Of a DNA stretch of 64,000 bases, positions 1-64,000 are shown piece after piece (position 1 is the stretch's first letter; each line of letters begins with the position of its first letter). Position numbers and translations under genes: made by a program. Under the pieces are notes generated by a model that worked only from the letters and a program-made list of their open reading frames with translations, was not told where the DNA came from and did not search any database. Source of the DNA: Streptococcus suis (GTDB lineage: Bacteria; Bacillota; Bacilli; Lactobacillales; Streptococcaceae); assembly GCF_019856455.1 (NCBI RefSeq), contig NZ_CP082205.1, forward strand, positions 868,001-932,000, written 5' to 3'.

Positions 1-195
1 GTTATGTCGGAGGAAGAAGCTGGCGGTGACCATGAAGTAGGGGACGACCATGCGGCTAAAGATTGATTTTTGGATGAAGTGGAGCTGGTCTGCTTCAAAT
101 AACCTGCGGCAATGGAGGGCGATAACGAGAATGGCTCCGATGAACTGGATGAGGGAGAGTAGTGATGTATTGAGTGGTTTTGTCTTATTTTGCAT
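1..195 (-). CDS. Acyltransferase-3 family membrane protein, N-terminal part (runs off the window)
   Basis: Reading the reverse strand from an ATG at 193-195 gives 65 codons with no stop to base 1. The peptide has a first membrane segment around residues 13-28 ending in an ALHC-type histidine motif, a basic-aromatic linker, and a second segment containing VVPYFMVTASFFL. That layout is typical of the start of integral-membrane acyltransferase-3 proteins, which O-acylate cell-wall or surface polymers. A purine-rich stretch lies upstream on the minus strand, but the ribosome site is not strong. The gene diverges from rnc. Family assignment is from motif layout only, and the substrate cannot be named from a fragment. 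Confidence 0.6.
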   Translation of the reverse strand, partial: MQNKTKPLNTSLLSLIQFIGAILVIALHCRRLFEADQLHFIQKSIFSRMVVPYFMVTASFFLRHN

Positions 196-317
196 GCTAA
201 CGTTTTTCTTTTTTTCTTCTATTTTATCGAAATCTGATGAATATGTAAATGTTTGCAAAAAGATGTGGAGAGGTGCTGGCTGAAACTTAGTTGACAAGAG
301 AAGTCCAGTGGAAAATA

Positions 318-326
318 TGGTATAAT
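318..326 (+). promoter_or_regulatory. Extended -10 promoter for rnc
   Basis: TG at 318-319, one base, then TATAAT at 321-326, a perfect extended -10. The TTGACA at 291-296 is 24 bases away, too far for a normal -35, so the extended -10 probably carries the promoter. It lies 58 bases before the rnc ATG. Confidence 0.65.
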
Positions 327-384
327 GTTAGGACGGAGTAAATGTAAACCATCTATTTCGTTTAAGTTAGAAAGGAGCATATAG

Positions 385-1071
385 ATGAAAGATTTACGTG
401 CAAAATTATTGGCTGATTTTGGGATTGATTTTCCGGATTTGAATTTATTAGAAACGGCTTTTACCCATACTTCTTATGCCAATGAGCATCGCCTTCTAAA
501 AATTTCACATAATGAACGCTTGGAATTTTTAGGAGACGCTGTTCTCCAATTGATGATTTCCAAGTACCTCTATAAAAAATATCCTGATAGACCGGAAGGT
601 GAGATGTCCAAGTTGCGTTCGACCTTTGTACGTGAGGAGTCTTTGGCTGGTTTTTCACGTGCTTGTGGTTTTGATCGGTTTCTTCGTCTTGGTAAGGGGG
701 AAGAGAAGTCTGGAGGGCGAAATCGCGATACTATTTTAGGAGATGCTTTCGAGGCGTTCTTAGGAGCTCTGCTATTGGACAAAGGGGAAAAGACCGTAGA
801 GGAATTTATCCATAAGGTCATGATTCCTCGTTTAGAAAAAGGGAATTTTGAGCGCGTGACCGACTATAAGACTGCTTTGCAGGAAATTTTGCAGGTCAAT
901 GGTGAGATTGCTATTTCGTATCAAGTAATAGCTGAGTCTGGACCTGCCCATGATAAGACCTTTGAAGTGGAGGTATCTGCTGATCAGCGTGTGATTGGTC
1001 GTGGTCGTGGTCGCTCTAAGAAATTAGCTGAACAAGCCGCCGCCAAAAATGCTGTGGAGGCTAGAGGATAG
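385..1071 (+). CDS. rnc: Ribonuclease III
   Basis: Double-strand-specific endoribonuclease that processes rRNA precursors and structured mRNAs. The 228-aa protein has the family signature [11 protein letters not shown] at residues 43-53, with the acidic metal-binding residues, a second acidic cluster in the [10 protein letters not shown] region, and a C-terminal double-stranded RNA-binding domain starting near residue 155 and ending in the basic [17 protein letters not shown] segment. The length is normal. The start at 385 follows an AAAGGAG site with correct spacing. It is the first gene of a compact run: smc begins 2 bases after its stop, so the two are almost certainly co-transcribed, as in other streptococci. 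Confidence 0.97.
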
Positions 1072-1073
1072 GT

Positions 1074-4000
1074 ATGTATCTAAAATCAATTGAAATGCAG
1101 GGCTTTAAGTCCTTTGCGGATAAGACTAAGGTAGTCTTTGATCGTGGAGTGACTGCTGTTGTAGGGCCGAATGGTTCTGGTAAGTCCAATATTACAGAAA
1201 GTCTACGTTGGGCCTTGGGAGAGTCGTCTGCTAAAAGTCTACGTGGAGGCAAGATGCCAGACGTCATCTTTTCGGGAACTGAAAGCCGTAAGCCTCTTAA
1301 TTATGCTTCCGTTGTCGTAACCTTGGATAATAGCACAGGTTTTATTGCTAATAAGAATAAAGAAATCAAGGTAGAACGCCATATTTATCGATCTGGAGAT
1401 AGCGAGTATTTGATAGATGGTCAGAAGGTTCGATTGCGGGATATCCATGATCTTTTCATGGATACAGGCTTGGGACGTGATTCTTTCTCTATCATTTCAC
1501 AAGGGCGGGTTGAAGCAATTTTCAATTCCAAGCCTGAGGAACGCCGTGCTATTTTTGAAGAGGCGGCAGGAGTTTTAAAATACAAGACGCGTAAAAAAGA
1601 AACAGAAAGTAAGTTGGCACAGGCCCAGGGCAACTTGGACCGCTTGGATGATATTATCTATGAATTGGATAATCAGGTCAAACCATTGGAGAAACAGGCA
1701 CAAACTGCTAAGAAATTTCTAGAATTGGATGGTCAACGTAAGGAATTATACTTAGATGTTTTGGTGGCTCAGTTGTCGCTTGGTAAGGAAAAGTTATCGG
1801 AAAAAGAAGCCGAACTAGAGTCTGTCAAAACGGAATTGACTAGCTACTACAAACAGCGTTCTGAGCTGGAGCAAGAAAATCAGAACTTGAAAGAGAAGCG
1901 CCACCGCCTTTCAGAACAATTGGAGCGTGAACAGGCAGTTCTGTTGGATTTGACCAAGTTAATCAGTGATTTGGAGCGAAAAATTGAGGTCCATAAACTG
2001 GAATCTAGTCAAAACGAATCAAGTCGTCAAGAAGCGCAGGCGCGTTTGGAAAACTTGTTGACTAGACGAGAGCAGTTGGCAGAACAGATTGAGCAAAAGA
2101 AAGAAACGCTTGCGCAATTAGATAGTTCCTTGTCTAGCTTGAAAGACGATATTGCTGAGGTAGACAAAGAAATTTCCTACTTTTCAGAAGATCCTGATCA
2201 GGTTTTAGATCATCTGCGTGAACAGTATGTTGCTCTGATGCAGGAAGAGGCAGAAGCTTCAAACAGTCTGACCAAGATTCAGCAGGATATTGCCAATCAA
2301 ATCAGTCTTTCTGAGAGTAAATCTGAAGACTTGGCACGCTTGCAGACGGAAAAACAAACAGCTCAAGAAGTACTTGATAAGAGTCGGAAAAGTTTAGAAG
2401 AAGCTGATCACGTTTTACGCCAGTTGCTTGAGAGCTATCAGACCAAAAAAACAGAATTGGATCAAGTCCAGACTGCTTATCAGGCTGAGCAAGGTCGCTT
2501 GTTTGATTTGCTGGATCAGTTGAAAGGCAAGCAGGCTCGCCAGTCTAGTTTAGAAGCTATTTTAAAAAATCATTCCAATTTCTACGCGGGGGTTAAGGCT
2601 GTCTTACAGGCGGCACCAAGCTTAGGAGGAATTATTGGAGCAGTCAGTGAACAATTGACCTTTGATACTCGTTACCAAACGGCTTTGGAAATTGCTCTTG
2701 GAGGTGCTAGTCAAAACGTCATCGTTGAAGACGAAGCGACTGCTAAACGAGCTATCGCGTTTTTGAAAGAAAAACGGCAAGGACGGGCAACCTTCTTACC
2801 TCTAACAACTATCAAGCCACGTCAGCTTTCTGGACAGCAAGTCTCTTTACTAGAATCTTCAGAAGGATTCTTGGGGCTTGCAAGTGATTTGGTGACTTAT
2901 CAGCCAAATTTAGATGCGATTTTCCAAAATTTGCTAGGTACTATCGCGATTTTTGATACCATTGACCATGCCAATCAGGCAGCGCGGGCAACCAAGTTTC
3001 AAGTGCGTATGGTGACCATGGATGGAGCGGAAATCCGTCCTGGTGGAGCCTTTGCTGGTGGTAGCAATCGAAATAACAGCACGACCTTTATCAAACCAGA
3101 ACTGGATGCTCTTTTAGGAGAAATAGCAGAGCTGTCCAGCCAGTTACAGGAGCAAGAAAGCTTGGTTGCGGCTAAGAAAACTAGCTTAGACCAGACCAGA
3201 GAAGCCTTGGAAACGATTAAGGCGGAGGGGGGAGAAGCTAGATTGAACCAGCAGAGCGCAAGGATTCATCAGGAACAGGCAGAAAATAGACTGGCTCAGC
3301 TATCAGCCCAGTATGACCTGCAAATGAGTCAGGTTAGTCCGACCATTTTGACTGAGCTAGAAGAGGCTGCTGCTAAGGAAGAAGTAAATGTCCAAGCCTT
3401 GAATGAGAAAAAACTAGCCTTGGATCAACAAATCAATCAAGTTCGTGATAATCGCGACAGTATTCAAGAAAGCTTGCAGAAACTACAGACTCAGAAGGGT
3501 CAACTAACTTTGGAACAGGCTGAACTGACTAGCCAACTTCGTTTTGAACAGACAGATTTGAGACGTTTGCAAGAAGAAAAAGTGGTTGCAGATAAGGAAA
3601 TTTCTCTTTTAGAGGATATGATTGACCAGAAGCTTGAAGCTCTTGAAGATACTAGTATTGAGATTCTTGAAGAACAATTGCAGGCCGCATCTGATAAGCA
3701 AAACCAGACAAATCAGATTCTAATTCGCTTAAAGTTTGAATTGGAAGATATTGATGGGCAGTTTGAAGACTTGGAAGAAAGATTGCAACAAGCTCGGACT
3801 AAGAATGATGATTTGATTCGTAAGCAGGCTAAGCTAGAGGCGGATTGTGAGCAAGCGGGCGATAAATTACGGGCTCTACTTGGTAATTTGACAGAGCATT
3901 TTAAATTGAGTTTTGAAGCTGCCCAGTCTCAGGCCAAGGAAGTTGAGTATCTTGCAGTTGCTGAACAAAACCTCAAAGACCTAGAAAGAGCTATTCGTGC

Positions 4001-4607
4001 TTTGGGGCCAGTCAATTTGGATGCTATTGAGCAGTATGACGAGGTTAATAATCGCCTTACCTTCCTCAATGAGCAACGGACAGATATTTTGTCGGCGCGT
4101 GATTTACTACTAGATACTATCCACGAGATGGATGATGAGGTCAAAGAGCGCTTCAAGGTTACTTTTGAAGCTATTCGTGAAAGCTTTAAGCAGACATTCA
4201 AACAAATGTTTGGCGGTGGTTCAGCGGATTTGATTTTGACAGAAGGTGACCTGTTGACTGCGGGTGTGGAGATTTCAGTTCAACCTCCGGGTAAGAAAAT
4301 TCAATCTCTCAATCTTATGTCAGGTGGCGAAAAAGCCCTTTCGGCCCTCGCTCTGCTATTTTCCATTATCCGTGTTAAGACCATTCCTTTTGTTATTCTC
4401 GATGAGGTGGAGGCAGCCTTGGATGAGGCCAATGTCAAACGTTTTGGCGACTACCTCAACCGTTTTGATAAGGAGAGTCAGTTTATCGTCGTGACCCACC
4501 GTAAAGGGACCATGGCGGCAGCGGATGCCATGTATGGGGTGACCATGCAGGAATCTGGCGTGTCCAAGATTGTTTCCGTTAAGCTGAAAGATGTGGAGAA
4601 ATTATGA
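1074..4607 (+). CDS. smc: Chromosome segregation ATPase SMC
   Basis: Core of the SMC-ScpA-ScpB condensin, which compacts and separates sister chromosomes. The 1177-aa length is standard. Walker A (GPNGSGKSN) is at residues 31-39. Long heptad coiled-coil arms flank a hinge at roughly residues 500-680, which contains the glycine-rich GGAFAGGS patch. The C-terminal head carries the ABC signature LMSGGEKALSALALL and Walker B followed by the D-loop (VILDEVEAALDEANV). The gene overlaps the following HAD gene by 4 bases, and rnc ends 2 bases before it, so rnc-smc-HAD-HAD-ftsY looks like one transcription unit. Confidence 0.98.
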   Translation: MYLKSIEMQGFKSFADKTKVVFDRGVTAVVGPNGSGKSNITESLRWALGESSAKSLRGGKMPDVIFSGTESRKPLNYASVVVTLDNSTGFIANKNKEIKVERHIYRSGDSEYLIDGQKVRLRDIHDLFMDTGLGRDSFSIISQGRVEAIFNSKPEERRAIFEEAAGVLKYKTRKKETESKLAQAQGNLDRLDDIIYELDNQVKPLEKQAQTAKKFLELDGQRKELYLDVLVAQLSLGKEKLSEKEAELESVKTELTSYYKQRSELEQENQNLKEKRHRLSEQLEREQAVLLDLTKLISDLERKIEVHKLESSQNESSRQEAQARLENLLTRREQLAEQIEQKKETLAQLDSSLSSLKDDIAEVDKEISYFSEDPDQVLDHLREQYVALMQEEAEASNSLTKIQQDIANQISLSESKSEDLARLQTEKQTAQEVLDKSRKSLEEADHVLRQLLESYQTKKTELDQVQTAYQAEQGRLFDLLDQLKGKQARQSSLEAILKNHSNFYAGVKAVLQAAPSLGGIIGAVSEQLTFDTRYQTALEIALGGASQNVIVEDEATAKRAIAFLKEKRQGRATFLPLTTIKPRQLSGQQVSLLESSEGFLGLASDLVTYQPNLDAIFQNLLGTIAIFDTIDHANQAARATKFQVRMVTMDGAEIRPGGAFAGGSNRNNSTTFIKPELDALLGEIAELSSQLQEQESLVAAKKTSLDQTREALETIKAEGGEARLNQQSARIHQEQAENRLAQLSAQYDLQMSQVSPTILTELEEAAAKEEVNVQALNEKKLALDQQINQVRDNRDSIQESLQKLQTQKGQLTLEQAELTSQLRFEQTDLRRLQEEKVVADKEISLLEDMIDQKLEALEDTSIEILEEQLQAASDKQNQTNQILIRLKFELEDIDGQFEDLEERLQQARTKNDDLIRKQAKLEADCEQAGDKLRALLGNLTEHFKLSFEAAQSQAKEVEYLAVAEQNLKDLERAIRALGPVNLDAIEQYDEVNNRLTFLNEQRTDILSARDLLLDTIHEMDDEVKERFKVTFEAIRESFKQTFKQMFGGGSADLILTEGDLLTAGVEISVQPPGKKIQSLNLMSGGEKALSALALLFSIIRVKTIPFVILDEVEAALDEANVKRFGDYLNRFDKESQFIVVTHRKGTMAAADAMYGVTMQESGVSKIVSVKLKDVEKL

Positions 4608-5413
4608 TTAACAAAATTTACGCCAGTGATATGGATGGTACCTTTTTACGAGAAGACCATAGTTTTGATAAGGAACGGTTTCGTCGTATACTGAATCAGT
4701 TTAAGGAAAAAGGTTATTTATTTGTGGCAGCAAGTGGGCGATCTATGCAAAGCCTGAAACTTGTTTTTGAAGATTTTGTAGATGAAATCGGTTTTGTGGC
4801 AGAAAATGGTTCAATCGTTGAATATCAGGGGCAGACTATCTTTATGGATGATCCAATTAGTCCTGAAATCTATCTGCCGATTATCGCGGGTATTGATGCA
4901 GGTCCCTTTGGTAGCAGTCGTTCCATGGTGCTGTCTGGACTCGAAAACTTTTATTTATTAAAAAATGCTGAGCCTCAGTTTTTAGAGACGATGACGAATT
5001 ATTATGCACATTTTCGATTGGTAGACACATTTGAAGAAGTTCGAGAAGAGATTATAAAAATCAATGCCAAATTTTCTCCTGAGGAAATGGACGATGCCAG
5101 ACGATGGTTAAATGATACATTTGAAGGTGTAACGGCCATGACAACTGGTTTTGACAATATTGATATAATTCCAAATGGTTCAAACAAATCAGTTGGATTG
5201 AGTCATCTCTGTGCTCATTTTGGAATTACCGGTCAGGCTGTAGTGGCATTTGGTGATAATCAAAACGATTTAGATATGTTTGACTTTGCAGGTCTGGCTC
5301 TTGCGACAGAAAATGCAAGAGAGGACGTGAAGGCCAAGGCAGATTCTATTATTGGTCATTGCAATGATGGAGCAGTATTAGCCTATTTAGAGGAGGAAGT
5401 AAATGGCAATTAA
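4604..5413 (+). CDS. Cof-type HAD hydrolase (first of a tandem pair)
   Basis: Haloacid dehalogenase superfamily phosphatase, Cof/YidA-like, expected to remove phosphate from small metabolites using Mg2+ and an aspartyl-phosphate intermediate. Motif I is DMDGTFL near residue 9, motif II the serine in AASGRSMQ, and motif IV GDNQNDLDM near residue 214, with a large C2-type cap between them. It is 269 aa. Translational coupling is likely: it starts 4 bases inside smc and overlaps the next HAD gene by 11 bases. The substrate cannot be told from sequence. The two neighbouring HAD proteins are only distantly alike, so this is not a recent duplication. Confidence 0.9.
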   Translation: MINKIYASDMDGTFLREDHSFDKERFRRILNQFKEKGYLFVAASGRSMQSLKLVFEDFVDEIGFVAENGSIVEYQGQTIFMDDPISPEIYLPIIAGIDAGPFGSSRSMVLSGLENFYLLKNAEPQFLETMTNYYAHFRLVDTFEEVREEIIKINAKFSPEEMDDARRWLNDTFEGVTAMTTGFDNIDIIPNGSNKSVGLSHLCAHFGITGQAVVAFGDNQNDLDMFDFAGLALATENAREDVKAKADSIIGHCNDGAVLAYLEEEVNGN

Positions 5414-6230
5414 GTTGATTGCATTGGATTTAGATGGAACACTTCTGACATCGGACAAACGGATTTCAGAAGCTAATAAAAAGGCCTTGCAGGCAGCGCG
5501 TGAGCGTGGAGTTTATGTAGTTCTGACAACAGGGCGTCCTTTACAAGCTATCGGTACTTTTCTAGAAGAACTAGATCTGCTAGGGGAGAATCAATATTCG
5601 ATTACATTTAACGGTGGTCTAGTACAGGAAAATACAGGTCGTGTTTTGGATAAGGTTGGCTTTACCATTGAAGATGTGCGCACCATCCGTCGTGTGACAA
5701 ATGACTTGGACCTGCCTCTGGATGTCCTGTATGGTGGCGATGTCTATTCTCTACCATCAGCCCATGAATCACTTTATCTAACTTGTAATCCATTGCTTAA
5801 TAAAATTGTGGCAAGCGATGAGGAAATGCCAGAAGATTTTGTCTACAATAAGGCAGTTTCAGCTGTGGCAGCAGACTTTTTGGATGGACAAATTCCAAAA
5901 ATTCCTGCGGAACTTCACGAGCGCTTCGAGATTTTCAAATCGCGTGATATTCTGCTCGAGTGGAGTCCAAAAGGTGTTCATAAGGCAAATGGTCTGGCTA
6001 AGTTGATTGGACATCTGGGGATTGATCGGTCAGAAGTTATGGCCTGTGGCGATGAAGGAAACGATCTTTCGATGATTGAATGGGCTGGTCTGGGTGTTGC
6101 CATGGCTAATGCGACTGATGAAATCAAGTCTGCGGCCAAAGTAGTCTTACCAAAAACCAATGATGAAGATGGCATTGCCTGGGCCATCGAGCACTATGTA
6201 TTGAATGAGGACTATTATGGGATTATTTGA
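5403..6230 (+). CDS. Cof-type HAD hydrolase (second of a tandem pair)
   Basis: Second HAD phosphatase of the YidA/Cof group, 275 aa. It has DLDGTLL at the N-terminus, the TTGRPL motif II segment, the lysine region before WSPKGVHKANGL, and GDEGNDLSM as motif IV near residue 217. It probably dephosphorylates sugar phosphates or nucleotides, but specificity is not predictable. An AGGAGG site inside the previous gene precedes the ATG. Its last 14 bases overlap the ftsY start, so translation of the two is probably coupled. Confidence 0.92.
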   Translation: MAIKLIALDLDGTLLTSDKRISEANKKALQAARERGVYVVLTTGRPLQAIGTFLEELDLLGENQYSITFNGGLVQENTGRVLDKVGFTIEDVRTIRRVTNDLDLPLDVLYGGDVYSLPSAHESLYLTCNPLLNKIVASDEEMPEDFVYNKAVSAVAADFLDGQIPKIPAELHERFEIFKSRDILLEWSPKGVHKANGLAKLIGHLGIDRSEVMACGDEGNDLSMIEWAGLGVAMANATDEIKSAAKVVLPKTNDEDGIAWAIEHYVLNEDYYGII

Positions 6231-7491
6231 TCGATTATTTGGACAAGAAAAACAAGAGGAGCAAGTCGCTCTTGTTGAAGAAGTGGAAAGGGAGCAGTCG
6301 GCTTCTAGCGAAGATACAGTAACTACTGAAGTTGAGTCAACGACTCAAGAAATGGAAGAGTTCCAGTCTGAAGTAGCAGAGCCTGAATTGACAGCCGAGC
6401 AAGAAGCTCAGAAACAACGGACCTTAGACATGATGGCTCAATATTATGCAGCCAAAGAAGCTGCTGCGGCTCGAGTGAAGGAAGCGCAGGAACAAGGCTT
6501 TGACCCTGCTATTCAAACCAAGGTCAAGGAAGAGCCTGTTGAGGAAGTTGCTCCAGTAGAGCAAGAAAGTGAGCAGGACAAGTACCAGCGTACCTTGAAA
6601 AAGACGCGTACAGGATTTGGGGCAAGGCTCAATGAATTCTTTGCCAATTTCCGTTCTGTAGACGAAGAATTTTTCGAAGAGTTGGAAGAAATGCTGATTT
6701 TGTCAGACGTAGGTGTACAGGTTGCTTCTACGCTGACAGAGGAGCTCCGCTATGAAGCCAAACTACAAAATGCCAAGAAGACAGATGAACTCCGTCGGGT
6801 TATCATCGAAAAATTGGTGGATATTTACGAAAAAGATGGTCAATTCAGCGAGCAAATCAATTTCCAAGATGATTTGACTGTCATGCTCTTTGTCGGTGTT
6901 AACGGAGTTGGGAAGACGACGTCTATCGGTAAGTTAGCCTACAAGTACAAGCAGGCTGGCAAGAAGGTCATGTTGGTCGCAGCGGACACCTTCCGTGCGG
7001 GTGCGGTAGCCCAGCTGGTCGAGTGGGGTCGCCGTGTCGATGTGCCAGTAGTCACAGGACCTGAAAAGTCAGACCCAGCTAGTGTGGTTTTTGATGGGGT
7101 AAAACGTGCCGTGGCAGAAGGCGTGGATATTCTCATGATTGACACAGCAGGCCGCTTGCAAAATAAAGATAACCTTATGGCAGAGCTGGAAAAAATCGGT
7201 CGTATCATTAAACGAACACTTCCTGATGCACCGCATGAAACCCTCTTAGCACTAGATGCCTCGACAGGACAAAACGCCCTTAGTCAAGCCAAAGAATTTG
7301 CAAAAATTACTCCATTGACAGGTCTTGTTTTGACCAAGCTAGACGGTACTGCAAAAGGTGGTGTTGTCCTTGCCATCCGTCAGGAACTGGATATTCCAGT
7401 TAAGCTGATTGGTTTCGGTGAGAAAATCGATGATATCGGAGAATTCAAGTCTGAAGAGTTCATGCGTGGGCTTTTGGAAGGATTGGTGTAG
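6217..7491 (+). CDS. ftsY: Signal recognition particle receptor FtsY
   Basis: SRP receptor GTPase that docks ribosome-SRP complexes at the membrane for co-translational insertion. The protein starts MGLFDRLFG at 6217, preceded by TGAGGA; an in-frame ATG at 6205 has no better site. An acidic, Glu/Gln-rich A domain (about residues 10-125) precedes the N domain and the GTPase G domain. Motifs seen are Walker A GVNGVGKTT, the DTFRAGA insertion-box segment, DTAGR, and TKLDGTAKGG. It is 424 aa. It overlaps the upstream HAD gene by 14 bases and is followed directly by a strong terminator, which closes the rnc-smc operon. Confidence 0.96.
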   Translation: MGLFDRLFGQEKQEEQVALVEEVEREQSASSEDTVTTEVESTTQEMEEFQSEVAEPELTAEQEAQKQRTLDMMAQYYAAKEAAAARVKEAQEQGFDPAIQTKVKEEPVEEVAPVEQESEQDKYQRTLKKTRTGFGARLNEFFANFRSVDEEFFEELEEMLILSDVGVQVASTLTEELRYEAKLQNAKKTDELRRVIIEKLVDIYEKDGQFSEQINFQDDLTVMLFVGVNGVGKTTSIGKLAYKYKQAGKKVMLVAADTFRAGAVAQLVEWGRRVDVPVVTGPEKSDPASVVFDGVKRAVAEGVDILMIDTAGRLQNKDNLMAELEKIGRIIKRTLPDAPHETLLALDASTGQNALSQAKEFAKITPLTGLVLTKLDGTAKGGVVLAIRQELDIPVKLIGFGEKIDDIGEFKSEEFMRGLLEGLV

Positions 7492-7530
7492 AAAAAAGTC
7501 GTTAGTTCAACAAGAACTAGCGACTTTTTC
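7492..7530. terminator. Bidirectional terminator after ftsY
   Basis: Inverted repeat AAAAAGTCGYTAGTT with a short CAAC-type loop and A/T tracts on both sides. It ends the ftsY operon on the plus strand. On the minus strand the stop codon of the broken acetyltransferase lies inside it, so it serves both convergent units. Confidence 0.9.
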
Positions 7531-8167
7531 TATCTGTATGCAACAGTGAGTAAATGGCAATATCCACAATACCACGATTATTTCGATCGGCTTGGCGGAG
7601 AGTTCCTTCATAGGTCATACCGACTTTTTCCATGACACGACCAGAAGGACGATTTTCACTATCGTGAACAGCCGTAATCCGTAAACAGCCGCCCTCTTCT
7701 AGTAGAAAGCGAGTGACTTCGGGCAGTATAGTCTTTTAGTTTACTTTTAGTACTAGGCAACGAGCTGCAGACAGTACTAGAGTACGGCAAAGCGAGTTAA
7801 CGAAGTAATAAAAGAAAAACTAAATGACTAGATAGCCTTGGCCCCACCATTGTCTGCTAAACACCCAACCTAATTCAGCAGCTTGTACTCTCTCATCTAA
7901 GCTGACAACGGAAATATCTCCAATAGGTTGCTTACTTTCTTTGAGCTCAATTACCCACCTGTATGTTTTTTCCTGTGAATAGGATTGAAGACAGAACTGG
8001 ACATAGTCTTCAGTATCTTGGAGTGTCTGATGAGTTGGCCAGGTCAGATAGGTGGTAACCTTTTCATCTGAAGTCCAGTTTTGGAAAACGGGCTCAACAT
8101 CGCTTGCTTGAAAAGGGCGTAAAATCAGTCGTTCTGTTTCTAAAATCTGAGTTCCTTTATGTTGCAT
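7517..8167 (-). pseudogene. RimJ/RimL-type GNAT acetyltransferase, split by a short inverted-repeat element
   Basis: The N-terminal half (8167 down to 7831) encodes a GNAT start, ILETERLILRPFQ, through to QWWGQGYL, the beginning of the acetyl-CoA loop. The C-terminal half (7728 down to 7517) encodes LPEVTRFLLEE, then SGRVMEKVGMTYEGTLR and a normal end. Between them lies a 102-base element (7729-7830) that introduces a stop after two residues. Removing exactly TAGTC...GACTA rejoins the two halves in frame as GQGYLLPEVTRF, although the usual ATEA-type residues after GQGY are then missing. So either the loop is unusual or a few bases were lost at insertion. The start lies one base after the AlkD-like gene's stop. 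Function is presumably lost. Confidence 0.85.
7729..7830. repeat. BOX/RUP-like terminal-inverted-repeat element, short form (102 bp)
   Basis: The ends are TAGTCTTTTAGTTT and, inverted, TAGTCATTTAGTTT. The inner part contains AGTACGGCAAAGCGAGTTA, also present in the element at 8887-9046. This copy lacks the central hairpin module of that copy. It carries no coding capacity and resembles a mobile miniature element moved by a transposase encoded elsewhere. It interrupts an acetyltransferase gene. Confidence 0.85.
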
Positions 8168-8168
8168 C

Positions 8169-8843
8169 TCATTTCCTCCTCAATAATGCCTCAATCCAGT
8201 CGGGTGCGTAGGCAGAAGTACAGCCTTTTGGAACTTTCATGTCCGCATAGACAGCCAATTCCTGACCGATTGCAAGGCCTTGTTCCAGATAGTTGGGATA
8301 GGCAACCGCAATCTCCACCAAGCATTGGTTCATGGTCCATTGGATAAGCGGGTCTGCGGTTTGCAAATGCTGGCGAATATGGTCTAGAGTTTCTTCAATT
8401 TCTTGATTTGAGGCAGTTCTTCCAGCAAAGTACTTGGCGCGGAGGAACCAGCCAATGCGTTGAAAAATGGCTGGTTTTTGGGCAAGCAAGGTTTCTTCCC
8501 AATCCCTACTGTCTTTTCGTTTGCTGAGAATGATAGAAGCTAGTTTGTCTAAGACATTGACAGAAACCTGTTCATCGAGGCAGTTTTCTAAATCCTCTAG
8601 GGTCAGTTGGTCGGGCTTATTTTTGGCAATTTGAATGGCTAAATATTGTGCCTCTAGGACACCTGTTTGCCAGAGTGGAGCAAACAAGTCCAGTCGATTT
8701 TTATAGGCCTTGGCGATACCAGAAATAGCTCCCATTGGAACGCCGTAGTAGGGCTTGGTTTCGCCAATTTTTTCATAACGCTTGAGGGTGCCAGCATGGC
8801 TGGCTGCTTCAAGTTGGGTGAGAATGGTGTTCATTTCAGTCAT
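8169..8843 (-). CDS. AlkD-like DNA alkylation repair protein
   Basis: 224-aa all-helical protein resembling HEAT-like AlkC/AlkD DNA glycosylases, which excise alkylated purines. Visible features are the GVPMGAISGIAKAYKNR segment near residue 35, repeated helix pairs with LWQTGVLEAQYLAIQIA, the SRDWEETLL region, and the conserved QWTMNQCLVEIAVAYP near the C-terminus. The start at 8843 has CGGAGA upstream on the minus strand. It is followed after one base by the disrupted acetyltransferase, so the two were probably one transcript. Assignment is from overall pattern; the repair substrate is not established here. Confidence 0.75.
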   Translation of the reverse strand: MTEMNTILTQLEAASHAGTLKRYEKIGETKPYYGVPMGAISGIAKAYKNRLDLFAPLWQTGVLEAQYLAIQIAKNKPDQLTLEDLENCLDEQVSVNVLDKLASIILSKRKDSRDWEETLLAQKPAIFQRIGWFLRAKYFAGRTASNQEIEETLDHIRQHLQTADPLIQWTMNQCLVEIAVAYPNYLEQGLAIGQELAVYADMKVPKGCTSAYAPDWIEALLRRK

Positions 8844-8854
8844 AAATATCTCCG

Positions 8855-8881
8855 AAAAAAAACTGGATTGCTCCAGTTTTT
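8855..8881 (-). terminator. Terminator after zwf
   Basis: On the minus strand, AAAACTGGA, a 4-base loop and TCCAGTTTT are followed by a run of T. It lies downstream of zwf and of the repeat element, immediately before the ribosome site of the AlkD-like gene. Confidence 0.85.
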
Positions 8882-8886
8882 ATATG

Positions 8887-9046
8887 TAGTCGTTTAGTTT
8901 GCTTTTAGTACAAGGTAACGAGGTGCAGGTTGCTAGAACAGCCTCTAGGCTGTTCTAGGTTGGAAATAAGACATGCGAAGCAAGTCACTTTCGTGGAGTA
9001 CGGCAAAGCGAGTTAACGAAGTAATCAAAGATAAACTAAATGACTA
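8887..9046. repeat. BOX/RUP-like terminal-inverted-repeat element, long form (160 bp)
   Basis: It has the same ends as the 7729-7830 element (TAGTC[G/A]TTTAGTTT inverted) and the same right arm with AGTACGGCAAAGCGAGTTAA. It additionally carries a central module: the hairpin AGAACAGCCT-CT-AGGCTGTTCT followed by AGGTTGGAAATAAG. That central module resembles the internal module of the longer repeats at 34139 and 55859. The outermost GACTA end contributes the zwf stop codon (9044-9046). Confidence 0.85.
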
Positions 9047-10531
9047 TTTCAATAAACCACGTTCACGGTACCAGACATCTGGCGTCCATACCCACTTGCA
9101 ACCGTAGCTTTCTAGCAAATCAAATGCTGCCTCAGGTCCCATGGTTCCAGCTGGATAGGTGTGGAGTGGGACTTGGTTGCTTGCCCACAAATCAACAATG
9201 CGGTCAATCAAGCTCCAGCTTGCTTTCACTTCTTCCCAATGGCTAAAGTTAGTAGAATCACCATTTAGGACATCGAAAAATAGTTTTTCGTAGGCTTCGG
9301 GTGAATTTCCAAGAGCAGTTGCATTGTGGCGGAAGTTGAGTTTGGCAGGTGTAAGAGCGAAGTGGGAACCAACTTCCTTACCGTTGATAGAGAGCATAAA
9401 GCCTTCAGTTGGTTGGATGAAGATGGTCAATACATTGGCCTCAGAAGGCTGACCAAAAATATCTTCCGCATGCTTGAAGGTGATGGTCACGCGCGTGCCC
9501 TTTTCTGTCAGACGTTTACCTGTACGGAAGAAGAAAGGTACATCACGGAATCGGTCAGTATCAACGAAGAAGACACCTCCTGCAAAGGTTTCTGTCTGAG
9601 AAGCTTCGGCAATATTTGGTTCATCCAAGTAGCTAACGTAGTCTTTTCCGTCGATGGAACCTGCTGCATATTGACCACGGATGAAGTTGCGCTTGAGGTC
9701 TTCGTCAGAAGGCTGACGCAAGTGTTGGAAGACCTTGATTTTCTCAGCGCGGACATCTTCCTCCTTGAAGCTGGCTGGCTTATCCATTGCTAGAAGGGAA
9801 AGGACTTGAAGGGCATGGTTTTGCACCATGTCCTTCAAGGCGCCAGAATGATCGTAGTAGCTCCCACGATCCTCAACACCAATCGCTTCAGCAAATGTAA
9901 TTTGGACGTTATCGATGTAATCGCGGTTCCAAATATGCTCAAAAATGATATTGGCAAAGCGAACAGCGAAGATATTTTGCACCATTTCTTTACCTAAGTA
10001 ATGGTCGATACGGTAGATTTGGTCTTCATTGAAGGCTGCTGCCAATTCATCATTGAGTTTGGTAGCTGTAGCAAGGCTAGTTCCGAAAGGTTTTTCAATA
10101 ATCAAGCGTTCAAAACCTTGTCCGTCAACAATCTGCTCAGATTTGAGGTGTTTGGCAATGGTTCCGAAAAATTCAGGCGCCATAGAGAGGAAGAAGACCT
10201 TGTTGTGCTGGGTATCGTATTTTTCACATAAGTCATCCTGCAATTTACGAAGAGCTATATAATGTTCCGTGTCATTGACATCATGGCTTTGGTAGTAGAA
10301 ATGACTAGCAAATTCATGAGCTTGACGTGGTGTGTCAGGTAGATCACCCAGTGATTCAATGACGGTTTGCTCAAAAAATTCCTTGGTCCAGGGTCTACGA
10401 GCTGTACCGATAACTGCAAAATTTTCTCGGATGTGTCCGGCCTTATAGAGGCGAAATAAAGATGGGTAAAGTTTGCGTTTGGCAAGGTCGCCACTAGCAC
10501 CAAAAATTGTAAACAATACATGTGATGACAT
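9044..10531 (-). CDS. zwf: Glucose-6-phosphate 1-dehydrogenase
   Basis: First enzyme of the oxidative pentose phosphate pathway: glucose 6-phosphate plus NADP+ to 6-phosphogluconolactone. The 495-aa protein has the dinucleotide-binding start TIFGASGDLAKRKL, the active-site signature RIDHYLGKE near residue 175 with its catalytic His, and the EKPFG motif before it. The C-terminus ends WYRERGLLK, and the TAG stop lies in the first bases of a mobile repeat element, so the last residues may be altered from the ancestral end. It is transcribed alone from its own promoter and followed by a terminator. Confidence 0.97.
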   Translation of the reverse strand: MSSHVLFTIFGASGDLAKRKLYPSLFRLYKAGHIRENFAVIGTARRPWTKEFFEQTVIESLGDLPDTPRQAHEFASHFYYQSHDVNDTEHYIALRKLQDDLCEKYDTQHNKVFFLSMAPEFFGTIAKHLKSEQIVDGQGFERLIIEKPFGTSLATATKLNDELAAAFNEDQIYRIDHYLGKEMVQNIFAVRFANIIFEHIWNRDYIDNVQITFAEAIGVEDRGSYYDHSGALKDMVQNHALQVLSLLAMDKPASFKEEDVRAEKIKVFQHLRQPSDEDLKRNFIRGQYAAGSIDGKDYVSYLDEPNIAEASQTETFAGGVFFVDTDRFRDVPFFFRTGKRLTEKGTRVTITFKHAEDIFGQPSEANVLTIFIQPTEGFMLSINGKEVGSHFALTPAKLNFRHNATALGNSPEAYEKLFFDVLNGDSTNFSHWEEVKASWSLIDRIVDLWASNQVPLHTYPAGTMGPEAAFDLLESYGCKWVWTPDVWYRERGLLK

Positions 10532-10563
10532 AATTTCATTCCTATCTGTTGAATATCATTAAT

Positions 10564-10572
10564 AGTATACCA
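10564..10572 (-). promoter_or_regulatory. zwf extended -10 promoter
   Basis: Minus strand TGGTATACT: TG at 10571-10572 and TATACT at 10564-10569. It lies 33 bases before the zwf ATG; no clear -35 was seen. Confidence 0.6.
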
Positions 10573-10609
10573 CAAATTGTCAGAAAATTCACTTTTTGAG
10601 TTGGGATTA

Positions 10610-11425
10610 TTAGAAAACACGGTAGACATACGGGGAATCTGGCTGTTCAATCTGAACCATCGATTGTAATTCAAGTGTTGGGAGATTTTGTTTCAACGAT
10701 GTGTGGTAGGAAACCTTGATTGTTCCTCTGGCTTTTACCCAAGTATTGTTAGGAAATTCTGTGGTAGCCCCCGTAGAGAGTAAGCCATATACCCCAGAAT
10801 CAGCAATGCAGTGAATAATACCAAAGCGGAAAAGGAAAAATTGCTGGCTATTGTCAGGGTCATTGTAGACAAATCCAATCATTTCAATCGTTTTTCCTGA
10901 AAATTCCGTAGGATAGTCGTAGATTGCTTCCATCACTTCCATATAGTTTTCATTAGTAACGACAATGATTTCTTCAGCCAAGTATCTATCAGCAATTTCA
11001 CGCATCTGGTTTTGATAGGCAGATTTTGTAAAATAAATAGAAGTATCAGGCTTGAGATACTGAACAGTCGTCCCTTCTTGGTTTTGTGTATTAGCATCGT
11101 TTTCTGCTGCTAGTGGGAAATGATAGCCCTTGGCAGCGACAGTTGTTGAATCCAGGCTTACCGTAGGAAAGAGCCAGGCTATAGCAAGAGGAATGAGCAA
11201 TAGTCCAATGCTTGATAGTTTGGCAATTTTGCTTTTTAAATGGCTATGTACTCGAATTTCTTTTACCCAGACATACAATTGTACGATGGCAAGTATGAAA
11301 GATAAAACCATGGATAGATAGGCTAGATAGCTATAGTGCAGATTAATGTATTGGTCTAATTTTCCAGAAATATAGAGATACATGGTCATCTCAAAATAGC
11401 CAGCAAGAATTAAAAAACGAATCAT
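10610..11425 (-). CDS. TIGR03943-like membrane protein, partner of the YraQ-type permease
   Basis: 271-aa protein with three membrane segments in the first 100 residues (roughly 2-18, 35-55 and 75-92) and a C-terminal soluble domain. The soluble part includes TIEMIGFVYNDPDN, FFLFRFGIIHCIADSG and WVKARGTIKV. This matches the TIGR03943 (YcgQ-like) proteins that sit beside DUF318/ArsP-type permeases. It starts 4 bases inside the upstream permease gene, which implies coupled translation and a two-part membrane complex. The transported substrate is unknown. The family call is from memory of the pattern, not a search. Confidence 0.75.
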   Translation of the reverse strand: MIRFLILAGYFEMTMYLYISGKLDQYINLHYSYLAYLSMVLSFILAIVQLYVWVKEIRVHSHLKSKIAKLSSIGLLLIPLAIAWLFPTVSLDSTTVAAKGYHFPLAAENDANTQNQEGTTVQYLKPDTSIYFTKSAYQNQMREIADRYLAEEIIVVTNENYMEVMEAIYDYPTEFSGKTIEMIGFVYNDPDNSQQFFLFRFGIIHCIADSGVYGLLSTGATTEFPNNTWVKARGTIKVSYHTSLKQNLPTLELQSMVQIEQPDSPYVYRVF

Positions 11426-12327
11426 ACTACACCTCCAAGTATCAGACTATATCCCAAAATAACGAGAGTGATAGTAATGATAAAACCGGCTATAAATTTT
11501 CCCTTGAAATAATGTTTCATCATGAGCAAGTTTTTAACATCCACCATGGGTCCGATAACTAAGAAAGCCATTACTGGGGCGAATCCGAAGCTGGATAGTA
11601 GTGATGCACCAATAAAGGCATCGGCTTCAGAACATAGGGAAAGTAGAAAGGCCAGCAACATCATCAGTATAATAGCTGTTAATGGACTGTGACCGATGGT
11701 AGTCAGGACAGCGGTTGGAATATAGACTTGTACGAGACTGGCAAATAGACAACCCAAGACTAGGTAACGTCCCGTATCAAAAAATTCATCAATGGCATGA
11801 ATAAGTGCGAAGCCAACTTTTTGCCAACTGGTTTTATCTGAATAATCATGCTGGTGATGGTCAAACTTGCTTCCTTTAAGAATTTGTCCTTTTACGAAAA
11901 AACCAAGAATGATTCCCAATACTAGGGATACAATGATGGCTCCTAGGGCTCTATAGAAGGCGAAAAGTAGGGAATTGCCAAAAGCGGTAAAGGTTGCAAA
12001 AAGGACGATAGGATTAATGACAGGCGCCGTTACTAAAAAGGGAACAGCAGTGTAACTTGGCACTTTTTTCTCTAATAGCCGATTGACAATAGGGACAATA
12101 CCACATTCGCAAGACGGAAAAATGAAGCCGATAAAGGTTCCAAATAGAATGGCAAGAAACTTGTTTTGGGGTAAGAGTTTACGAACCTTATCTGGTGTTA
12201 TAAACACATCGATAAAACCTGAAATAATAGCTCCAATCAAGACAAAGGGCAAGGCTTCAATCATGATAGACAGGGAAATAGCCCCCGCCTGTAGGACGGA
12301 GGTAGGTAATTGATCAAGACCAAACAT
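11422..12327 (-). CDS. YraQ/ArsP-type (DUF318) permease
   Basis: 301-aa integral membrane protein with about eight hydrophobic segments. It carries the motif FPSCECGIVPIVNRLL near residue 70, with its paired cysteines, and LLSLCSEADAFIGASLL near residue 230, both typical of PF03773 permeases. A cytoplasmic His-rich loop (FDHHQHDYSDK) lies in the middle and could contact metal. It is expressed with the TIGR03943-like protein (4-base overlap) and preceded by a 48-aa ORF. Homologues are linked to organoarsenical or other efflux, but this subgroup is not characterised. Confidence 0.82.
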   Translation of the reverse strand: MFGLDQLPTSVLQAGAISLSIMIEALPFVLIGAIISGFIDVFITPDKVRKLLPQNKFLAILFGTFIGFIFPSCECGIVPIVNRLLEKKVPSYTAVPFLVTAPVINPIVLFATFTAFGNSLLFAFYRALGAIIVSLVLGIILGFFVKGQILKGSKFDHHQHDYSDKTSWQKVGFALIHAIDEFFDTGRYLVLGCLFASLVQVYIPTAVLTTIGHSPLTAIILMMLLAFLLSLCSEADAFIGASLLSSFGFAPVMAFLVIGPMVDVKNLLMMKHYFKGKFIAGFIITITLVILGYSLILGGVV

Positions 12328-12328
12328 A

Positions 12329-12475
12329 TTATTTTTTATCCTGATTCAAGTTGTTTTTCTCGGAATTTTCTTTTGATTTTGAATCTGGATACTCAATTTC
12401 TTCCAATTTTTCAAATGAAGCAAATTCTTCCAGCATCTTTTCTAAATCATCTTGTCGTTTATAGGTTACAGCCAT
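12329..12475 (-). CDS. Small acidic protein of 48 aa, first gene of the permease operon
   Basis: An ATG at 12473-12475, with GGAGGTGCC upstream on the minus strand, opens a 48-codon frame: MAVTYKRQDDLEKMLEEF, then a charged tail rich in Glu, Lys, Ser and Asn. It has no membrane segment and no signal peptide. Its stop is one base before the permease start codon, so the two are coupled. I recall short streptococcal proteins of this type grouped as SPJ_0845 family, but cannot verify that here. The role is unknown; its strong ribosome site and position argue that it is a real gene. Confidence 0.75.
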   Translation of the reverse strand: MAVTYKRQDDLEKMLEEFASFEKLEEIEYPDSKSKENSEKNNLNQDKK

Positions 12476-12503
12476 AGGGCACCTCCAAAAATTTTATATA
12501 AAC

Positions 12504-12511
12504 ATTATACA
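12504..12511 (-). promoter_or_regulatory. -10 promoter of the small protein-permease operon
   Basis: Minus strand TATAAT at 12504-12509 directly preceded by TG (no spacer base), in an AT-rich region 29 bases before the ATG. A weak TTTAGA-like -35 lies upstream. Confidence 0.5.
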
Positions 12512-12582
12512 TTTTTTGCTAAAAATTTTCTAAAGGAATCTGTTTTTATTGAAGCGCAAATATAGTTAGCACCCTCAAATCA

Positions 12583-14556
<1,974 letters not shown>

Positions 14557-14566
14557 AGGTAAAACG

Positions 14567-15610
14567 ATGGAAGAAAGAAAACGTGCTAGACTAATATATA
14601 ATCCGACCTCAGGTCAAGAAATCATGAAGAAAAATGTGGCCGAAGTATTGGAAATTTTGGAAGGCTACGGTTATGAAACTTCAGCTTTCCAAACAACTGC
14701 TGAGAAAGACTCTGCAAAGAATGAAGCTACACGTGCGGCGCTTGCAGGCTTTGACTTGATTATCGCGGCTGGTGGAGATGGAACGATCAATGAAGTCGTC
14801 AATGGAATTGCTCCGCTTGAAAAACGTCCGCAGATGGCCATCATACCGACTGGCACCACCAATGACTATGCGCGTGCTTTAAAAGTGCCCAGGGGAAATC
14901 CTGTAGAAGCAGCTAAGGTTATCGGTAAGCAGCAGACCATTTTAATGGATATTGGTTTAGCCAAAAATCAAAAAAATGGTTTTCATCAAGAACATTATTT
15001 TATCAACATTGCTGCGGCAGGTACACTTACGGAGTTGACCTACAGTGTTCCCAGTCAACTTAAGACCATGTTTGGCTATTTGGCCTATGTGGTAAAAGGA
15101 GCAGAACTCCTGCCACAAGTACAATTTACACCTGTTCGTGTAGAGCATGACGAGGGCGTGTTTGAAGGCTCGGTTTCAATGATTTTTGTTGCCTTAACCA
15201 ATTCAATTGGTGGTTTTGAACAGATTGTTCCCGATGCTAAGTTAGATGATGGTAATTTTACCTTATTGATGGTTAAAACAGGGAATTTATTTGAAATTCT
15301 ACATCTGATTCGTCAAGTCTTAGATGGTGGCAAACACATTGAGAGTGATTTAGTTGAATACATAAAAACAAAGAGCCTATCCATTGAAAATCTGAATCCA
15401 GATAACCGTCTACTGCTCAATCTAGATGGAGAGTTTGGTGGGGAAGCCCCTGTACGTCTGTACAACCTATCAAACCATATAGAGTTTTTCGCAGATACAG
15501 ATCTGGTTTCTGACCATGCAATCACTCTTGATACTGATCAGATGAATCGAGAAGATATGGCCAAACGATTCATTGAAGAAACAGACCATATTGATGAAGC
15601 TATTAAATAG
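14567..15610 (+). CDS. Diacylglycerol/lipid kinase, DagK (YegS) family
   Basis: 347-aa soluble lipid kinase expected to phosphorylate diacylglycerol released by lipoteichoic acid synthesis, returning it to phospholipid synthesis. The N-terminal catalytic domain has RLIYNPTSG at residue 9, the ATP-binding loop AAGGDGTINEVVNG near residue 66, and IPTGTTNDYARAL. The C-terminal half includes the GGFEQIVPDAKLDDG segment and LLNLDGEFGG. Its ATG is 10 bases after ligA, so it is likely co-transcribed with it, as in other streptococci. A weak AT-rich terminator follows. Confidence 0.9.
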   Translation: MEERKRARLIYNPTSGQEIMKKNVAEVLEILEGYGYETSAFQTTAEKDSAKNEATRAALAGFDLIIAAGGDGTINEVVNGIAPLEKRPQMAIIPTGTTNDYARALKVPRGNPVEAAKVIGKQQTILMDIGLAKNQKNGFHQEHYFINIAAAGTLTELTYSVPSQLKTMFGYLAYVVKGAELLPQVQFTPVRVEHDEGVFEGSVSMIFVALTNSIGGFEQIVPDAKLDDGNFTLLMVKTGNLFEILHLIRQVLDGGKHIESDLVEYIKTKSLSIENLNPDNRLLLNLDGEFGGEAPVRLYNLSNHIEFFADTDLVSDHAITLDTDQMNREDMAKRFIEETDHIDEAIK

Positions 15611-15613
15611 GAA

Positions 15614-15646
15614 GAAAAGATGAAATACTCTTTTCTTTTTATTTTA
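15614..15646 (+). terminator. Weak AT-rich terminator after the lipid kinase gene
   Basis: GAAAAGA (15614-15620), an 8-base loop, TCTTTTC (15629-15635), then a T-rich run. The stem is short and AT-rich, so read-through into the atp region is possible. Confidence 0.5.
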
Positions 15647-15655
15647 CAAAAACGA

Positions 15656-15669
15656 ATTAAACGCTTACA
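15656..15669 (+). promoter_or_regulatory. cre-like sequence upstream of the ATP synthase promoter
   Basis: ATTAAACGCTTACA matches the catabolite-responsive consensus TGWAANCGNTNWCA at 12 of 14 positions (the first two differ). It lies 15 bases upstream of the TTGACA box. Functional CcpA binding is only a possibility. Confidence 0.3.
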
Positions 15670-15683
15670 ATGGCGGTATTTTC

Positions 15684-15712
15684 TTGACAAATAGATGTTT
15701 TAGGAGTATCCT
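15684..15712 (+). promoter_or_regulatory. Promoter of the ATP synthase operon
   Basis: TTGACA at 15684-15689, 17 bases, then TATCCT at 15707-15712. The expected start near 15719 leaves the AAAAGGAG ribosome site of atpE (15731-15738) in the leader. A second extended -10-like TGGTATTAA at 15717-15725 is less likely because its start point would remove that site. Confidence 0.7.
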
Positions 15713-15746
15713 TACATGGTATTAAATTTTAAAAGGAGAATTCGTT

Positions 15747-15947
15747 ATGAGTTTAGGCGCATTGGCCCTTGGATTGGCCTGTCTTGGTGTAAGTATCGGT
15801 GAGGGACTGTTGGTGGCTTCATACCTTAGTTCGACTGCACGTCAACCAGAAATGCAAAGTAAATTGATGGCTGGTGTATTTTTGGGTGTTGCCTTTATCG
15901 AGGGAACTTTCTTCGTAACCTTGGCTATGACATTTGTCTTGAAATAG
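15747..15947 (+). CDS. atpE: ATP synthase subunit c
   Basis: 66-aa proteolipid forming the rotating c-ring of Fo. It consists of two membrane helices joined by a polar loop (ARQPEMQSK). The proton-carrying carboxylate is Glu52 in FIEGTFF of the second helix. It is slightly shorter than most bacterial c subunits, as is usual in streptococci. A strong AAAAGGAG site precedes the ATG. It is the first gene of the operon, ahead of atpB, the arrangement typical of streptococci, and no atpI precedes it here. Confidence 0.95.
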   Translation: MSLGALALGLACLGVSIGEGLLVASYLSSTARQPEMQSKLMAGVFLGVAFIEGTFFVTLAMTFVLK

Positions 15948-15983
15948 TAGAAAATAGAGAAATAGAAAAGGGGGGAACCTCCA

Positions 15984-16700
15984 TTGGAAGAACATTTAAG
16001 TCCAACCCTTACCCTTGGTCCCGTAACCTTTGACCTGACCATGGTATTGGTTTCTGTCATTACCATTTCCATTATTTTCTTACTTGTTTTTTGGGCTAGT
16101 CGTCAGATGGAGCTCAAGCCTAAAGGAAAACAGAATGTTTTGGAGTACGTTTACGAATTGACCATCAATTTTACAAAAGGGAATCTTGGCGATGCGGAAG
16201 CAAAGCGGTATTCCTTGTTCTTCTTTACAGTCTTTACTTTTCTTTTGGTTGCCAATAATCTAGGTTTGATGACCAAATTGGAAACAGCAGAAGGACATAA
16301 TTTGTGGACTTCTCCAACGGCCAATATGGCTTACGATTTCGGTTTGGCAACAATTGCAACAGTATTTTGTCATGTTGAGGGTATTCGTCGTCGCGGTTTC
16401 AAGGCATACCTCAAATCTTTTGTGACACCCTGGGCTATGGCTCCAATGAACATTTTGGAAGAAGTGACCAACCTTGTGTCGCTTGCTCTTCGTCTGTACG
16501 GTAACATTTATGCTGGTGAAGTGCTTGTCTCTCTTCTTCTACAATTATCTCAACAAAGTGCACTTGCATATCCAATTGCCTTTGCTCTGAACGTTGTTTG
16601 GACAGCATTTTCTGTATTCATTTCATGCTTGCAGGGATATGTATTTATCATGTTGGTATCTATGTACTTAAATAAAAAAATCAGTAGTGAGAGTGAATAG
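15984..16700 (+). CDS. atpB: ATP synthase subunit a
   Basis: 238-aa membrane stator subunit that forms the proton half-channels against the c-ring. Six hydrophobic segments are seen. The essential Arg lies in the helix [17 protein letters not shown] near residue 175, and a polar C-terminal helix follows. The best start is TTG at 15984 (translated LEEHLSPT), preceded by a G-rich GGGGGG site; no ATG upstream fits. Subunit order after it is b, delta, alpha, gamma, beta, epsilon. Confidence 0.95.
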
Positions 16701-16717
16701 GAAAGGGAAAGACAACT

Positions 16718-17224
16718 ATGGCAACAACTATTACAATGCAATCTAGTACCATTCTTGGAAACTTTATCTTGGTAACAGTCTCATTTGCAGTACTTATTAT
16801 TCTTATTCGTGTTTTTGCATGGGATAAAATTACAGGTATTTTTGAAGAACGTGCCAATAAGATTGCGAACGATATTGATGCTGCAGAAGAAAAATTAACA
16901 GTAGCAGCAAACCTTGTTCAACAACGTGAAGATGAGTTGGTACAGGGACGTATCGAAAGTCAAAAGATTATTCAAGATGCGGTTGAACGTGCAAAACTAG
17001 AGAAAAAACGAATTTTAGAACAAGCTGAAGTTGAGGCTCAAGCTCTAAAAACAAAAGCGACAATGGAAATTGAAGCTGAAAAACGTGAGGCACAAGAAAA
17101 CTTGCGCGTTCAAGTTGCTGAATTGGCAGTTGATCTTGCAAGCAAAATTATTTTGGAAGATTTGGACCAACAAGCTCATAGTAACTTGATTGACCGTTAT
17201 TTGGACAAACTAGGAGACAAGTAG
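16718..17224 (+). CDS. atpF: ATP synthase subunit b
   Basis: 168-aa peripheral stalk subunit: one N-terminal membrane helix (about residues 11-32) followed by a long charged coiled coil that runs nearly to the end and contacts delta and F1. The IFEERANKIANDI segment after the membrane helix is typical. A GAAAGGGAAAG purine stretch precedes the ATG. The delta gene starts on the base right after its stop codon. Confidence 0.95.
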   Translation: MATTITMQSSTILGNFILVTVSFAVLIILIRVFAWDKITGIFEERANKIANDIDAAEEKLTVAANLVQQREDELVQGRIESQKIIQDAVERAKLEKKRILEQAEVEAQALKTKATMEIEAEKREAQENLRVQVAELAVDLASKIILEDLDQQAHSNLIDRYLDKLGDK

Positions 17225-17758
<534 letters not shown>

Positions 17759-17779
17759 AAAATAGAAAGTGGTGTTCTT

Positions 17780-19282
17780 TTGATTAATGCACAAGAAATT
17801 AGCGCTTTACTAAAACAACAAATTGAAGGCTTTCAGCCTGACTTTGACTACACAGAGACAGGTGTCGTAACCTATATCGGTGACGGTATCGCCCGTGCGC
17901 AAGGTCTTGACAATGCCATGAGTGGAGAGCTTTTGGTATTTGAAAATGGCACCATTGGTATGGCACAAAACTTAGAAACCAACGATGTTGGTATCATCAT
18001 TCTTGGACAATTTACCGATATTCGTGAAGGATCAGTTGTTCGTCGTACTGGTAAAATTATGGAAGTACCAGTTGGTTCGGCTTTGATTGGTCGTGTCATC
18101 AACCCACTTGGTCAACCTGTGGATGGTCTTGGTGAAATTCGTACTAGTAAGACTCGTCCGATTGAATATCCAGCACCAGGTGTTATGCAACGTAAGTCGG
18201 TTAATGAACCGCTTCAAACTGGTCTTAAGGCTATTGACGCTTTGGTTCCGATTGGTCGTGGTCAGCGTGAATTGATTATCGGTGACCGTCAGACAGGGAA
18301 GACATCTGTAGCTATTGATGCTATTCTCAACCAAAAAGGCCAAGACATGATTTGTATCTATGTGGCTATCGGTCAGAAAGAGTCAACTGTTCGTACTCAG
18401 GTTGAAACCCTTCGTCAATATGGTGCTTTGGATTACACAATTGTAGTAACTGCATCTGCTTCACAACCGTCTCCATTGCTTTTCTTGGCTCCTTATGCTG
18501 GTGTTGCGATGGCAGAAGAGTTCATGTATGAAGGCAAACACGTCTTGATTGTTTACGATGATTTGTCAAAACAAGCGGTAGCTTACCGTGAATTATCTCT
18601 CTTGCTTCGTCGTCCTCCGGGTCGTGAAGCCTATCCAGGGGATGTATTCTACTTGCACAGTCGTTTGCTAGAGCGTTCAGCAAAGGTTTCAGATGAATTG
18701 GGCGGTGGCTCCATTACAGCTCTACCATTTATCGAAACACAAGCGGGAGATATTTCAGCTTACATCGCGACCAACGTGATTTCAATCACGGATGGACAAA
18801 TCTTCTTGAAGGACGATTTATTCAACTCTGGTATCCGTCCAGCCATTGATGCGGGTTCTTCTGTATCACGTGTAGGTGGCTCTGCACAGATTAAGGCCAT
18901 GAAAAAGGTTGCAGGTACCCTTCGTATCGACTTAGCTTCTTATCGTGAATTAGAAGCCTTTACTCAATTTGGTTCGGATTTGGATGCGGCTACTCAGGCC
19001 AAACTCAATCGTGGTCGTCGGACTGTGGAAGTGTTGAAACAACCATTGCATAAGCCGCTTCCAGTTGAAAAACAGGTTTTGATTTTGTATGCTTTGACAA
19101 ATGGCTTCTTGGATTCAGTGCCAATTGATGATATTTTGGCATTTGAAGAAGAACTGTACGCATATTTTGATTTGCACTACGATGGTCTTTTGGATGTTAT
19201 TCGTACAACAAAAGACCTTCCTGACACAGATGAATTGAATGCTGCTATCCAAGCTTTCAAAGACCAGTCTGTCTTTAAGTAA
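17780..19282 (+). CDS. atpA: ATP synthase subunit alpha
   Basis: 500-aa non-catalytic nucleotide-binding subunit of F1. It has Walker [10 protein letters not shown] near residue 169 and the ATPase alpha/beta signature [10 protein letters not shown] near residue 355. The start is TTG at 17780 ([10 protein letters not shown] follows), and no ATG in frame is better placed. The ribosome site (AAAGTGG) is weak, so this is the second non-ATG start in the operon. Alpha and beta together make the hexameric catalytic head. Confidence 0.97.
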
Positions 19283-19293
19283 AGGAGTGAATA

Positions 19294-21598
<2,305 letters not shown>

Positions 21599-21607
21599 AG
21601 GTGGCTT

Positions 21608-22024
21608 ATGGGACAAATGACTGTACAAATCGTAACACCAGACGGTATCAAATATGACCATCATGCAGCATTTGTTTTGGTCAAAACGGTTGATGGTGAG
21701 ATGGGTGTCTATTCTGGACATGAAGAACTGATTGCAGTTTTGGAAATCGGTGAAATGAAAGTGCGTCGTGTTGATGATGAAAACCATGTAGACTGGATTG
21801 CGGTCAATGGTGGAATCATTGAAGTCAACAAGGATATTATTACGGTCATTTCTGATTCCGCTGAGCGGGAACGGGATATTGATATTAGTCGTGCAGAACG
21901 TGCCAAATTGCGCGCGGAACGTGAATTGGAAGAAGCACAGACTGCTCGTAATATTGATATGGAGATGCGTGCAACAGTCGCCCTCCAACGCGCGATAAAT
22001 CGTATTCGTGTCGGGAAACATTAA
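21608..22024 (+). CDS. atpC: ATP synthase subunit epsilon
   Basis: 138-aa inhibitory and coupling subunit at the base of the central stalk. It has an N-terminal beta sandwich (VQIVTPDG at residue 6; [16 protein letters not shown] near 75) and a C-terminal two-helix hairpin with the charged [17 protein letters not shown] segment. RAGGTGG-type site before the ATG. Last gene of the operon; a terminator follows within 7 bases. Confidence 0.95.
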
Positions 22025-22030
22025 TATATA

Positions 22031-22062
22031 TGGGATTGAACTTGGTTCAGTTCCATTTTTTA
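22031..22062 (+). terminator. Terminator of the ATP synthase operon
   Basis: TGGGATTGAAC (22031-22041), 3-base loop, GTTCAGTTCCA (22045-22055), then a run of T. Two pairs are G-U. The promoter of the next gene starts right behind it. Confidence 0.8.
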
Positions 22063-22068
22063 ATTTCA

Positions 22069-22077
22069 TGGTATAAT
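22069..22077 (+). promoter_or_regulatory. Extended -10 promoter of the DUF1146-like gene
   Basis: TG at 22069-22070 and TATAAT at 22072-22077. As at ligA, exactly 6 bases separate it from the next ATG (22084), so the transcript could start at the start codon. Confidence 0.6.
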
Positions 22078-22083
22078 GGAAAC

Positions 22084-22308
22084 ATGGTAATTTCAATTTT
22101 ACAGTTTTTTAGTCATATATTGTTTATCTATCTGGCTCATCATCTCTTGGTTACAACAGTTGATTGGTCACGGTGGTTGAAGGTGACTGGGGACAATCAG
22201 CGTAAAATCAATTTGCTGATTCTCTTTCTGGCAATAGCACTGGGGTACTTAGTCTCGACTTTCTTTTTAGAATTGTTGATGATGGGACGCTCTTTTGCAA
22301 ATATGTGA
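22084..22308 (+). CDS. DUF1146-like small membrane protein
   Basis: 74-aa protein from the ATG at 22084, with two membrane segments (about residues 5-22 and 43-66) and a polar middle with VDWSRWLKV. This matches DUF1146 (YwzB-like) proteins found between the ATP synthase operon and murA in many Firmicutes. An in-frame ATG at 22030 would run through the atp terminator and is rejected. No ribosome site is present, consistent with a leaderless message. Function unknown. Confidence 0.8.
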   Translation: MVISILQFFSHILFIYLAHHLLVTTVDWSRWLKVTGDNQRKINLLILFLAIALGYLVSTFFLELLMMGRSFANM

Positions 22309-22332
22309 TTTAAGATAAGAAAAGGATAAGAA

Positions 22333-23616
22333 ATGGATACAATTATTGTTACAGGTAGTAAAAACGGTTTGAAAGGACAGGTTGAGATTGAGGGGGCGAA
22401 GAATGCCGTTCTGCCTTTATTGGCAGCAACAGTTCTAGCAAGTCAAGGGCAAACCAAATTGACTCAGGTTCCTATTTTGTCTGATGTCTATACAATGAAT
22501 AATGTTGTACGTGGTCTGGGAGTTCGTGTGAATTTTGACGAGGAAACAAAGACTATCGATATTGACGCAACAGGTAAACTTGGTAGCGAAACTCCTTATA
22601 AGTATGTGAGTCAAATGCGCGCCTCTATTGTTATTCTTGGTCCGATTTTGGCACGCAATGGTTATGCTAAGGTTTCTATGCCAGGAGGCTGTACAATTGG
22701 TAGTCGTCCAATAGATTTGCATTTAAAAGGTTTGCAAGCTATGGGGGCTAAAATTAAACAACGCGCTGGTTATATTGAAGCGAGTGCAGAGAACTTGCAG
22801 GGAGCTCATATCTATCTTGATTTCCCAAGTGTTGGGGCAACGCAAAACTTAATGATGGCTGCAACTCTGGCGCAGGGTACAACGGTATTAGAAAATGCTG
22901 CGCGAGAACCTGAAATTGTTGACTTGGCTATTTTCCTAAACAAAATGGGGGCCAAAGTTAAGGGAGCAGGTACAGAGACGATTACGATTACTGGTGTAGA
23001 AGAATTGACTGGCGCAGAACACCAAGTTGTCCAAGATCGTATCGAAGCGGGTACCTTTATGGTGGCAGCGGCAATGACTGGTGGCGATGTCTTGGTCAAG
23101 GACGCTGTCTGGGAGCACAACCGTCCACTCATTTCTAAGATGTTGGAAATGGGAGTTGAGGTGACGGAAGAAGCTGAAGGGATTCGAGTTCGTTCGCAAG
23201 TGGATAAGCTTAAACCTGTAACAGTAAAAACTTTGCCCCACCCAGGCTTCCCAACGGATATGCAGGCTCAATTTACAGCTCTAATGGCAGTTGCAAAGGG
23301 TGAATCTACCATGATTGAAACGGTATTTGAGAATCGTTTCCAGCATTTGGAAGAAATGCGTCGGATGGATTTGCATTCGGAAATTTTACGAGATACAGCT
23401 ATCATCACGGGAGGACAAGCTCTGCAAGGTGCTCAGGTTATGTCTACTGATTTGCGAGCTAGTGCTGCATTGATTTTGGCAGGTTTGGTTGCTGAAGGTG
23501 AAACGATTGTAGGTAAATTAACGCACTTAGATCGAGGTTACTATCGTTTTCATGAGAAATTAGCTGCTTTAGGTGCAACGATTGAACGTGTGAGTGGAGA
23601 AGATGAAAATGGATAA
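22333..23616 (+). CDS. murA: UDP-N-acetylglucosamine 1-carboxyvinyltransferase
   Basis: First committed step of peptidoglycan synthesis: transfers enolpyruvate from PEP to UDP-GlcNAc; target of fosfomycin. 427 aa. The active-site Cys is in [15 protein letters not shown] (Cys120), and the conserved Lys-Asn pair is in EGAKNAVLP near residue 23. Two inverse alpha/beta domains are expected. Streptococci carry two MurA paralogues, and the position before epuA-endA fits the copy usually called MurA1. The epuA start overlaps its end. Confidence 0.95.
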
Positions 23617-23800
23617 GGATAATCTTAGCTATGTTGGTAAAAATTTAATCTTAGTAGCAGTTGTTTTGTTGATTGCTATTTTGGTGTTTATTTTAGGATT
23701 AATGGTTGGTTACGGTGTCATAGGAGATGGAGACAATGTATTTGCGGTGTTGTCACCAGCTAAGTGGCAAGAACTAATCGGTAAATTTACAGGAAAGTAG
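23603..23800 (+). CDS. epuA: EpuA-like membrane protein (DUF EpuA, RNA polymerase beta-annotated family)
   Basis: 65-aa single-pass membrane protein: a short charged N-terminus ([14 protein letters not shown]), a long hydrophobic helix ([18 protein letters not shown]) and an extracellular tail with [11 protein letters not shown]. This is the family next to endA in streptococci. It overlaps the murA end by 14 bases; ATG 23603 or 23609 could serve, as could GTG 23594. Some databases call it an RNA polymerase subunit, which the sequence does not support. Confidence 0.8.
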
Positions 23801-23817
23801 GCTGGACCTGCTTTTTT
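23794..23817 (+). terminator. Terminator or attenuator between epuA and endA
   Basis: AAAGTAGG, 5-base loop, CCTGCTTT and a T run. It begins within the last codons of epuA and lies 13 bases before endA, so it may reduce endA transcription. Confidence 0.65.
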
Positions 23818-23829
23818 GATGGAGAGAAA

Positions 23830-24669
23830 ATGGCGAAGAAAAATGTAAAAAAACAAGCGATGAGTCTGCTCAGCTTATTGGCTACGATTGTTGTAGTAGC
23901 GGGTGGCTATCTTTTAAGTGATAACAAGAGCAGTAACCTTGCTGACTATTCCTATTATGTCAATCAGTCTAAGGCAAGTGAAGGCACACCTAGTCAGGAA
24001 CTGGCTAGTTCGGTATTGACAGAAGATGTAAAAAAGCAACTGGGGAATTCGATTGAATGGAATGGTGCTGGAGCATTTATTATTAACGGAAATAAGACTG
24101 ATTTAGATGCTTCAGTCTCTAGTAAGCCCTATGCGGATAATAAGACAAAGACTGTGCAGGGAGAAACGGTTCCAACAGTGGCAAATGCCCTTTTAGCCAA
24201 ATCAACGCGACAGTATAAGAGTCGTGAAGAAACAGGAAATGGTTCGACTTCATGGACCCCAGCTGGTTGGCATCAGGTACAGGATTTGGATGGTTCCTAT
24301 GATCATGCGATTGATAGGGGGCATCTGCTGGGCTATGCCTTGATTGGCGGTTTAAAAGGCTTTGATGCTTCAACCAGCAATCCTAAGAATATTGCAGTTC
24401 AAACAGCTTGGTCCAATCAGGCAAGGGCTGAGGATTCGACGGGGCAAAACTATTTTGAGAGTCAAGTTCGTAAAGCTTTGGATAAGAACAAACGTGTTCG
24501 TTACCGCGTGACCTTGGTGTATGCTGATGAGGATGATTTGGTTCCAGTCGGAAGCCATCTAGAGGCAAAAGCAGCAGATGGTAGCCTAGAGTTCAATGTG
24601 TTCGTTCCAAATGTGCAGAGCGGTCTCAGTATCAACTATCATAGTGGGGAAATTGCAGTAAATGAGTAA
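23830..24669 (+). CDS. endA: DNA-entry nuclease EndA
   Basis: 279-aa membrane-anchored, non-specific DNA/RNA endonuclease. In competent streptococci EndA degrades one strand of incoming DNA; it also degrades neutrophil DNA traps. The N-terminus is Lys-rich and then hydrophobic ([19 protein letters not shown]), a signal anchor. The beta-beta-alpha-metal DRGH motif is at residues 162-165 with the general-base His165, and the metal-binding Asn follows in [15 protein letters not shown]. It is downstream of murA-epuA, the usual streptococcal order. Confidence 0.93.
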
Positions 24670-24678
24670 AGAAATCAA

Positions 24679-24707
24679 TTGCCAAACATTCTTATTTTTG
24701 ATAGAAT
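24679..24707 (+). promoter_or_regulatory. pheS promoter
   Basis: TTGCCA at 24679-24684, 17 bases, TAGAAT at 24702-24707 with an extended TGA just before it. It lies upstream of the T-box leader. Confidence 0.65.
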
Positions 24708-24719
24708 ATTCTTAATTGA

Positions 24720-24912
24720 ATAGAAGTCTGTGAGACTAGTACACCTATGGAAACTGCTCAGGGAGTTGAGCCGTGACTGCAAGCTCAATCAGTGAAAGTT
24801 GGTCGAATTCACTCACACAAGGACTTAGAAACAAGGTCTGCCTTGCAGATGAAAACGGATGGTACCGCGTGACAACGCTCCGATACGAGTGGTGTCATGC
24901 GTTTTTTTATTG
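24720..24912 (+). promoter_or_regulatory. T-box leader controlling pheS (phenylalanine-responsive)
   Basis: tRNA-sensing transcription riboswitch. The T-box core AACGGATGGTACCGCG is at 24854-24869, with the UGGN bulge that pairs with uncharged tRNA. An AGTA S-turn-type motif is in GACTAGTACACC near 24735. A Phe codon TTC at 24808-24810, in GTCGAATTCACTC, is the candidate specifier. The terminator stem runs GCGTGACAACGCTC to GAGTGGTGTCATGC (about 24867-24902) followed by a T run. When tRNA-Phe is uncharged the T-box pairs with it and the terminator does not form. Confidence 0.92.
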
Positions 24913-24920
24913 GAGGAATT

Positions 24921-25964
24921 ATGTCAAACATTGAACAACAGTTGGCTGAACTAAGCCAATCCACACTTGAAAAGTTAAAAGAAATCCAGCACCAAGGAGA
25001 AAAAGAACTACAAGACCTGCGTGTTGCGGTTTTGGGTAAAAAAGGGTCCTTGACTGACTTGTTGAAAGGCTTAAAAGACCTATCTAACGAAATGAAACCA
25101 ATCGTTGGTAAACAAGTCAATGAAGTGCGTGATGTCTTGACAGCAGCCTTTGAAGAAACAGCTCAAAAGGTTGCGGCAGCGAAAATTCAACAACAATTAG
25201 CATCCGAAACCATTGATGTGACCCTGCCAGGTCGTCAGGTTAAGGTCGGAAAACGCCATGTCTTGACCCAAACTTCTGAAGAAATTGAAGATATTTTCTT
25301 GGGTATGGGCTTCCAAATCGTCGACGGATTTGAAGTGGAGAAAGACTACTATAACTTTGAGCGCATGAATTTGCCAAAAGACCACCCAGCGCGTGATATG
25401 CAGGACACCTTCTACATCACAGAAGAAATCCTTATGCGGACCCATACGTCGCCTGTTCAGGCGCGTACCATGGACCAACATGATTTCTCAAAAGGTGCCT
25501 TGAAGATGATTTCGCCTGGACGTGTTTTCCGTCGTGATACGGATGATGCGACCCACAGCCACCAGTTCCACCAGATTGAAGGTTTGGTTGTTGGTGAAAA
25601 TGTATCCATGGGCGATCTCAAAGGTACGCTTGAAATGATTATCAAGAAAATGTTTGGTGAAGAGCGTCAGATTCGCCTGCGTCCATCATACTTCCCATTC
25701 ACTGAGCCTTCTGTTGAGGTGGATGTTTCCTGCTTCAAGTGCGGTGGTGACGGCTGTAATGTATGTAAGAAAACAGGCTGGATTGAAATCCTCGGTGCCG
25801 GCATGGTCCACCCGCAAGTATTGGAAATGAGTGGCATTGACTCAACCAAGTACTCTGGCTTTGCCTTCGGTCTTGGTCAGGAACGTATTGCCATGCTCCG
25901 CTACGGTATCAACGATATTCGTGGATTCTATCAAGGCGATGTACGATTCTCGGAGCAGTTTTGA
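24921..25964 (+). CDS. pheS: Phenylalanine-tRNA ligase alpha subunit
   Basis: 347-aa catalytic subunit of the alpha2beta2 synthetase that charges tRNA-Phe. It has an N-terminal coiled coil (about residues 1-85), class II motif 2 ([24 protein letters not shown]) and motif 3 ([17 protein letters not shown]), and the [10 protein letters not shown] segment. Start 24921 follows GGAGGAATT; the ATG at 24897 lies in the T-box terminator and is rejected. The pheT gene is 1.3 kb downstream, separated by a repeat array and a GNAT gene. Confidence 0.97.
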
Positions 25965-25971
25965 TGTGAGA

Positions 25972-26005
25972 CCTGTTTCTGATACTGAAAGTATCTAGAA
26001 ACAGG
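25972..26005 (+). other. Hairpin directly after pheS
   Basis: CCTGTTTCTGATACT, 3-base loop, AGTATCTAGAAACAGG: 15 pairs with one interruption. There is no T tract, so it is more likely an mRNA 3-prime stabiliser or processing site than a terminator. The repeat array starts 2 bases later. Confidence 0.6.
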
Positions 26006-26007
26006 AC

Positions 26008-26698
26008 GGTAGCCGCTCTAGCGGTCTACCTACTCCCCTCACTAGTTCTAAGGTTGAAAAAATGTCGTTTTCAACCTTAGAACGTCGTAATCTCGCACTA
26101 TTTAAGGTGTGGTAATCGCTGCTCTGCGACTTTCCTAGCTACCTTACTAGGATTTCTAGATAAAAATATCGTTTTGCTTGAAATCCGTCGTGATTTAGTA
26201 AGTTTGTCAGGTTGTTTAAGGTGAAAAACGGTAGCTGCTCTAGTGGCCTACCTACTCCCCTCGCTAGGTTCAAGGTTGAAAAAATGTCGTTTTCAACCTT
26301 AGAGCGTCGTAACCACGGACGAGTAAAGTAAGGAGGAAATCGCTATTCTGCGACTTTCCTAGCTACCTTACTAGGCTTTCAAGCAAAAAATATCGTTTCG
26401 CTTGAAATTCGTCGTAATCCTATAAAATTAGTAGATTGTTGATTGAGAGAAAGGATAGCCGCTATGGCGGTCTACCTACTCCCCTCACTAGGTTTAGAGT
26501 TGAAAAAGTATCGTTTTCAACCTTAGAACGTCGTAACTCCGCACGAGTAAGTGAAGGGAAATCGCCATTAAGCGACTTTCCTAGCTACCTTACTAGGATT
26601 TCAAGCGAAAAATATCGTTTTGCTTGAAATCCGTCGTAATTCGATAAAGTTAGTAGATTGTTGATTGAGAGAAGCGGTAGCTGCTCTAGCAGCTTACT
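26008..26698 (+). repeat. 223-bp tandem repeat array of hairpins inside the pheS-pheT unit
   Basis: Copies start at 26008, 26230, 26453 and 26676 (spacings 222, 223, 223); the fourth is cut to its first hairpin. Each copy has two parallel half-units. Each half-unit has a small hairpin, a CTA-rich linker (CTCCCCTCACTAG or CTACCTTACTAGG), a longer hairpin whose loop region reads AAAAATRTCGTTTT, and the trailer CGTCGTAA. The longer hairpin of the first half of copy 1 is a perfect 16-bp stem at 26045-26083. Stem sequences differ between half-units while pairing is kept. No good ORF spans it. It fills the whole gap between pheS and the GNAT gene. Confidence 0.85.
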
Positions 26699-26727
26699 TA
26701 ACCCAGTTAGAAATGAGAGGCAATGAA

Positions 26728-27249
26728 ATGCAGATTGATCCTATACGTTTGGAAGAGGTTTCTGTTTTGCAGGAGCTGGCTAAGCAGACTTTTGCAGAGA
26801 CCTTCGCTCACGATAATGCCCCTAAGGAACTGGAGGCATTCTTTGAGGAGTCTTATTCCTTGGAGGTCTTGACTAGTGAGTTGTCGGACCCCAATTGCCA
26901 GCACTATTTTTTAAGAGTTGATAAACAGATAGCTGGTTACCTCAAACTCAACCAAGGTCCTGCCCAGACAGAACAGGAGTTGGAAAATGCCTTTGAAATC
27001 CAGCGTATCTATCTCTTGCAGGCTTTTCAAGGTCGCGGTCTTGGGAAGGTCTTGTTTGAATTTGCTTTGGAAAAAGCAGAGCAGTCTAGTTGTGACTGGG
27101 TCTGGCTGGGAGTTTGGGAACACAATCTCAAGGCTCAGCAATTCTATGCAAAATATGGATTTGAAAAATTTGGCCAGCATGAATTTGCGGTCGGTGATAA
27201 GATAGATGTGGATTGGCTACTAAAACGGCCTTTGCACCAGAAAGGATAA
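26728..27249 (+). CDS. GNAT family N-acetyltransferase between pheS and pheT
   Basis: 173-aa acetyltransferase. The acetyl-CoA loop is in [23 protein letters not shown] near residue 100 (R/Q-x-x-G-x-G/A), followed by [22 protein letters not shown], typical of spermidine/amino-group acetyltransferases. Start 26728 ([10 protein letters not shown]) has GAGAGG seven bases upstream; the frame extends back into the repeat array but those residues are not family-like. pheT begins one base after its stop, so the two are coupled. The substrate is unknown; in streptococci an acetyltransferase at this place is common. Confidence 0.85.
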
Positions 27250-27250
27250 T

Positions 27251-29650
27251 ATGTTAGTAAGTTACAAATGGTTAAAAGAACTGGTTGACTTTGATGCGAC
27301 AAGCCATGACTTGTCTGAAAAAATGTCAACAACAGGAATTGAAGTAGAAGGGGTTGAGCAAAAGAGTGCTGGCCTTTCTAAGTTGGTTGTCGGTCAGGTT
27401 GTGTCTGCTGAGCCCATTCCAGATACTCACCTCAACATCTGCCAGGTCAATGTGGGTGAGGAAATCACGCAAATCGTTTGCGGTGCACCAAATGTCAAGC
27501 CTGGCATCAAGGTGATCGTTGCTCTGCCAGGAGCTCGTATCGCTGGCAACTACAAAATCAAGAAAGGCAAAATCCGCGGCGTTGAGTCTTTGGGGATGCT
27601 CTGCTCATTGAGTGAAATCGGCGTGTCCGATTCAGTTGTGCCAAAAGTCTATGCGGACGGCATCTACCACCTGCCGGAAGCTGCAGTCGTGGGTGAGCCA
27701 GTCTTTTCATACCTTGACCTCGACGACGAGATTATCGAGCTGTCCATCACACCAAACCGTGCTGACGCCCTTTCCATGCGTGGCGTGGCTCACGAAGTGG
27801 CTGCTATCTATGATAGCAAGGTCAACTTCAAGCCTGTGGCCTTGGAGGAAAGTGACAAGAAGGCCAGCGATGTGATTGAAGTGGCCATTGAGTCGGACAA
27901 GGTGACTGCCTACACGGCCCGTGTCATTGAAAATGTGAGCATCGCACCAAGTCCACAGTGGTTGCAAAACCTGCTCATGAACGCAGGTATTCGACCGCTT
28001 AACAACGTAGTTGACATCACCAACTACATCTTGCTCTACTTCGGTCAACCAATGCACGCCTTTGACTTTGACAAGTTTGACGATAAGAAAATCGTGGCTC
28101 GTCAGGCAAAAGAGGGTGAGAACTTGGTAACCCTTGACGGTGAAGAGCGTGATTTGATTGCCGATGACATCGTCATTTCCGTTGGGGACAAGGCGGTTGC
28201 CCTCGGTGGTGTCATGGGTGGTGCCAATACAGAAATCGACAATAGCTCTAAGACCGTTGTGCTGGAAGCGGCCCTCTTTGACGGCAAGTCAATCCGCAAG
28301 ACCTCAGGTCGCCTCAACCTTCGCTCAGAGTCCTCTTCTCGATTTGAAAAGGGCATCAACGTAGCGACCTTGACGGAGGCTATGGACACAGCGGCTGCTA
28401 TGATTGCAGAGCTGGCTGGCGGTCAGGTCTTGTTTGGTATCGTTTCTGCGGGTAGCGTGGATACTTCGGATGTCCCAGTCACAGCAACCATTGACTACGT
28501 TAACCGCTCGCTCGGGACCAACCTCGACTATGCACAAATCGCAGACATTTTCCGTCGTTTAGGTATGGAAACAACTGGCGATGCAAGTCAGTTCACAGTC
28601 GCAGTACCGCGTCGTCGTTGGGACATTCGCATTCCAGCAGACTTGGTAGAGGAAATCGCTCGTATTTATGGGTACAATAATCTGCCAACCACTCTTCCGA
28701 AAGAGGACGGAACAGCTGGTGAGTTGACCCTGACCCAGAACATCCGTCGCCAAGTACGTAGCCTGGCTGAAGGTGCAGGTCTGACAGAAATCATTTCCTA
28801 TGCCTTGACAACGCCTGACAAGGCTGTGGAGTTTGCGGCTCGTCCAACCACAGTCACCGAACTCATGTGGCCTATGACTGTTGACCGCTCTGCCCTCCGT
28901 CAGAACATGGTGTCTGGTATGTTGGAAACAGTGGCCTACAACGTAGCTCGTAAGAATAAGAATTTGGCTCTTTACGAAATAGGAAAAATCTTTGAACAGT
29001 CTGGCAATCCAAAAGAAGACCTGCCACAAGAAATCAATAAGTTTGCCCTTGTCTTGACTGGTTTGGTAGCTGAGAAAGACTTCCAGACACCAGCTGTGCC
29101 AGTTGATTTCTTCCATGCCAAAGGGATTTTGGAAGCAATCTTTGATCATTACAAGTTGGCAGTTGACTTTGTAGCCACAAGTGAGATTGCTGCTCTGCAC
29201 CCAGGTCGTACAGCTGAAATCCATTTGAATGGGGCGGTTATCGGCTTTGTCGGTCAGGTACATCCTCAAACGGCTAAGGACTACGGTATTCCTGAAACCT
29301 ATGTGGCTGAAATCAATCTGGATGCGATTGAAGAAGCACTCCAGCCTGCTCAGCCATTTGCCGAAATATCCAAATTCCCAGCGGTTAGCCGTGATATTGC
29401 CCTGCTCTTGAGCAGTGATGTCAAGCATCAGGATGTCCTGGATGCGATTGCTGGTGCTGGCGTGAAACGCTTGACTAAAGTGACACTCTTTGATGTCTAT
29501 GCGGGCAGCAATATTGAGGCTGGTAAGAAGTCTATGGCTTATAACCTGACCTTCCAGAATCCTGCGGATAGCCTGACGGATGAGGAAGTGGCTAAGTATA
29601 TGGAGAAAATTAGTAAAGCTTTGGTTGAGCTTGGAGCTGAAATCCGTTAA
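27251..29650 (+). CDS. pheT: Phenylalanine-tRNA ligase beta subunit
   Basis: 799-aa editing and tRNA-binding subunit. Domains in order: N-terminal and EMAP-type tRNA-binding domain (residues 40-150, with [20 protein letters not shown]), B3/B4 editing domain (about 210-385), B5 DNA-binding-like domain (about 400-475), a catalytic-like core, and the C-terminal anticodon-binding FDX-ACB domain ([12 protein letters not shown] onward, near 705). The gene is full-length and translated from an ATG one base after the GNAT stop. Two terminator halves flank the stop. Confidence 0.97.
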
Positions 29651-29666
29651 CATGTAAATCTTGTGA

Positions 29667-29694
29667 AATCCTAGTCAGCGGGCTAGGATTTTTT
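29667..29694 (+). terminator. Terminator after pheT
   Basis: AATCCTAG (29667-29674), 8-base loop, CTAGGATT (29683-29690), then TTTT. It also abuts the GGAGGG ribosome site of the DUF2087-like gene. Confidence 0.85.
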
Positions 29695-29847
29695 GGAGGG
29701 AAGTATGAACACTCAAGACATTCAAGAAAAATTTTTCCGAGATGGGAAGTTGCTTGTCATTCCTAAAAAATTAAAAAGTAAGCAGGTCTTGTTTGCCTAT
29801 TTACAAGAAGAGTTGGCTAAGAAAGGCTCTACCTTCACAGAAAAAGA

Positions 29848-29855
29848 AGTCAATG
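29848..29855 (+). repeat. IS66 target-site duplication, left copy
   Basis: AGTCAATG, repeated at 32087-32094 on the other side of the element. Eight bases is the usual IS66 duplication. Confidence 0.9.
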
Positions 29856-29937
29856 GTAACCGCCCAATAACAAGGTATCTATCCACCCACTCCCTCCTCC
29901 AGTATACTGTTAGAAAAACAAAACTGGAGGATTTATT

Positions 29938-30123
29938 ATGTCACACCCCATCATTCCATTGACTGTTCCCCAATCTCGCCGCTTTGAGAAGCGAGGCAGA
30001 AACGATATTATGATGAAAATTCGTCTCGGAAAAGTGGAGCTCACAGTCTTTCACACTATCAATCAAGAAACACTAGAAACAATCTTAGATAAGGTACTGT
30101 TCTATGACCATCCAACTCAGTGA
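29938..30123 (+). CDS. IS66 small accessory ORF (TnpA-like)
   Basis: 61-aa basic protein starting MSHPIIPLTVPQSRRFEKRG, in the first-gene position of the element, with a TGGAGGATTT site. It overlaps tnpB by 20 bases. IS66 TnpA proteins are usually longer and carry a helix-turn-helix; this one is a short relative or remnant of the accessory protein, and its role is inferred from position. Confidence 0.65.
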   Translation: MSHPIIPLTVPQSRRFEKRGRNDIMMKIRLGKVELTVFHTINQETLETILDKVLFYDHPTQ

Positions 30124-30454
30124 TTTAGGTCAAGTTTACTTGGTCTGTGGAAAAACAGATATGCGTCAGGGAATTGATTCCCTGGCCTATCTTATCAAAA
30201 GTCAGTTCAACCTGGATCCCTTCTCCGGTCAGGTCTATCTCTTCTGCGGAGGTCGAAAAGACCGGTTCAAAGCTCTTTATTGGGATGGACAGGGATTTTG
30301 GTTATTGTATAAACGTTTTGAAAATGGGAAATTGACCTGGCCAAACAATGAAGAAGAGGTCAAGGCTCTAACTTCCGAGCAAGTCGACTGGCTCATGAAA
30401 GGATTTTCTATCATTCCAAAAATAAATGTTTCAAAAAGTCGTGATTTCTATTGA
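30104..30454 (+). CDS. tnpB: IS66 accessory protein TnpB
   Basis: 116-aa IS66 Orf2-type protein. It shows the family core VYLVCGKTDMRQGIDSLA near residue 10, VYLFCGGRKDRFKALYWDG, and WLLYKRFENGKLTWP. It is required with the other IS66 proteins for transposition, but its biochemical role is unsettled; it is unrelated to the RNA-guided nuclease TnpB of IS200/IS605. A terminator-like hairpin follows its stop. Confidence 0.9.
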   Translation: MTIQLSDLGQVYLVCGKTDMRQGIDSLAYLIKSQFNLDPFSGQVYLFCGGRKDRFKALYWDGQGFWLLYKRFENGKLTWPNNEEEVKALTSEQVDWLMKGFSIIPKINVSKSRDFY

Positions 30455-30470
30455 AATCATGGCTTTTCTT
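30433..30470 (+). terminator. Terminator-like hairpin between tnpB and tnpC
   Basis: AAGTCGTGATTTC, TATT loop, GAAATCATGGCTT, then TTCTTT. A TATAAT at 30475-30480 and an AGGAG site follow, so tnpC may have its own transcription start. Confidence 0.55.
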
Positions 30471-30504
30471 TGTGTATAATGAGATAAAAAGAAGGAGATT
30501 GGTT

Positions 30505-32017
30505 ATGTCATCACTAGAAAAAATTATTGAAACACAGTCAAAAACGATAGAGATGATGGCTAATGAACTCACTCTCCTTCGAGAACAGGTTGACTATCTG
30601 AGACAGAAACTCTACGGAAAATCATCAGAGAAGGTCGTATATCAACCAGGTCAGCTGAGCTTGTTTGGGGAGGAAAGTCTCCCTGAAGAAGAAGCTGACT
30701 TACCCAGTTGAAACGGAGACCATCACCTATAAACGCAAGAAAGCTAAGGGAGTTCGTCAGGCTATTTTCAGCCAGTTCACTCCAGAGATTGTGCATCACG
30801 AATTGCAGGGCGAAGACTGCACTTGTCCAGACTGTCATGGTCAGCTGAAAGAGATTGGCTCAACTGTTCAACGACAAGAGTTGGTCTTCATTCCTGCACA
30901 ATTAAAGCGGATTGACCATGTTCAACACGCATACAAGTGTCAGGCATGTAGTCAGAAGAATCTAAGCGATAAGATTATCAAGGCTCCTGTTCCTAAGGCA
31001 CCTTTGGCACACAGCTTGGGTTCAGCCTCTATCATCGCTCACACCATTCACCAGAAATTCAATCTGAAGGTACCCAATTACCGTCAGGAAGAGGACTGGC
31101 ATAAACTTGGCCTGCCCATCAGTCGGAAGGAAATAGCCAACTGGCACATCAAGTCTAGTCAGTATTATTTCGAGCCGATTTATAACCTGTTGCACGAGAA
31201 ATTGTTGGAGCAGCCTATTCTTCATGCGGATGAGACTTCCTACAAGGTCTTAGAAAATGATAGCCAGTTGACCTACTACTGGACTTTCTTGTCTGGGAAA
31301 CATGAGAAAAATGGAATTACCCTCTATCATCATGACAAACGACGGAGCGGCTTAGTTGTGGAGGAGTTTCTTGGGGACTATGCGGGCTACGTTCATTGTG
31401 ACATGTGGAGTGCTTATCGTCAATTAGACAAGGCTCAGCTCGTTGGCTGTTGGGCTCATGTTAGACGAAAATTTTTTGAGGCGACTCCTAAGAAGACAGA
31501 TAATACTTCTTTAGGAGCCAAGGGATTAGCCTATTGCGACCGCCTGTTTGCCTTGGAGAGTGACTGGGCTGACCTGTCTACTGAGGAACGGCTACATAAA
31601 CGGCAGACAGAGTTAACTCCCTTGATGGACGAGTTCTTTGATTGGTGCCGTGAACAGGCTGTCTTGCCAGCTTCCAAATTGGGTACTGCAATAGAGTATA
31701 GCCTCAAATACGAAACCACCTTCCGAGCCGTTCTCTCGGACGGTGACCTAGTCCTGTCCAACAATATGGCTGAGAGGGCTATGAAGACCTTGGTGATGGG
31801 CAGAAAAAATTGGCTTTTTTCTCAGAGCTTTGAGGGAGCCAAGTCGACAGCTGTCATTTTGAGTCTTTTAGAAACAGCTAAGCGACACGGACTTGATGCA
31901 GAAAAATATATGACCTATCTTCTAGAACACTTACCTAATGAGGAGTCGCTCGCAAAAAAGGAGGTTTTAGAAGCCTATTTGCCATGGGATAAAAATATTA
32001 AGAGAGCTTGTAAATAG
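30505..32017 (+). pseudogene. tnpC: IS66 transposase TnpC, frameshifted
   Basis: The N-terminal piece (30505-30711) encodes a coiled-coil region, LREQVDYLRQKLYGKSSEK, and QLSLFGEESLPEEEADLP, then stops. The catalytic part continues in the next frame up to 32017: the zinc-finger CTCPDC...YKCQAC, the DDE residues in LHADETSY and VHCDMWSAYR with the Glu in NMAERAMK, and a normal C-terminus. One extra C in the run at 30703-30705 explains the shift, since removing it gives DLPVETETITYKR. The element may therefore no longer move by itself, unless ribosomal slippage or a sequencing error is involved. Confidence 0.88.
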
Positions 32018-32086
32018 AAAAAGGTTCCAGAGTCGACAGGACTTTGGAGCCTTTTCAATATACCTTGTTATTGGGCGCTTACTTAC

Positions 32087-32094
32087 AGTCAATG
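32087..32094 (+). repeat. IS66 target-site duplication, right copy
   Basis: AGTCAATG, identical to 29848-29855. Confidence 0.9.
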
Positions 32095-32199
32095 CCTTTC
32101 TAGCTGGGATTTATGATGACTATGCTATATTGAGACGTTACATGGTGGATTATGGTTACCTATCGCGTGACCAGTATGGTTTGGAATACAGAATAGAAG

Positions 32200-32230
32200 A
32201 AAAGAGATGATTGCGGTCATCTCTTTTGTC
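32200..32230. terminator. Bidirectional terminator
   Basis: AAAAGAGATGA, 6-base loop, TCATCTCTTTT. It overlaps the stop of the DUF2087-like gene and ends the convergent minus-strand small gene. Confidence 0.85.
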
Positions 32231-32533
32231 TTACAAAATAAAGGGTTCAATCTTCAACTCTATCTGGTTACCATACTTGGCTAGTAAATCGTCTGCCAGG
32301 GGATGATAGAGTGTTCTTAGTTGTTCAATCTTGTCAGGGAATTGCTTGCCGATGTAGTCAAACTTGCATTCGACAGTGTGGAAAAGTTGGTGGAAGAGTT
32401 CGTTAATCTCATTTAAGCGGGTAATCATTTCTTCATCCTCTTTGAGAAAATCAGGGATTTCGGAGCGATTGTTGACAAAACCGTCAATGAGTTTTACAGG
32501 GAATGAGCCATATTCTAAGACAAATTCGTACAT
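32231..32533 (-). CDS. Hypothetical protein, 100 aa
   Basis: Start ATG at 32531-32533 (MYEFVLEYGSFPVKLIDGF) with GGAGA upstream on the minus strand; a longer frame upstream lacks a site. The protein is acidic, predicted helical, with EMITRLNEINELFHQLFHTVE in the middle and LYHPLADDLLAKYGNQIEL near the end. No membrane segment or signal peptide. I do not recognise the family. It is convergent with the broken DUF2087-like gene and divergent from the VTC gene. Confidence 0.75.
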   Translation of the reverse strand: MYEFVLEYGSFPVKLIDGFVNNRSEIPDFLKEDEEMITRLNEINELFHQLFHTVECKFDYIGKQFPDKIEQLRTLYHPLADDLLAKYGNQIELKIEPFIL

Positions 32534-32668
32534 AGTTTTCTCCTTTGTTATCATTATGCTAATTGTAACACAGATTGAAATGTGACAAAAGAATTTCAAC
32601 TTTATTGTAGTTTAAGTTTTGTTTAATTTTATTTTCAGTTTCATTTAAAGCTTGGTCGGTAAACTATA

Positions 32669-32694
32669 TCTTGTAAACAAGACAGGGACCTGTC
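32669..32694 (+). promoter_or_regulatory. Two abutting palindromes upstream of the VTC-domain gene
   Basis: TCTTGTAAACAAGA (32669-32682) overlaps GACAGGGACCTGTC (32681-32694) by two bases. Both are perfect dyads. They lie 28 bases before the VTC gene in an otherwise AT-rich 190-base gap, a placement suited to an operator or a 5-prime UTR structure. Confidence 0.4.
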
Positions 32695-32721
32695 AAAATT
32701 TAGGATAGAAGAGGCACAATA

Positions 32722-33465
32722 ATGAAAACAAGAATCGTACAAAAACAGTTTAAGCGTAAAGAAACAAAATATATCGTTGATAAAGAAACTTTTGCCTTGC
32801 TAGAAAAAGATTTGCAGAAATATATGGTTTCAGATGAGTTTGCAACTTCAACCATTACGAATATATATTTCGACAATGAAGATTTTGATATGATTCAAGA
32901 TTCCATTGCTAAAAAGAATGGTCGAGAAAAAATTCGTATGCGTGTCTACGATTCTAAACCTTCTGAATCGAGTCAAGCCTTTCTTGAAATTAAGAAAAAA
33001 GAAAATAAAATTGGCTATAAATACCGTTTAACTTCAAACCCTGTTTCTGTAACAAACTATATCGAAAATGGAGTGATTGATTCCACAATTAAGGACGATA
33101 AAGTTACATCAGAACTAGAGCAATTGAGAGAACGCTACGGGACTATTAAGCCGAAGATGTATATCTACTACGATCGCGTATCCTATAAAGGAATCGAAGA
33201 CAAAAAAGTTCGTCTCACAATCGATAAGAACTTACTTTATCGAGACTACGATGTGGATGCAATGGAAGGTAAATTTGGTAAGAACCTATTAGACCCAACC
33301 AAAGTAATCATGGAAGTAAAAGTTCCAGAAGAACGACCAGACTGGTTGGTAGCCCTGCTTGAAAAATACCAGATCGAAAAGCAATCATTTTCAAAATATG
33401 GCAATGCCTATAAGCTTGCCCACAACATTACTGGAGAGGAAGTAAGCAAACATGCAGCTGTTTAA
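32722..33465 (+). CDS. VTC-domain protein, putative polyphosphate polymerase
   Basis: 247-aa protein of the VTC tunnel-fold type. Basic and acidic residues expected to line the tunnel are seen: KRKETKYIVD near residue 11, REKIRMRVYD near 75, AFLEIKKKENKIGYKYR near 92, and a late IMEVKVPE with the metal-binding Glu. In yeast Vtc4 this fold makes polyphosphate from ATP. It overlaps the DUF4956-like membrane gene by 14 bases, the pairing known in many bacteria. Polymerase activity is inferred from fold only. Confidence 0.82.
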   Translation: MKTRIVQKQFKRKETKYIVDKETFALLEKDLQKYMVSDEFATSTITNIYFDNEDFDMIQDSIAKKNGREKIRMRVYDSKPSESSQAFLEIKKKENKIGYKYRLTSNPVSVTNYIENGVIDSTIKDDKVTSELEQLRERYGTIKPKMYIYYDRVSYKGIEDKKVRLTIDKNLLYRDYDVDAMEGKFGKNLLDPTKVIMEVKVPEERPDWLVALLEKYQIEKQSFSKYGNAYKLAHNITGEEVSKHAAV

Positions 33466-34129
33466 TAGTATCTTTTCAACGGCCAATAGCAATATTACCT
33501 TAGCGCAAATGTCCATGGTTTTTGGAGTTAGTCTATCCATGGGGGTACTCTTAGCGGCTGTTTATAAATATAAATCTAATTATACAAAGGAATTTGTCAT
33601 CACACTAAGTTTAATGCCGGCATTGATTGCAGTAATCATAGCATTGGTAAATGGTAACTTAGGCGCGGGAGTTGCGGTAGCAGGGACCTTTAGTCTTATT
33701 AAATTCCGTTCAGCGGCAGGTTCATCAAAAGAAATGCTTGCAGTCCTCTTAGCGATGGCTATCGGTCTAGCGACAGGAATGGGCTTCCTAGGTTTGGCTG
33801 TCTTTATGACGGTCATCCTATCTGCTTGTATCTTGATTTTTGAAAATATTAGCTTTGCCCAAGTTAATCAAAATCGTCGACATCTCTTGGTAACAGTGCC
33901 AATGAATTTTGACTACGACCAATTTTTTGAGAAACAATTTGGTGCATCCTGCAAGCAAGCAGATCTCATTTCCCTTAAGTACAAAAAGAAAAAAGAAGCG
34001 CTGATCTTAGAATATCAAATTCTCCTCGATAAGAAGATTACAGACAAACGTTTGGTAGATACAGTATTGTCAGCCGGTCCCTTGGATGTCGTATTGAACA
34101 AGCAAATGCCGAAGAAGAAGTATTTGTAA
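33452..34129 (+). CDS. DUF4956-like membrane protein paired with the VTC-domain protein
   Basis: 225-aa protein with about four membrane segments in the first 130 residues, including SLMPALIAVIIALVNGNLGAG and the conserved VAGTFSLIKFRSAAGSSKEM, then a cytoplasmic C-terminal domain (HLLVTVPMNFDYDQFFE onward) with several Lys clusters. It starts inside the VTC gene, so expression is coupled. The likely job is to export or anchor the product of the VTC enzyme; this is untested. Confidence 0.8.
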   Translation: MQLFNSIFSTANSNITLAQMSMVFGVSLSMGVLLAAVYKYKSNYTKEFVITLSLMPALIAVIIALVNGNLGAGVAVAGTFSLIKFRSAAGSSKEMLAVLLAMAIGLATGMGFLGLAVFMTVILSACILIFENISFAQVNQNRRHLLVTVPMNFDYDQFFEKQFGASCKQADLISLKYKKKKEALILEYQILLDKKITDKRLVDTVLSAGPLDVVLNKQMPKKKYL

Positions 34130-34138
34130 TATCAAAGA

Positions 34139-34428
34139 GGGAGTGGGAAAGAACTCGACCATTCTTAGAAGAGTTCGTCAACAAGTCCTTATTTCCAATT
34201 GTTGAGCTGAAACAGTCTATCCCCAGACTGTTTCACTCCCACCCCCGCATAGCTCAAAAGGTTCAGTGAACCTTTTGAGGTTGGAAATAGAGCGAACTTT
34301 GTTCGCAACAGTCGTAATGGTCAGATTTAGAGTGTAAAACACGAACAAATCTGCCAATTAACCACTGCGTTAAGATATTGACACTAACGTTGAGAAGCGG
34401 TGCTGGGCTTGAGCTCAGCTTTTTTCGT
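34139..34428 (+). repeat. BOX-like intergenic repeat, one central module
   Basis: This 290-base element fills the gap after the DUF4956-like gene. It shares long blocks with 54211-54230 plus 55859-56178: GGGAGTGGGAAAGAACTCG, GAGTTCGTCAACAAGTC, CTGTTTCACTCCCACCCCCG, GGAGTGTAAAACACGAAC-type text and the terminal GCTGGGC hairpin. The middle has one module: a hairpin (CTCAAAAGGTTC-AGT-GAACCTTTTGAG), GGTTGGAAATAGAGCGAAC and GTTCGC. Its right end doubles as a terminator. Confidence 0.85.
34402..34425. terminator. Terminator at the right end of the BOX-like repeat
   Basis: GCTGGGC, short loop, GCTCAGC and a T run. It can end transcription from the VTC operon; the convergent NUDIX gene ends 15 bases away. 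Confidence 0.7.
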
Positions 34429-34439
34429 ATTTTATTAGC

Positions 34440-34922
34440 TTATTCTTCATAAAAATCAACGCTGTAATCCAGCAAGTTGTCCCCATCATAGCGGAAGCAA
34501 GCGGAAAAAAATGGTTTGTCCTCTAATAGCCATTCTTGAAAATGTCTGTCCCCTTCCCAGGTTGGTTTGGACAAGACTTGGTCATAGGGAACCCACTCTA
34601 AGTCACCTTCATTGCAGTCAATAAGACTTCCTTCAAAACCAGTTATCTTAAAGACATAGGTGTACCAGTCTGTGTTTGGAGTAAAGTCTGGGAAGGTTAT
34701 CACTCCTTTTAGAGCATGCTTTGTTACAGTAAGTCCAGTTTCCTCAAAGACCTCGCGAATGGCACAAGCTTGCGGTGTTTCACCAGGCTCCAGTTTGCCA
34801 CCAACTCCAATCCATTTTCCTTGATGGACGTCATTTTCTTTCTTGTTTCGATGAAGGAGAAGATATTCCTTACCATTATCAATGTAGCAAATCGTAGCCA
34901 GTTGGACAGGTTTTTTGGTCAT
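34440..34922 (-). CDS. NUDIX hydrolase (MutT/MutX-like)
   Basis: 160-aa nucleotide pyrophosphatase, probably sanitising oxidised dGTP. The NUDIX box GGKLEPGETPQACAIREVFE continues to ETGL at residues 41-64 and has all conserved Gly, Arg and Glu positions. The start is ATG at 34920-34922 (MTKKPVQLATICY) with AGGAG upstream on the minus strand; the longer frame is not needed. It is transcribed alone from a divergent promoter shared with folE. Confidence 0.9.
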   Translation of the reverse strand: MTKKPVQLATICYIDNGKEYLLLHRNKKENDVHQGKWIGVGGKLEPGETPQACAIREVFEETGLTVTKHALKGVITFPDFTPNTDWYTYVFKITGFEGSLIDCNEGDLEWVPYDQVLSKPTWEGDRHFQEWLLEDKPFFSACFRYDGDNLLDYSVDFYEE

Positions 34923-34949
34923 AGTAGCTCCTTGTAGTTGATTTATCCT

Positions 34950-34958
34950 ATTATACCA
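34950..34958 (-). promoter_or_regulatory. Extended -10 promoter of the NUDIX gene
   Basis: Minus strand TGGTATAAT, 27 bases before the ATG. Confidence 0.6.
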
Positions 34959-35044
34959 CAAAGGTGAGAGTGTCTGGCATTCTGAACGGGGACAGTTTGT
35001 TGTTTAGAATGTTGAAAGCCCTTTTCTGAAAACAGTTTTTAGGG

Positions 35045-35050
35045 TATAAT
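35045..35050 (+). promoter_or_regulatory. -10 of the folate operon
   Basis: TATAAT at 35045-35050, 28 bases before the folE ATG, with AGGATG as ribosome site. No clear -35. Confidence 0.55.
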
Positions 35051-35078
35051 AAGAACATCAAACTATTTAGGATGCATT

Positions 35079-35642
35079 ATGTCAAAACAAGAACAAATCG
35101 AACAAACCATTTATCAATTATTGGAATTATTGGGTGAAGACCCGAATCGTGAAGGTTTATTAGATACGCCTAAACGGGTCGCTAAGATGTATTTAGAAAT
35201 GTTTAACGGCTTAGAAGAGGATCCCAAAGACCAATTTACAGCTGTCTTTTCAGAAGGTCATGAAGAGGTTGTTTTGGTGAAAGATATTCCCTTTCATTCT
35301 ATGTGTGAACACCATCTTGTCCCATTTTATGGCATTGCACATGTCGCCTATATTCCGAGCAAGGGGCGTGTAACTGGTCTGAGTAAGCTAGCGCGTGCAG
35401 TGGAGGTGGCAAGCCGTCGCCCTCAATTGCAGGAGCGTTTAACTCATCAAGTTGCTCATGCACTTCAAGATGCTTTAGAGCCAGAAGGTGTTTTTGTTAT
35501 GGTAGAAGCAGAGCATATGTGTATGAGTATGCGTGGGATTCGTAAGCCGGGTAGCAAGACAGTAACGACAGTTGCTCTTGGCACATACAAGGAAGATGCC
35601 ATCTTGCGCCGTGAACTCTTATCCATGATCCACAATAAATAG
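35079..35642 (+). CDS. folE: GTP cyclohydrolase I
   Basis: Converts GTP to 7,8-dihydroneopterin triphosphate, the first step of folate synthesis. 187 aa. The zinc ligands Cys and His are in [22 protein letters not shown] near residue 72 and a Cys in [13 protein letters not shown] near residue 148; [17 protein letters not shown] is the other signature. First gene of a four-gene folate operon. Confidence 0.97.
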
Positions 35643-35650
35643 GAGGTCCT

Positions 35651-36463
35651 ATGTCAATCGAACAGTTAGCGAATCAAGTAACCATTATGGGGATTCTCAA
35701 TGTGACCCCAGATTCCTTTTCTGATGGTGGTAACTATAATGAAGTAGAAGCAGCCCTGGTTCAGGTTGAAAAATTATTAGCAGACGGTGCGACCGTCATT
35801 GATGTTGGTGGTGAGTCCACTCGTCCAGGTGCAAGCTTTGTGTCGGAAGAAGATGAAATTGCTCGCGTAGTGCCCATTATCCGCGCTATCAAAGAAAACT
35901 ATGACTGTCTTGTCAGCGTCGATACCTATAAGACAGGAACTGCACGTGCAGCCTTGGAAGCAGGCGCAGATATTTTAAATGATGTCTGGTCGGGTCTTTA
36001 TGATGGGGAAATGCTAGCACTGGCTGCTGAGTACAAAGTACCAATCATTCTCATGCACAACCAGAAAGACGAAAGCTATGTGGATGTTGTTGGAGAGGTC
36101 AGAAACTTTCTAACAGAGCGGGCTCAAGCTGCTTTGGATGCTGGTATAGCTGCAGACAAGATTTGGTTGGATCCAGGATTTGGCTTTTCGAAGAATGTCC
36201 AACATAATCTGGACCTCTTACAAGGTTTGGAACAGATTACTGGTCTTGGTTATCCCGTTCTATTTGGAATATCTCGTAAGCGCGTGGTGGATTATCTGCT
36301 TGGGGGCAATAGCCTACCGACAGACCGCGATCAAGCAACGGCAGCCTTGTCTGCCTGGGCAGTCCAAAAAGGCTGTAAAATGGTCCGTGTTCACAATGTC
36401 GCTGTCAACCGTGACATCGTTAAAGTTTGGGACCAATTGACTTCTGGAGGTCAACATGGATAA
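35651..36463 (+). CDS. folP: Dihydropteroate synthase
   Basis: Joins hydroxymethyl-dihydropterin diphosphate to p-aminobenzoate; sulfonamide target. 270-aa TIM barrel. Signature 1 is MGILNVTPDSFSDGG at residue 13, then VIDVGGESTRPGA near 50, the DP of WLDPGFGFSK and the SRKR near residue 205. Overlaps folB by 8 bases. No insertion is seen in the sulfonamide-binding loop (RPGASFVS), although two-residue duplications known to give resistance occur near here. Confidence 0.97.
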   Translation: MSIEQLANQVTIMGILNVTPDSFSDGGNYNEVEAALVQVEKLLADGATVIDVGGESTRPGASFVSEEDEIARVVPIIRAIKENYDCLVSVDTYKTGTARAALEAGADILNDVWSGLYDGEMLALAAEYKVPIILMHNQKDESYVDVVGEVRNFLTERAQAALDAGIAADKIWLDPGFGFSKNVQHNLDLLQGLEQITGLGYPVLFGISRKRVVDYLLGGNSLPTDRDQATAALSAWAVQKGCKMVRVHNVAVNRDIVKVWDQLTSGGQHG

Positions 36464-36818
36464 GATTTCTCTCAATAAATGCCGTTTTTACGGCTACCAT
36501 GGTGCCTTCAAAGAAGAACAAGTTCTTGGTCAAATTTTCACAGTTGACTGTGATTTGTTTGTTGACCTGACAGCAGCTTCACAAACTGACAATTTAGAAG
36601 ACACAGTTCACTATGGTATGGTCTTTGAAACCATTAAAGCAGTTGTGGAAGGCAAGCCCTACATCCTTATAGAAAAGGTAGCAGGTGTTATTTGTCAGGA
36701 GATTTTTGATCAATTTCCAAAGGTGGAGAAGATTCGCTTGGCTATTTACAAGGAAAATCCGCCCATTGCTGGACACTATGATTCTGTCGGAATTGAATTG
36801 GAGCGTGAACGACCATGA
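36456..36818 (+). CDS. folB: Dihydroneopterin aldolase
   Basis: Splits dihydroneopterin to hydroxymethyl-dihydropterin and glycolaldehyde. The 120-aa protein has the expected FYGYHGAFKEEQVLGQ start and the conserved Lys and Glu in the C-terminal half (EKVAGVICQEIFDQFP). Overlaps folP and folK (4 bases) at either end, so translation is coupled throughout. Separate folB and folK genes differ from the fused enzymes of some streptococci. Confidence 0.94.
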   Translation: MDKISLNKCRFYGYHGAFKEEQVLGQIFTVDCDLFVDLTAASQTDNLEDTVHYGMVFETIKAVVEGKPYILIEKVAGVICQEIFDQFPKVEKIRLAIYKENPPIAGHYDSVGIELERERP

Positions 36819-37309
36819 AGCATCTAGCCTATCTCAGTATCGGAGGGAACATGGGCAATCGGCAAGCCTATTTACAGGCAGCCCTAGACAAATTAGCCAG
36901 TCATCCAGGTTGCCAGCTTGGCTTAGTTTCCAACATTTATGAAACTCCAGCTTGGGGCAAGACCGACCAGGCTGATTTCCTCAATCTAGCCTGTCAAGTG
37001 TATACTGATTTGTCTGCTCAGGATTTTCTAAGCGTTTGCCAGAACATCGAACAAGAGTTGGACCGAGTACGGATTGAAAAATGGGGACAACGGACCATTG
37101 ATTTGGATATTATTTTTTGGGATGAGCAAGTGATAGACGAAGAAAATCTCATCGTACCACATCCTTATGCACATGAGAGGGCATTTGTTCTTTTACCACT
37201 GGCTGATATTGCAGCAGATTATCGACATCCTGGTCTTGGACAAAGGGTAGAAGTGCTAGTAAGTAATTTAGGAGATACGTCAGACATTAAAAAAATCTCC
37301 CTTGACTAG
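36815..37309 (+). CDS. folK: Hydroxymethyl-dihydropterin pyrophosphokinase (HPPK)
   Basis: Transfers pyrophosphate from ATP to hydroxymethyl-dihydropterin. The 164-aa protein starts with LSIGGNMGNRQAYLQ and carries the HPPK signature RVRIEKWGQRTIDLDIIFWD near residue 88, with the two catalytic Asp residues (Asp-Leu-Asp). Last gene of the folate operon. The permease gene starts 21 bases later. Confidence 0.95.
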   Translation: MKHLAYLSIGGNMGNRQAYLQAALDKLASHPGCQLGLVSNIYETPAWGKTDQADFLNLACQVYTDLSAQDFLSVCQNIEQELDRVRIEKWGQRTIDLDIIFWDEQVIDEENLIVPHPYAHERAFVLLPLADIAADYRHPGLGQRVEVLVSNLGDTSDIKKISLD

Positions 37310-37330
37310 GAAGGGAAAATAAGGAGAACT

Positions 37331-38641
37331 ATGGAAATTTTAGCAATTTTAGGAGTTTTATTGGCCATTGTAGCCATTATTTATTGGACATCAAAGAATC
37401 TACATGTGATTGTTGCCGCCCCACTGGCTAGCTTGATTATCATCTTGACCAATCAGATGAATGTTTTAGAGGTCATGTTAGGCCAAGAAAAATCCTATAT
37501 GACAGGCCTAGCAGGTTTTTTGATTAATAACTTTGCTATCTTTATGTTAGGATCGATTTTGGCTCGTTATATGGAAGCGAGTGGAGCTACGCAGACGATT
37601 GCCAATAGCATTTTGAAAGTAATGGGAAAAGATAGTCCCTATAAGGGCTTGTTAGCCATCACTTTGATTGCTTCCATTCTGACCTATGGTGGTGTGAGTA
37701 TTTTTGTAGTTATTTTTACCTTGCTTCCCCTTTCACGCCCCCTCTTTAAAGAGTTGAATATCAACTGGGCACTTTTTCCGATTCCTGTCTTTCTGGGAGC
37801 AGGAACCTACACGATGACAACTCTTCCTGGTGCACCTTCTATCCAGAATGTTATTCCGACAAAAGTTTTGGGAACTAGTTTGACTGCAGCACCCGTTATC
37901 AGTTTGGCAGCCAGCTTGACACTATTAGTATTTGGCTTGCTCTACATGGCCTACTGCCTCAAGAAAAGTCTAGCAAATGGAGAGACGTATACGGAAGAAG
38001 AGGATGAAACTGCAGTAGTGGTAGCTGATAAGACACCAAATCTATTTTTATCAGTCCTGCCTCTATTCAGTCTTATTGGGACGATTTTCCTAATGAGTAA
38101 AACTCCGAATGTCCTAGCAATCGGATTATTGGTCTCTATCCTTCTATCAGCCTTGATTTTTTATCCATATCTGCCAAATCAAAAAGAAATTTTGAATGCT
38201 GCGACAACAGCATCTATAGTGCCTGCTTTTGCAACTTCTAGTACAGTAGCATTTGGGACGGTGTTAACCTTGTCAGCAGGTTTTGCAGTCATTCAAGAAT
38301 GGATTCAACAAATTCCAGGATCGCCGCTGATTAGTTTATCTGTTTCGACAGCATTGGTTAGTGGTATTATCGGTTCCTCTTCTGGTGCAGTAGGTATTGC
38401 TTCAAGTAATTTCCTTCCTGCCTATTTAGAAATGGGGATTAATCCAGAGTTGCTGCATCGTGTAGTAGTTGTTGCATCAGCTATCTTGACAGTTGTGCCT
38501 CAGTCTGGCGTGATGATTACCTTCCACAATCTATCGAAATTAAGTATGAAACGTGGACTCAAGTATTCATTTATCCTAGTGACAGTTGGGCATTTGTTAG
38601 CCTTACTTGTGATTTTACTGATGGCGCCTTTGCTATATTAG
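37331..38641 (+). CDS. GntP-family permease
   Basis: 436-aa membrane protein with about 12 hydrophobic segments, resembling GntP/gluconate-proton symporters and related Na+/H+-coupled carriers. Features include the ILTYGGVSIFVVIFTLLPL segment near residue 115, APSIQNVIPTKVLG, and SGIIGSSSGAVGIASSNFLP near residue 347. A charged cytoplasmic loop (EEEDETAVVV) splits the halves. It follows folK by 21 bases with an AAGGAG site, so it may be read from the folate operon. The substrate is uncertain; a hydroxy acid is the family norm. Confidence 0.78.
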   Translation: MEILAILGVLLAIVAIIYWTSKNLHVIVAAPLASLIIILTNQMNVLEVMLGQEKSYMTGLAGFLINNFAIFMLGSILARYMEASGATQTIANSILKVMGKDSPYKGLLAITLIASILTYGGVSIFVVIFTLLPLSRPLFKELNINWALFPIPVFLGAGTYTMTTLPGAPSIQNVIPTKVLGTSLTAAPVISLAASLTLLVFGLLYMAYCLKKSLANGETYTEEEDETAVVVADKTPNLFLSVLPLFSLIGTIFLMSKTPNVLAIGLLVSILLSALIFYPYLPNQKEILNAATTASIVPAFATSSTVAFGTVLTLSAGFAVIQEWIQQIPGSPLISLSVSTALVSGIIGSSSGAVGIASSNFLPAYLEMGINPELLHRVVVVASAILTVVPQSGVMITFHNLSKLSMKRGLKYSFILVTVGHLLALLVILLMAPLLY

Positions 38642-38660
38642 GATTGATTAACAAACAAAT

Positions 38661-38688
38661 AAAAGCCCTGCCGAATGGCGGGGCTTTT
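38661..38688. terminator. Strong terminator between convergent genes
   Basis: AAAAGCCCTGCC, GAAT loop, GGCGGGGCTTTT. It ends the folate/permease run and the convergent MetE-like gene. Confidence 0.9.
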
Positions 38689-38711
38689 ATGCACGAATAA
38701 CAAGAAGTGGC

Positions 38712-39860
38712 TTAAGACCAAAACTTCTCTGCAATTTCTTGACCTTGTTTAATTTTTGCCCACTGTTGCGGGATGGCCAATTCATTACCTGAATCACATG
38801 AAGCGAATCCACATTGATGTGACAAGTAGAGACGCTCTTTTGGAATAATCTTGCTTGCTTCCTCGAGTAATTTGTAAACACGTTCTTCATCATCCAAATC
38901 AGAAGTTTTACTTGAAAGTAGACCAAGAACGACTTCGACATTCTTATCACGCAAGCTTTCCAAAGCTTTTAAATCACCTGCACGTTCATCATCCCACTCA
39001 AGGAAGAATCGATCGTATTTTTGGTCACGCAGGAATTTTTCAGCAATAGCTTCGTAAGTTCCGCCAGCTGCAGAGCGGCTTTCATAGTTCCCACGGCAGT
39101 TGTGCGTCCAGACGGTCAAGCCAATTTCATGTCCGTAATCAATAACAGCATTATTGATAGCAACAAACTCGTCAGCCAAAGCAGCCAATGCTTCAGAATC
39201 GTCTTGTGGCAAGAAAGGTACAGGGTTAGCAGGGTCAAATAATTCCCAAAGGCAGTCATCAAATTGAACGATTTGTCCACCAGCTTCCTTGTACTGGTCT
39301 AAAAATTCCTTATAGGCAGCGATGAGCCCGGCTTTTAATTCATCACGAGTTTTGTAGACCTGATTTGGTCCAACTTGTCCATTGAAAATTGTCAATTCAT
39401 TAAAGGCATGGGCTGGACCGAAAATAGTCTGTTTGGTTACAGTTTCTCCTGCTAATTCTTTCACTTGTTTAAAAATATCAATGAAATGGTGATTTTTTGC
39501 AGAAAGTGGAGCAGTAATACGCAATCCAATATCCTTACGTGTTTCAAAAATCTGTCCATCATGGTCTTTAAATGGATAACCATGCTCAGCAATGTAACGC
39601 TCGATACCATCGAAGCCCCAGAGAAAATCTAGGTGCCACATTGAACGACCAAATTCTCCATCTGTCACAATATCCAAACCGTTTTCTTTTTGTTCTGCAA
39701 CAATTTTTTGGATGAGTGAAGCTTCAGTTTCTTTGTAACCATCGAAGTCATCATAGAATGGGTATTTGATGTCCTCACGAGCTTCGATTTGTCGTTTAAA
39801 TTCTCCTAAGTTTGCTGGTCGAAGAAGTGAACCGACTAATTGGAATCTTGAAGTTGTCAT
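38712..39860 (-). CDS. MetE C-terminal-like methionine synthase homologue (YxjG/YxjH type)
   Basis: 382-aa TIM-barrel protein related to the catalytic half of cobalamin-independent methionine synthase. It starts LVGSLLRPANLGEFKR, has DGEFGRSMWHLDF near residue 64, the QFDDCLWELF segment and His/Cys zinc-ligand patterns (WTHNCRGNY near 253; HQCGFASC near the end). It lacks the duplicated N-terminal half of full MetE. The upstream MET-box suggests control by a methionine regulator of the MtaR/MetR type. The methyl donor is not known. Confidence 0.85.
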   Translation of the reverse strand: MTTSRFQLVGSLLRPANLGEFKRQIEAREDIKYPFYDDFDGYKETEASLIQKIVAEQKENGLDIVTDGEFGRSMWHLDFLWGFDGIERYIAEHGYPFKDHDGQIFETRKDIGLRITAPLSAKNHHFIDIFKQVKELAGETVTKQTIFGPAHAFNELTIFNGQVGPNQVYKTRDELKAGLIAAYKEFLDQYKEAGGQIVQFDDCLWELFDPANPVPFLPQDDSEALAALADEFVAINNAVIDYGHEIGLTVWTHNCRGNYESRSAAGGTYEAIAEKFLRDQKYDRFFLEWDDERAGDLKALESLRDKNVEVVLGLLSSKTSDLDDEERVYKLLEEASKIIPKERLYLSHQCGFASCDSGNELAIPQQWAKIKQGQEIAEKFWS

Positions 39861-39898
39861 ATATGTATCTCTCTTTCTTTCGTTTTAGTGATGAACCT

Positions 39899-39904
39899 AT
39901 TCTA
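39899..39904 (-). promoter_or_regulatory. -10 of the MetE-like gene
   Basis: Minus strand TAGAAT at 39899-39904, 38 bases before the ATG. The -35 (TTTTCA-like) is weak, as expected for an activator-dependent promoter. Confidence 0.5.
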
Positions 39905-39950
39905 ACTCATAAGCTATCATTTGAAAAATAGTTATTTTCATGGCAAATCC

Positions 39951-39965
39951 ATAGTTAAAAACTAT
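39951..39965. promoter_or_regulatory. MET-box (MtaR/MetR-type operator)
   Basis: ATAGTTAAAAACTAT: an inverted repeat matching the streptococcal MET-box ATAGTTTNAAACTAT at all but one position. It is about 50 bases upstream of the MetE-like gene's -10 and 49 bases upstream of the divergent MFS gene's -10, so it could act on both. Confidence 0.7.
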
Positions 39966-40011
39966 AACTAGAAAAAATAAACGGAAATAACTTTCTATCA
40001 TTTGTCAACTA

Positions 40012-40020
40012 TGGTATAAT
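40012..40020 (+). promoter_or_regulatory. Extended -10 promoter of the MFS gene
   Basis: TG, one base, TATAAT at 40015-40020, 42 bases before the ATG. Confidence 0.6.
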
Positions 40021-40062
40021 CGAAAGTGCTGAAATCCGAACATTAGGAGACTTAGGAGAAAA

Positions 40063-41229
40063 ATGAAAAAACAATCACCCTTTATAATTGCAGGAATCGT
40101 CATGCTAGGGGTCGTGATGCGTGCCCCCTTTACAGCTTTGCCTGCTATTTTGACAGATGTGGCAGCAGGACTGGGAGTAGAAGTGAGTTCATTAGGAATT
40201 TTAACCTCTATTCCGCTCATCATGTTTGCCCTCTGTTCATCCTTAGCACCGCGTCTTGCGGCTAAGTTTGGCATGGAAAAACTAATGGCCCTAGTCTTAC
40301 TGGTTATGGTGCTGGGTTCAGGAATGCGAGTTCTCAACTTACCAGCCCTTTACATTGGTACAATGCTTGTTGGTGCTACAATAGCATTTATTAATGTTTT
40401 GCTACCAAGTTTGGTTGCGGCTAATTTTCCAAAGAAAATTGGTCTGTATACGACGATTTATATCACTCTCATGGGGGTGGCGGCAACAGTTGCATCCATG
40501 ATTGCTGTTCCAATTGTATCCTCTAGTTCTTGGGAATTTTTTATTCTATTAATTACAGGATTGGTGTTTATGGCTTTCCTAATCTGGTTGCCTAATGTAA
40601 GAAATAACCATCGATTTGCAAGTGAGAACCAAGGAAACCAGAAATCATCTATCTGGAAAAATAAAGCAGCGATTGCCTTTTTGATATTTGGTGGGCTACA
40701 ATCAGTCCTCTACTATACAGAGATTACCTGGTTGCCAACTATTTCTCAATCAGTTGGCTTTAGTAAGGCAGAAGCAGGGCTAATGGCTGGCTTCTTCAAT
40801 ATGACAGCTATTCCCATGTCTATGATTATCCCAGCTGTTCTTTCCCGTCAGACAAAAGAAATGCGTCGAAATATCATGCTGGCTATTTCATCTGTTACCT
40901 TGCTTGGTTTGGTCATGATGGCATTGATTCCGACCAATCTCATTCTTTGGTCAGCGCTTCACATTATTTTAAGTTTTTCAAATGCAGCCCTCTTCCCTTA
41001 TATGATGTTGAGCTTTACTTTGAAAACAAGCAACAGCCAGGCTACTGCCCAGTTATCAGGAATGGTGCAGACAGGTGGCTATCTCATTGCAGCATTTGGA
41101 CCAGGCCTTCTCGGTTATAGCTATCCAATCTTCGGAAACTGGATGCCATTGATTCTTGCTCTGGCTATCGTCACACTTGCCATGATGTGGACTATTGTTC
41201 TCATTGAAAGAGAAGATATTATCTTATAA
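40063..41229 (+). CDS. MFS transporter, CynX/NimT-like
   Basis: 388-aa major facilitator with 12 predicted membrane segments. It starts with the VVMRAPFTALPAILTDVA segment typical of the CynX (cyanate/nitroimidazole) group. A longer loop (RNNHRFASENQGNQKSS) separates the two six-helix halves. The ligand is unknown. It diverges from the MetE-like gene, and the MET-box lies between them, so a sulfur amino-acid link is possible. A large hairpin terminator follows. Confidence 0.82.
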   Translation: MKKQSPFIIAGIVMLGVVMRAPFTALPAILTDVAAGLGVEVSSLGILTSIPLIMFALCSSLAPRLAAKFGMEKLMALVLLVMVLGSGMRVLNLPALYIGTMLVGATIAFINVLLPSLVAANFPKKIGLYTTIYITLMGVAATVASMIAVPIVSSSSWEFFILLITGLVFMAFLIWLPNVRNNHRFASENQGNQKSSIWKNKAAIAFLIFGGLQSVLYYTEITWLPTISQSVGFSKAEAGLMAGFFNMTAIPMSMIIPAVLSRQTKEMRRNIMLAISSVTLLGLVMMALIPTNLILWSALHIILSFSNAALFPYMMLSFTLKTSNSQATAQLSGMVQTGGYLIAAFGPGLLGYSYPIFGNWMPLILALAIVTLAMMWTIVLIEREDIIL

Positions 41230-41234
41230 AGTAT

Positions 41235-41294
41235 AATCCCTTAAGAAGGCTGGCATTTTTCTGTGAAAATGGCAGAGCTTCTAAGGGATTTTTT
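41235..41294 (+). terminator. Terminator after the MFS gene
   Basis: AATCCCTTA at the base pairs with TAAGGGATT, with further pairs inside (AGAAG/CTTCT), followed by a T run. Confidence 0.8.
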
Positions 41295-41303
41295 GTCAAA
41301 CAA

Positions 41304-41331
41304 AAAAAGCTAGACATTTGCCAGCTTTTTA
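41304..41331 (-). terminator. Terminator after the DUF3042 gene
   Basis: Minus strand AAAAAGCT, 11-base loop, AGCTTTTT with further T. It overlaps the gene's stop codon. Confidence 0.75.
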
Positions 41332-41499
41332 ATGTGCCACACGTTTACGAGCAGCTTTTTTACGATTTTCCTCAATGAAGGCTTCTTTCTTTTCTTCTGG
41401 TTCAATGATTGTTTTGTGAACAGTGAAGACTGCGCCTGCTGCAAGAGCAACTGTAGAAAGAACACCTGTTAAGAAACCTTTACCAAAACCTTTAGCCAT
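41329..41499 (-). CDS. DUF3042 family protein
   Basis: 56-aa protein, MAKGFGKGFLTGVLSTVALA, with a short hydrophobic stretch that may be membrane-associated, and a Lys/Arg-rich tail (EENRKKAARKRVAH). This matches DUF3042, small proteins of lactobacilli and streptococci with no known role. Start ATG 41497-41499 has AGGAG on the minus strand. It diverges from miaA; the two promoters lie in the same 68 bases. Confidence 0.85.
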   Translation of the reverse strand: MAKGFGKGFLTGVLSTVALAAGAVFTVHKTIIEPEEKKEAFIEENRKKAARKRVAH

Positions 41500-41519
41500 A
41501 GTTATTTCTCCTTTACTTG

Positions 41520-41528
41520 TGTTATAAT
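41520..41528 (+). promoter_or_regulatory. Extended -10 promoter of miaA
   Basis: TGTTATAAT at 41520-41528, 39 bases before the miaA ATG. Confidence 0.6.
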
Positions 41529-41567
41529 AGATTTTAGCGAAAAAACAAAATATTTTCAAGGAAAAAG

Positions 41568-42452
41568 ATGAAAACTAAAGTTATTGTGATCATTGGACCG
41601 ACAGCGGTAGGAAAAACTGCCCTTGGCATAGACTTGGCCCAGCGCTACAATGGAGAAATTATTAGCGGTGATAGCCAGCAAGTCTATCGCAAACTTGATA
41701 TTGGTACGGCAAAAGCTAGTCCTGAAGAGCAGGCTGCTGCGGTTCATCACTTGATTGATGTCCGAGATGTGACCGATGGCTATTCGGCTTATGAATTTGT
41801 AGCAGAAGCCAAGGCCCTGATTGCGGACATAAAAAGTCGTGGCAAGTTGCCTATTATCGTGGGTGGGACAGGACTTTACATCCAAAGTCTGCTTGAAGGC
41901 TACCATCTGGGCGGGCTGGTTGACCAGGAGCAAGTTCTTGCTTATCGGGCGGAACTCGATTGCTTGTCTGACGAGGATTTGGAAACAATGGCAGAGCAGG
42001 CAGGTTTGATGGTCGAGGGAAACAGTCGACGGAGAATCATTCGTGGGTTGGAGTTGAAAAAATTTGGCAAAAACTTAGAAAATACCGAGTCAGAATATCT
42101 GCCTCTTTATATCTGCTTGACGGATGACAGACAGGTTCTTTACGACCGCATCAATCAGCGAGTGGATAAGATGATGGCGGCGGGCCTATTAGATGAAGTC
42201 AACTGGCTCTATCAAGAACATCCTCAAGCTCAAGCAGCCATGGGGATTGGCTACAAGGAGTTTTTCCCATACTTATCAGGTCAAATCAGCCTAGAAGAAG
42301 CAGTTGATAAGGTCAAGCAAAATAGCCGCCGCTTTGCCAAACGCCAATTGACCTGGTTCAGAAATCGGATGGAAGTTCCCTTTTATTCAGTAGGCGAGCC
42401 AGATTACAAGTCGCAGATTTTCAACGCCGTGGAGGAATTTTTAGATGATTGA
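41568..42452 (+). CDS. miaA: tRNA dimethylallyltransferase
   Basis: Adds the isopentenyl group to A37 of tRNAs reading UNN codons. 294 aa. P-loop [11 protein letters not shown] near residue 9, [17 protein letters not shown] near 34, [14 protein letters not shown] near 100 and the conserved [11 protein letters not shown] with [15 protein letters not shown] in the C-terminal half. Start ATG has CAAGGAAAAAG upstream. Overlaps hflX by 8 bases, the miaA-hflX-rnz order being common in Firmicutes. Confidence 0.95.
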
Positions 42453-43695
42453 AACGCAGAAAGAACAAGAACGCGCCCTCCTGGTCGGAGTGGAATTACA
42501 GCAGACAGATAATTTTGACATGTCCATGGAGGAGTTGGCAAGCCTTGCTAAGACAGCTGGCGCTCTGGTCAAGGGAGTCTACACTCAAAAACGAGAAAAA
42601 TACGACAGCAAGACCTTTGTCGGCTCAGGGAAACTAGAAGAAATTGCCCAGATGGTCGAAGCTGAAGAGATTGATACTGTCATTGTCAATAACCGACTGA
42701 CACCCCGCCAGAATGTCAATCTGGAAGAGATTTTAGGTGTCAAGGTCATTGACCGCATGCAGTTGATTTTGGATATTTTTGCCATGCGGGCACGGAGTCA
42801 CGAGGGAAAACTGCAGGTCCACTTGGCCCAGCTCAAGTATATGTTGCCACGTCTGGTTGGACAAGGAATTATGCTTAGTCGTCAGGCAGGTGGTATCGGC
42901 TCTCGTGGACCGGGTGAAAGCCAGTTGGAGCTCAACCGTCGCAGTATTCGCAACCAGATTCACGACATCGAACGCCAACTCAAAACGGTAGAGAAAAACC
43001 GAGCGACTGTCCGTGAACGCCGCCTGCAATCAGGCGTCTTCAAAATCGGCTTGATTGGTTATACCAACGCTGGCAAGTCCACGATTATGAATGCCATGAC
43101 CGACAAGCGGCAGTATGAGGCGGACGAACTCTTTGCCACACTGGATGCCACGACCAAGCAGATTAACTTGGCGGACAAGTTCAACGTGACCTTGACCGAT
43201 ACGGTTGGTTTCATTCAGGACCTGCCGACCGAGTTGATTTCCGCCTTCAAATCCACCTTGGAGGAGTCCATGAACGTGGACCTCTTGCTCCATGTCATCG
43301 ACGCCTCTGACCCCAATCATAGTGAGCAGGAGCAGGTAGTCTTGGACATTCTAAAGGACCTGGATATGCTGGACATTCCTCGCCTGGCCCTTTACAACAA
43401 GCTGGACAAGACCGATGACAGCTTTACCCCTAGTCAGTTTCCGCATGTCATGCTGTCCGCTAAGGATGAAAATGCCAAAGGCCATATTCAGATGATGGTC
43501 TTGGCCAAGATGAAGACCATGTTTGAACGATTTGAGGTCAGGGTTCCACTTGCTGAATCTTATAAATTGCATGATTTAGCAACTCTTGCCCTGATTGAAA
43601 ATCGGACCTACGAAGAGGATGTGGAAGTGGTATCAGGCTATATCGCTTCCAGCAATAAATGGAAGTTGGAAGAATTTTATGACGGATTATCTTGA
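42445..43695 (+). CDS. hflX: GTPase HflX
   Basis: 416-aa ribosome-associated GTPase that splits stalled or hibernating 70S ribosomes. An N-terminal HflX domain (about 1-190), including [14 protein letters not shown], precedes the G domain: GYTNAGKST near 205, DTVGF, NKLD and SAK. Downstream is an unknown gene whose first 17 bases overlap its 3-prime end. The stretch around 42440-44310 has visibly more G+C in its codons than neighbouring genes. Confidence 0.93.
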
Positions 43696-44308
43696 TTTGG
43701 CAATGAAATACGGTGGCTTTACCAGTCTGGACAAGGTCTATCTGGCGAATAAATTAGCTGGTTTGACGGACCGGCAAAAACTAGATTTTATCACGCCACC
43801 GCCTTCGGTTATCAATGCCTATTTTGCGGAAATCTACCAGAAACAAGGGGCAGAAGAGGCGACAGACTACTATCTCACTCTATCTCAGCAGCTCTGCCTT
43901 TTTCCAAAAGACCCCAGCTTTGCTGAGGACAAGCCCTTTGTCCGCCTGAATTTATCAGGTAAGTCTTTCGGATTTGCCTATGTGTCGGCTGACGGTCTGG
44001 CCCAGGTTTTTTCGGAAGGTGTAGAGGAAGTGACGGAAAGTTTGCTCTTTGAAATCGCCCAAGTCTTTCCCCACTATGTCGTCTTTGTGGAGGAGGGCAA
44101 GATTTTCATGAAAGTCAATCCCTTCGAGGAAGCCGAGTTAGAGGAAGTTGAAACAGACTACCTTTTGACCCAAGTGGCGACAGCGAAAGGTTTGGTCAAG
44201 ATTTCAGGCTTTAATCAGGAAGAAGTGCTGGAAGTGGCGGACGGCTATGCTGGTCAGTATTACTATGTCTGGTCGGGTCGCTCTGCAATTTTATATATAA
44301 AACATTAG
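43679..44308 (+). CDS. Conserved hypothetical protein between hflX and rnz
   Basis: 209-aa protein, start ATG 43679 ([19 protein letters not shown]) inside the end of hflX; a longer frame reaches back further but without a site. It is acidic, with FITPPPSVINAYFAEIYQKQ and a C-terminal half including VNPFEEAELEEVETDY and GYAGQYYYVWSGRSA. No signal peptide or membrane helix. I recall that databases sometimes name it cystathionine beta-lyase, but no pyridoxal-phosphate motif is visible. The stable place between hflX and rnz suggests a role in translation or RNA work. Confidence 0.75.
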   Translation: MTDYLDLAMKYGGFTSLDKVYLANKLAGLTDRQKLDFITPPPSVINAYFAEIYQKQGAEEATDYYLTLSQQLCLFPKDPSFAEDKPFVRLNLSGKSFGFAYVSADGLAQVFSEGVEEVTESLLFEIAQVFPHYVVFVEEGKIFMKVNPFEEAELEEVETDYLLTQVATAKGLVKISGFNQEEVLEVADGYAGQYYYVWSGRSAILYIKH

Positions 44309-44318
44309 AAAGTAAACA

Positions 44319-45248
44319 ATGCAAATTCAATTTTTAGGTACGGGGGCTGGTCAGCCCTCCAAGGCTCGAAATGTATCCAGTTTGGCCTTGAAACTCTTGG
44401 ATGAAATCAATCAGGTTTGGCTTTTTGACTGTGGCGAAGGCACACAAAATCAAATTTTAGAAACGACTATTCGTCCGCGCAAGGTCGCAAAAATCTTCAT
44501 CACTCACCTGCACGGAGACCATATTTTTGGTTTACCTGGTTTTTTGTCTAGCCGTTCTTTCCAGTCTAGCGAGGAGCAGACGGATATTGATATTTACGGA
44601 CCTGTGGGTATTCGTTCCTTTGTCTTGGCAAGTCTTAAAGTATCAGGGACACGCCTACCTTATCGCATTCATTTTCATGAGTTTGATGTTGATACAGTCG
44701 GTCAGGTCCTAGAAACGGACAAATTCACGGTATTCGCTGAAAAACTGGACCATACCATTCCTTGTGTCGGCTACCGTGTCATGCAAAAAGATTTGGAAGG
44801 GACATTGGACGCAGAGGCTCTGCGCGCGGCAGGTGTACCATTTGGTCCCCTCTTTGGTAAAATCAAAAACGGTCAAAACGTGACGCTTGAAGATGGGACT
44901 GAAATTATCGCGAGTGACTATATTTCTCCTCCTCGGCCTGGTAAGGTAGTGACCATTCTTGGTGATACGCGCAAGTGTTATGCTAGTGTCCGTCTGGCTG
45001 TCAATGCTGATGTGCTGGTGCATGAGGCGACTTACGGAAAAGGCGATGAGAAGATTGCTCGCAAGCATGGGCATTCGACCAATATGGAAGCCGCTCAGGT
45101 TGCCAAGGATGCTGGTGTCAAGCAGCTCTTACTCAATCATATCAGTCCACGCTTTTTGTCCAAAGATATTAGTCAATTACGGAAAGATGCAAGTACTATT
45201 TTCGAGCAGGTTCATATTGTCAAAGATTTAGAGGAAATTGAGCTATGA
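44319..45248 (+). CDS. rnz: Ribonuclease Z
   Basis: 309-aa tRNA 3-prime end-processing metallo-beta-lactamase. The metal motif [13 protein letters not shown] is near residue 60, with another His ([11 protein letters not shown]) near 142, GDTRKC near 213, and the HSTNMEAA and LLNHISPR motifs near the end. Start has AAAGTAAACA only, a weak ribosome site. Overlaps the SDR gene by 4 bases. Confidence 0.94.
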
Positions 45249-46000
45249 GAACCATTCTAATCACAGGTGCTTCTGGTGGCTTGGTACAGGAAATGGTGCC
45301 CTTGCTGAAAGATGATTTTTTGATTTTGTTGGGGCGAGATGTGGAGAAAATCGAGCAGCTCTATGCTTACCATGAAAAAAAGGCTGTCTTTGATGTAGAC
45401 ATCCGAGATGAAATAGCTCTGACGGCATTTTTTGATGAGCTGGATAGTCAGTTTGGTCAGATTGATATTTTAGTCAATAATGCTGGCTATGCCATTTATG
45501 ATGATTTTGAGAATTTTTCCAGCCAGCAGGTGCAGGCTATGTTTGACATCAATACCTTTGCCCTGATGACCATGTGCCGTTTAGTAGGTAAACAAATGAA
45601 GGCCAGACGGAGCGGGCAGATTATCAATATTATTTCCATGTCAGGCTTGATTGCTTCAAGCAAGTCATCGGTTTATTCGGCGACCAAGTTTGCAGCTATG
45701 GGGTTTTCCAATACCATTCGCTTGGAATTAGCCCAGTATGGTGTGACAGTTACAACTGTTAACCCAGGTCCAATCGCAACCAGCTTTTTCGACCAAGCAG
45801 ATCCAGACGGAAGCTATCAAGAGAGCGTCAAGGCTTTCTTGCTCCAGCCAGACTATGTTGCCAAGAAGATTGTTTCAGCTATGGGGACGAAGAAGCGGGA
45901 AATCAACTTGCCTTGGTCACTAGCAGCTGCTCATAAACTCTATACTCTCTTTCCGAGAATAGCAGACTACTTGGCCAGTACAGTATTTAATTTAAAATAA
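45245..46000 (+). CDS. Short-chain dehydrogenase/reductase
   Basis: 251-aa classical SDR. The cofactor loop at residues 6-13 reads TGASGGLV, so the third glycine of TGxxxGxG is replaced by Val. [13 protein letters not shown] is near residue 76, the catalytic Ser is in [10 protein letters not shown], and the catalytic pair is in YSATKFA near residue 145. NPGPIATSF follows. Substrate unknown. Translation is coupled to rnz through a 4-base overlap. The altered glycine may change cofactor binding. Confidence 0.88.
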
Positions 46001-46005
46001 GCATA

Positions 46006-46036
46006 GAAAAACGCCGAAATAAAACTCGGCGTTTTC
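46006..46036. terminator. Bidirectional terminator
   Basis: GAAAAACGCCGA, 8-base loop, TCGGCGTTTTC, between the SDR gene and the convergent M14 surface protein gene. Confidence 0.9.
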
Positions 46037-46043
46037 GTGTAGA

Positions 46044-49000
46044 CTAGCTACGCTCTTTTCTACGTAAGGCGATACTGCCTAGAAGTAGGCTACCTAATGC
46101 GATAGCGATATAGTTTGTTTTTTCACCTGTTTGAGGTAGTTGTTTTTCATCGGTAGACTTGGTGGTATGTACTACTGTAGTATTTTTTGGTGCTTCATCC
46201 AAAATATTTTTTGGCATTTCAGGTTGTGGAACAAGAATTTCTACAGCTGGTAAGTCTTCTAAGGTTGCTAATTGACTACCAAATAGGGCGTTGGACACCC
46301 AACGGAAGAAGTGAACAGGGTGGACCTTGTTAGTTGGATTACCTGCATAGATAAAGACAGGTTGGTCTTGATAATTTCCAGCGATGGCGACAATTTTATT
46401 GGCTAATTTGTCATGACCAGGCCACCAACCTGCAATATAATAATCTTTATCAGCGATTTTAATAAGTGTCTTAAATCCTTCAGGAATGCCTTCAATCCAG
46501 TTACCGGAGTTAGAATAGAAAAGTCCATTCATGGCGTAGCCACTTGTTAATGGATCTTTATCATCAATAATAGCTCGCATGAGACCTTCATAGTCACCGC
46601 CATCTGTAAACTGTTCCGCATTGAAACCTGCTAAGATTCCTAATTCCTCCAGTTTTTGCATGGCGACACCACCTACGATGATAATTGGTTTCTTACCAAA
46701 TACACTGGCATCAAATTGATCAGATTCGAGAATGATAGCATCAGCCTCATCTGCGCTATTGACAATTTCAAAGCCCATTCGTTCTACAGCAAGTGCAGCA
46801 TTTGCAAGAATGGCAAAGTCGCCTGCCCAACTATAAAAGTGAGAAGGAGCATAAACTTTCATCGGTTTCAATTCTTGTCCAATAGGTTTCTTATAGAGGG
46901 GCTCGCCGTATAGAGCATAGGTGTCCAGTAAGTGACTAAATTGGTTAGTTTCTATGATGTAGCCATCGTCTGTAAGGTAGACCTTAGCGCCTGATTTGAT
47001 GGCTTGATTAATGGCCTGAACGGCGCTTTCAGAGGTGTTTGCGACGACATAATAAGGCGCTTTGAAATCAATTTCCGTAGTACGTGGAGCTTTTGTCCAT
47101 GTGATGCTACCTAATTTGCCGCTAAAGGCGTTTTCTTCAAACACAGCCTTGGCGCTAAAGCCTTTCATATCTGGGAAGTTGACCACCAATTCAGCATACA
47201 TGGCTCCCCAGGCAGATTCATCAGAACCAGCGTAGAGGACATGGTTAGCGAATCCTCGTTTAGCTTGAGCCATATCGACAACTAGGTCGCCCTTGCGGAA
47301 GTTTCCAACATCTTCAGTTAATTCCTTGACAACAACCCCATTACGATTGAAATATTCAATCATCTTAAACGCTTCTTGCATATCGTTGTGTTTACCGAGC
47401 GTCATAGGAATCACATAGTAGTCTGGGAAGAATTTTGGCTGGTCTTTTTTGAAACGTCCGACAACAGCTCCGTCTGGTCCGACTAGTTCAGACTCTGCTT
47501 TTGGATCTTCTACCTTATTGACACCGCGTGAATAGTATTTGAGGCGCATTTCCATAAGACTGTCAGGCTTGGTTGCCATATTGTGAACACCGCCCAAAAC
47601 AGCAAAGAATCCCGCCTTGAATGATTCTTGATTTCCTTCTGGAATTTCAATCGTGTGTCCAAGAATACCGTGGTACATTGCATACACCGCTGTATAGCCT
47701 GAGAAGGAATCGTCCCAACCATCTCCCCAGTGGACTTTAGGGATGGTGTAGCGTTCATATTTAGAATTTGCAATACCTGCTCGGCCCATTTCATGAGCTT
47801 TTTCCAGCATAATATCGGCTAGTAAATCATATTCAAAGTTCGGGTCATGTGGCGGAGTGGCAGGCTCGATGAGAAATCCAGATACAAAGCCATGAATATC
47901 TAAAACAGATATTGGATTCCATTTGTGGATTTGACGGACGATGGCTTGTGTTTCTGGATTCACTTGGAAACCAGTATCACGGTTAGGGTCCAAACCATTT
48001 ACTAGTGAACGCAAGTTTTTAACATCGCCATCAGGATTTTCTGTGAAATTGAACAAGAAGATAAATTTATCTAACAAATCTGTCACTTTTAAATGAAGAG
48101 TAACAGGATTTCCATCGGCATCTGTAGATGGGAAGGTGATGGTATCTTTTTGTGCAAATTCTTTGAATAGGCTAGTTACCACATCTATGCCGGGTTGTTC
48201 ATCAGCGTGAGTGTTGTTGATGAGAATAGGTAATTTATAGTCGAAGGTTCCAGCTTGCAACTGTTTCAGCATCTGGTCGGGTTGGGTCAGCATGAGTGGT
48301 GTTGTTTCAGTAAGATATTTATCAATACTTGCTTGATTTTTAGCCACAACAGCCATTTTAATGTCTCTACCTTCAGCTGATTGACCAATTGACTCAATCC
48401 TTACTAGGCGGTCGGTCGCAGCATTATTTTTCGTTTCCTCAATCTCTGTCAACATTTCCTCATGTGTACGGTAGGCTTCATAAGGACGGAAATGAAGAGT
48501 TTTTGAAATTATCAGGTTTCCATCGGCACTAGTACCTTCCAACAGCATATCTTTTATAAAATGTCGATAGGTACGGCGAATATTACTCGGTGTCCGTTTA
48601 CTCAAATCTTCTCCAAAGAGAGCTGCGAGCTGGATATTCAAATGAAGTTGGTTATCCTGTCTGCTTTCTTCTACTGTGATAAATGTATCGCCTGTGAAAT
48701 CTCCCTCTTTCAAATTCCAGGTTTTCCATTCGGAAATAGGCTTTCCATCCAATGTCCATTCTATTTTTTCAGTCGTATCTGGAAGTGTGACGGATTCTGT
48801 GATAGTGACTGCTTCCGATAGATAGACAGTTTTTGTTTCGAGTGTAACTGTATCAATAGTCGGTACGGCAGATTTTTCTTCTGTAGTATTCTGATTATCA
48901 TTATTAGCTGCTCTGAGCGTAGTTTCCTCGGCATTGGGCTCGGAAGATGTTGTCTCTTCTTCTGTGGAAACAGGTGTAGGAGAAGTATCTGCTATTTCTT

Positions 49001-49229
49001 CAGTTTGTTTTTCTGTCCCCTTCCCTTCTACAAGATTATCTGTAGCTTCGCTTGTGCTAGTTTCCATGATAGGAGTCTCTTCAGGTAGTGGAGTCACTGT
49101 TTCACTAGTAGTAGGTGGTATCTCCTCTGTATTTGCGAAGACCGTTCCTTGAGCGAGAGATGCAGCTAAAAGAACTGTTGAGGCAAGTAGGACTTGATTC
49201 AACAGCCTTTTCTTATATGAAAGTTTCAT
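46044..49229 (-). CDS. LPXTG-anchored M14 zinc carboxypeptidase-like surface protein
   Basis: 1061-aa cell-wall protein. It has a signal peptide (residues 1-32, LLASTVLLAASLAQGTVFA), a Thr/Glu/Ser-rich acidic spacer (to about 120), and an M14 domain with zinc residues His341 and Glu344 in THADEQPG, His446 in LDIHGF, and the general-base Glu528 in HTIEIPEG. A C-terminal second region (about 780-1000) with GDFAILANAALA and PIIIVGGVAMQ resembles a ThuA/GATase-like fold. The sorting signal LPQTGEKTNY, a membrane helix and RRKERS end it. A catalytic role on wall peptides or host proteins is expected. Confidence 0.9.
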   Translation of the reverse strand: MKLSYKKRLLNQVLLASTVLLAASLAQGTVFANTEEIPPTTSETVTPLPEETPIMETSTSEATDNLVEGKGTEKQTEEIADTSPTPVSTEEETTSSEPNAEETTLRAANNDNQNTTEEKSAVPTIDTVTLETKTVYLSEAVTITESVTLPDTTEKIEWTLDGKPISEWKTWNLKEGDFTGDTFITVEESRQDNQLHLNIQLAALFGEDLSKRTPSNIRRTYRHFIKDMLLEGTSADGNLIISKTLHFRPYEAYRTHEEMLTEIEETKNNAATDRLVRIESIGQSAEGRDIKMAVVAKNQASIDKYLTETTPLMLTQPDQMLKQLQAGTFDYKLPILINNTHADEQPGIDVVTSLFKEFAQKDTITFPSTDADGNPVTLHLKVTDLLDKFIFLFNFTENPDGDVKNLRSLVNGLDPNRDTGFQVNPETQAIVRQIHKWNPISVLDIHGFVSGFLIEPATPPHDPNFEYDLLADIMLEKAHEMGRAGIANSKYERYTIPKVHWGDGWDDSFSGYTAVYAMYHGILGHTIEIPEGNQESFKAGFFAVLGGVHNMATKPDSLMEMRLKYYSRGVNKVEDPKAESELVGPDGAVVGRFKKDQPKFFPDYYVIPMTLGKHNDMQEAFKMIEYFNRNGVVVKELTEDVGNFRKGDLVVDMAQAKRGFANHVLYAGSDESAWGAMYAELVVNFPDMKGFSAKAVFEENAFSGKLGSITWTKAPRTTEIDFKAPYYVVANTSESAVQAINQAIKSGAKVYLTDDGYIIETNQFSHLLDTYALYGEPLYKKPIGQELKPMKVYAPSHFYSWAGDFAILANAALAVERMGFEIVNSADEADAIILESDQFDASVFGKKPIIIVGGVAMQKLEELGILAGFNAEQFTDGGDYEGLMRAIIDDKDPLTSGYAMNGLFYSNSGNWIEGIPEGFKTLIKIADKDYYIAGWWPGHDKLANKIVAIAGNYQDQPVFIYAGNPTNKVHPVHFFRWVSNALFGSQLATLEDLPAVEILVPQPEMPKNILDEAPKNTTVVHTTKSTDEKQLPQTGEKTNYIAIALGSLLLGSIALRRKERS

Positions 49230-49292
49230 ACGAACTTCCTCCTTTTGATAATGTGTACGGGGTAATAAATTAAAACGGGTTATTTCATGCCT

Positions 49293-49321
49293 ATCTTATC
49301 AAAAAATATATGTCTTTACAA
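49293..49321 (-). promoter_or_regulatory. Promoter of the M14 surface-protein gene
   Basis: Minus strand TTGTAA (49316-49321), 17 bases, TAAGAT (49293-49298) with an extended TGA. About 64 bases before the ATG, which has AAGGAGG upstream. Confidence 0.6.
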
Positions 49322-49411
49322 TATAAATTGAATATGTTTATATATTTAAAATATTCAGAAATATCGAATCATAGAGACTATTTATTTTGAGTAGGATAAT
49401 GAACTAAAATC

Positions 49412-49420
49412 TGTTATAAT
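49412..49420 (+). promoter_or_regulatory. Extended -10 promoter of cls
   Basis: TGTTATAAT at 49412-49420, 24 bases before the cls ATG, with AAGGGAGAG as ribosome site. Confidence 0.6.
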
Positions 49421-49444
49421 GGTAAAAAAATAAGGGAGAGATGT

Positions 49445-50992
49445 ATGGAAAAACTTTGGAAAATTATATACAGTCGGACATTTATTGTCATTAGTTTGAT
49501 TATTCTAACCATTTTCCTTATTCTATGGTTGGTAGGTTCGGCAGCTACCTATATGCCTGCTTTATTGATTGTTTTGCAAATTTTTTCGATTTTTGTGGCT
49601 ATTTCAATCATCAATAGACCGATGAATACCAGTTTTAAGTTAACCTGGATTATTTTTGTCATTGGTATTCCGATTTTTGGTGCTCTATTCTATTTTATTT
49701 TGCAGTCCAACATTGAAACCAAACGTTATCGTAAAAATTTTCATAAGCAAGCACAAAGACTTCGGGAGTATAGTAAGACGTCTGAAAAGGTCATGAAGGC
49801 ATTGGAGCAGGAAGATAAGGAGCAACTGAAATTAGCTCACTTCATGAGTGAGTACGTTGGCTACCCAATTCATACCAATACGGATGCCGTCTATTTTTCA
49901 ACAGGTCAGGAAAAATTTGAAGCTCTACTAGAAGAATTAAAAAAGGCAGAGCAGTATATTTTTATGGAGTACTTTATTGTCGATATGGGATATATGTGGG
50001 ATTCTATCCTTGACATTTTGAAGGAAAAGGCAGCGCAAGGGGTGGAAGTTCGTTTTATGTATGATGGGATGAATTCACTGACCAATCTTCCCTATAATTA
50101 CTATAAAACCTTGAGAAAATATGGGATAAAAGCCAAAGTATTTTCTCAAATTATCCCAGCCTTATCTACGGTGCAAAATAACCGTGACCATAGAAAAATT
50201 GCAATTATTGATGGAAAGGTTGCCTTTACCGGTGGCATTAATATCGCAGATGAATACATCAACAAGAAAGTGCGTTTTGGTTACTGGAAAGACGCAGCGA
50301 TTATGATTAGGGGAGAAGCTGTTGCAAACTTTACGTTGATGTTCCTTCAAATGTGGAATTACAATGAAAAGACAGAGACAGATGACCTAAAATACCTCAA
50401 AACGCATAAAGATTTAGAGACGGAAACCGTTGATGCCGAAGGTTTCTTCCTTCCGTATGGCGAGAATCCATTTGATGGAGATGAGGTAGCCAAACGAGTC
50501 TGCCTAGACATGATTCAGTCGGCAACGGATTATATTTATATCATGACACCCTACCTAGTGTTGGATGATGAAATGATTGATAATTTGACTTATGCAGCGA
50601 AGCGTGGAGTCGAGGTTCGCATTTTACTACCGCATATCTACGATAAAAAATCAGCCTATTTGGCTGCTCGTACTGATTTTCCGACTTACTTGGAAGCAGG
50701 AATTGAAATCTTTGAATTCCAGCCTGGATTTGTCCATTCCAAAGTTGTTTTGGTCGATGATAAGAAAGCTACTGTTGGTACGGTGAATATGGATTTTCGC
50801 TCTTTTTATCTTAATTTTGAGTGTGGTCTCTATATTTACAATCACTCGGCAGTTTTGGCAGCTATTAAGGATGACTTTACTCAGTCCTTCAAAAAATCAC
50901 AGCAAATTAACCTTCTAACCTTCCATAAAACGTACTCTTGGTATAAGCGTTTGGGAGGAGCCCTACTGCGAATTATTTCGCCGTTATTATAA
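49445..50992 (+). CDS. cls: Cardiolipin synthase
   Basis: 515-aa membrane enzyme joining two phosphatidylglycerols into cardiolipin. Two N-terminal membrane helices (about 12-30 and 35-80) are followed by two phospholipase D motifs: HRKIAIIDG near residue 247 and HSKVVLVDD near residue 428. The conserved EYFIVDMGYMWD lies between. Not part of an operon, with a promoter upstream and a strong terminator downstream. Confidence 0.94.
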   Translation: MEKLWKIIYSRTFIVISLIILTIFLILWLVGSAATYMPALLIVLQIFSIFVAISIINRPMNTSFKLTWIIFVIGIPIFGALFYFILQSNIETKRYRKNFHKQAQRLREYSKTSEKVMKALEQEDKEQLKLAHFMSEYVGYPIHTNTDAVYFSTGQEKFEALLEELKKAEQYIFMEYFIVDMGYMWDSILDILKEKAAQGVEVRFMYDGMNSLTNLPYNYYKTLRKYGIKAKVFSQIIPALSTVQNNRDHRKIAIIDGKVAFTGGINIADEYINKKVRFGYWKDAAIMIRGEAVANFTLMFLQMWNYNEKTETDDLKYLKTHKDLETETVDAEGFFLPYGENPFDGDEVAKRVCLDMIQSATDYIYIMTPYLVLDDEMIDNLTYAAKRGVEVRILLPHIYDKKSAYLAARTDFPTYLEAGIEIFEFQPGFVHSKVVLVDDKKATVGTVNMDFRSFYLNFECGLYIYNHSAVLAAIKDDFTQSFKKSQQINLLTFHKTYSWYKRLGGALLRIISPLL

Positions 50993-51011
50993 ATTGCAAT
51001 ATTCGTTCTTC

Positions 51012-51062
51012 ATGGAGCAAGGGATCGACATTCTGTTTCGGTCTTACCTTGCTCCATTTTTC
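51012..51062 (+). terminator. Terminator after cls
   Basis: ATGGAGCAAGG and CCTTGCTCCAT, 24-base loop, then a T run. Confidence 0.85.
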
Positions 51063-51070
51063 TTGGAAAA

Positions 51071-51079
51071 TGATATAAT
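51071..51079 (+). promoter_or_regulatory. Extended -10 promoter of recJ
   Basis: TGATATAAT at 51071-51079, followed by a 70-base leader with no clear structure. Confidence 0.55.
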
Positions 51080-51149
51080 AGAAAGATAGTTTATACTCGG
51101 AAAAGTTACAGGTTACTTGTGATTTTGAGTATTAAGGAGTAAAAAAAAC

Positions 51150-53363
51150 GTGATAAAACCTAATTATGACTGGCAATTATTGACCGGTTTTTCTGATGAA
51201 CAATTTATCAAAGTCGCTAAAAAAGAAGGATTGGACCCTGTAGCTGCAAAGTTACTCTACGAACGTGGTATTCAGTCGGCGGAAGCTTTGCAAGCTTTTT
51301 TACAACCAAGCCTAGAAGACCTCCACGATCCCTATTTGTTACATGATATGGACAAGGCGGTGGAACGGATTCGCCGAGCAATCGAAGATTATGAACAAAT
51401 CTTGATTTATGGAGATTATGACGCAGACGGTATGACCTCGGCATCTATTCTGAAAGAAACTTTGGAGGAGATGGGGGCAGAAGTCCAAGTTTATCTTCCC
51501 AACCGTTTCACAGATGGTTATGGTCCCAATCAGTCGGTTTATAAGTATTTTATCGAGCAACAGGGGATTTCTCTTATTGTGACGGTGGACAATGGCGTAG
51601 CGGGTCATGAAGCGATTGCCTATGCCCAGGAAATGGGTGTTGATGTTGTCGTGACAGACCACCATTCCATGCAGGAAACCCTTCCCAATGCCTATGCGAT
51701 TGTACATCCAGAGCATCCCGAGGGAAATTATCCCTTCAAACATTTGGCGGGCTGCGGCGTGGCTTTTAAATTGGCCTGTGCTCTTCTTGAAACGGTTCAT
51801 GCAGACTTGCTGGATTTGGTCGCAATTGGTACCATCGCTGATATGGTTAGCTTGACCGATGAGAATCGTGTCATGGTCAAATATGGTCTCTCGCTTCTCA
51901 AACAGACTGAGCGAGCAGGTTTGCAAGAGTTGATAAAGATAGCTGGTATTGACATAGACAGTATTGATGAAGAAACAGTTGGTTTCCAACTTGCTCCGAG
52001 GTTGAATGCCCTTGGTCGACTCGACGATCCTAATCCAGCCATCGAATTACTGACTGGTTTTGATGACGAAGAGGCCCATCAAATTGCCCTCATGATTGAC
52101 AGTAAAAATGTAGAACGCAAAGACGTCGTCCAAGCAATTTACGATGAAGCAAAAACCATGCTCCGTCAGGATAGACCTGTTCAAGTTCTGGCTAAAGAAG
52201 GTTGGAACCCAGGTGTTTTAGGGATTGTAGCAGGACGCCTACTAGAAGAATTGCAGCAACCTGTTATCGTCTTGTCTATTGAAGATGGTAAGGCAAAGGG
52301 GTCGGCTCGTTCTGTTGAAGCAGTTGACATTTTCAAGGCCCTTAAAGATCATCAGGACCTATTTATCGCCTTTGGTGGTCATGCTGGTGCAGCAGGTATG
52401 ACCTTGGAAGTTGACAAACTTGAAGAGCTTGCTCTAACCTTGACAGACTACATTATCGAAAATAAATTGGATTTATCCAGCAAGTCTTCGCTGGTCTTAG
52501 ATGAAGAATTGGATTTAGAGGAATTAACCCTAGATACTCTAAAATCTTTCGAGAAGCTTGCGCCTTACGGCATGGATAATAAAAAGCCTGTATTCTACAT
52601 CAGAGACTTTCAGGTGGAATCAGCAAGAACCATGGGGCAGAATAATGCCCATTTGAAACTACGCATTACTAAAGATGCTGCTGGATTTGATGTCGTTGCT
52701 TTTGGTAAGGGCAATCTAGCCTTGGAATTTTCACAGGCCAAGGGCTTAGAACTAGCTGTCACCTTGTCTGTCAATCAATGGAATGGCAATACCAGTCTTC
52801 AGCTCATGTTGGTTGATGCTCGGGTCAATGGTGTTCAACTTTATAATATTCGTGGAAAGCAACATCCTATTCCTGCGGGAGTCCCAATTTTGGACATTGA
52901 AAATCCAGTAGCAGATAACAAAGCAATTGTCTTGGCTAACTTGCCTGAGGACCTCAGTAGTCTACGTAGCTATTTTCAGGAAAGAGAATTTGAAGCCATT
53001 TATTTTAAAAATGAAATTGCCAAACCGTACTATCTAGATGGTTATGGTAGCCGAGAACAATTCGCTAAATTGTATAAGACTATTTACCAATTTGATGAGT
53101 TTGATGTTCGCTACAAACTGAAAGATTTGGCTGTTTACTTAAAAATTAAGGACAGTCTATTGGTTAAAATGATTCAGATTTTCCAAGAATTAGAATTTGT
53201 CACGATTACGGATGGGGTCATGCGGGTCAACAAAGAGGCACAGAAGCGAGAGATTTCAGAAAGTCAAATATATCAAGAATTGAAAGAAACAGTTATCCAA
53301 CAAGAGTTGATGGCGCTTGGCACCGTTCAGGAAATTTATGAATGGCTATGTGGTCGCGTTTGA
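51150..53363 (+). CDS. recJ: Single-stranded-DNA exonuclease RecJ
   Basis: 5-prime to 3-prime exonuclease for mismatch and recombinational repair. 737 aa. DHH phosphoesterase motifs are IYGDYDADGMTSA near residue 92, TDHH near 170 and HPE; the DHHA1 motif GGHAGAAGMT is near residue 410; an OB-fold and a Firmicute-type C-terminal domain follow. Start is GTG 51150 with AAGGAG ten bases upstream. The following unknown gene overlaps its end by 22 bases. Confidence 0.95.
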   Translation: MIKPNYDWQLLTGFSDEQFIKVAKKEGLDPVAAKLLYERGIQSAEALQAFLQPSLEDLHDPYLLHDMDKAVERIRRAIEDYEQILIYGDYDADGMTSASILKETLEEMGAEVQVYLPNRFTDGYGPNQSVYKYFIEQQGISLIVTVDNGVAGHEAIAYAQEMGVDVVVTDHHSMQETLPNAYAIVHPEHPEGNYPFKHLAGCGVAFKLACALLETVHADLLDLVAIGTIADMVSLTDENRVMVKYGLSLLKQTERAGLQELIKIAGIDIDSIDEETVGFQLAPRLNALGRLDDPNPAIELLTGFDDEEAHQIALMIDSKNVERKDVVQAIYDEAKTMLRQDRPVQVLAKEGWNPGVLGIVAGRLLEELQQPVIVLSIEDGKAKGSARSVEAVDIFKALKDHQDLFIAFGGHAGAAGMTLEVDKLEELALTLTDYIIENKLDLSSKSSLVLDEELDLEELTLDTLKSFEKLAPYGMDNKKPVFYIRDFQVESARTMGQNNAHLKLRITKDAAGFDVVAFGKGNLALEFSQAKGLELAVTLSVNQWNGNTSLQLMLVDARVNGVQLYNIRGKQHPIPAGVPILDIENPVADNKAIVLANLPEDLSSLRSYFQEREFEAIYFKNEIAKPYYLDGYGSREQFAKLYKTIYQFDEFDVRYKLKDLAVYLKIKDSLLVKMIQIFQELEFVTITDGVMRVNKEAQKREISESQIYQELKETVIQQELMALGTVQEIYEWLCGRV

Positions 53364-54238
53364 TAACAGTAGAAGCTCTGGTTGTTGGAGTGATTGGAAC
53401 GCTTCTCTACACTCATTGGTTTATCAGGCAAAAAGGTTTGTTGAAAAATCTTGAACAGATAACCGAAATAAAGCACGCACTGATTGAATTACGGCGAGTA
53501 GGATGGTCAGAACGAGCCATCAAAAAGGTTTTCCTGAAACAACTGTTGCCTCTAAAACAAGAAGACATCCCAGCATTTGTTCAAAATTTCATAAAAGAAG
53601 CTACTATTTTTGCCTCAACTAGCTTTTATCAGTTGATAAGAGTTGACAGTCGCTCTTTAAGCCAAGAGAAAGCGACGGCTTTATTGGAGCAAAGTATGAA
53701 TATGTTAGATTTTCCTGTGGAATTAAGTCATGGGATATTACCTGAACTTTTGCAGAAGATGGATGTGAATTGTCCTCCACACCATCCGTTTTGGCGGTAC
53801 TTTGCTAAGCTAGTTGATAAGGCTTTTCCAGTTTGGGAATTAGAAGTCAAACGGCCGTTAAACAGACAGGTCCATCAGCTGCGCTACCTTATTTCCTATC
53901 AGCAGGCTTTTTGGGTGCGTCAGCAGTTTGGAAAAGGAAATACAGATTGGCAGGCTCTGATAGCCTATTTACGTAGCCTACCTCGATGGTCTTACCGCTT
54001 ACGAGAATCTGCCCGCCTACACAATAAACAACTGTTTGGCAAGAAAAATCAGAAGACTTTGCCAGTCAATATGAAGATTTTGATTCACTTTCACAGCGAA
54101 TTTATCCTAAATCAAGATGGACAATTTGCCTTGATTTTAGAAGAACGACCTCATATCAATGGCGTGGTAAACGGGGCTTCCTTTAATTATGCCAGAGCTA
54201 ATAATAAGCGGGAGCGGGAAAGAACTCGACTGGTCTAA
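53342..54238 (+). CDS. Unknown protein with N-terminal membrane anchor, downstream of recJ
   Basis: 298-aa protein: an N-terminal membrane segment (ITVEALVVGVIGTLLYTHWF), then a mainly helical basic region with LRRVGWSERAIKKVFLKQ and LRYLISYQQAFWVRQQFGKG. No enzymatic motif is recognised. ATG 53342 or 53348 may be used; there is no clear site, so coupling to recJ is likely. The last residues (KRERERTRLV) are encoded by the left edge of a BOX-like repeat, so the C-terminus has been remodelled by it. Confidence 0.7.
   Translation: MAMWSRLITVEALVVGVIGTLLYTHWFIRQKGLLKNLEQITEIKHALIELRRVGWSERAIKKVFLKQLLPLKQEDIPAFVQNFIKEATIFASTSFYQLIRVDSRSLSQEKATALLEQSMNMLDFPVELSHGILPELLQKMDVNCPPHHPFWRYFAKLVDKAFPVWELEVKRPLNRQVHQLRYLISYQQAFWVRQQFGKGNTDWQALIAYLRSLPRWSYRLRESARLHNKQLFGKKNQKTLPVNMKILIHFHSEFILNQDGQFALILEERPHINGVVNGASFNYARANNKRERERTRLV
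54211..54230 (+). repeat. Left fragment of a BOX-like repeat split by the IS110 insertion
   Basis: GGAGCGGGAAAGAACTCGAC matches the start of the repeat at 34139 (one base differs). The rest of that repeat resumes at about 55859, after the IS110 element. Confidence 0.8.
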
Positions 54239-54299
54239 AACATACTAAGATTAGTAGTGAGGAAATCTCCGACGGGAGAGAGTAGTCACTACTTTTTCT

Positions 54300-54470
54300 T
54301 TATGATAAAGTAGAGGTGTCTTGTTAAGTCGAGAACTCTTTTGACGCTAGACGTCGCATCAAAAACTGGCAAGACACCTGTTTTAGAAAGAATGTTATCA
54401 AAGTATGTGGGACGCCAGACGTCGAGTATTGAAAATGACATCACTAAAACAAGGAATCATTCAAGACAAA
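54300..54470 (+). ncRNA. Candidate bridge RNA of the IS110-family element
   Basis: Lying just upstream of the transposase, it contains a 10-bp perfect stem AGGTGTCTTG (54314-54323) with CAAGACACCT (54370-54379) enclosing a 46-base loop, and a near-identical 14-mer GACGCYAGACGTCG at 54343-54356 (inside the loop) and 54411-54424 (downstream). IS110 elements are known to encode a bridge RNA with target and donor loops in the left non-coding end. Identity is inferred; the guides were not resolved. Confidence 0.5.
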
Positions 54471-54481
54471 GAGGTAATATC

Positions 54482-55684
54482 ATGCGTGCAGTTTTTGGGA
54501 TTGATGTGAGTAAGGCAAGTTCAGAAGTGGCCATTCTAGTCAATGGTGAGAAAGTTCATGGCTATACCATGTCCAATGACGCCATCGGCTTTGCTCGGCT
54601 ACTTGGCGATTTGAAAACCGTCCATAAGCCAGAAATCATCTTTGAAGCAACAGGTGTCTATTCTCGTCGTCTCCAAGCTTTTCTGGATGAACATGGCTAC
54701 GCTTATACACGGCTTAATCCCTTAGAAGCTAAGAAGCAACTGGATAGCTTGCGTGTGCGGAAAACAGATCAAATTGACGCCGAAAAACTGGCTCAATCTC
54801 AATTTGTGCTGAATCGTAAACCCACTTATGTCCAAGAAGAAGTCTATCAAGAACTGCGAGATTTAAGTCGCTTCTATCAGAACTTAACTGAGGACATCGT
54901 TCGAGCTAAAAACCGTCTGCACAAGGTCTTGCAAGTCACGTTTCCAGAGATAGAGACTGTCTTATCAAAGCCAACTGGGGAACAATACTGGAACTTAGTT
55001 ACTGCGTTTCCTTGCAAGGACTTCGTGCTTGATTTAAGCAAGGACAAACTCTTAGAGAGCATTCGTCAGTCCACCTCAAAACGTATTTCGGACAAGCGTG
55101 TGGCGTATTTAGCTGAGAAGCTGATAGCACTAGCTAATCAATCTTATTGTGCCGTCAAGAAAACCTCTCCAATGCTGGAAGAGGTTCGTTACTATGCAAA
55201 AGAATTGCTTAGACTTTCTGAACAGAGACAAACTGTTCTAGACCAAATGGTGGAACTAGCTCAGCCATTACCTGAATATGACATTCTGCTCTCTATTCCT
55301 GGAATAGCTGAGACTACTGCAACAAGTATTATTGGTGAACTGGGAGATATTCGCCGTTTTCAGTCTGCCAATCAAATCAATGCCTTTATCGGTATTGATC
55401 TGAGACACTATGAATCTGGCAACTTCCTCGCTAAGGAACACATTACCAAGCGTGGCAATCCCTACGCTAGAAAGATTCTGTTCAAATGTATCCACAATAT
55501 CGCTTCAGCCAGTCATACCAATCCTTGCCATATCGCAGACTTTTATGAGAAACGAAAAAGACAATCGCAAACGACTTCTACGAAGCCACACACGATTGCC
55601 TCCATACATCGTCTCATTCGGACAATGTATTACCTCATTATGCATAACAAACTTTACGATTACGCTTCAACCCAAAATCGGTAA
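54482..55684 (+). CDS. IS110-family transposase (DEDD recombinase)
   Basis: 400-aa recombinase. N-terminal RuvC-like DEDD domain: GIDVSKASSEVAI with the first Asp, FEATGVYSRRL with Glu, and KTDQIDAEKLA with the Asp pair, followed by a coiled coil (about 140-230). C-terminal transposase-20 domain: LLSIPGIAETTATSIIGELG, INAFIGIDLRHYESGNF, TKRGNPYARKIL. Start ATG 54482 with GAGG at 54471-54474; the longer frame would read through the candidate bridge RNA. Confidence 0.93.
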   Translation: MRAVFGIDVSKASSEVAILVNGEKVHGYTMSNDAIGFARLLGDLKTVHKPEIIFEATGVYSRRLQAFLDEHGYAYTRLNPLEAKKQLDSLRVRKTDQIDAEKLAQSQFVLNRKPTYVQEEVYQELRDLSRFYQNLTEDIVRAKNRLHKVLQVTFPEIETVLSKPTGEQYWNLVTAFPCKDFVLDLSKDKLLESIRQSTSKRISDKRVAYLAEKLIALANQSYCAVKKTSPMLEEVRYYAKELLRLSEQRQTVLDQMVELAQPLPEYDILLSIPGIAETTATSIIGELGDIRRFQSANQINAFIGIDLRHYESGNFLAKEHITKRGNPYARKILFKCIHNIASASHTNPCHIADFYEKRKRQSQTTSTKPHTIASIHRLIRTMYYLIMHNKLYDYASTQNR

Positions 55685-55858
55685 GATTGTTTATGCTATA
55701 TTATTGTAACACCTTATCAAAAATTTTCAACATAAGGTGTTCATTTCGTGTACTCTTTTTTACACGAAACTTTAGTCCAAAAGAAAACAATTTCCTTATT
55801 TTGACTATTGAACTTAACATATTTTTCATCAAATACCTTGATAGGCTTGACAAATGGT

Positions 55859-56178
55859 AGAAAAAGAGTTCGTCAACAAGTCTTTATTTCTAGTTGTTGA
55901 GCTGAAACAGTCTATTCCTAGACTGCTTCACTCCCACCCCCGCATAGTTCCAACTGTCTGGGGGACAGTTGGAAGTTGGAAATAGAGCGAACAAAGTTCG
56001 CTACAAAACTGTCTGGGAGACAGTTTGAGGTTGGAGATAAGGCGAACTCTGTTCGCATCAGTCGTAGAGGTCAGATTTGGAGTGTAAAACACGAACAAAT
56101 CCGTCAATCAACCACTGCGCTGAGATGTTGACACGAACTCTAAGAAGTGGCGCTGGGCTTTTTGCCCAGCCTCTCCAG
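55859..56178 (+). repeat. Right part of the BOX-like repeat, two central modules
   Basis: Matches 34160-34428 block by block. The difference is the centre, where two modules occur in tandem: TTCCAACTGTC-TGGGG-GACAGTTGGAA with GTTGGAAATAGAGCGAAC, then AAACTGTC-TGGGA-GACAGTTT with GAGGTTGGAGATAAGGCGAAC. The 34139 copy has one. It ends with the GCTGGGC-TTTTT-GCCCAGC hairpin. The 55685-55858 stretch before it is the IS110 right end. Confidence 0.85.
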
Positions 56179-56284
56179 TTGGCAGGTAGGATCCTGTTTT
56201 TCGGAAAGAATTGCTACGCTCAAAGATGGAGTCTATTTATCGCCTACTCGCTTTCGTCGCTACCAAAAAGGAAGAAATGAGGTT

Positions 56285-56294
56285 GGCTGGGAGC
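56285..56294 (+). repeat. IS4 target-site duplication, left copy
   Basis: GGCTGGGAGC, repeated at 57798-57807. Confidence 0.9.
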
Positions 56295-57797
56295 CAATGT
56301 CATTAAGTTAACTAACCTATCACATTTTGTGGTGGGTTAGTTTTTATGTTACACTAAAAATAAAAGGGGAAAAGTCATGCTAGATCAGATTAAAGCTCAT
56401 TTACTTGATAGTATTAACGACATCGTTTCTAGTGCCAATCAGTTTGTGCTTCATCCTGAAAAAGATTTTAGTCGGCAAAGTCAGCTAACTATGAAAACCA
56501 TGATTCAAGCCATACTGACCATGGGTGGTAATACCTTAGCCAAAGAGCTACTTGATTTAGATTTGCCTGTCTCTCAATCTGCCTTTGTCCAACGGCGGTA
56601 TCAGATTAAACACCAAGCTTTTAAAACACTTTTTAGGGATATTACTTCTAAAATTCCAATCTCTGATAATCTCCCTATCCTGGCTGTTGATGGCAGTGAT
56701 GTGATTCTACCAAGAAATCGTTTTGATAAAACGACCTCTTTTCAAACTGGACCACATCACACTCCTTACAATCTTATTCATATCAATGCTCTCTACAATC
56801 TTGAACAAGAGATATATCATGATTTACGGATCCAAGATAATCGAGAGGTTGATGAACGTGCAGCTTTTATTGACATGATGAAGAACTCTTCTTTCAAACA
56901 AGCTCTGGTAATAATGGATAGGGGGTATGAATCCTACAATGTCATGGCTCACTGCCAAGAAAGAAATTGGTCCTATATTATTCGTATTCGTGACGGGAAT
57001 CATTCTATGAAATCAGGATTTAACCTCCCTGACACCCCTTGTTTTGATGAAAAATTTGACCTAAACATCTGTCGGAAACAGACCAATGAGATGAAGCAAC
57101 AGTATCAAAATTTTCCTAATCACTATCGCTGTTTACCTAATCACACATCCTTTGACTTTCTACCAAGCTCTAGCCGAAAAAGCGACCCAGTTCAGTTTTA
57201 CGAACTTCATTTTCGAATGGTGCGTCTCGAAATCAAGCCAGGTTTCTTTGAAACTTTGGTGACAAACACCGATTATTCTCCAGAAAAATTAAAAGATCTC
57301 TATGCCTACAGATGGGGCATAGAGACTAGTTTTCGTGACCTAAAATATAGTATCGGTCTAACTCATTTTCATGCAAAAAAGAAGGAAGGGATTCTCCAAG
57401 AAATCTACGCTCGCTTTATCAATTTTAATGTTTGTAAATGGCTAACCTCACACGTTGCTATTAAAACATCAAAGTTAAAACAGACTTATAAAATTTGTTT
57501 TTCAGACGCTGTTTATGCCTGTCGAAAATTTCTTAGAGAAGAACTTACTTCCTTCCAATTGGAAACCTACATTGCCAAACATTTATCCATCATCCGACCC
57601 AATCGAACGTTCCAAAGAAAGATAAAAAGCAAGGCACCTGTAAGCTTCACTTATAGAGTAACATAATAGTTGAAAAATAGGGTTAAAAAACCTCCTTTTT
57701 GTGCGCCCTAAATACAAAAACTATTCCCGTTTGGTCATCAATTGCTCGGACGGGAATAGTTCCTTTAATTGTTTAAATGCTTAACTTAATGACATTG
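56295..57797 (+). mobile_element. IS4-family insertion sequence (1503 bp)
   Basis: Ends are a perfect 17-bp inverted repeat CAATGTCATTAAGTTAA (56295-56311; inverted at 57781-57797). A 10-bp direct duplication GGCTGGGAGC flanks it. Terminator-like hairpins lie just inside both ends: AACTAACC/GGTTAGTT near 56310-56343 and ACTATTCCCGT/ACGGGAATAGT near 57719-57762, which insulate the transposase from outside transcription. One intact transposase gene; it looks potentially active. Confidence 0.95.
56377..57666 (+). CDS. IS4-family transposase
   Basis: 429-aa DDE transposase, full length. First Asp in LPILAVDGSDVILP near residue 110, second in ALVIMDRGYESYNV near 185, and the IS4 YREK-like signature in YRWGIETSFRDLKYSIGL near residue 310 with the catalytic Glu. 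N-terminal helical domain about 1-100. GGGGAAAAG precedes the ATG. No frameshift or stop, so it is probably functional. Confidence 0.95.
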   Translation: MLDQIKAHLLDSINDIVSSANQFVLHPEKDFSRQSQLTMKTMIQAILTMGGNTLAKELLDLDLPVSQSAFVQRRYQIKHQAFKTLFRDITSKIPISDNLPILAVDGSDVILPRNRFDKTTSFQTGPHHTPYNLIHINALYNLEQEIYHDLRIQDNREVDERAAFIDMMKNSSFKQALVIMDRGYESYNVMAHCQERNWSYIIRIRDGNHSMKSGFNLPDTPCFDEKFDLNICRKQTNEMKQQYQNFPNHYRCLPNHTSFDFLPSSSRKSDPVQFYELHFRMVRLEIKPGFFETLVTNTDYSPEKLKDLYAYRWGIETSFRDLKYSIGLTHFHAKKKEGILQEIYARFINFNVCKWLTSHVAIKTSKLKQTYKICFSDAVYACRKFLREELTSFQLETYIAKHLSIIRPNRTFQRKIKSKAPVSFTYRVT

Positions 57798-57807
57798 GGC
57801 TGGGAGC
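57798..57807 (+). repeat. IS4 target-site duplication, right copy
   Basis: GGCTGGGAGC, identical to 56285-56294. The stretch from here to apt (57808-57976) holds only the apt promoter; I see no gene in it. Confidence 0.9.
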
Positions 57808-57931
57808 AGTCTTACTTTAATCAGCAAGGAAGCTTTTCCTATGGTGGACATAGTAGGGCAACTTGTGTGGCGAATTTGAGGAGACGATTTACTAAAGATA
57901 TAGGTCTGAAATGTATCAAAAAACAATTTCA

Positions 57932-57940
57932 TGGTATAAT
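57932..57940 (+). promoter_or_regulatory. Extended -10 promoter of apt
   Basis: TGGTATAAT at 57932-57940, 36 bases before the ATG, with AAAGAGAGAG as ribosome site. Confidence 0.65.
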
Positions 57941-57976
57941 GAAGAGTAAAAATTATTTTTAAAAAGAGAGAGACAA

Positions 57977-58489
57977 ATGAACTTAAAAGATTACATCGCA
58001 ACAATTCCTAACTATCCAAAAGAAGGTATCGAATTCCGTGACATTAGCCCTTTGATGGCAGATGGAAATGCTTATAGCTATGCAGTACGTGAAATCGTTC
58101 AGTATGCGACAGATAAGCAAATTGATATGATTGTTGGGCCAGAGGCGCGTGGTTTCATCGTTGGATGTCCAGTTGCCTTTGAATTGGGAATCGGTTTTGC
58201 ACCAGTTCGTAAGCCAGGTAAGTTACCACGTGAGGTTATCTCAGCTGACTATGAAAAAGAATATGGTGTAGATACATTGACGATGCATGCAGACGCAATC
58301 AAACCAGGACAACGTGTCTTGATTGTCGATGACTTGTTGGCGACTGGTGGTACTGTAAAAGCAACGATCGAAATGATTGAAAAGCTTGGCGGTATCGTTG
58401 CTGGCTGTGCCTTCTTGATTGAGCTGGATGATTTGAAAGGCCGCGAAGCAATCGGTGATTACGACTACAAGGTTTTGATGCACTATTAA
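57977..58489 (+). CDS. apt: Adenine phosphoribosyltransferase
   Basis: Salvage enzyme making AMP from adenine and PRPP. 170 aa. Key motifs: [17 protein letters not shown] near residue 12, [10 protein letters not shown] near 54, and the PRPP loop [16 protein letters not shown] near residue 114. In many streptococci apt follows recJ; here the two are separated by 4.6 kb because of the insertion cluster. Confidence 0.96.
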
Positions 58490-58536
58490 TCTAAGGTTAT
58501 AGCCAAAACTTATAACTGGTCCTATTTTTATTCTAA

Positions 58537-58565
58537 TTGAATTGCATAGCAACCTGTCTTATAAT
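58537..58565 (+). promoter_or_regulatory. metA promoter
   Basis: TTGAAT (58537-58542), 17 bases, TATAAT (58560-58565). No MET-box or riboswitch was seen in the short 22-base leader. Confidence 0.7.
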
Positions 58566-58592
58566 AAATATAAGAAAATTGGGAGGTTGCTT

Positions 58593-59534
58593 ATGCCAAT
58601 TAAAATTGAAAAATCATTACCAGCAGTTGAAATTTTGAGAAAAGAGAATATTTTTGTGATGGATAGTGACCGAGCTAGTCATCAGGACATTCGTCCTATC
58701 AAAATCCTTATTCTCAATCTCATGCCACAGAAGATAGTGACGGAGACTCAGTTGCTCCGTCTTTTGGCTAACACTCCTTTACAGCTAGAGGTTGAATTTC
58801 TCTACATGGCTAGTCACGAGTCCAAAAATACACACTCGGACCATTTGAAGCAGTTTTATAAGACTTTTGAGCAGGTCAGGGATAGCTATTTTGATGGGCT
58901 CATCGTGACAGGAGCACCAGTTGAAAACTTACCTTTTGAGGAAGTTGATTACTGGCAAGAACTTACTCAAGTTTTTGATTGGTCAAAAACACATGTTTAT
59001 TCAACATTGCACATTTGTTGGGGTGCACAGGCAGGTTTGTATGCACGCTATGGTGTACCCAAACACAGTATGTCTCGAAAACTATCAGGCGTATATTGTC
59101 AAGAAGTGACTAATCCAACTAGCCCTCTTATGCGTGGATTTGACGATGAATTTCGTTCACCACACTCCCGTTATACGGAAGTAAGAGAAGCAGATATTGC
59201 CCATCTGAGTGGGTTGACGATTTTATCACAAGGTCCAGAAGTTGGCCTATCCATTTTAGCCAGCAAGGATTTAAGAGAAATTTATAGTTTTGGACATTTA
59301 GAGTATGATAGGGATACACTAGCTAAGGAATATCAACGTGATTGTATAGCTGGAAAAAATCCCCATTTACCGGAAAATTATTTCAAAGAAGATGACCCTA
59401 CAAGCAAACCATCTCTCTCTTGGAATTTACCAGCAGCACAATTCTTTACCAACTGGGTGAATTATGCTGTCTATCAAGAAACTCCATATGACTGGTATAT
59501 CTTTGAACAATCAGCCCAGTCAGCTAGTCTTTAA
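58593..59534 (+). CDS. metA: Homoserine O-acyltransferase, MetA type (probably acetyl-CoA dependent)
   Basis: First step of methionine synthesis from homoserine. 313 aa. Catalytic Cys142 in LHICWGAQ, His in SFGHLEYD near residue 235, and Glu after it. Residue 111 is Glu (VTGAPVENL), where the succinyl-CoA-using E. coli enzyme has Gly; in Bacillus MetA a Glu here goes with acetyl-CoA use. Start 58593 has GGGAGG; the longer frame starting at 58542 would lie in the promoter. Followed after 9 bases by dnaD. Confidence 0.93.
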
Positions 59535-59543
59535 AGAGGAAGT

Positions 59544-60218
59544 ATGAACTATTCACAGCAATTTCGTCAGGGACATTTGGTCCTGCCAGCAGCAATATTA
59601 TTCCACTATCAAGAGCTTTTTCCGTCGGCAGATGATTTTTTGATTTGGCAGTTTTTCTTATATCAAAATTCCTCATCTGTCGAATCATTAGCACCTAGTG
59701 AGATTGCTCAAGCTACTGGTAAAACAGTTGCTCAGGTCAATCAAGCTATTGAAAATCTCCAAGATGCTGGACTCTTAGAATTTAAGACAATCAGTATTGC
59801 TGGTGAAATTGAAATGATATTCGATGCGCTTCCTGCTTTTGAAAAATTGGATGTTCTGTTAACTCCAAAACAGGCAGTTGAGATTGTGCAACCAGAGAAT
59901 GATTTGAAGACCTTGGTGGGTGATTTTGAACGTGAATTGGGCCGCTTTTTATCGCCGTTTGAAATCGAAGATTTGCAGAAGACTATTGAGGATGACAAAA
60001 CTTCGATTGATTTGGTTCGTGCAGCCTTGAAAGAAGCTGTTTTTAACAACAAAACAAATTGGAAATACATCCAAGCTATTCTACGAAACTGGCGCCGTGA
60101 GGGAATTACTACAGTTGCGCAAGTAGAAGCGAAAAATGCAGAAAGAGAAATTCAGACTCCTAAGAATGTGACTGTTTCAAGTGACTTTCTTGATGCAATG
60201 GATCTCTGGAAAGATTGA
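59544..60218 (+). CDS. DnaD-domain replication protein
   Basis: 224-aa primosomal protein. N-terminal winged-helix domain (LPSADDFLIWQFFLYQ-type core, and IAQATGKTVAQVNQAIENL) and C-terminal DnaB2/DnaD domain from residue 125, with FEIEDLQKTIEDDKTSIDLV and the conserved NWKYIQAILRNW. It helps load the replicative helicase and restart forks. GAGGAAGT precedes the ATG; trmK starts one base after its stop. Confidence 0.9.
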   Translation: MNYSQQFRQGHLVLPAAILFHYQELFPSADDFLIWQFFLYQNSSSVESLAPSEIAQATGKTVAQVNQAIENLQDAGLLEFKTISIAGEIEMIFDALPAFEKLDVLLTPKQAVEIVQPENDLKTLVGDFERELGRFLSPFEIEDLQKTIEDDKTSIDLVRAALKEAVFNNKTNWKYIQAILRNWRREGITTVAQVEAKNAEREIQTPKNVTVSSDFLDAMDLWKD

Positions 60219-60219
60219 T

Positions 60220-60903
60220 ATGGAAACAAAATTATCTAAAAGGCTGGAAACAGTCGCAAGTTTTGTCCCACAAGGGGCACGTCTAGTTGATGTAGGGAGT
60301 GACCATGCTTATCTCCCTCTTTTTTTGGTAGAGCAGGGGCATATTGATTTTGCCATTGCGGGGGAAGTCGTTCAAGGTCCCTATCAGTCAGCGCTCCAGA
60401 ATGTAGAGCAGGCGGGACAAACAGAAAAAATTCTAGTCCGTTTGGCAAATGGCTTAGGTGCGTTTGAGACGTCTGATCAGATGACTGCCGTGACCATAGC
60501 AGGTATGGGAGGGCGCTTGATTGCGGAAATCTTAGAAGCAGGAAAAGAAAAGCTTGCGACCATTGAACGTTTGATACTCCAGCCAAATAATCGTGAAGAT
60601 GATGTGCGGCGATGGTTGGAAAAAAATGGTTTTAGATTGGTTGCTGAAAAGATTCTGGAAGAAAATGGCAAGTTATATGAAGTCCTCGTTGCAGAATCAG
60701 GACAGATGAGATTGTCAGAAGTTGAACATCGTTTTGGTCCCTATCTACTAGAGGAGGCCTCACCAGTTTTCGTCAAAAAGTGGAGAAGAGAACTTGAAAA
60801 ATTAAGTTTTGCTTTGGAACAAGTTCCATCTGAACGCCAAGGTGAACGCTTTGCCATTTCCCAAAAGATCCAACAAATTCAGGAGGCAGTCCATGTTAGC
60901 TAG
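60220..60903 (+). CDS. trmK: tRNA (adenine22-N1)-methyltransferase
   Basis: Methylates A22 of tRNAs such as tRNA-Ser. 227-aa SAM enzyme: motif [16 protein letters not shown] near residue 21, [13 protein letters not shown], the [10 protein letters not shown] segment near 92 and [14 protein letters not shown] near 118. A C-terminal coiled coil follows. The frame could start upstream in dnaD, but ATG 60220 (METKLSKRL) fits the family. Overlaps the Nif3-like gene by 11 bases. Confidence 0.93.
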
Positions 60904-61687
60904 TCAGGTTATTGAGCGCTATCAAGCCTTTTGCCCCCCTTCTTTGGCTATGGAAGGTGATGTCAAAGGGCTGCAAATCGGTACCCTTAATAAAGAGATT
61001 CAACGTGTCATGGTGGCTCTGGATATTCGTGAGACAACAGTGGCAGAGGCGATTGATAAAAAGGTGGATTTGATTATCGTCAAGCACGCTCCGATTTTTC
61101 GTCCAATAAAGGATTTGGTGGCGGACAATCCGCAAACTAAAATGTATCTTGATTTGATTAAGCATGATATTGCAGTCTATGTTAGTCATACAGATATTGA
61201 TGTGGTTGAGGGTGGTCTCAACGACTGGTTCTGTGAACTATTAGAAATTCAAGATACTACCTACTTGATTGAAACTGCCGAGGGGCAGGGGCTTGGCCGT
61301 GTGGGGACAATAGCAGAGCAGACCTTGGAGGAGTTGGCTTTGAAAGTCAAGTCTGTCTTTGGTCTAGATGCTGTCCGTCTAGTGACCTATGGGCACCAAG
61401 CCAAGCAGTATGTCAGCCGTGTAGCCATCTGTGGTGGCAGTGGTGGATCTTACTACCATGAGGCTCTGGCCAAGGAAGCAGATGTTTACATCACAGGCGA
61501 TATTTACTACCATACTGGGCAGGATATGCTGACCCAGGGCTTGCTGGCGATTGACCCAGGCCACCATATCGAAGCCTTGTTTATCAAGAAAATTGCAGAT
61601 TTGCTGGAAACTTGGAAAGCAGAAGAGGGCTGGGATGTGGACATTATGCCTTCAACCGTTTCAACCAATCCATTTAGGCATTTGTGA
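60893..61687 (+). CDS. Nif3-like dinuclear metal-centre protein (YqfO type)
   Basis: 264-aa Nif3/DUF34 protein. Metal ligands: [10 protein letters not shown] near residue 62, [17 protein letters not shown] near 100, and a C-terminal [15 protein letters not shown] near 205 with [10 protein letters not shown]. It forms a hexameric ring in homologues; the reaction is still unclear. Beside trmK in nearly all Firmicutes, which hints at a link to tRNA or cofactor metabolism. AGGAGG before ATG 60893. Confidence 0.92.
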
Positions 61688-61712
61688 TAAATTAATCAGC
61701 ACTTGATTGTGG

Positions 61713-61758
61713 AAAGACCAAGACGACATTTAATGTAGTTTTAGGTCTTTTATTTTTT
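61713..61758 (+). terminator. Terminator after the Nif3-like gene
   Basis: AAAGACC (61713-61719) pairs with GGTCTTT (61744-61750) with an inner ACAT/ATGT stem, then a T run. Confidence 0.75.
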
Positions 61759-61862
61759 AGATATTTTCTTATTTATTTAAGTGAAAAAGCTTGAATTTTA
61801 TAATAAATTAGGGTATCTTAATTCATAGGATATGCAAGATTAAACAGGATAGGATGTTAGTT

Positions 61863-62687
61863 ATGACTTGGTTTACTAATCAGTCTGTAGTTCTACAGGC
61901 TTTGCTAGGTGGTTTATTCACATGGTTTTGTACGATTGTGGGGTCTGCCGTTGTATTTTTCTTTAAGACAGTTAGTCGTCGTTTGCTAGATACCATGCTA
62001 GGCTTTGCAGCTGGCGTTATGATTGCGGCTTCTTTTTGGTCTTTATTAGCCCCATCGATTGAGTATGCTGAAAGTTCATACGGCAATCTGGCTTGGATAC
62101 CAGCAGCAGTAGGTTTTGCAGCAGGTGGTATTTTTTTACGCTTGGTAGATGCCTGGGTTCCGCATTTGCATTTGGGAAATGATAAAGATAAGGCAGAAGG
62201 TGGTGGTGAGAAGGATAGAAAAAATCTATCAAAAACAGCCCTGCTCTTCTTAGCTATTACAATTCACAATATTCCTGAAGGCTTGGCGGTCGGTGTGACA
62301 TTTGGTGCACTTGCTTCTAACTATAGTCCAGCAGCTTTTATCGGCGCAATCGGTCTTGCTATTGGGATTGGTATACAAAATATTCCTGAAGGGGCAGCCT
62401 TGGCTATTCCAATTCGTACAGACGGCGCATCTAGGTGGAAAGCTTTTTACTGGGGATCAATGTCAGCAATTGTTGAGCCGATTGCAGCAGTCATCGGGGC
62501 TTTTGCGGTCACCTTTATGACACCTGTTTTACCTTATGCCCTCTCCTTTGCGGCAGGAGCCATGATTTTTGTCGTCGTAGAAGAGCTCATTCCAGAATCG
62601 CAGACAAACGGTAATACGGATATTGCAACTCTGGGCTTAATGGCTGGTTTTATCATCATGATGATTTTGGATGTTGCTCTAGGATAA
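61863..62687 (+). CDS. ZIP family metal transporter
   Basis: 274-aa divalent metal importer of the GufA-like ZIP branch, eight membrane segments. Metal-site motifs HNIPEGLAVGV near residue 137 and QNIPEGAALAIP near 175, with EELIPE near 242. A cytoplasmic His/Lys-rich loop lies between (HLHLGNDKDKAEGG). Start ATG 61863 with AGGA at 61851-61854. Probably zinc or manganese. Own terminator; upstream leader AT-rich without a clear operator. Confidence 0.88.
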   Translation: MTWFTNQSVVLQALLGGLFTWFCTIVGSAVVFFFKTVSRRLLDTMLGFAAGVMIAASFWSLLAPSIEYAESSYGNLAWIPAAVGFAAGGIFLRLVDAWVPHLHLGNDKDKAEGGGEKDRKNLSKTALLFLAITIHNIPEGLAVGVTFGALASNYSPAAFIGAIGLAIGIGIQNIPEGAALAIPIRTDGASRWKAFYWGSMSAIVEPIAAVIGAFAVTFMTPVLPYALSFAAGAMIFVVVEELIPESQTNGNTDIATLGLMAGFIIMMILDVALG

Positions 62688-62693
62688 TTTGTT

Positions 62694-62718
62694 AAAGTCT
62701 GTCGTCACAGGCTTTTTT
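62694..62718 (+). terminator. Terminator after the ZIP gene
   Basis: AAAGTCTGT, CGTC loop, ACAGGCTTT and TTT. Confidence 0.8.
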
Positions 62719-62721
62719 CTT

Positions 62722-62751
62722 ATGACAATATCTTTAAAAATATGGTATAAT
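62722..62751 (+). promoter_or_regulatory. Promoter of the rhamnose operon (rmlA)
   Basis: ATGACA (62722-62727), 18 bases, TATAAT at 62746-62751 with an extended TGG before it. 33 bases upstream of rmlA. Confidence 0.65.
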
Positions 62752-62784
62752 GAACTGATATTAATTTAGGGAAGGTACTCTTAT

Positions 62785-63654
62785 ATGAAAGGTATTATTC
62801 TAGCAGGTGGTTCAGGTACACGCTTGTATCCTTTGACGCGCGCAGCTTCAAAACAGTTGATGCCAATTTACGATAAACCAATGATTTATTATCCATTGTC
62901 AACATTGATGTTGGCTGGAATCAAAGATATTTTGATTATTTCAACTCCGCAAGATCTACCACGTTTTAAGGACATGCTTGGTGATGGTTCTGAATTGGGA
63001 ATTTCTCTCTCTTATGCTGAACAACCAAGTCCAGATGGTTTGGCGCAAGCCTTCATTATCGGTGAAGAATTTATCGGTGATGACAATGTGGCTTTGATTT
63101 TGGGGGATAACATCTATCATGGAAATGGTTTGACCAAGATGTTGCAACGGGCGGCTAGCAAAGAAAAAGGTGCGACAGTATTCGGTTACCAAGTGAAAGA
63201 TCCGGAACGTTTTGGTGTCGTAGAATTCGACGCAGACATGAATGCCATTTCTATCGAAGAAAAACCAGAGGTACCAAAATCAAACTTTGCAGTTACTGGT
63301 CTTTATTTCTATGACAATGATGTTGTGGAGATTGCGAAAAATATCAAGCCTTCACCTCGTGGCGAGTTGGAAATCACAGATGTCAACAAGGCTTACTTAG
63401 AACGCGGCGACTTGTCTGTTGAGCTTATGGGCCGTGGATTTGCCTGGTTGGACACTGGTACGCATGAAAGCCTCTTGGAAGCTGCACAGTACATCGAAAC
63501 GGTTCAACGTTTGCAAAACGTTCAAGTGGCTAACTTGGAAGAAATTGCTTACCGCATGGGCTACATTACAAAAGAACAAGTGCATGAATTGGCGCAGGCA
63601 CTTAAGAAAAATGAATACGGGCAATACTTGCTCCGTTTGATTGGAGAGGCCTAA
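62785..63654 (+). CDS. rmlA: Glucose-1-phosphate thymidylyltransferase
   Basis: First enzyme of dTDP-L-rhamnose synthesis, used for cell-wall polysaccharides. 289 aa. Nucleotidyltransferase signature [20 protein letters not shown] at the N-terminus, with [27 protein letters not shown] near 107; and the C-terminal [20 protein letters not shown] precedes the ATG. Its stop overlaps the rmlC start. Confidence 0.97.
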
Positions 63655-64000
63655 TGACAGAAAAATTTTTCGGTAAAACACCAGCAGCTCGCCCAGTTGA
63701 AGCTATTCCAGGAATGTTAGAATTTGACATTCCTGTTCATGGCGACAACCGTGGCTGGTTCAAGGAAAATTTCCAAAAGGAAAAAATGTTGCCTCTCGGC
63801 TTTCCTGAAAGCTTCTTTGCAGAAGGGAAATTGCAGAATAATGTTTCTTTCTCCCGCAAAAACGTTCTTCGTGGTCTTCACGCAGAGCCTTGGGATAAAT
63901 ACATTTCAGTAGCAGACGGCGGTAAGGTTTTGGGAACTTGGGTGGATCTACGTGAAGGCGAAACCTTCGGTAATACCTACCAAACCGTTATCGATGCTTC
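63654..64000 (+). CDS. rmlC: dTDP-4-dehydrorhamnose 3,5-epimerase (partial, runs off the window)
   Basis: 115 codons of the cupin-fold epimerase, third enzyme of the pathway, seen here as the second gene. DNRGWFKENFQKEKM and VSFSRKNVLRGLHAEP with the catalytic His, then SVADGGKVLGTWVDLREG. ATG at 63654-63656 overlaps the rmlA stop (TAATG). rmlB and rmlD probably lie beyond the window. Confidence 0.93.
   Translation, partial: MTEKFFGKTPAARPVEAIPGMLEFDIPVHGDNRGWFKENFQKEKMLPLGFPESFFAEGKLQNNVSFSRKNVLRGLHAEPWDKYISVADGGKVLGTWVDLREGETFGNTYQTVIDA

Follow-up and report, generated by a model that had tools for sequence, protein, structure and literature searches.

The tandem hairpin array between pheS and pheT in this Streptococcus suis chromosome represents a locally expanded folded DNA repeat that occurs in most of the Streptococcus genomes examined. 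Its appearance is that of a very old repeat that spreads, not of a switch devoted to pheS and pheT, and it is likely that the repeat has spread through the Streptococcaceae and that its tandem expansion is, for pheS and pheT, a tolerated spacer. What had appeared as one odd array is now a family in most streptococcal genomes examined, and R1, the covariance model of its unit, can be used to annotate such units.

In the window, the 64-kb stretch of DNA that was analysed, Tandem Repeats Finder placed the array at 26006-26690, with a period of 222, 3.1 copies, 82% matches and a score of 908. This confirmed the original prediction of a tandem array between pheS and pheT, with a stub near 26677-26700, and the half-units had the features claimed for them: a small and a large hairpin, a CTA-containing linker, the AAAAATRTCGTTTT loop region and CGTCGTAA. 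Two details were amended. There is a repeat at the predicted start, 26008, but hairpin P1 of the first unit (25972-26005) lies upstream of it; and the array does adjoin one synthetase subunit gene, pheS, but a GNAT ORF intervenes before the other, pheT (27251). The array comprises six complete units, alternating between A and B types, plus the stub. The R1 matches in the window were the six half-units, all on the + strand; beyond these, no R1 match was detected in the 64 kb (E up to 0.0001), and blastn found no copy of the array elsewhere in the same genome (E 0.001). The features are as follows:

24897-25964, + strand: pheS, ORF with Pfam PF01409 and PF02912
25962-25964, + strand: TGA stop codon of pheS, at the 5' edge of the first unit
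25962-26090, + strand: unit A1, complete (MFE structure, z -10.1; R1 102.5 bits, core 26006-26090)
25966-25970 with 26038-26042, + strand: P0 of unit A1 (MFE structure)
25972-26005, + strand: P1 of unit A1 (MFE structure)
26008-26030, + strand: P2 of unit A1 (MFE structure)
26045-26083, + strand: P3 of unit A1, with a 7-nt loop (MFE structure)
26084-26090, + strand: tail of unit A1, GTCGTAA (MFE structure)
26109-26193, + strand: unit B1 core (R1 53.2 bits; fold z -2.3)
26228-26312, + strand: unit A2 core (R1 84.2 bits)
26333-26417, + strand: unit B2 core (R1 65.8 bits)
26452-26536, + strand: unit A3 core (R1 88 bits)
26555-26639, + strand: unit B3 core (R1 71.3 bits)
26677-26700, + strand: truncated A unit, P2 only (from the sequence; similar stubs occur in related loci)
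26713-27249, + strand: GNAT acetyltransferase gene, the first after the array (Pfam PF00583)
27251-29650, + strand: pheT (Pfam PF03483, PF17759, PF03147 and others)

The GNAT gene may start at the in-frame ATG at 26713 or at 26728. Judging from the sequence, co-transcription of pheS, the array, GNAT and pheT is plausible, because the two promoter-like sites detected in 24700-27400 both lie on the - strand. No terminator-like site was found within the array, and an array of terminators was rejected. Elsewhere in the window, IS66-type transposase genes lie directly 3' of pheT (30104-32017; PF03050 and PF13005 for 30665-32014), and an AT-rich 22-bp tandem repeat is present in two copies at 32604-32648. 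A borderline Rfam match to isrJ, a Salmonella sRNA, at 38614-38687 on the + strand (38.1 bits against 37) is probably due to chance. The ORFs at the window start, 385-1071 and 1074-4607, were read by eye as RNase III (rnc) and SMC, and the proximity of rnc to a double-stranded repeat is probably a coincidence.

Each unit consists of a junction, in which an outer stem (P0) encloses a variable hairpin (P1) and a second hairpin (P2), followed by ACTAG or ACTAA and a long hairpin (P3). P0 closes around P1 and P2 and ends just 5' of the ACTAG/ACTAA. Unit length is roughly 100-130 nt, or about 129 nt with P1, which is absent to view in the B units of the window; in unit B1, TAAGGT just 5' of the core can pair as the 5' arm of P0. 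The helices were taken from an unfitted MAFFT alignment of 22 of the 28 chosen half-units, from which six B-type or long rows (w1, w3, w5, L010a, L013a and L047a) were left out because MAFFT had set B-type stems one column off. In this alignment, P2 has 9 pairs with one bulge and P3 has 16 pairs with a 7-nt loop. The loop reads A[AG]TRTCG in suis-type units, and GTCGTAA usually lies 3' of P3.

When the first unit (25962-26090) was folded without constraints, P0, P1, P2 and P3 all appeared, at -59.1 kcal/mol (z -10.1), and none of 200 shuffled sequences folded as low. The antisense strand folded equally well, at -59.2 kcal/mol. The degenerate second unit (26094-26193) was weaker, with z -2.3 and 3 of 200 shuffles as low. 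For P0, an arm-swap test on 138 of 237 units gave -6.53 kcal/mol for a unit's own arms against -5.69 for swapped arms, with 0 of 200 swaps as low; an earlier test, which used shuffled flanks, had given a weak signal (13.0 against 11.6, sd 2.8), with 9% of units lying above the 95th percentile. The claim that pairing is mostly kept despite changes in the stems held, although pairing is not full in all units: Watson-Crick pairs in P2 and P3 numbered 25/25, 20/25 and 20/25 in the A units (26006, 26228 and 26452) and 20/24, 21/23 and 23/24 in the B units (26109, 26333 and 26555).

An absence of compensatory changes among the copies had been named as a refutation of the original prediction; such changes were present, with 20 of 25 pairs changed on both sides among the 22 unfitted sequences. 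The covariation score of these sequences was 0.503; shuffles scored 0.194, none of 500 being as high as the real alignment, and slid structures scored 0.085-0.173; on a weaker measure, further pair types, 9 of 500 shuffles reached the observed value. In a larger alignment of 146 distinct rows, which was fitted to the structure, 1309 of 3503 cells showed double changes against 213-359 in slid controls, and the covariation score was 0.794 against 0.096-0.168 for slid structures. Here the weaker measure, pairs with a double change, was reached by 32 of 500 shuffles. Among the argS loci L292-L321, we also observed by eye that entire P3 hairpins differ among close strains and recur in other units, as in a cassette-like swap.

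Covariation may reflect a structure kept as RNA or as DNA, and mispairs provide a simple way to ask which applies to a covarying bacterial repeat. Selection on the fold of the transcribed strand should favour G-T (G-U) over A-C mispairs. We scored 138 non-redundant units, the other 99 of 237 having been dropped as redundant or short in a flank or arm. Their P2 and P3 cells comprised 2904 Watson-Crick pairs, 73 G-T, 86 A-C and 212 other mispairs, giving a G-T/A-C ratio of 0.85 (bootstrap 95% 0.60-1.18). Because these 212 other mispairs occur, 141 of them C-T, some pairs must be misplaced, and the A-C count of some P3 stems may be too high as a result of misplaced columns. Units whose 5' edge coincides with a stop codon (stop-edge units, see below) had 6 G-T against 23 A-C, and the other units 67 against 63. 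Lineages differed: G-T exceeded A-C in S. suis-like and other early loci (22/9) and in genus g8 (17/5), and fell below it in G035 (12/28), g2 (6/17), mitis-like units (9/16) and the genome of the window (4/8). Since G-T mispairs do not exceed A-C overall, the proposed selection at the RNA level appears to lack general support, despite these differences.

The original prediction had suggested searching streptococcal genomes with a covariance model, and this greatly widened the family. By blastn, matches were found in 50 of 197 genomes of the genus, and a pattern scan of named genomes gave 23 stretches: 12 from S. suis contigs, one each from an uncultured Streptococcus, S. cristatus, S. moroccensis and a Streptococcaceae MAG, and 7 from unrelated contigs that are probably chance. 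R1 matched 176 of the 197 Streptococcus genomes (E 0.01), with between 1 and at least 22 matches each. It also matched 105 of 147 genomes of the family, in 3 of 10 genera, and 43 of 295 order-wide genomes, 42 of which belong to the same genus; the sole exception (G416) is from another family, with E 2.7e-7. The per-genome counts are lower bounds, with 22, 30 and 15 candidates scored per genome for genus, family and order, respectively; when 150 candidates were scored in one genome, G035, 94 matched at E 0.001. At E up to 1, R1 matched the genome of the window 19 times: six of these matches belong to the array and 13 lie outside it, some of the latter near genes that by eye appear to be pyrB, carA, ruvA and two U32 peptidase genes.

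The number of units behind pheS varies among strains, a comparison that had also been proposed. In 17 genomes that share at least 93% identity at the end of pheS, that of the window included, the R1 matches between pheS and GNAT numbered 6, 2, 1, 4, 2, 1, 4, 5, 5, 4, 5, 0, 5, 2, 5, 3 and 2 (loci L239-L255, in order), some of those counted being weak or partial (L243, L248). As a result, close genomes differ by over 600 bp in the spacing between pheS and the rest of the operon. The locus with no match (L250) retains a P1-P2 remnant, and in a species with 85% identity (L259) R1 gave one match, a weak one (37.8 bits), in the same place. In four outgroup loci (L263, L265, L267 and L268), pheS and GNAT overlap as TAATG and there is no unit. 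The remnant, the weak match, the outgroup overlaps and the counts of 0-6 together show that the insertion at pheS is old in the suis branch and that the number of units is labile. One option of the original prediction, a mobile RNA-like repeat, was supported, as were a conserved, covarying structure and a strain-variable copy number.

To describe where units lie, 100 stretches fetched from 12 genomes, plus 37 other sources, were scanned, giving 173 and 90 matches, of which 240 were aligned and 237 are unique; the alignment of the 173-match set holds 150. Rather than being drawn at random, the places are the top-scoring matches of the 12 genomes together with those of S. suis-like loci and the genome of the window. 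Length was the sole criterion for calling ORFs, shared k-mers or C-termini served to merge places, and gene names beyond pheS, GNAT, pheT and IS66 were assigned by eye. Among 88 of 137 clusters, a co-oriented upstream ORF of at least 100 codons ends within -250 to +90 of the core, and in 49 of these 88 its stop codon (38 TAA, 8 TGA, 3 TAG) lies at -35 to -45, the 5' edge of the unit. After orthologous places were merged, 18 of 69 distinct places had the upstream stop at this edge (p 1.4e-8), and 16 of 69 had a member with TAA (p 5e-7). The expected share, 5.3%, is that of TAA stops among TAA/TTA sites outside genes in the fetched loci; this null gives every intergenic TAA site the same weight, and a stop anywhere in a 21-nt window counts towards the observed class. 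This frequent start at a stop codon is a concrete lead on site choice, a question that also concerns BOX- and REP-like repeats.

Orientation was scored at 111 places with both flanking ORFs: 62 units were co-oriented with both, 23 opposed to both, and 13 + 13 mixed. The 33 stop-edge places account for 29 of the co-oriented cases; among the other 78 (33 co-oriented, 23 opposed, 22 mixed) the bias is not significant (p 0.23).

The genes upstream of stop-edge units include pheS, ssb, groEL, prfC, argS and nrdE and, by eye, apparent obgE, grpE, glmS, infB, sufB and ruvA. Their proteins mostly end in what we take to be the expected residues (ssb DDDLPF, groEL GGMM, nrdE CESCVI, argS EKM). Stop-edge units lie behind prfC, grpE and groEL in distant lineages, and R1 matched each of the 30 argS loci retrieved, which were the best 30 among 196 genomes. 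At the ssb-rpsR junction of genus g8, R1 matched 6 of 18 loci (L322, L323, L327 and L336; more weakly L333 and L332); by eye, L337 has a unit-like fold, and L324, L331, L335, L338 and L339 have only a short spacer. The rpsR leader is conserved 3' of the unit at these ssb loci, and some other loci are empty or decayed. In the genome of the window, a unit or weak match lies 191 nt behind an apparent nrdE stop (L060) and another 3' of an apparent obgE (L076); nrdE and obgE bear stop-edge units in other genera or species (L176, L231, L212).

We considered whether the stop codon is itself paired in the fold, since TGA stops occur with TCAC in 9 of 9 cases and TAA with TTAC in 17 and with TCAC in 7 (Fisher 3e-4). 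The association is not good evidence for such pairing: orthologous copies of pheS make up six of the nine TGA rows, the pheS copy in the window leaves its stop unpaired, and argS combines TAA with TCAC. The best fits are prfC (TAA/TTAC and TGA/TCAC) and sufB. In several streptococci, units were also seen in the leader of an apparent metK (L021, L023, L024, L028, L035 and L053), within or behind a sequence resembling the SMK (SAM-III) box; no Rfam match of this kind was found at E up to 5 in L021, L023 and L024. In L021 and L023, TATCAGTACTTTGTAA occurs on both sides of the metK-leader units.

Most likely, the unit is a folded DNA module, mobile now or in the past, that settles at the ends of genes and is multiplied locally through recombination. 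Units would settle at or just 3' of a stop codon, usually TAA, leaving the host protein unchanged. The unit itself ends in TAA, so a further unit could be placed behind it, and similar units would then expand and contract through recombination. The structure would probably be kept because folded, possibly single-stranded, DNA is the substrate of a putative mobilising enzyme, as has been proposed for REP- and BOX-type repeats. We infer from sequence that the unit is mobile, that TAA is its target and that DNA is the folded substrate. For pheS and pheT, the array would mainly be a tolerated spacer, any effect on the mRNA being secondary.

Several observations weigh against parts of this model. 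No transposase could be linked to the unit, R1 finding nothing at 23 Y1-transposase loci, and no insertion event was caught between near-identical strains. The units behind prfC, grpE and groEL in distant lineages could mark positions that are old, conserved and functional, or hot spots, instead of reflecting free mobility, the preference for stop codons is stronger than a simple TAA target predicts, and the excess of G-T over A-C in two lineages (22/9 and 17/5) argues against the DNA view. More tentatively, the units may be junction elements anchored at stop codons throughout the Streptococcaceae, recognising or inserting at native stops and keeping their fold while the letters of the stems turn over almost completely: non-coding mobile DNA with a putative enzyme, perhaps predating the split of the genera.

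Quite possibly, the unit corresponds to an S. suis BOX module, boxE or boxF, in which case only its wide distribution and fold would be new; this is compatible with the DNA-repeat reading. In the passages covered, Croucher 2011 (PMC3049150) describes BOX-type modules A-F in S. suis, the large boxE and boxF averaging 115 and 133 nt, a size similar to that of the unit, and reports that in 36 of 58 overlapping CDSs the stop codon likewise comes from pneumococcal BOX. In G035, some units also lie within BOX-like and TIR-bounded composites. Against the identity, the same passages of PMC3049150 state that the authors' repeats hardly occur in other streptococci, whereas R1 found the unit in 176 of 197 genomes, a contrast in which the modules were compared by description only; BOXA1R had 0 matches in the genome of the window and in G035, and R1 had none at the BOX places of 10 loci.

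A cis-acting RNA element in the 3' UTR, whose fold in the mRNA behind the stop would affect termination, decay (for example, by RNase III) or translation of the next gene, is unlikely. It would account for the starts at stop codons of apparently well-conserved genes, the recurrence behind prfC, grpE and groEL in distant lineages and at argS (30/30, the best 30 of 196), the strong sense-strand fold (z -10.1), the covarying pairs and the G-T excess in two lineages (22/9 and 17/5). However, G-T does not exceed A-C overall (73/86; stop-edge 6/23), the complementary strand has just as strong a fold (-59.2 kcal/mol), units run antisense to both flanking genes at 23 of 111 places and have a mixed orientation at another 26, and close relatives carry 0 to 6 units behind one gene.

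A device setting the ratio of pheS to pheT, as an attenuator or processing site, is very improbable: the array does sit inside the operon and separates what in four outgroup loci is a TAATG overlap of pheS and GNAT, but it has no terminator-like site and close relatives carry 0-6 units, and the proposed tuning is unsupported because the unit lies behind many unrelated genes and is absent from the TAATG outgroups. A regulator unique to pheS-pheT is ruled out, the family being found elsewhere.

The statement that the array fits no repeat family was borne out for Rfam, pneumococcal BOX and REP; it was too broad in that the unit resembles BOX-type modular repeats and may, as far as descriptions allow comparison, overlap the S. 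suis modules. None of 4227 Rfam families reached its gathering score at the array, the best sub-threshold E being 0.8, so that an Rfam family was rejected there, as it was for six related loci. For BOX, we used what we take to be the BOXA1R primer letters as the boxA pattern. With up to 2 mismatches, it had no match in the genome of the window or in G035, and it occurred in 88 of 197 genomes of the genus. On 10 BOX-bearing loci (E up to 10), R1 gave one match (L131, E 0.023), which lies on the opposite strand some 90 nt past the BOXA1R site, and none at the BOX places themselves. Pneumococcal BOX was therefore rejected.

Repeats of integrons and transposons share some traits with the unit. The attC sites of integrons form head-to-tail arrays of hairpins in which structure rather than sequence is kept; the units are likewise head to tail, without cassette genes between them in the arrays read. 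A type III toxin-antitoxin or CRISPR-like array was set aside on general knowledge. Like GTAG REPs/RAYT and IS200/IS605-derived repeats, the unit is folded, with small conserved unpaired motifs beside hairpins; a GTAG REP/RAYT was rejected since R1 (E up to 1) matched none of the 23 Y1-transposase loci, which came from 6 of 7 genomes. The CGTC-tagged REPs, as described in the passages covered of Di Nocera 2013 (PMC3733652), are also palindromic, with an unpaired CGTC on one side, lie mostly behind genes and have no known transposase. Their stems are 8-9 bp, their loops 4-5 nt and their tail CCA, whereas P3 has about 16 bp and a 7-nt loop, with CGTC 3' of the stem and then TAA, so stem, loop and tail do not fit. 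In the passages of the open-access literature covered, which include PMC2828477, PMC11109978, PMC4448216 and PMC2267715, the unit is not described beyond the possible S. suis modules.

The closest resemblance is to BOX. By eye, six G035 loci (L139, L140, L144, L146, L147 and L154) hold composite repeats with ends GATACTTTC/GAAAGTATC in which the unit is the 5' module, and this composite occurs in several similar copies in G035; BOX-like ends surround units in L152 and L157, and the ATACTC...GAGTAT composite ends of pneumococcal BOX were not seen at the pheS array. Together with the S. suis modules and BOX-supplied stops described in the passages covered of Croucher 2011, the composites point to a shared pool of modular folded repeats. 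Like BOX and the S. suis modules, the unit is short, interspersed, folded and modular, often intergenic, with inner modules repeated and low mobility; it differs from BOX in its wider distribution and its junction-plus-P3 anatomy. The best reading is an old modular interspersed DNA repeat, BOX-like in behaviour.
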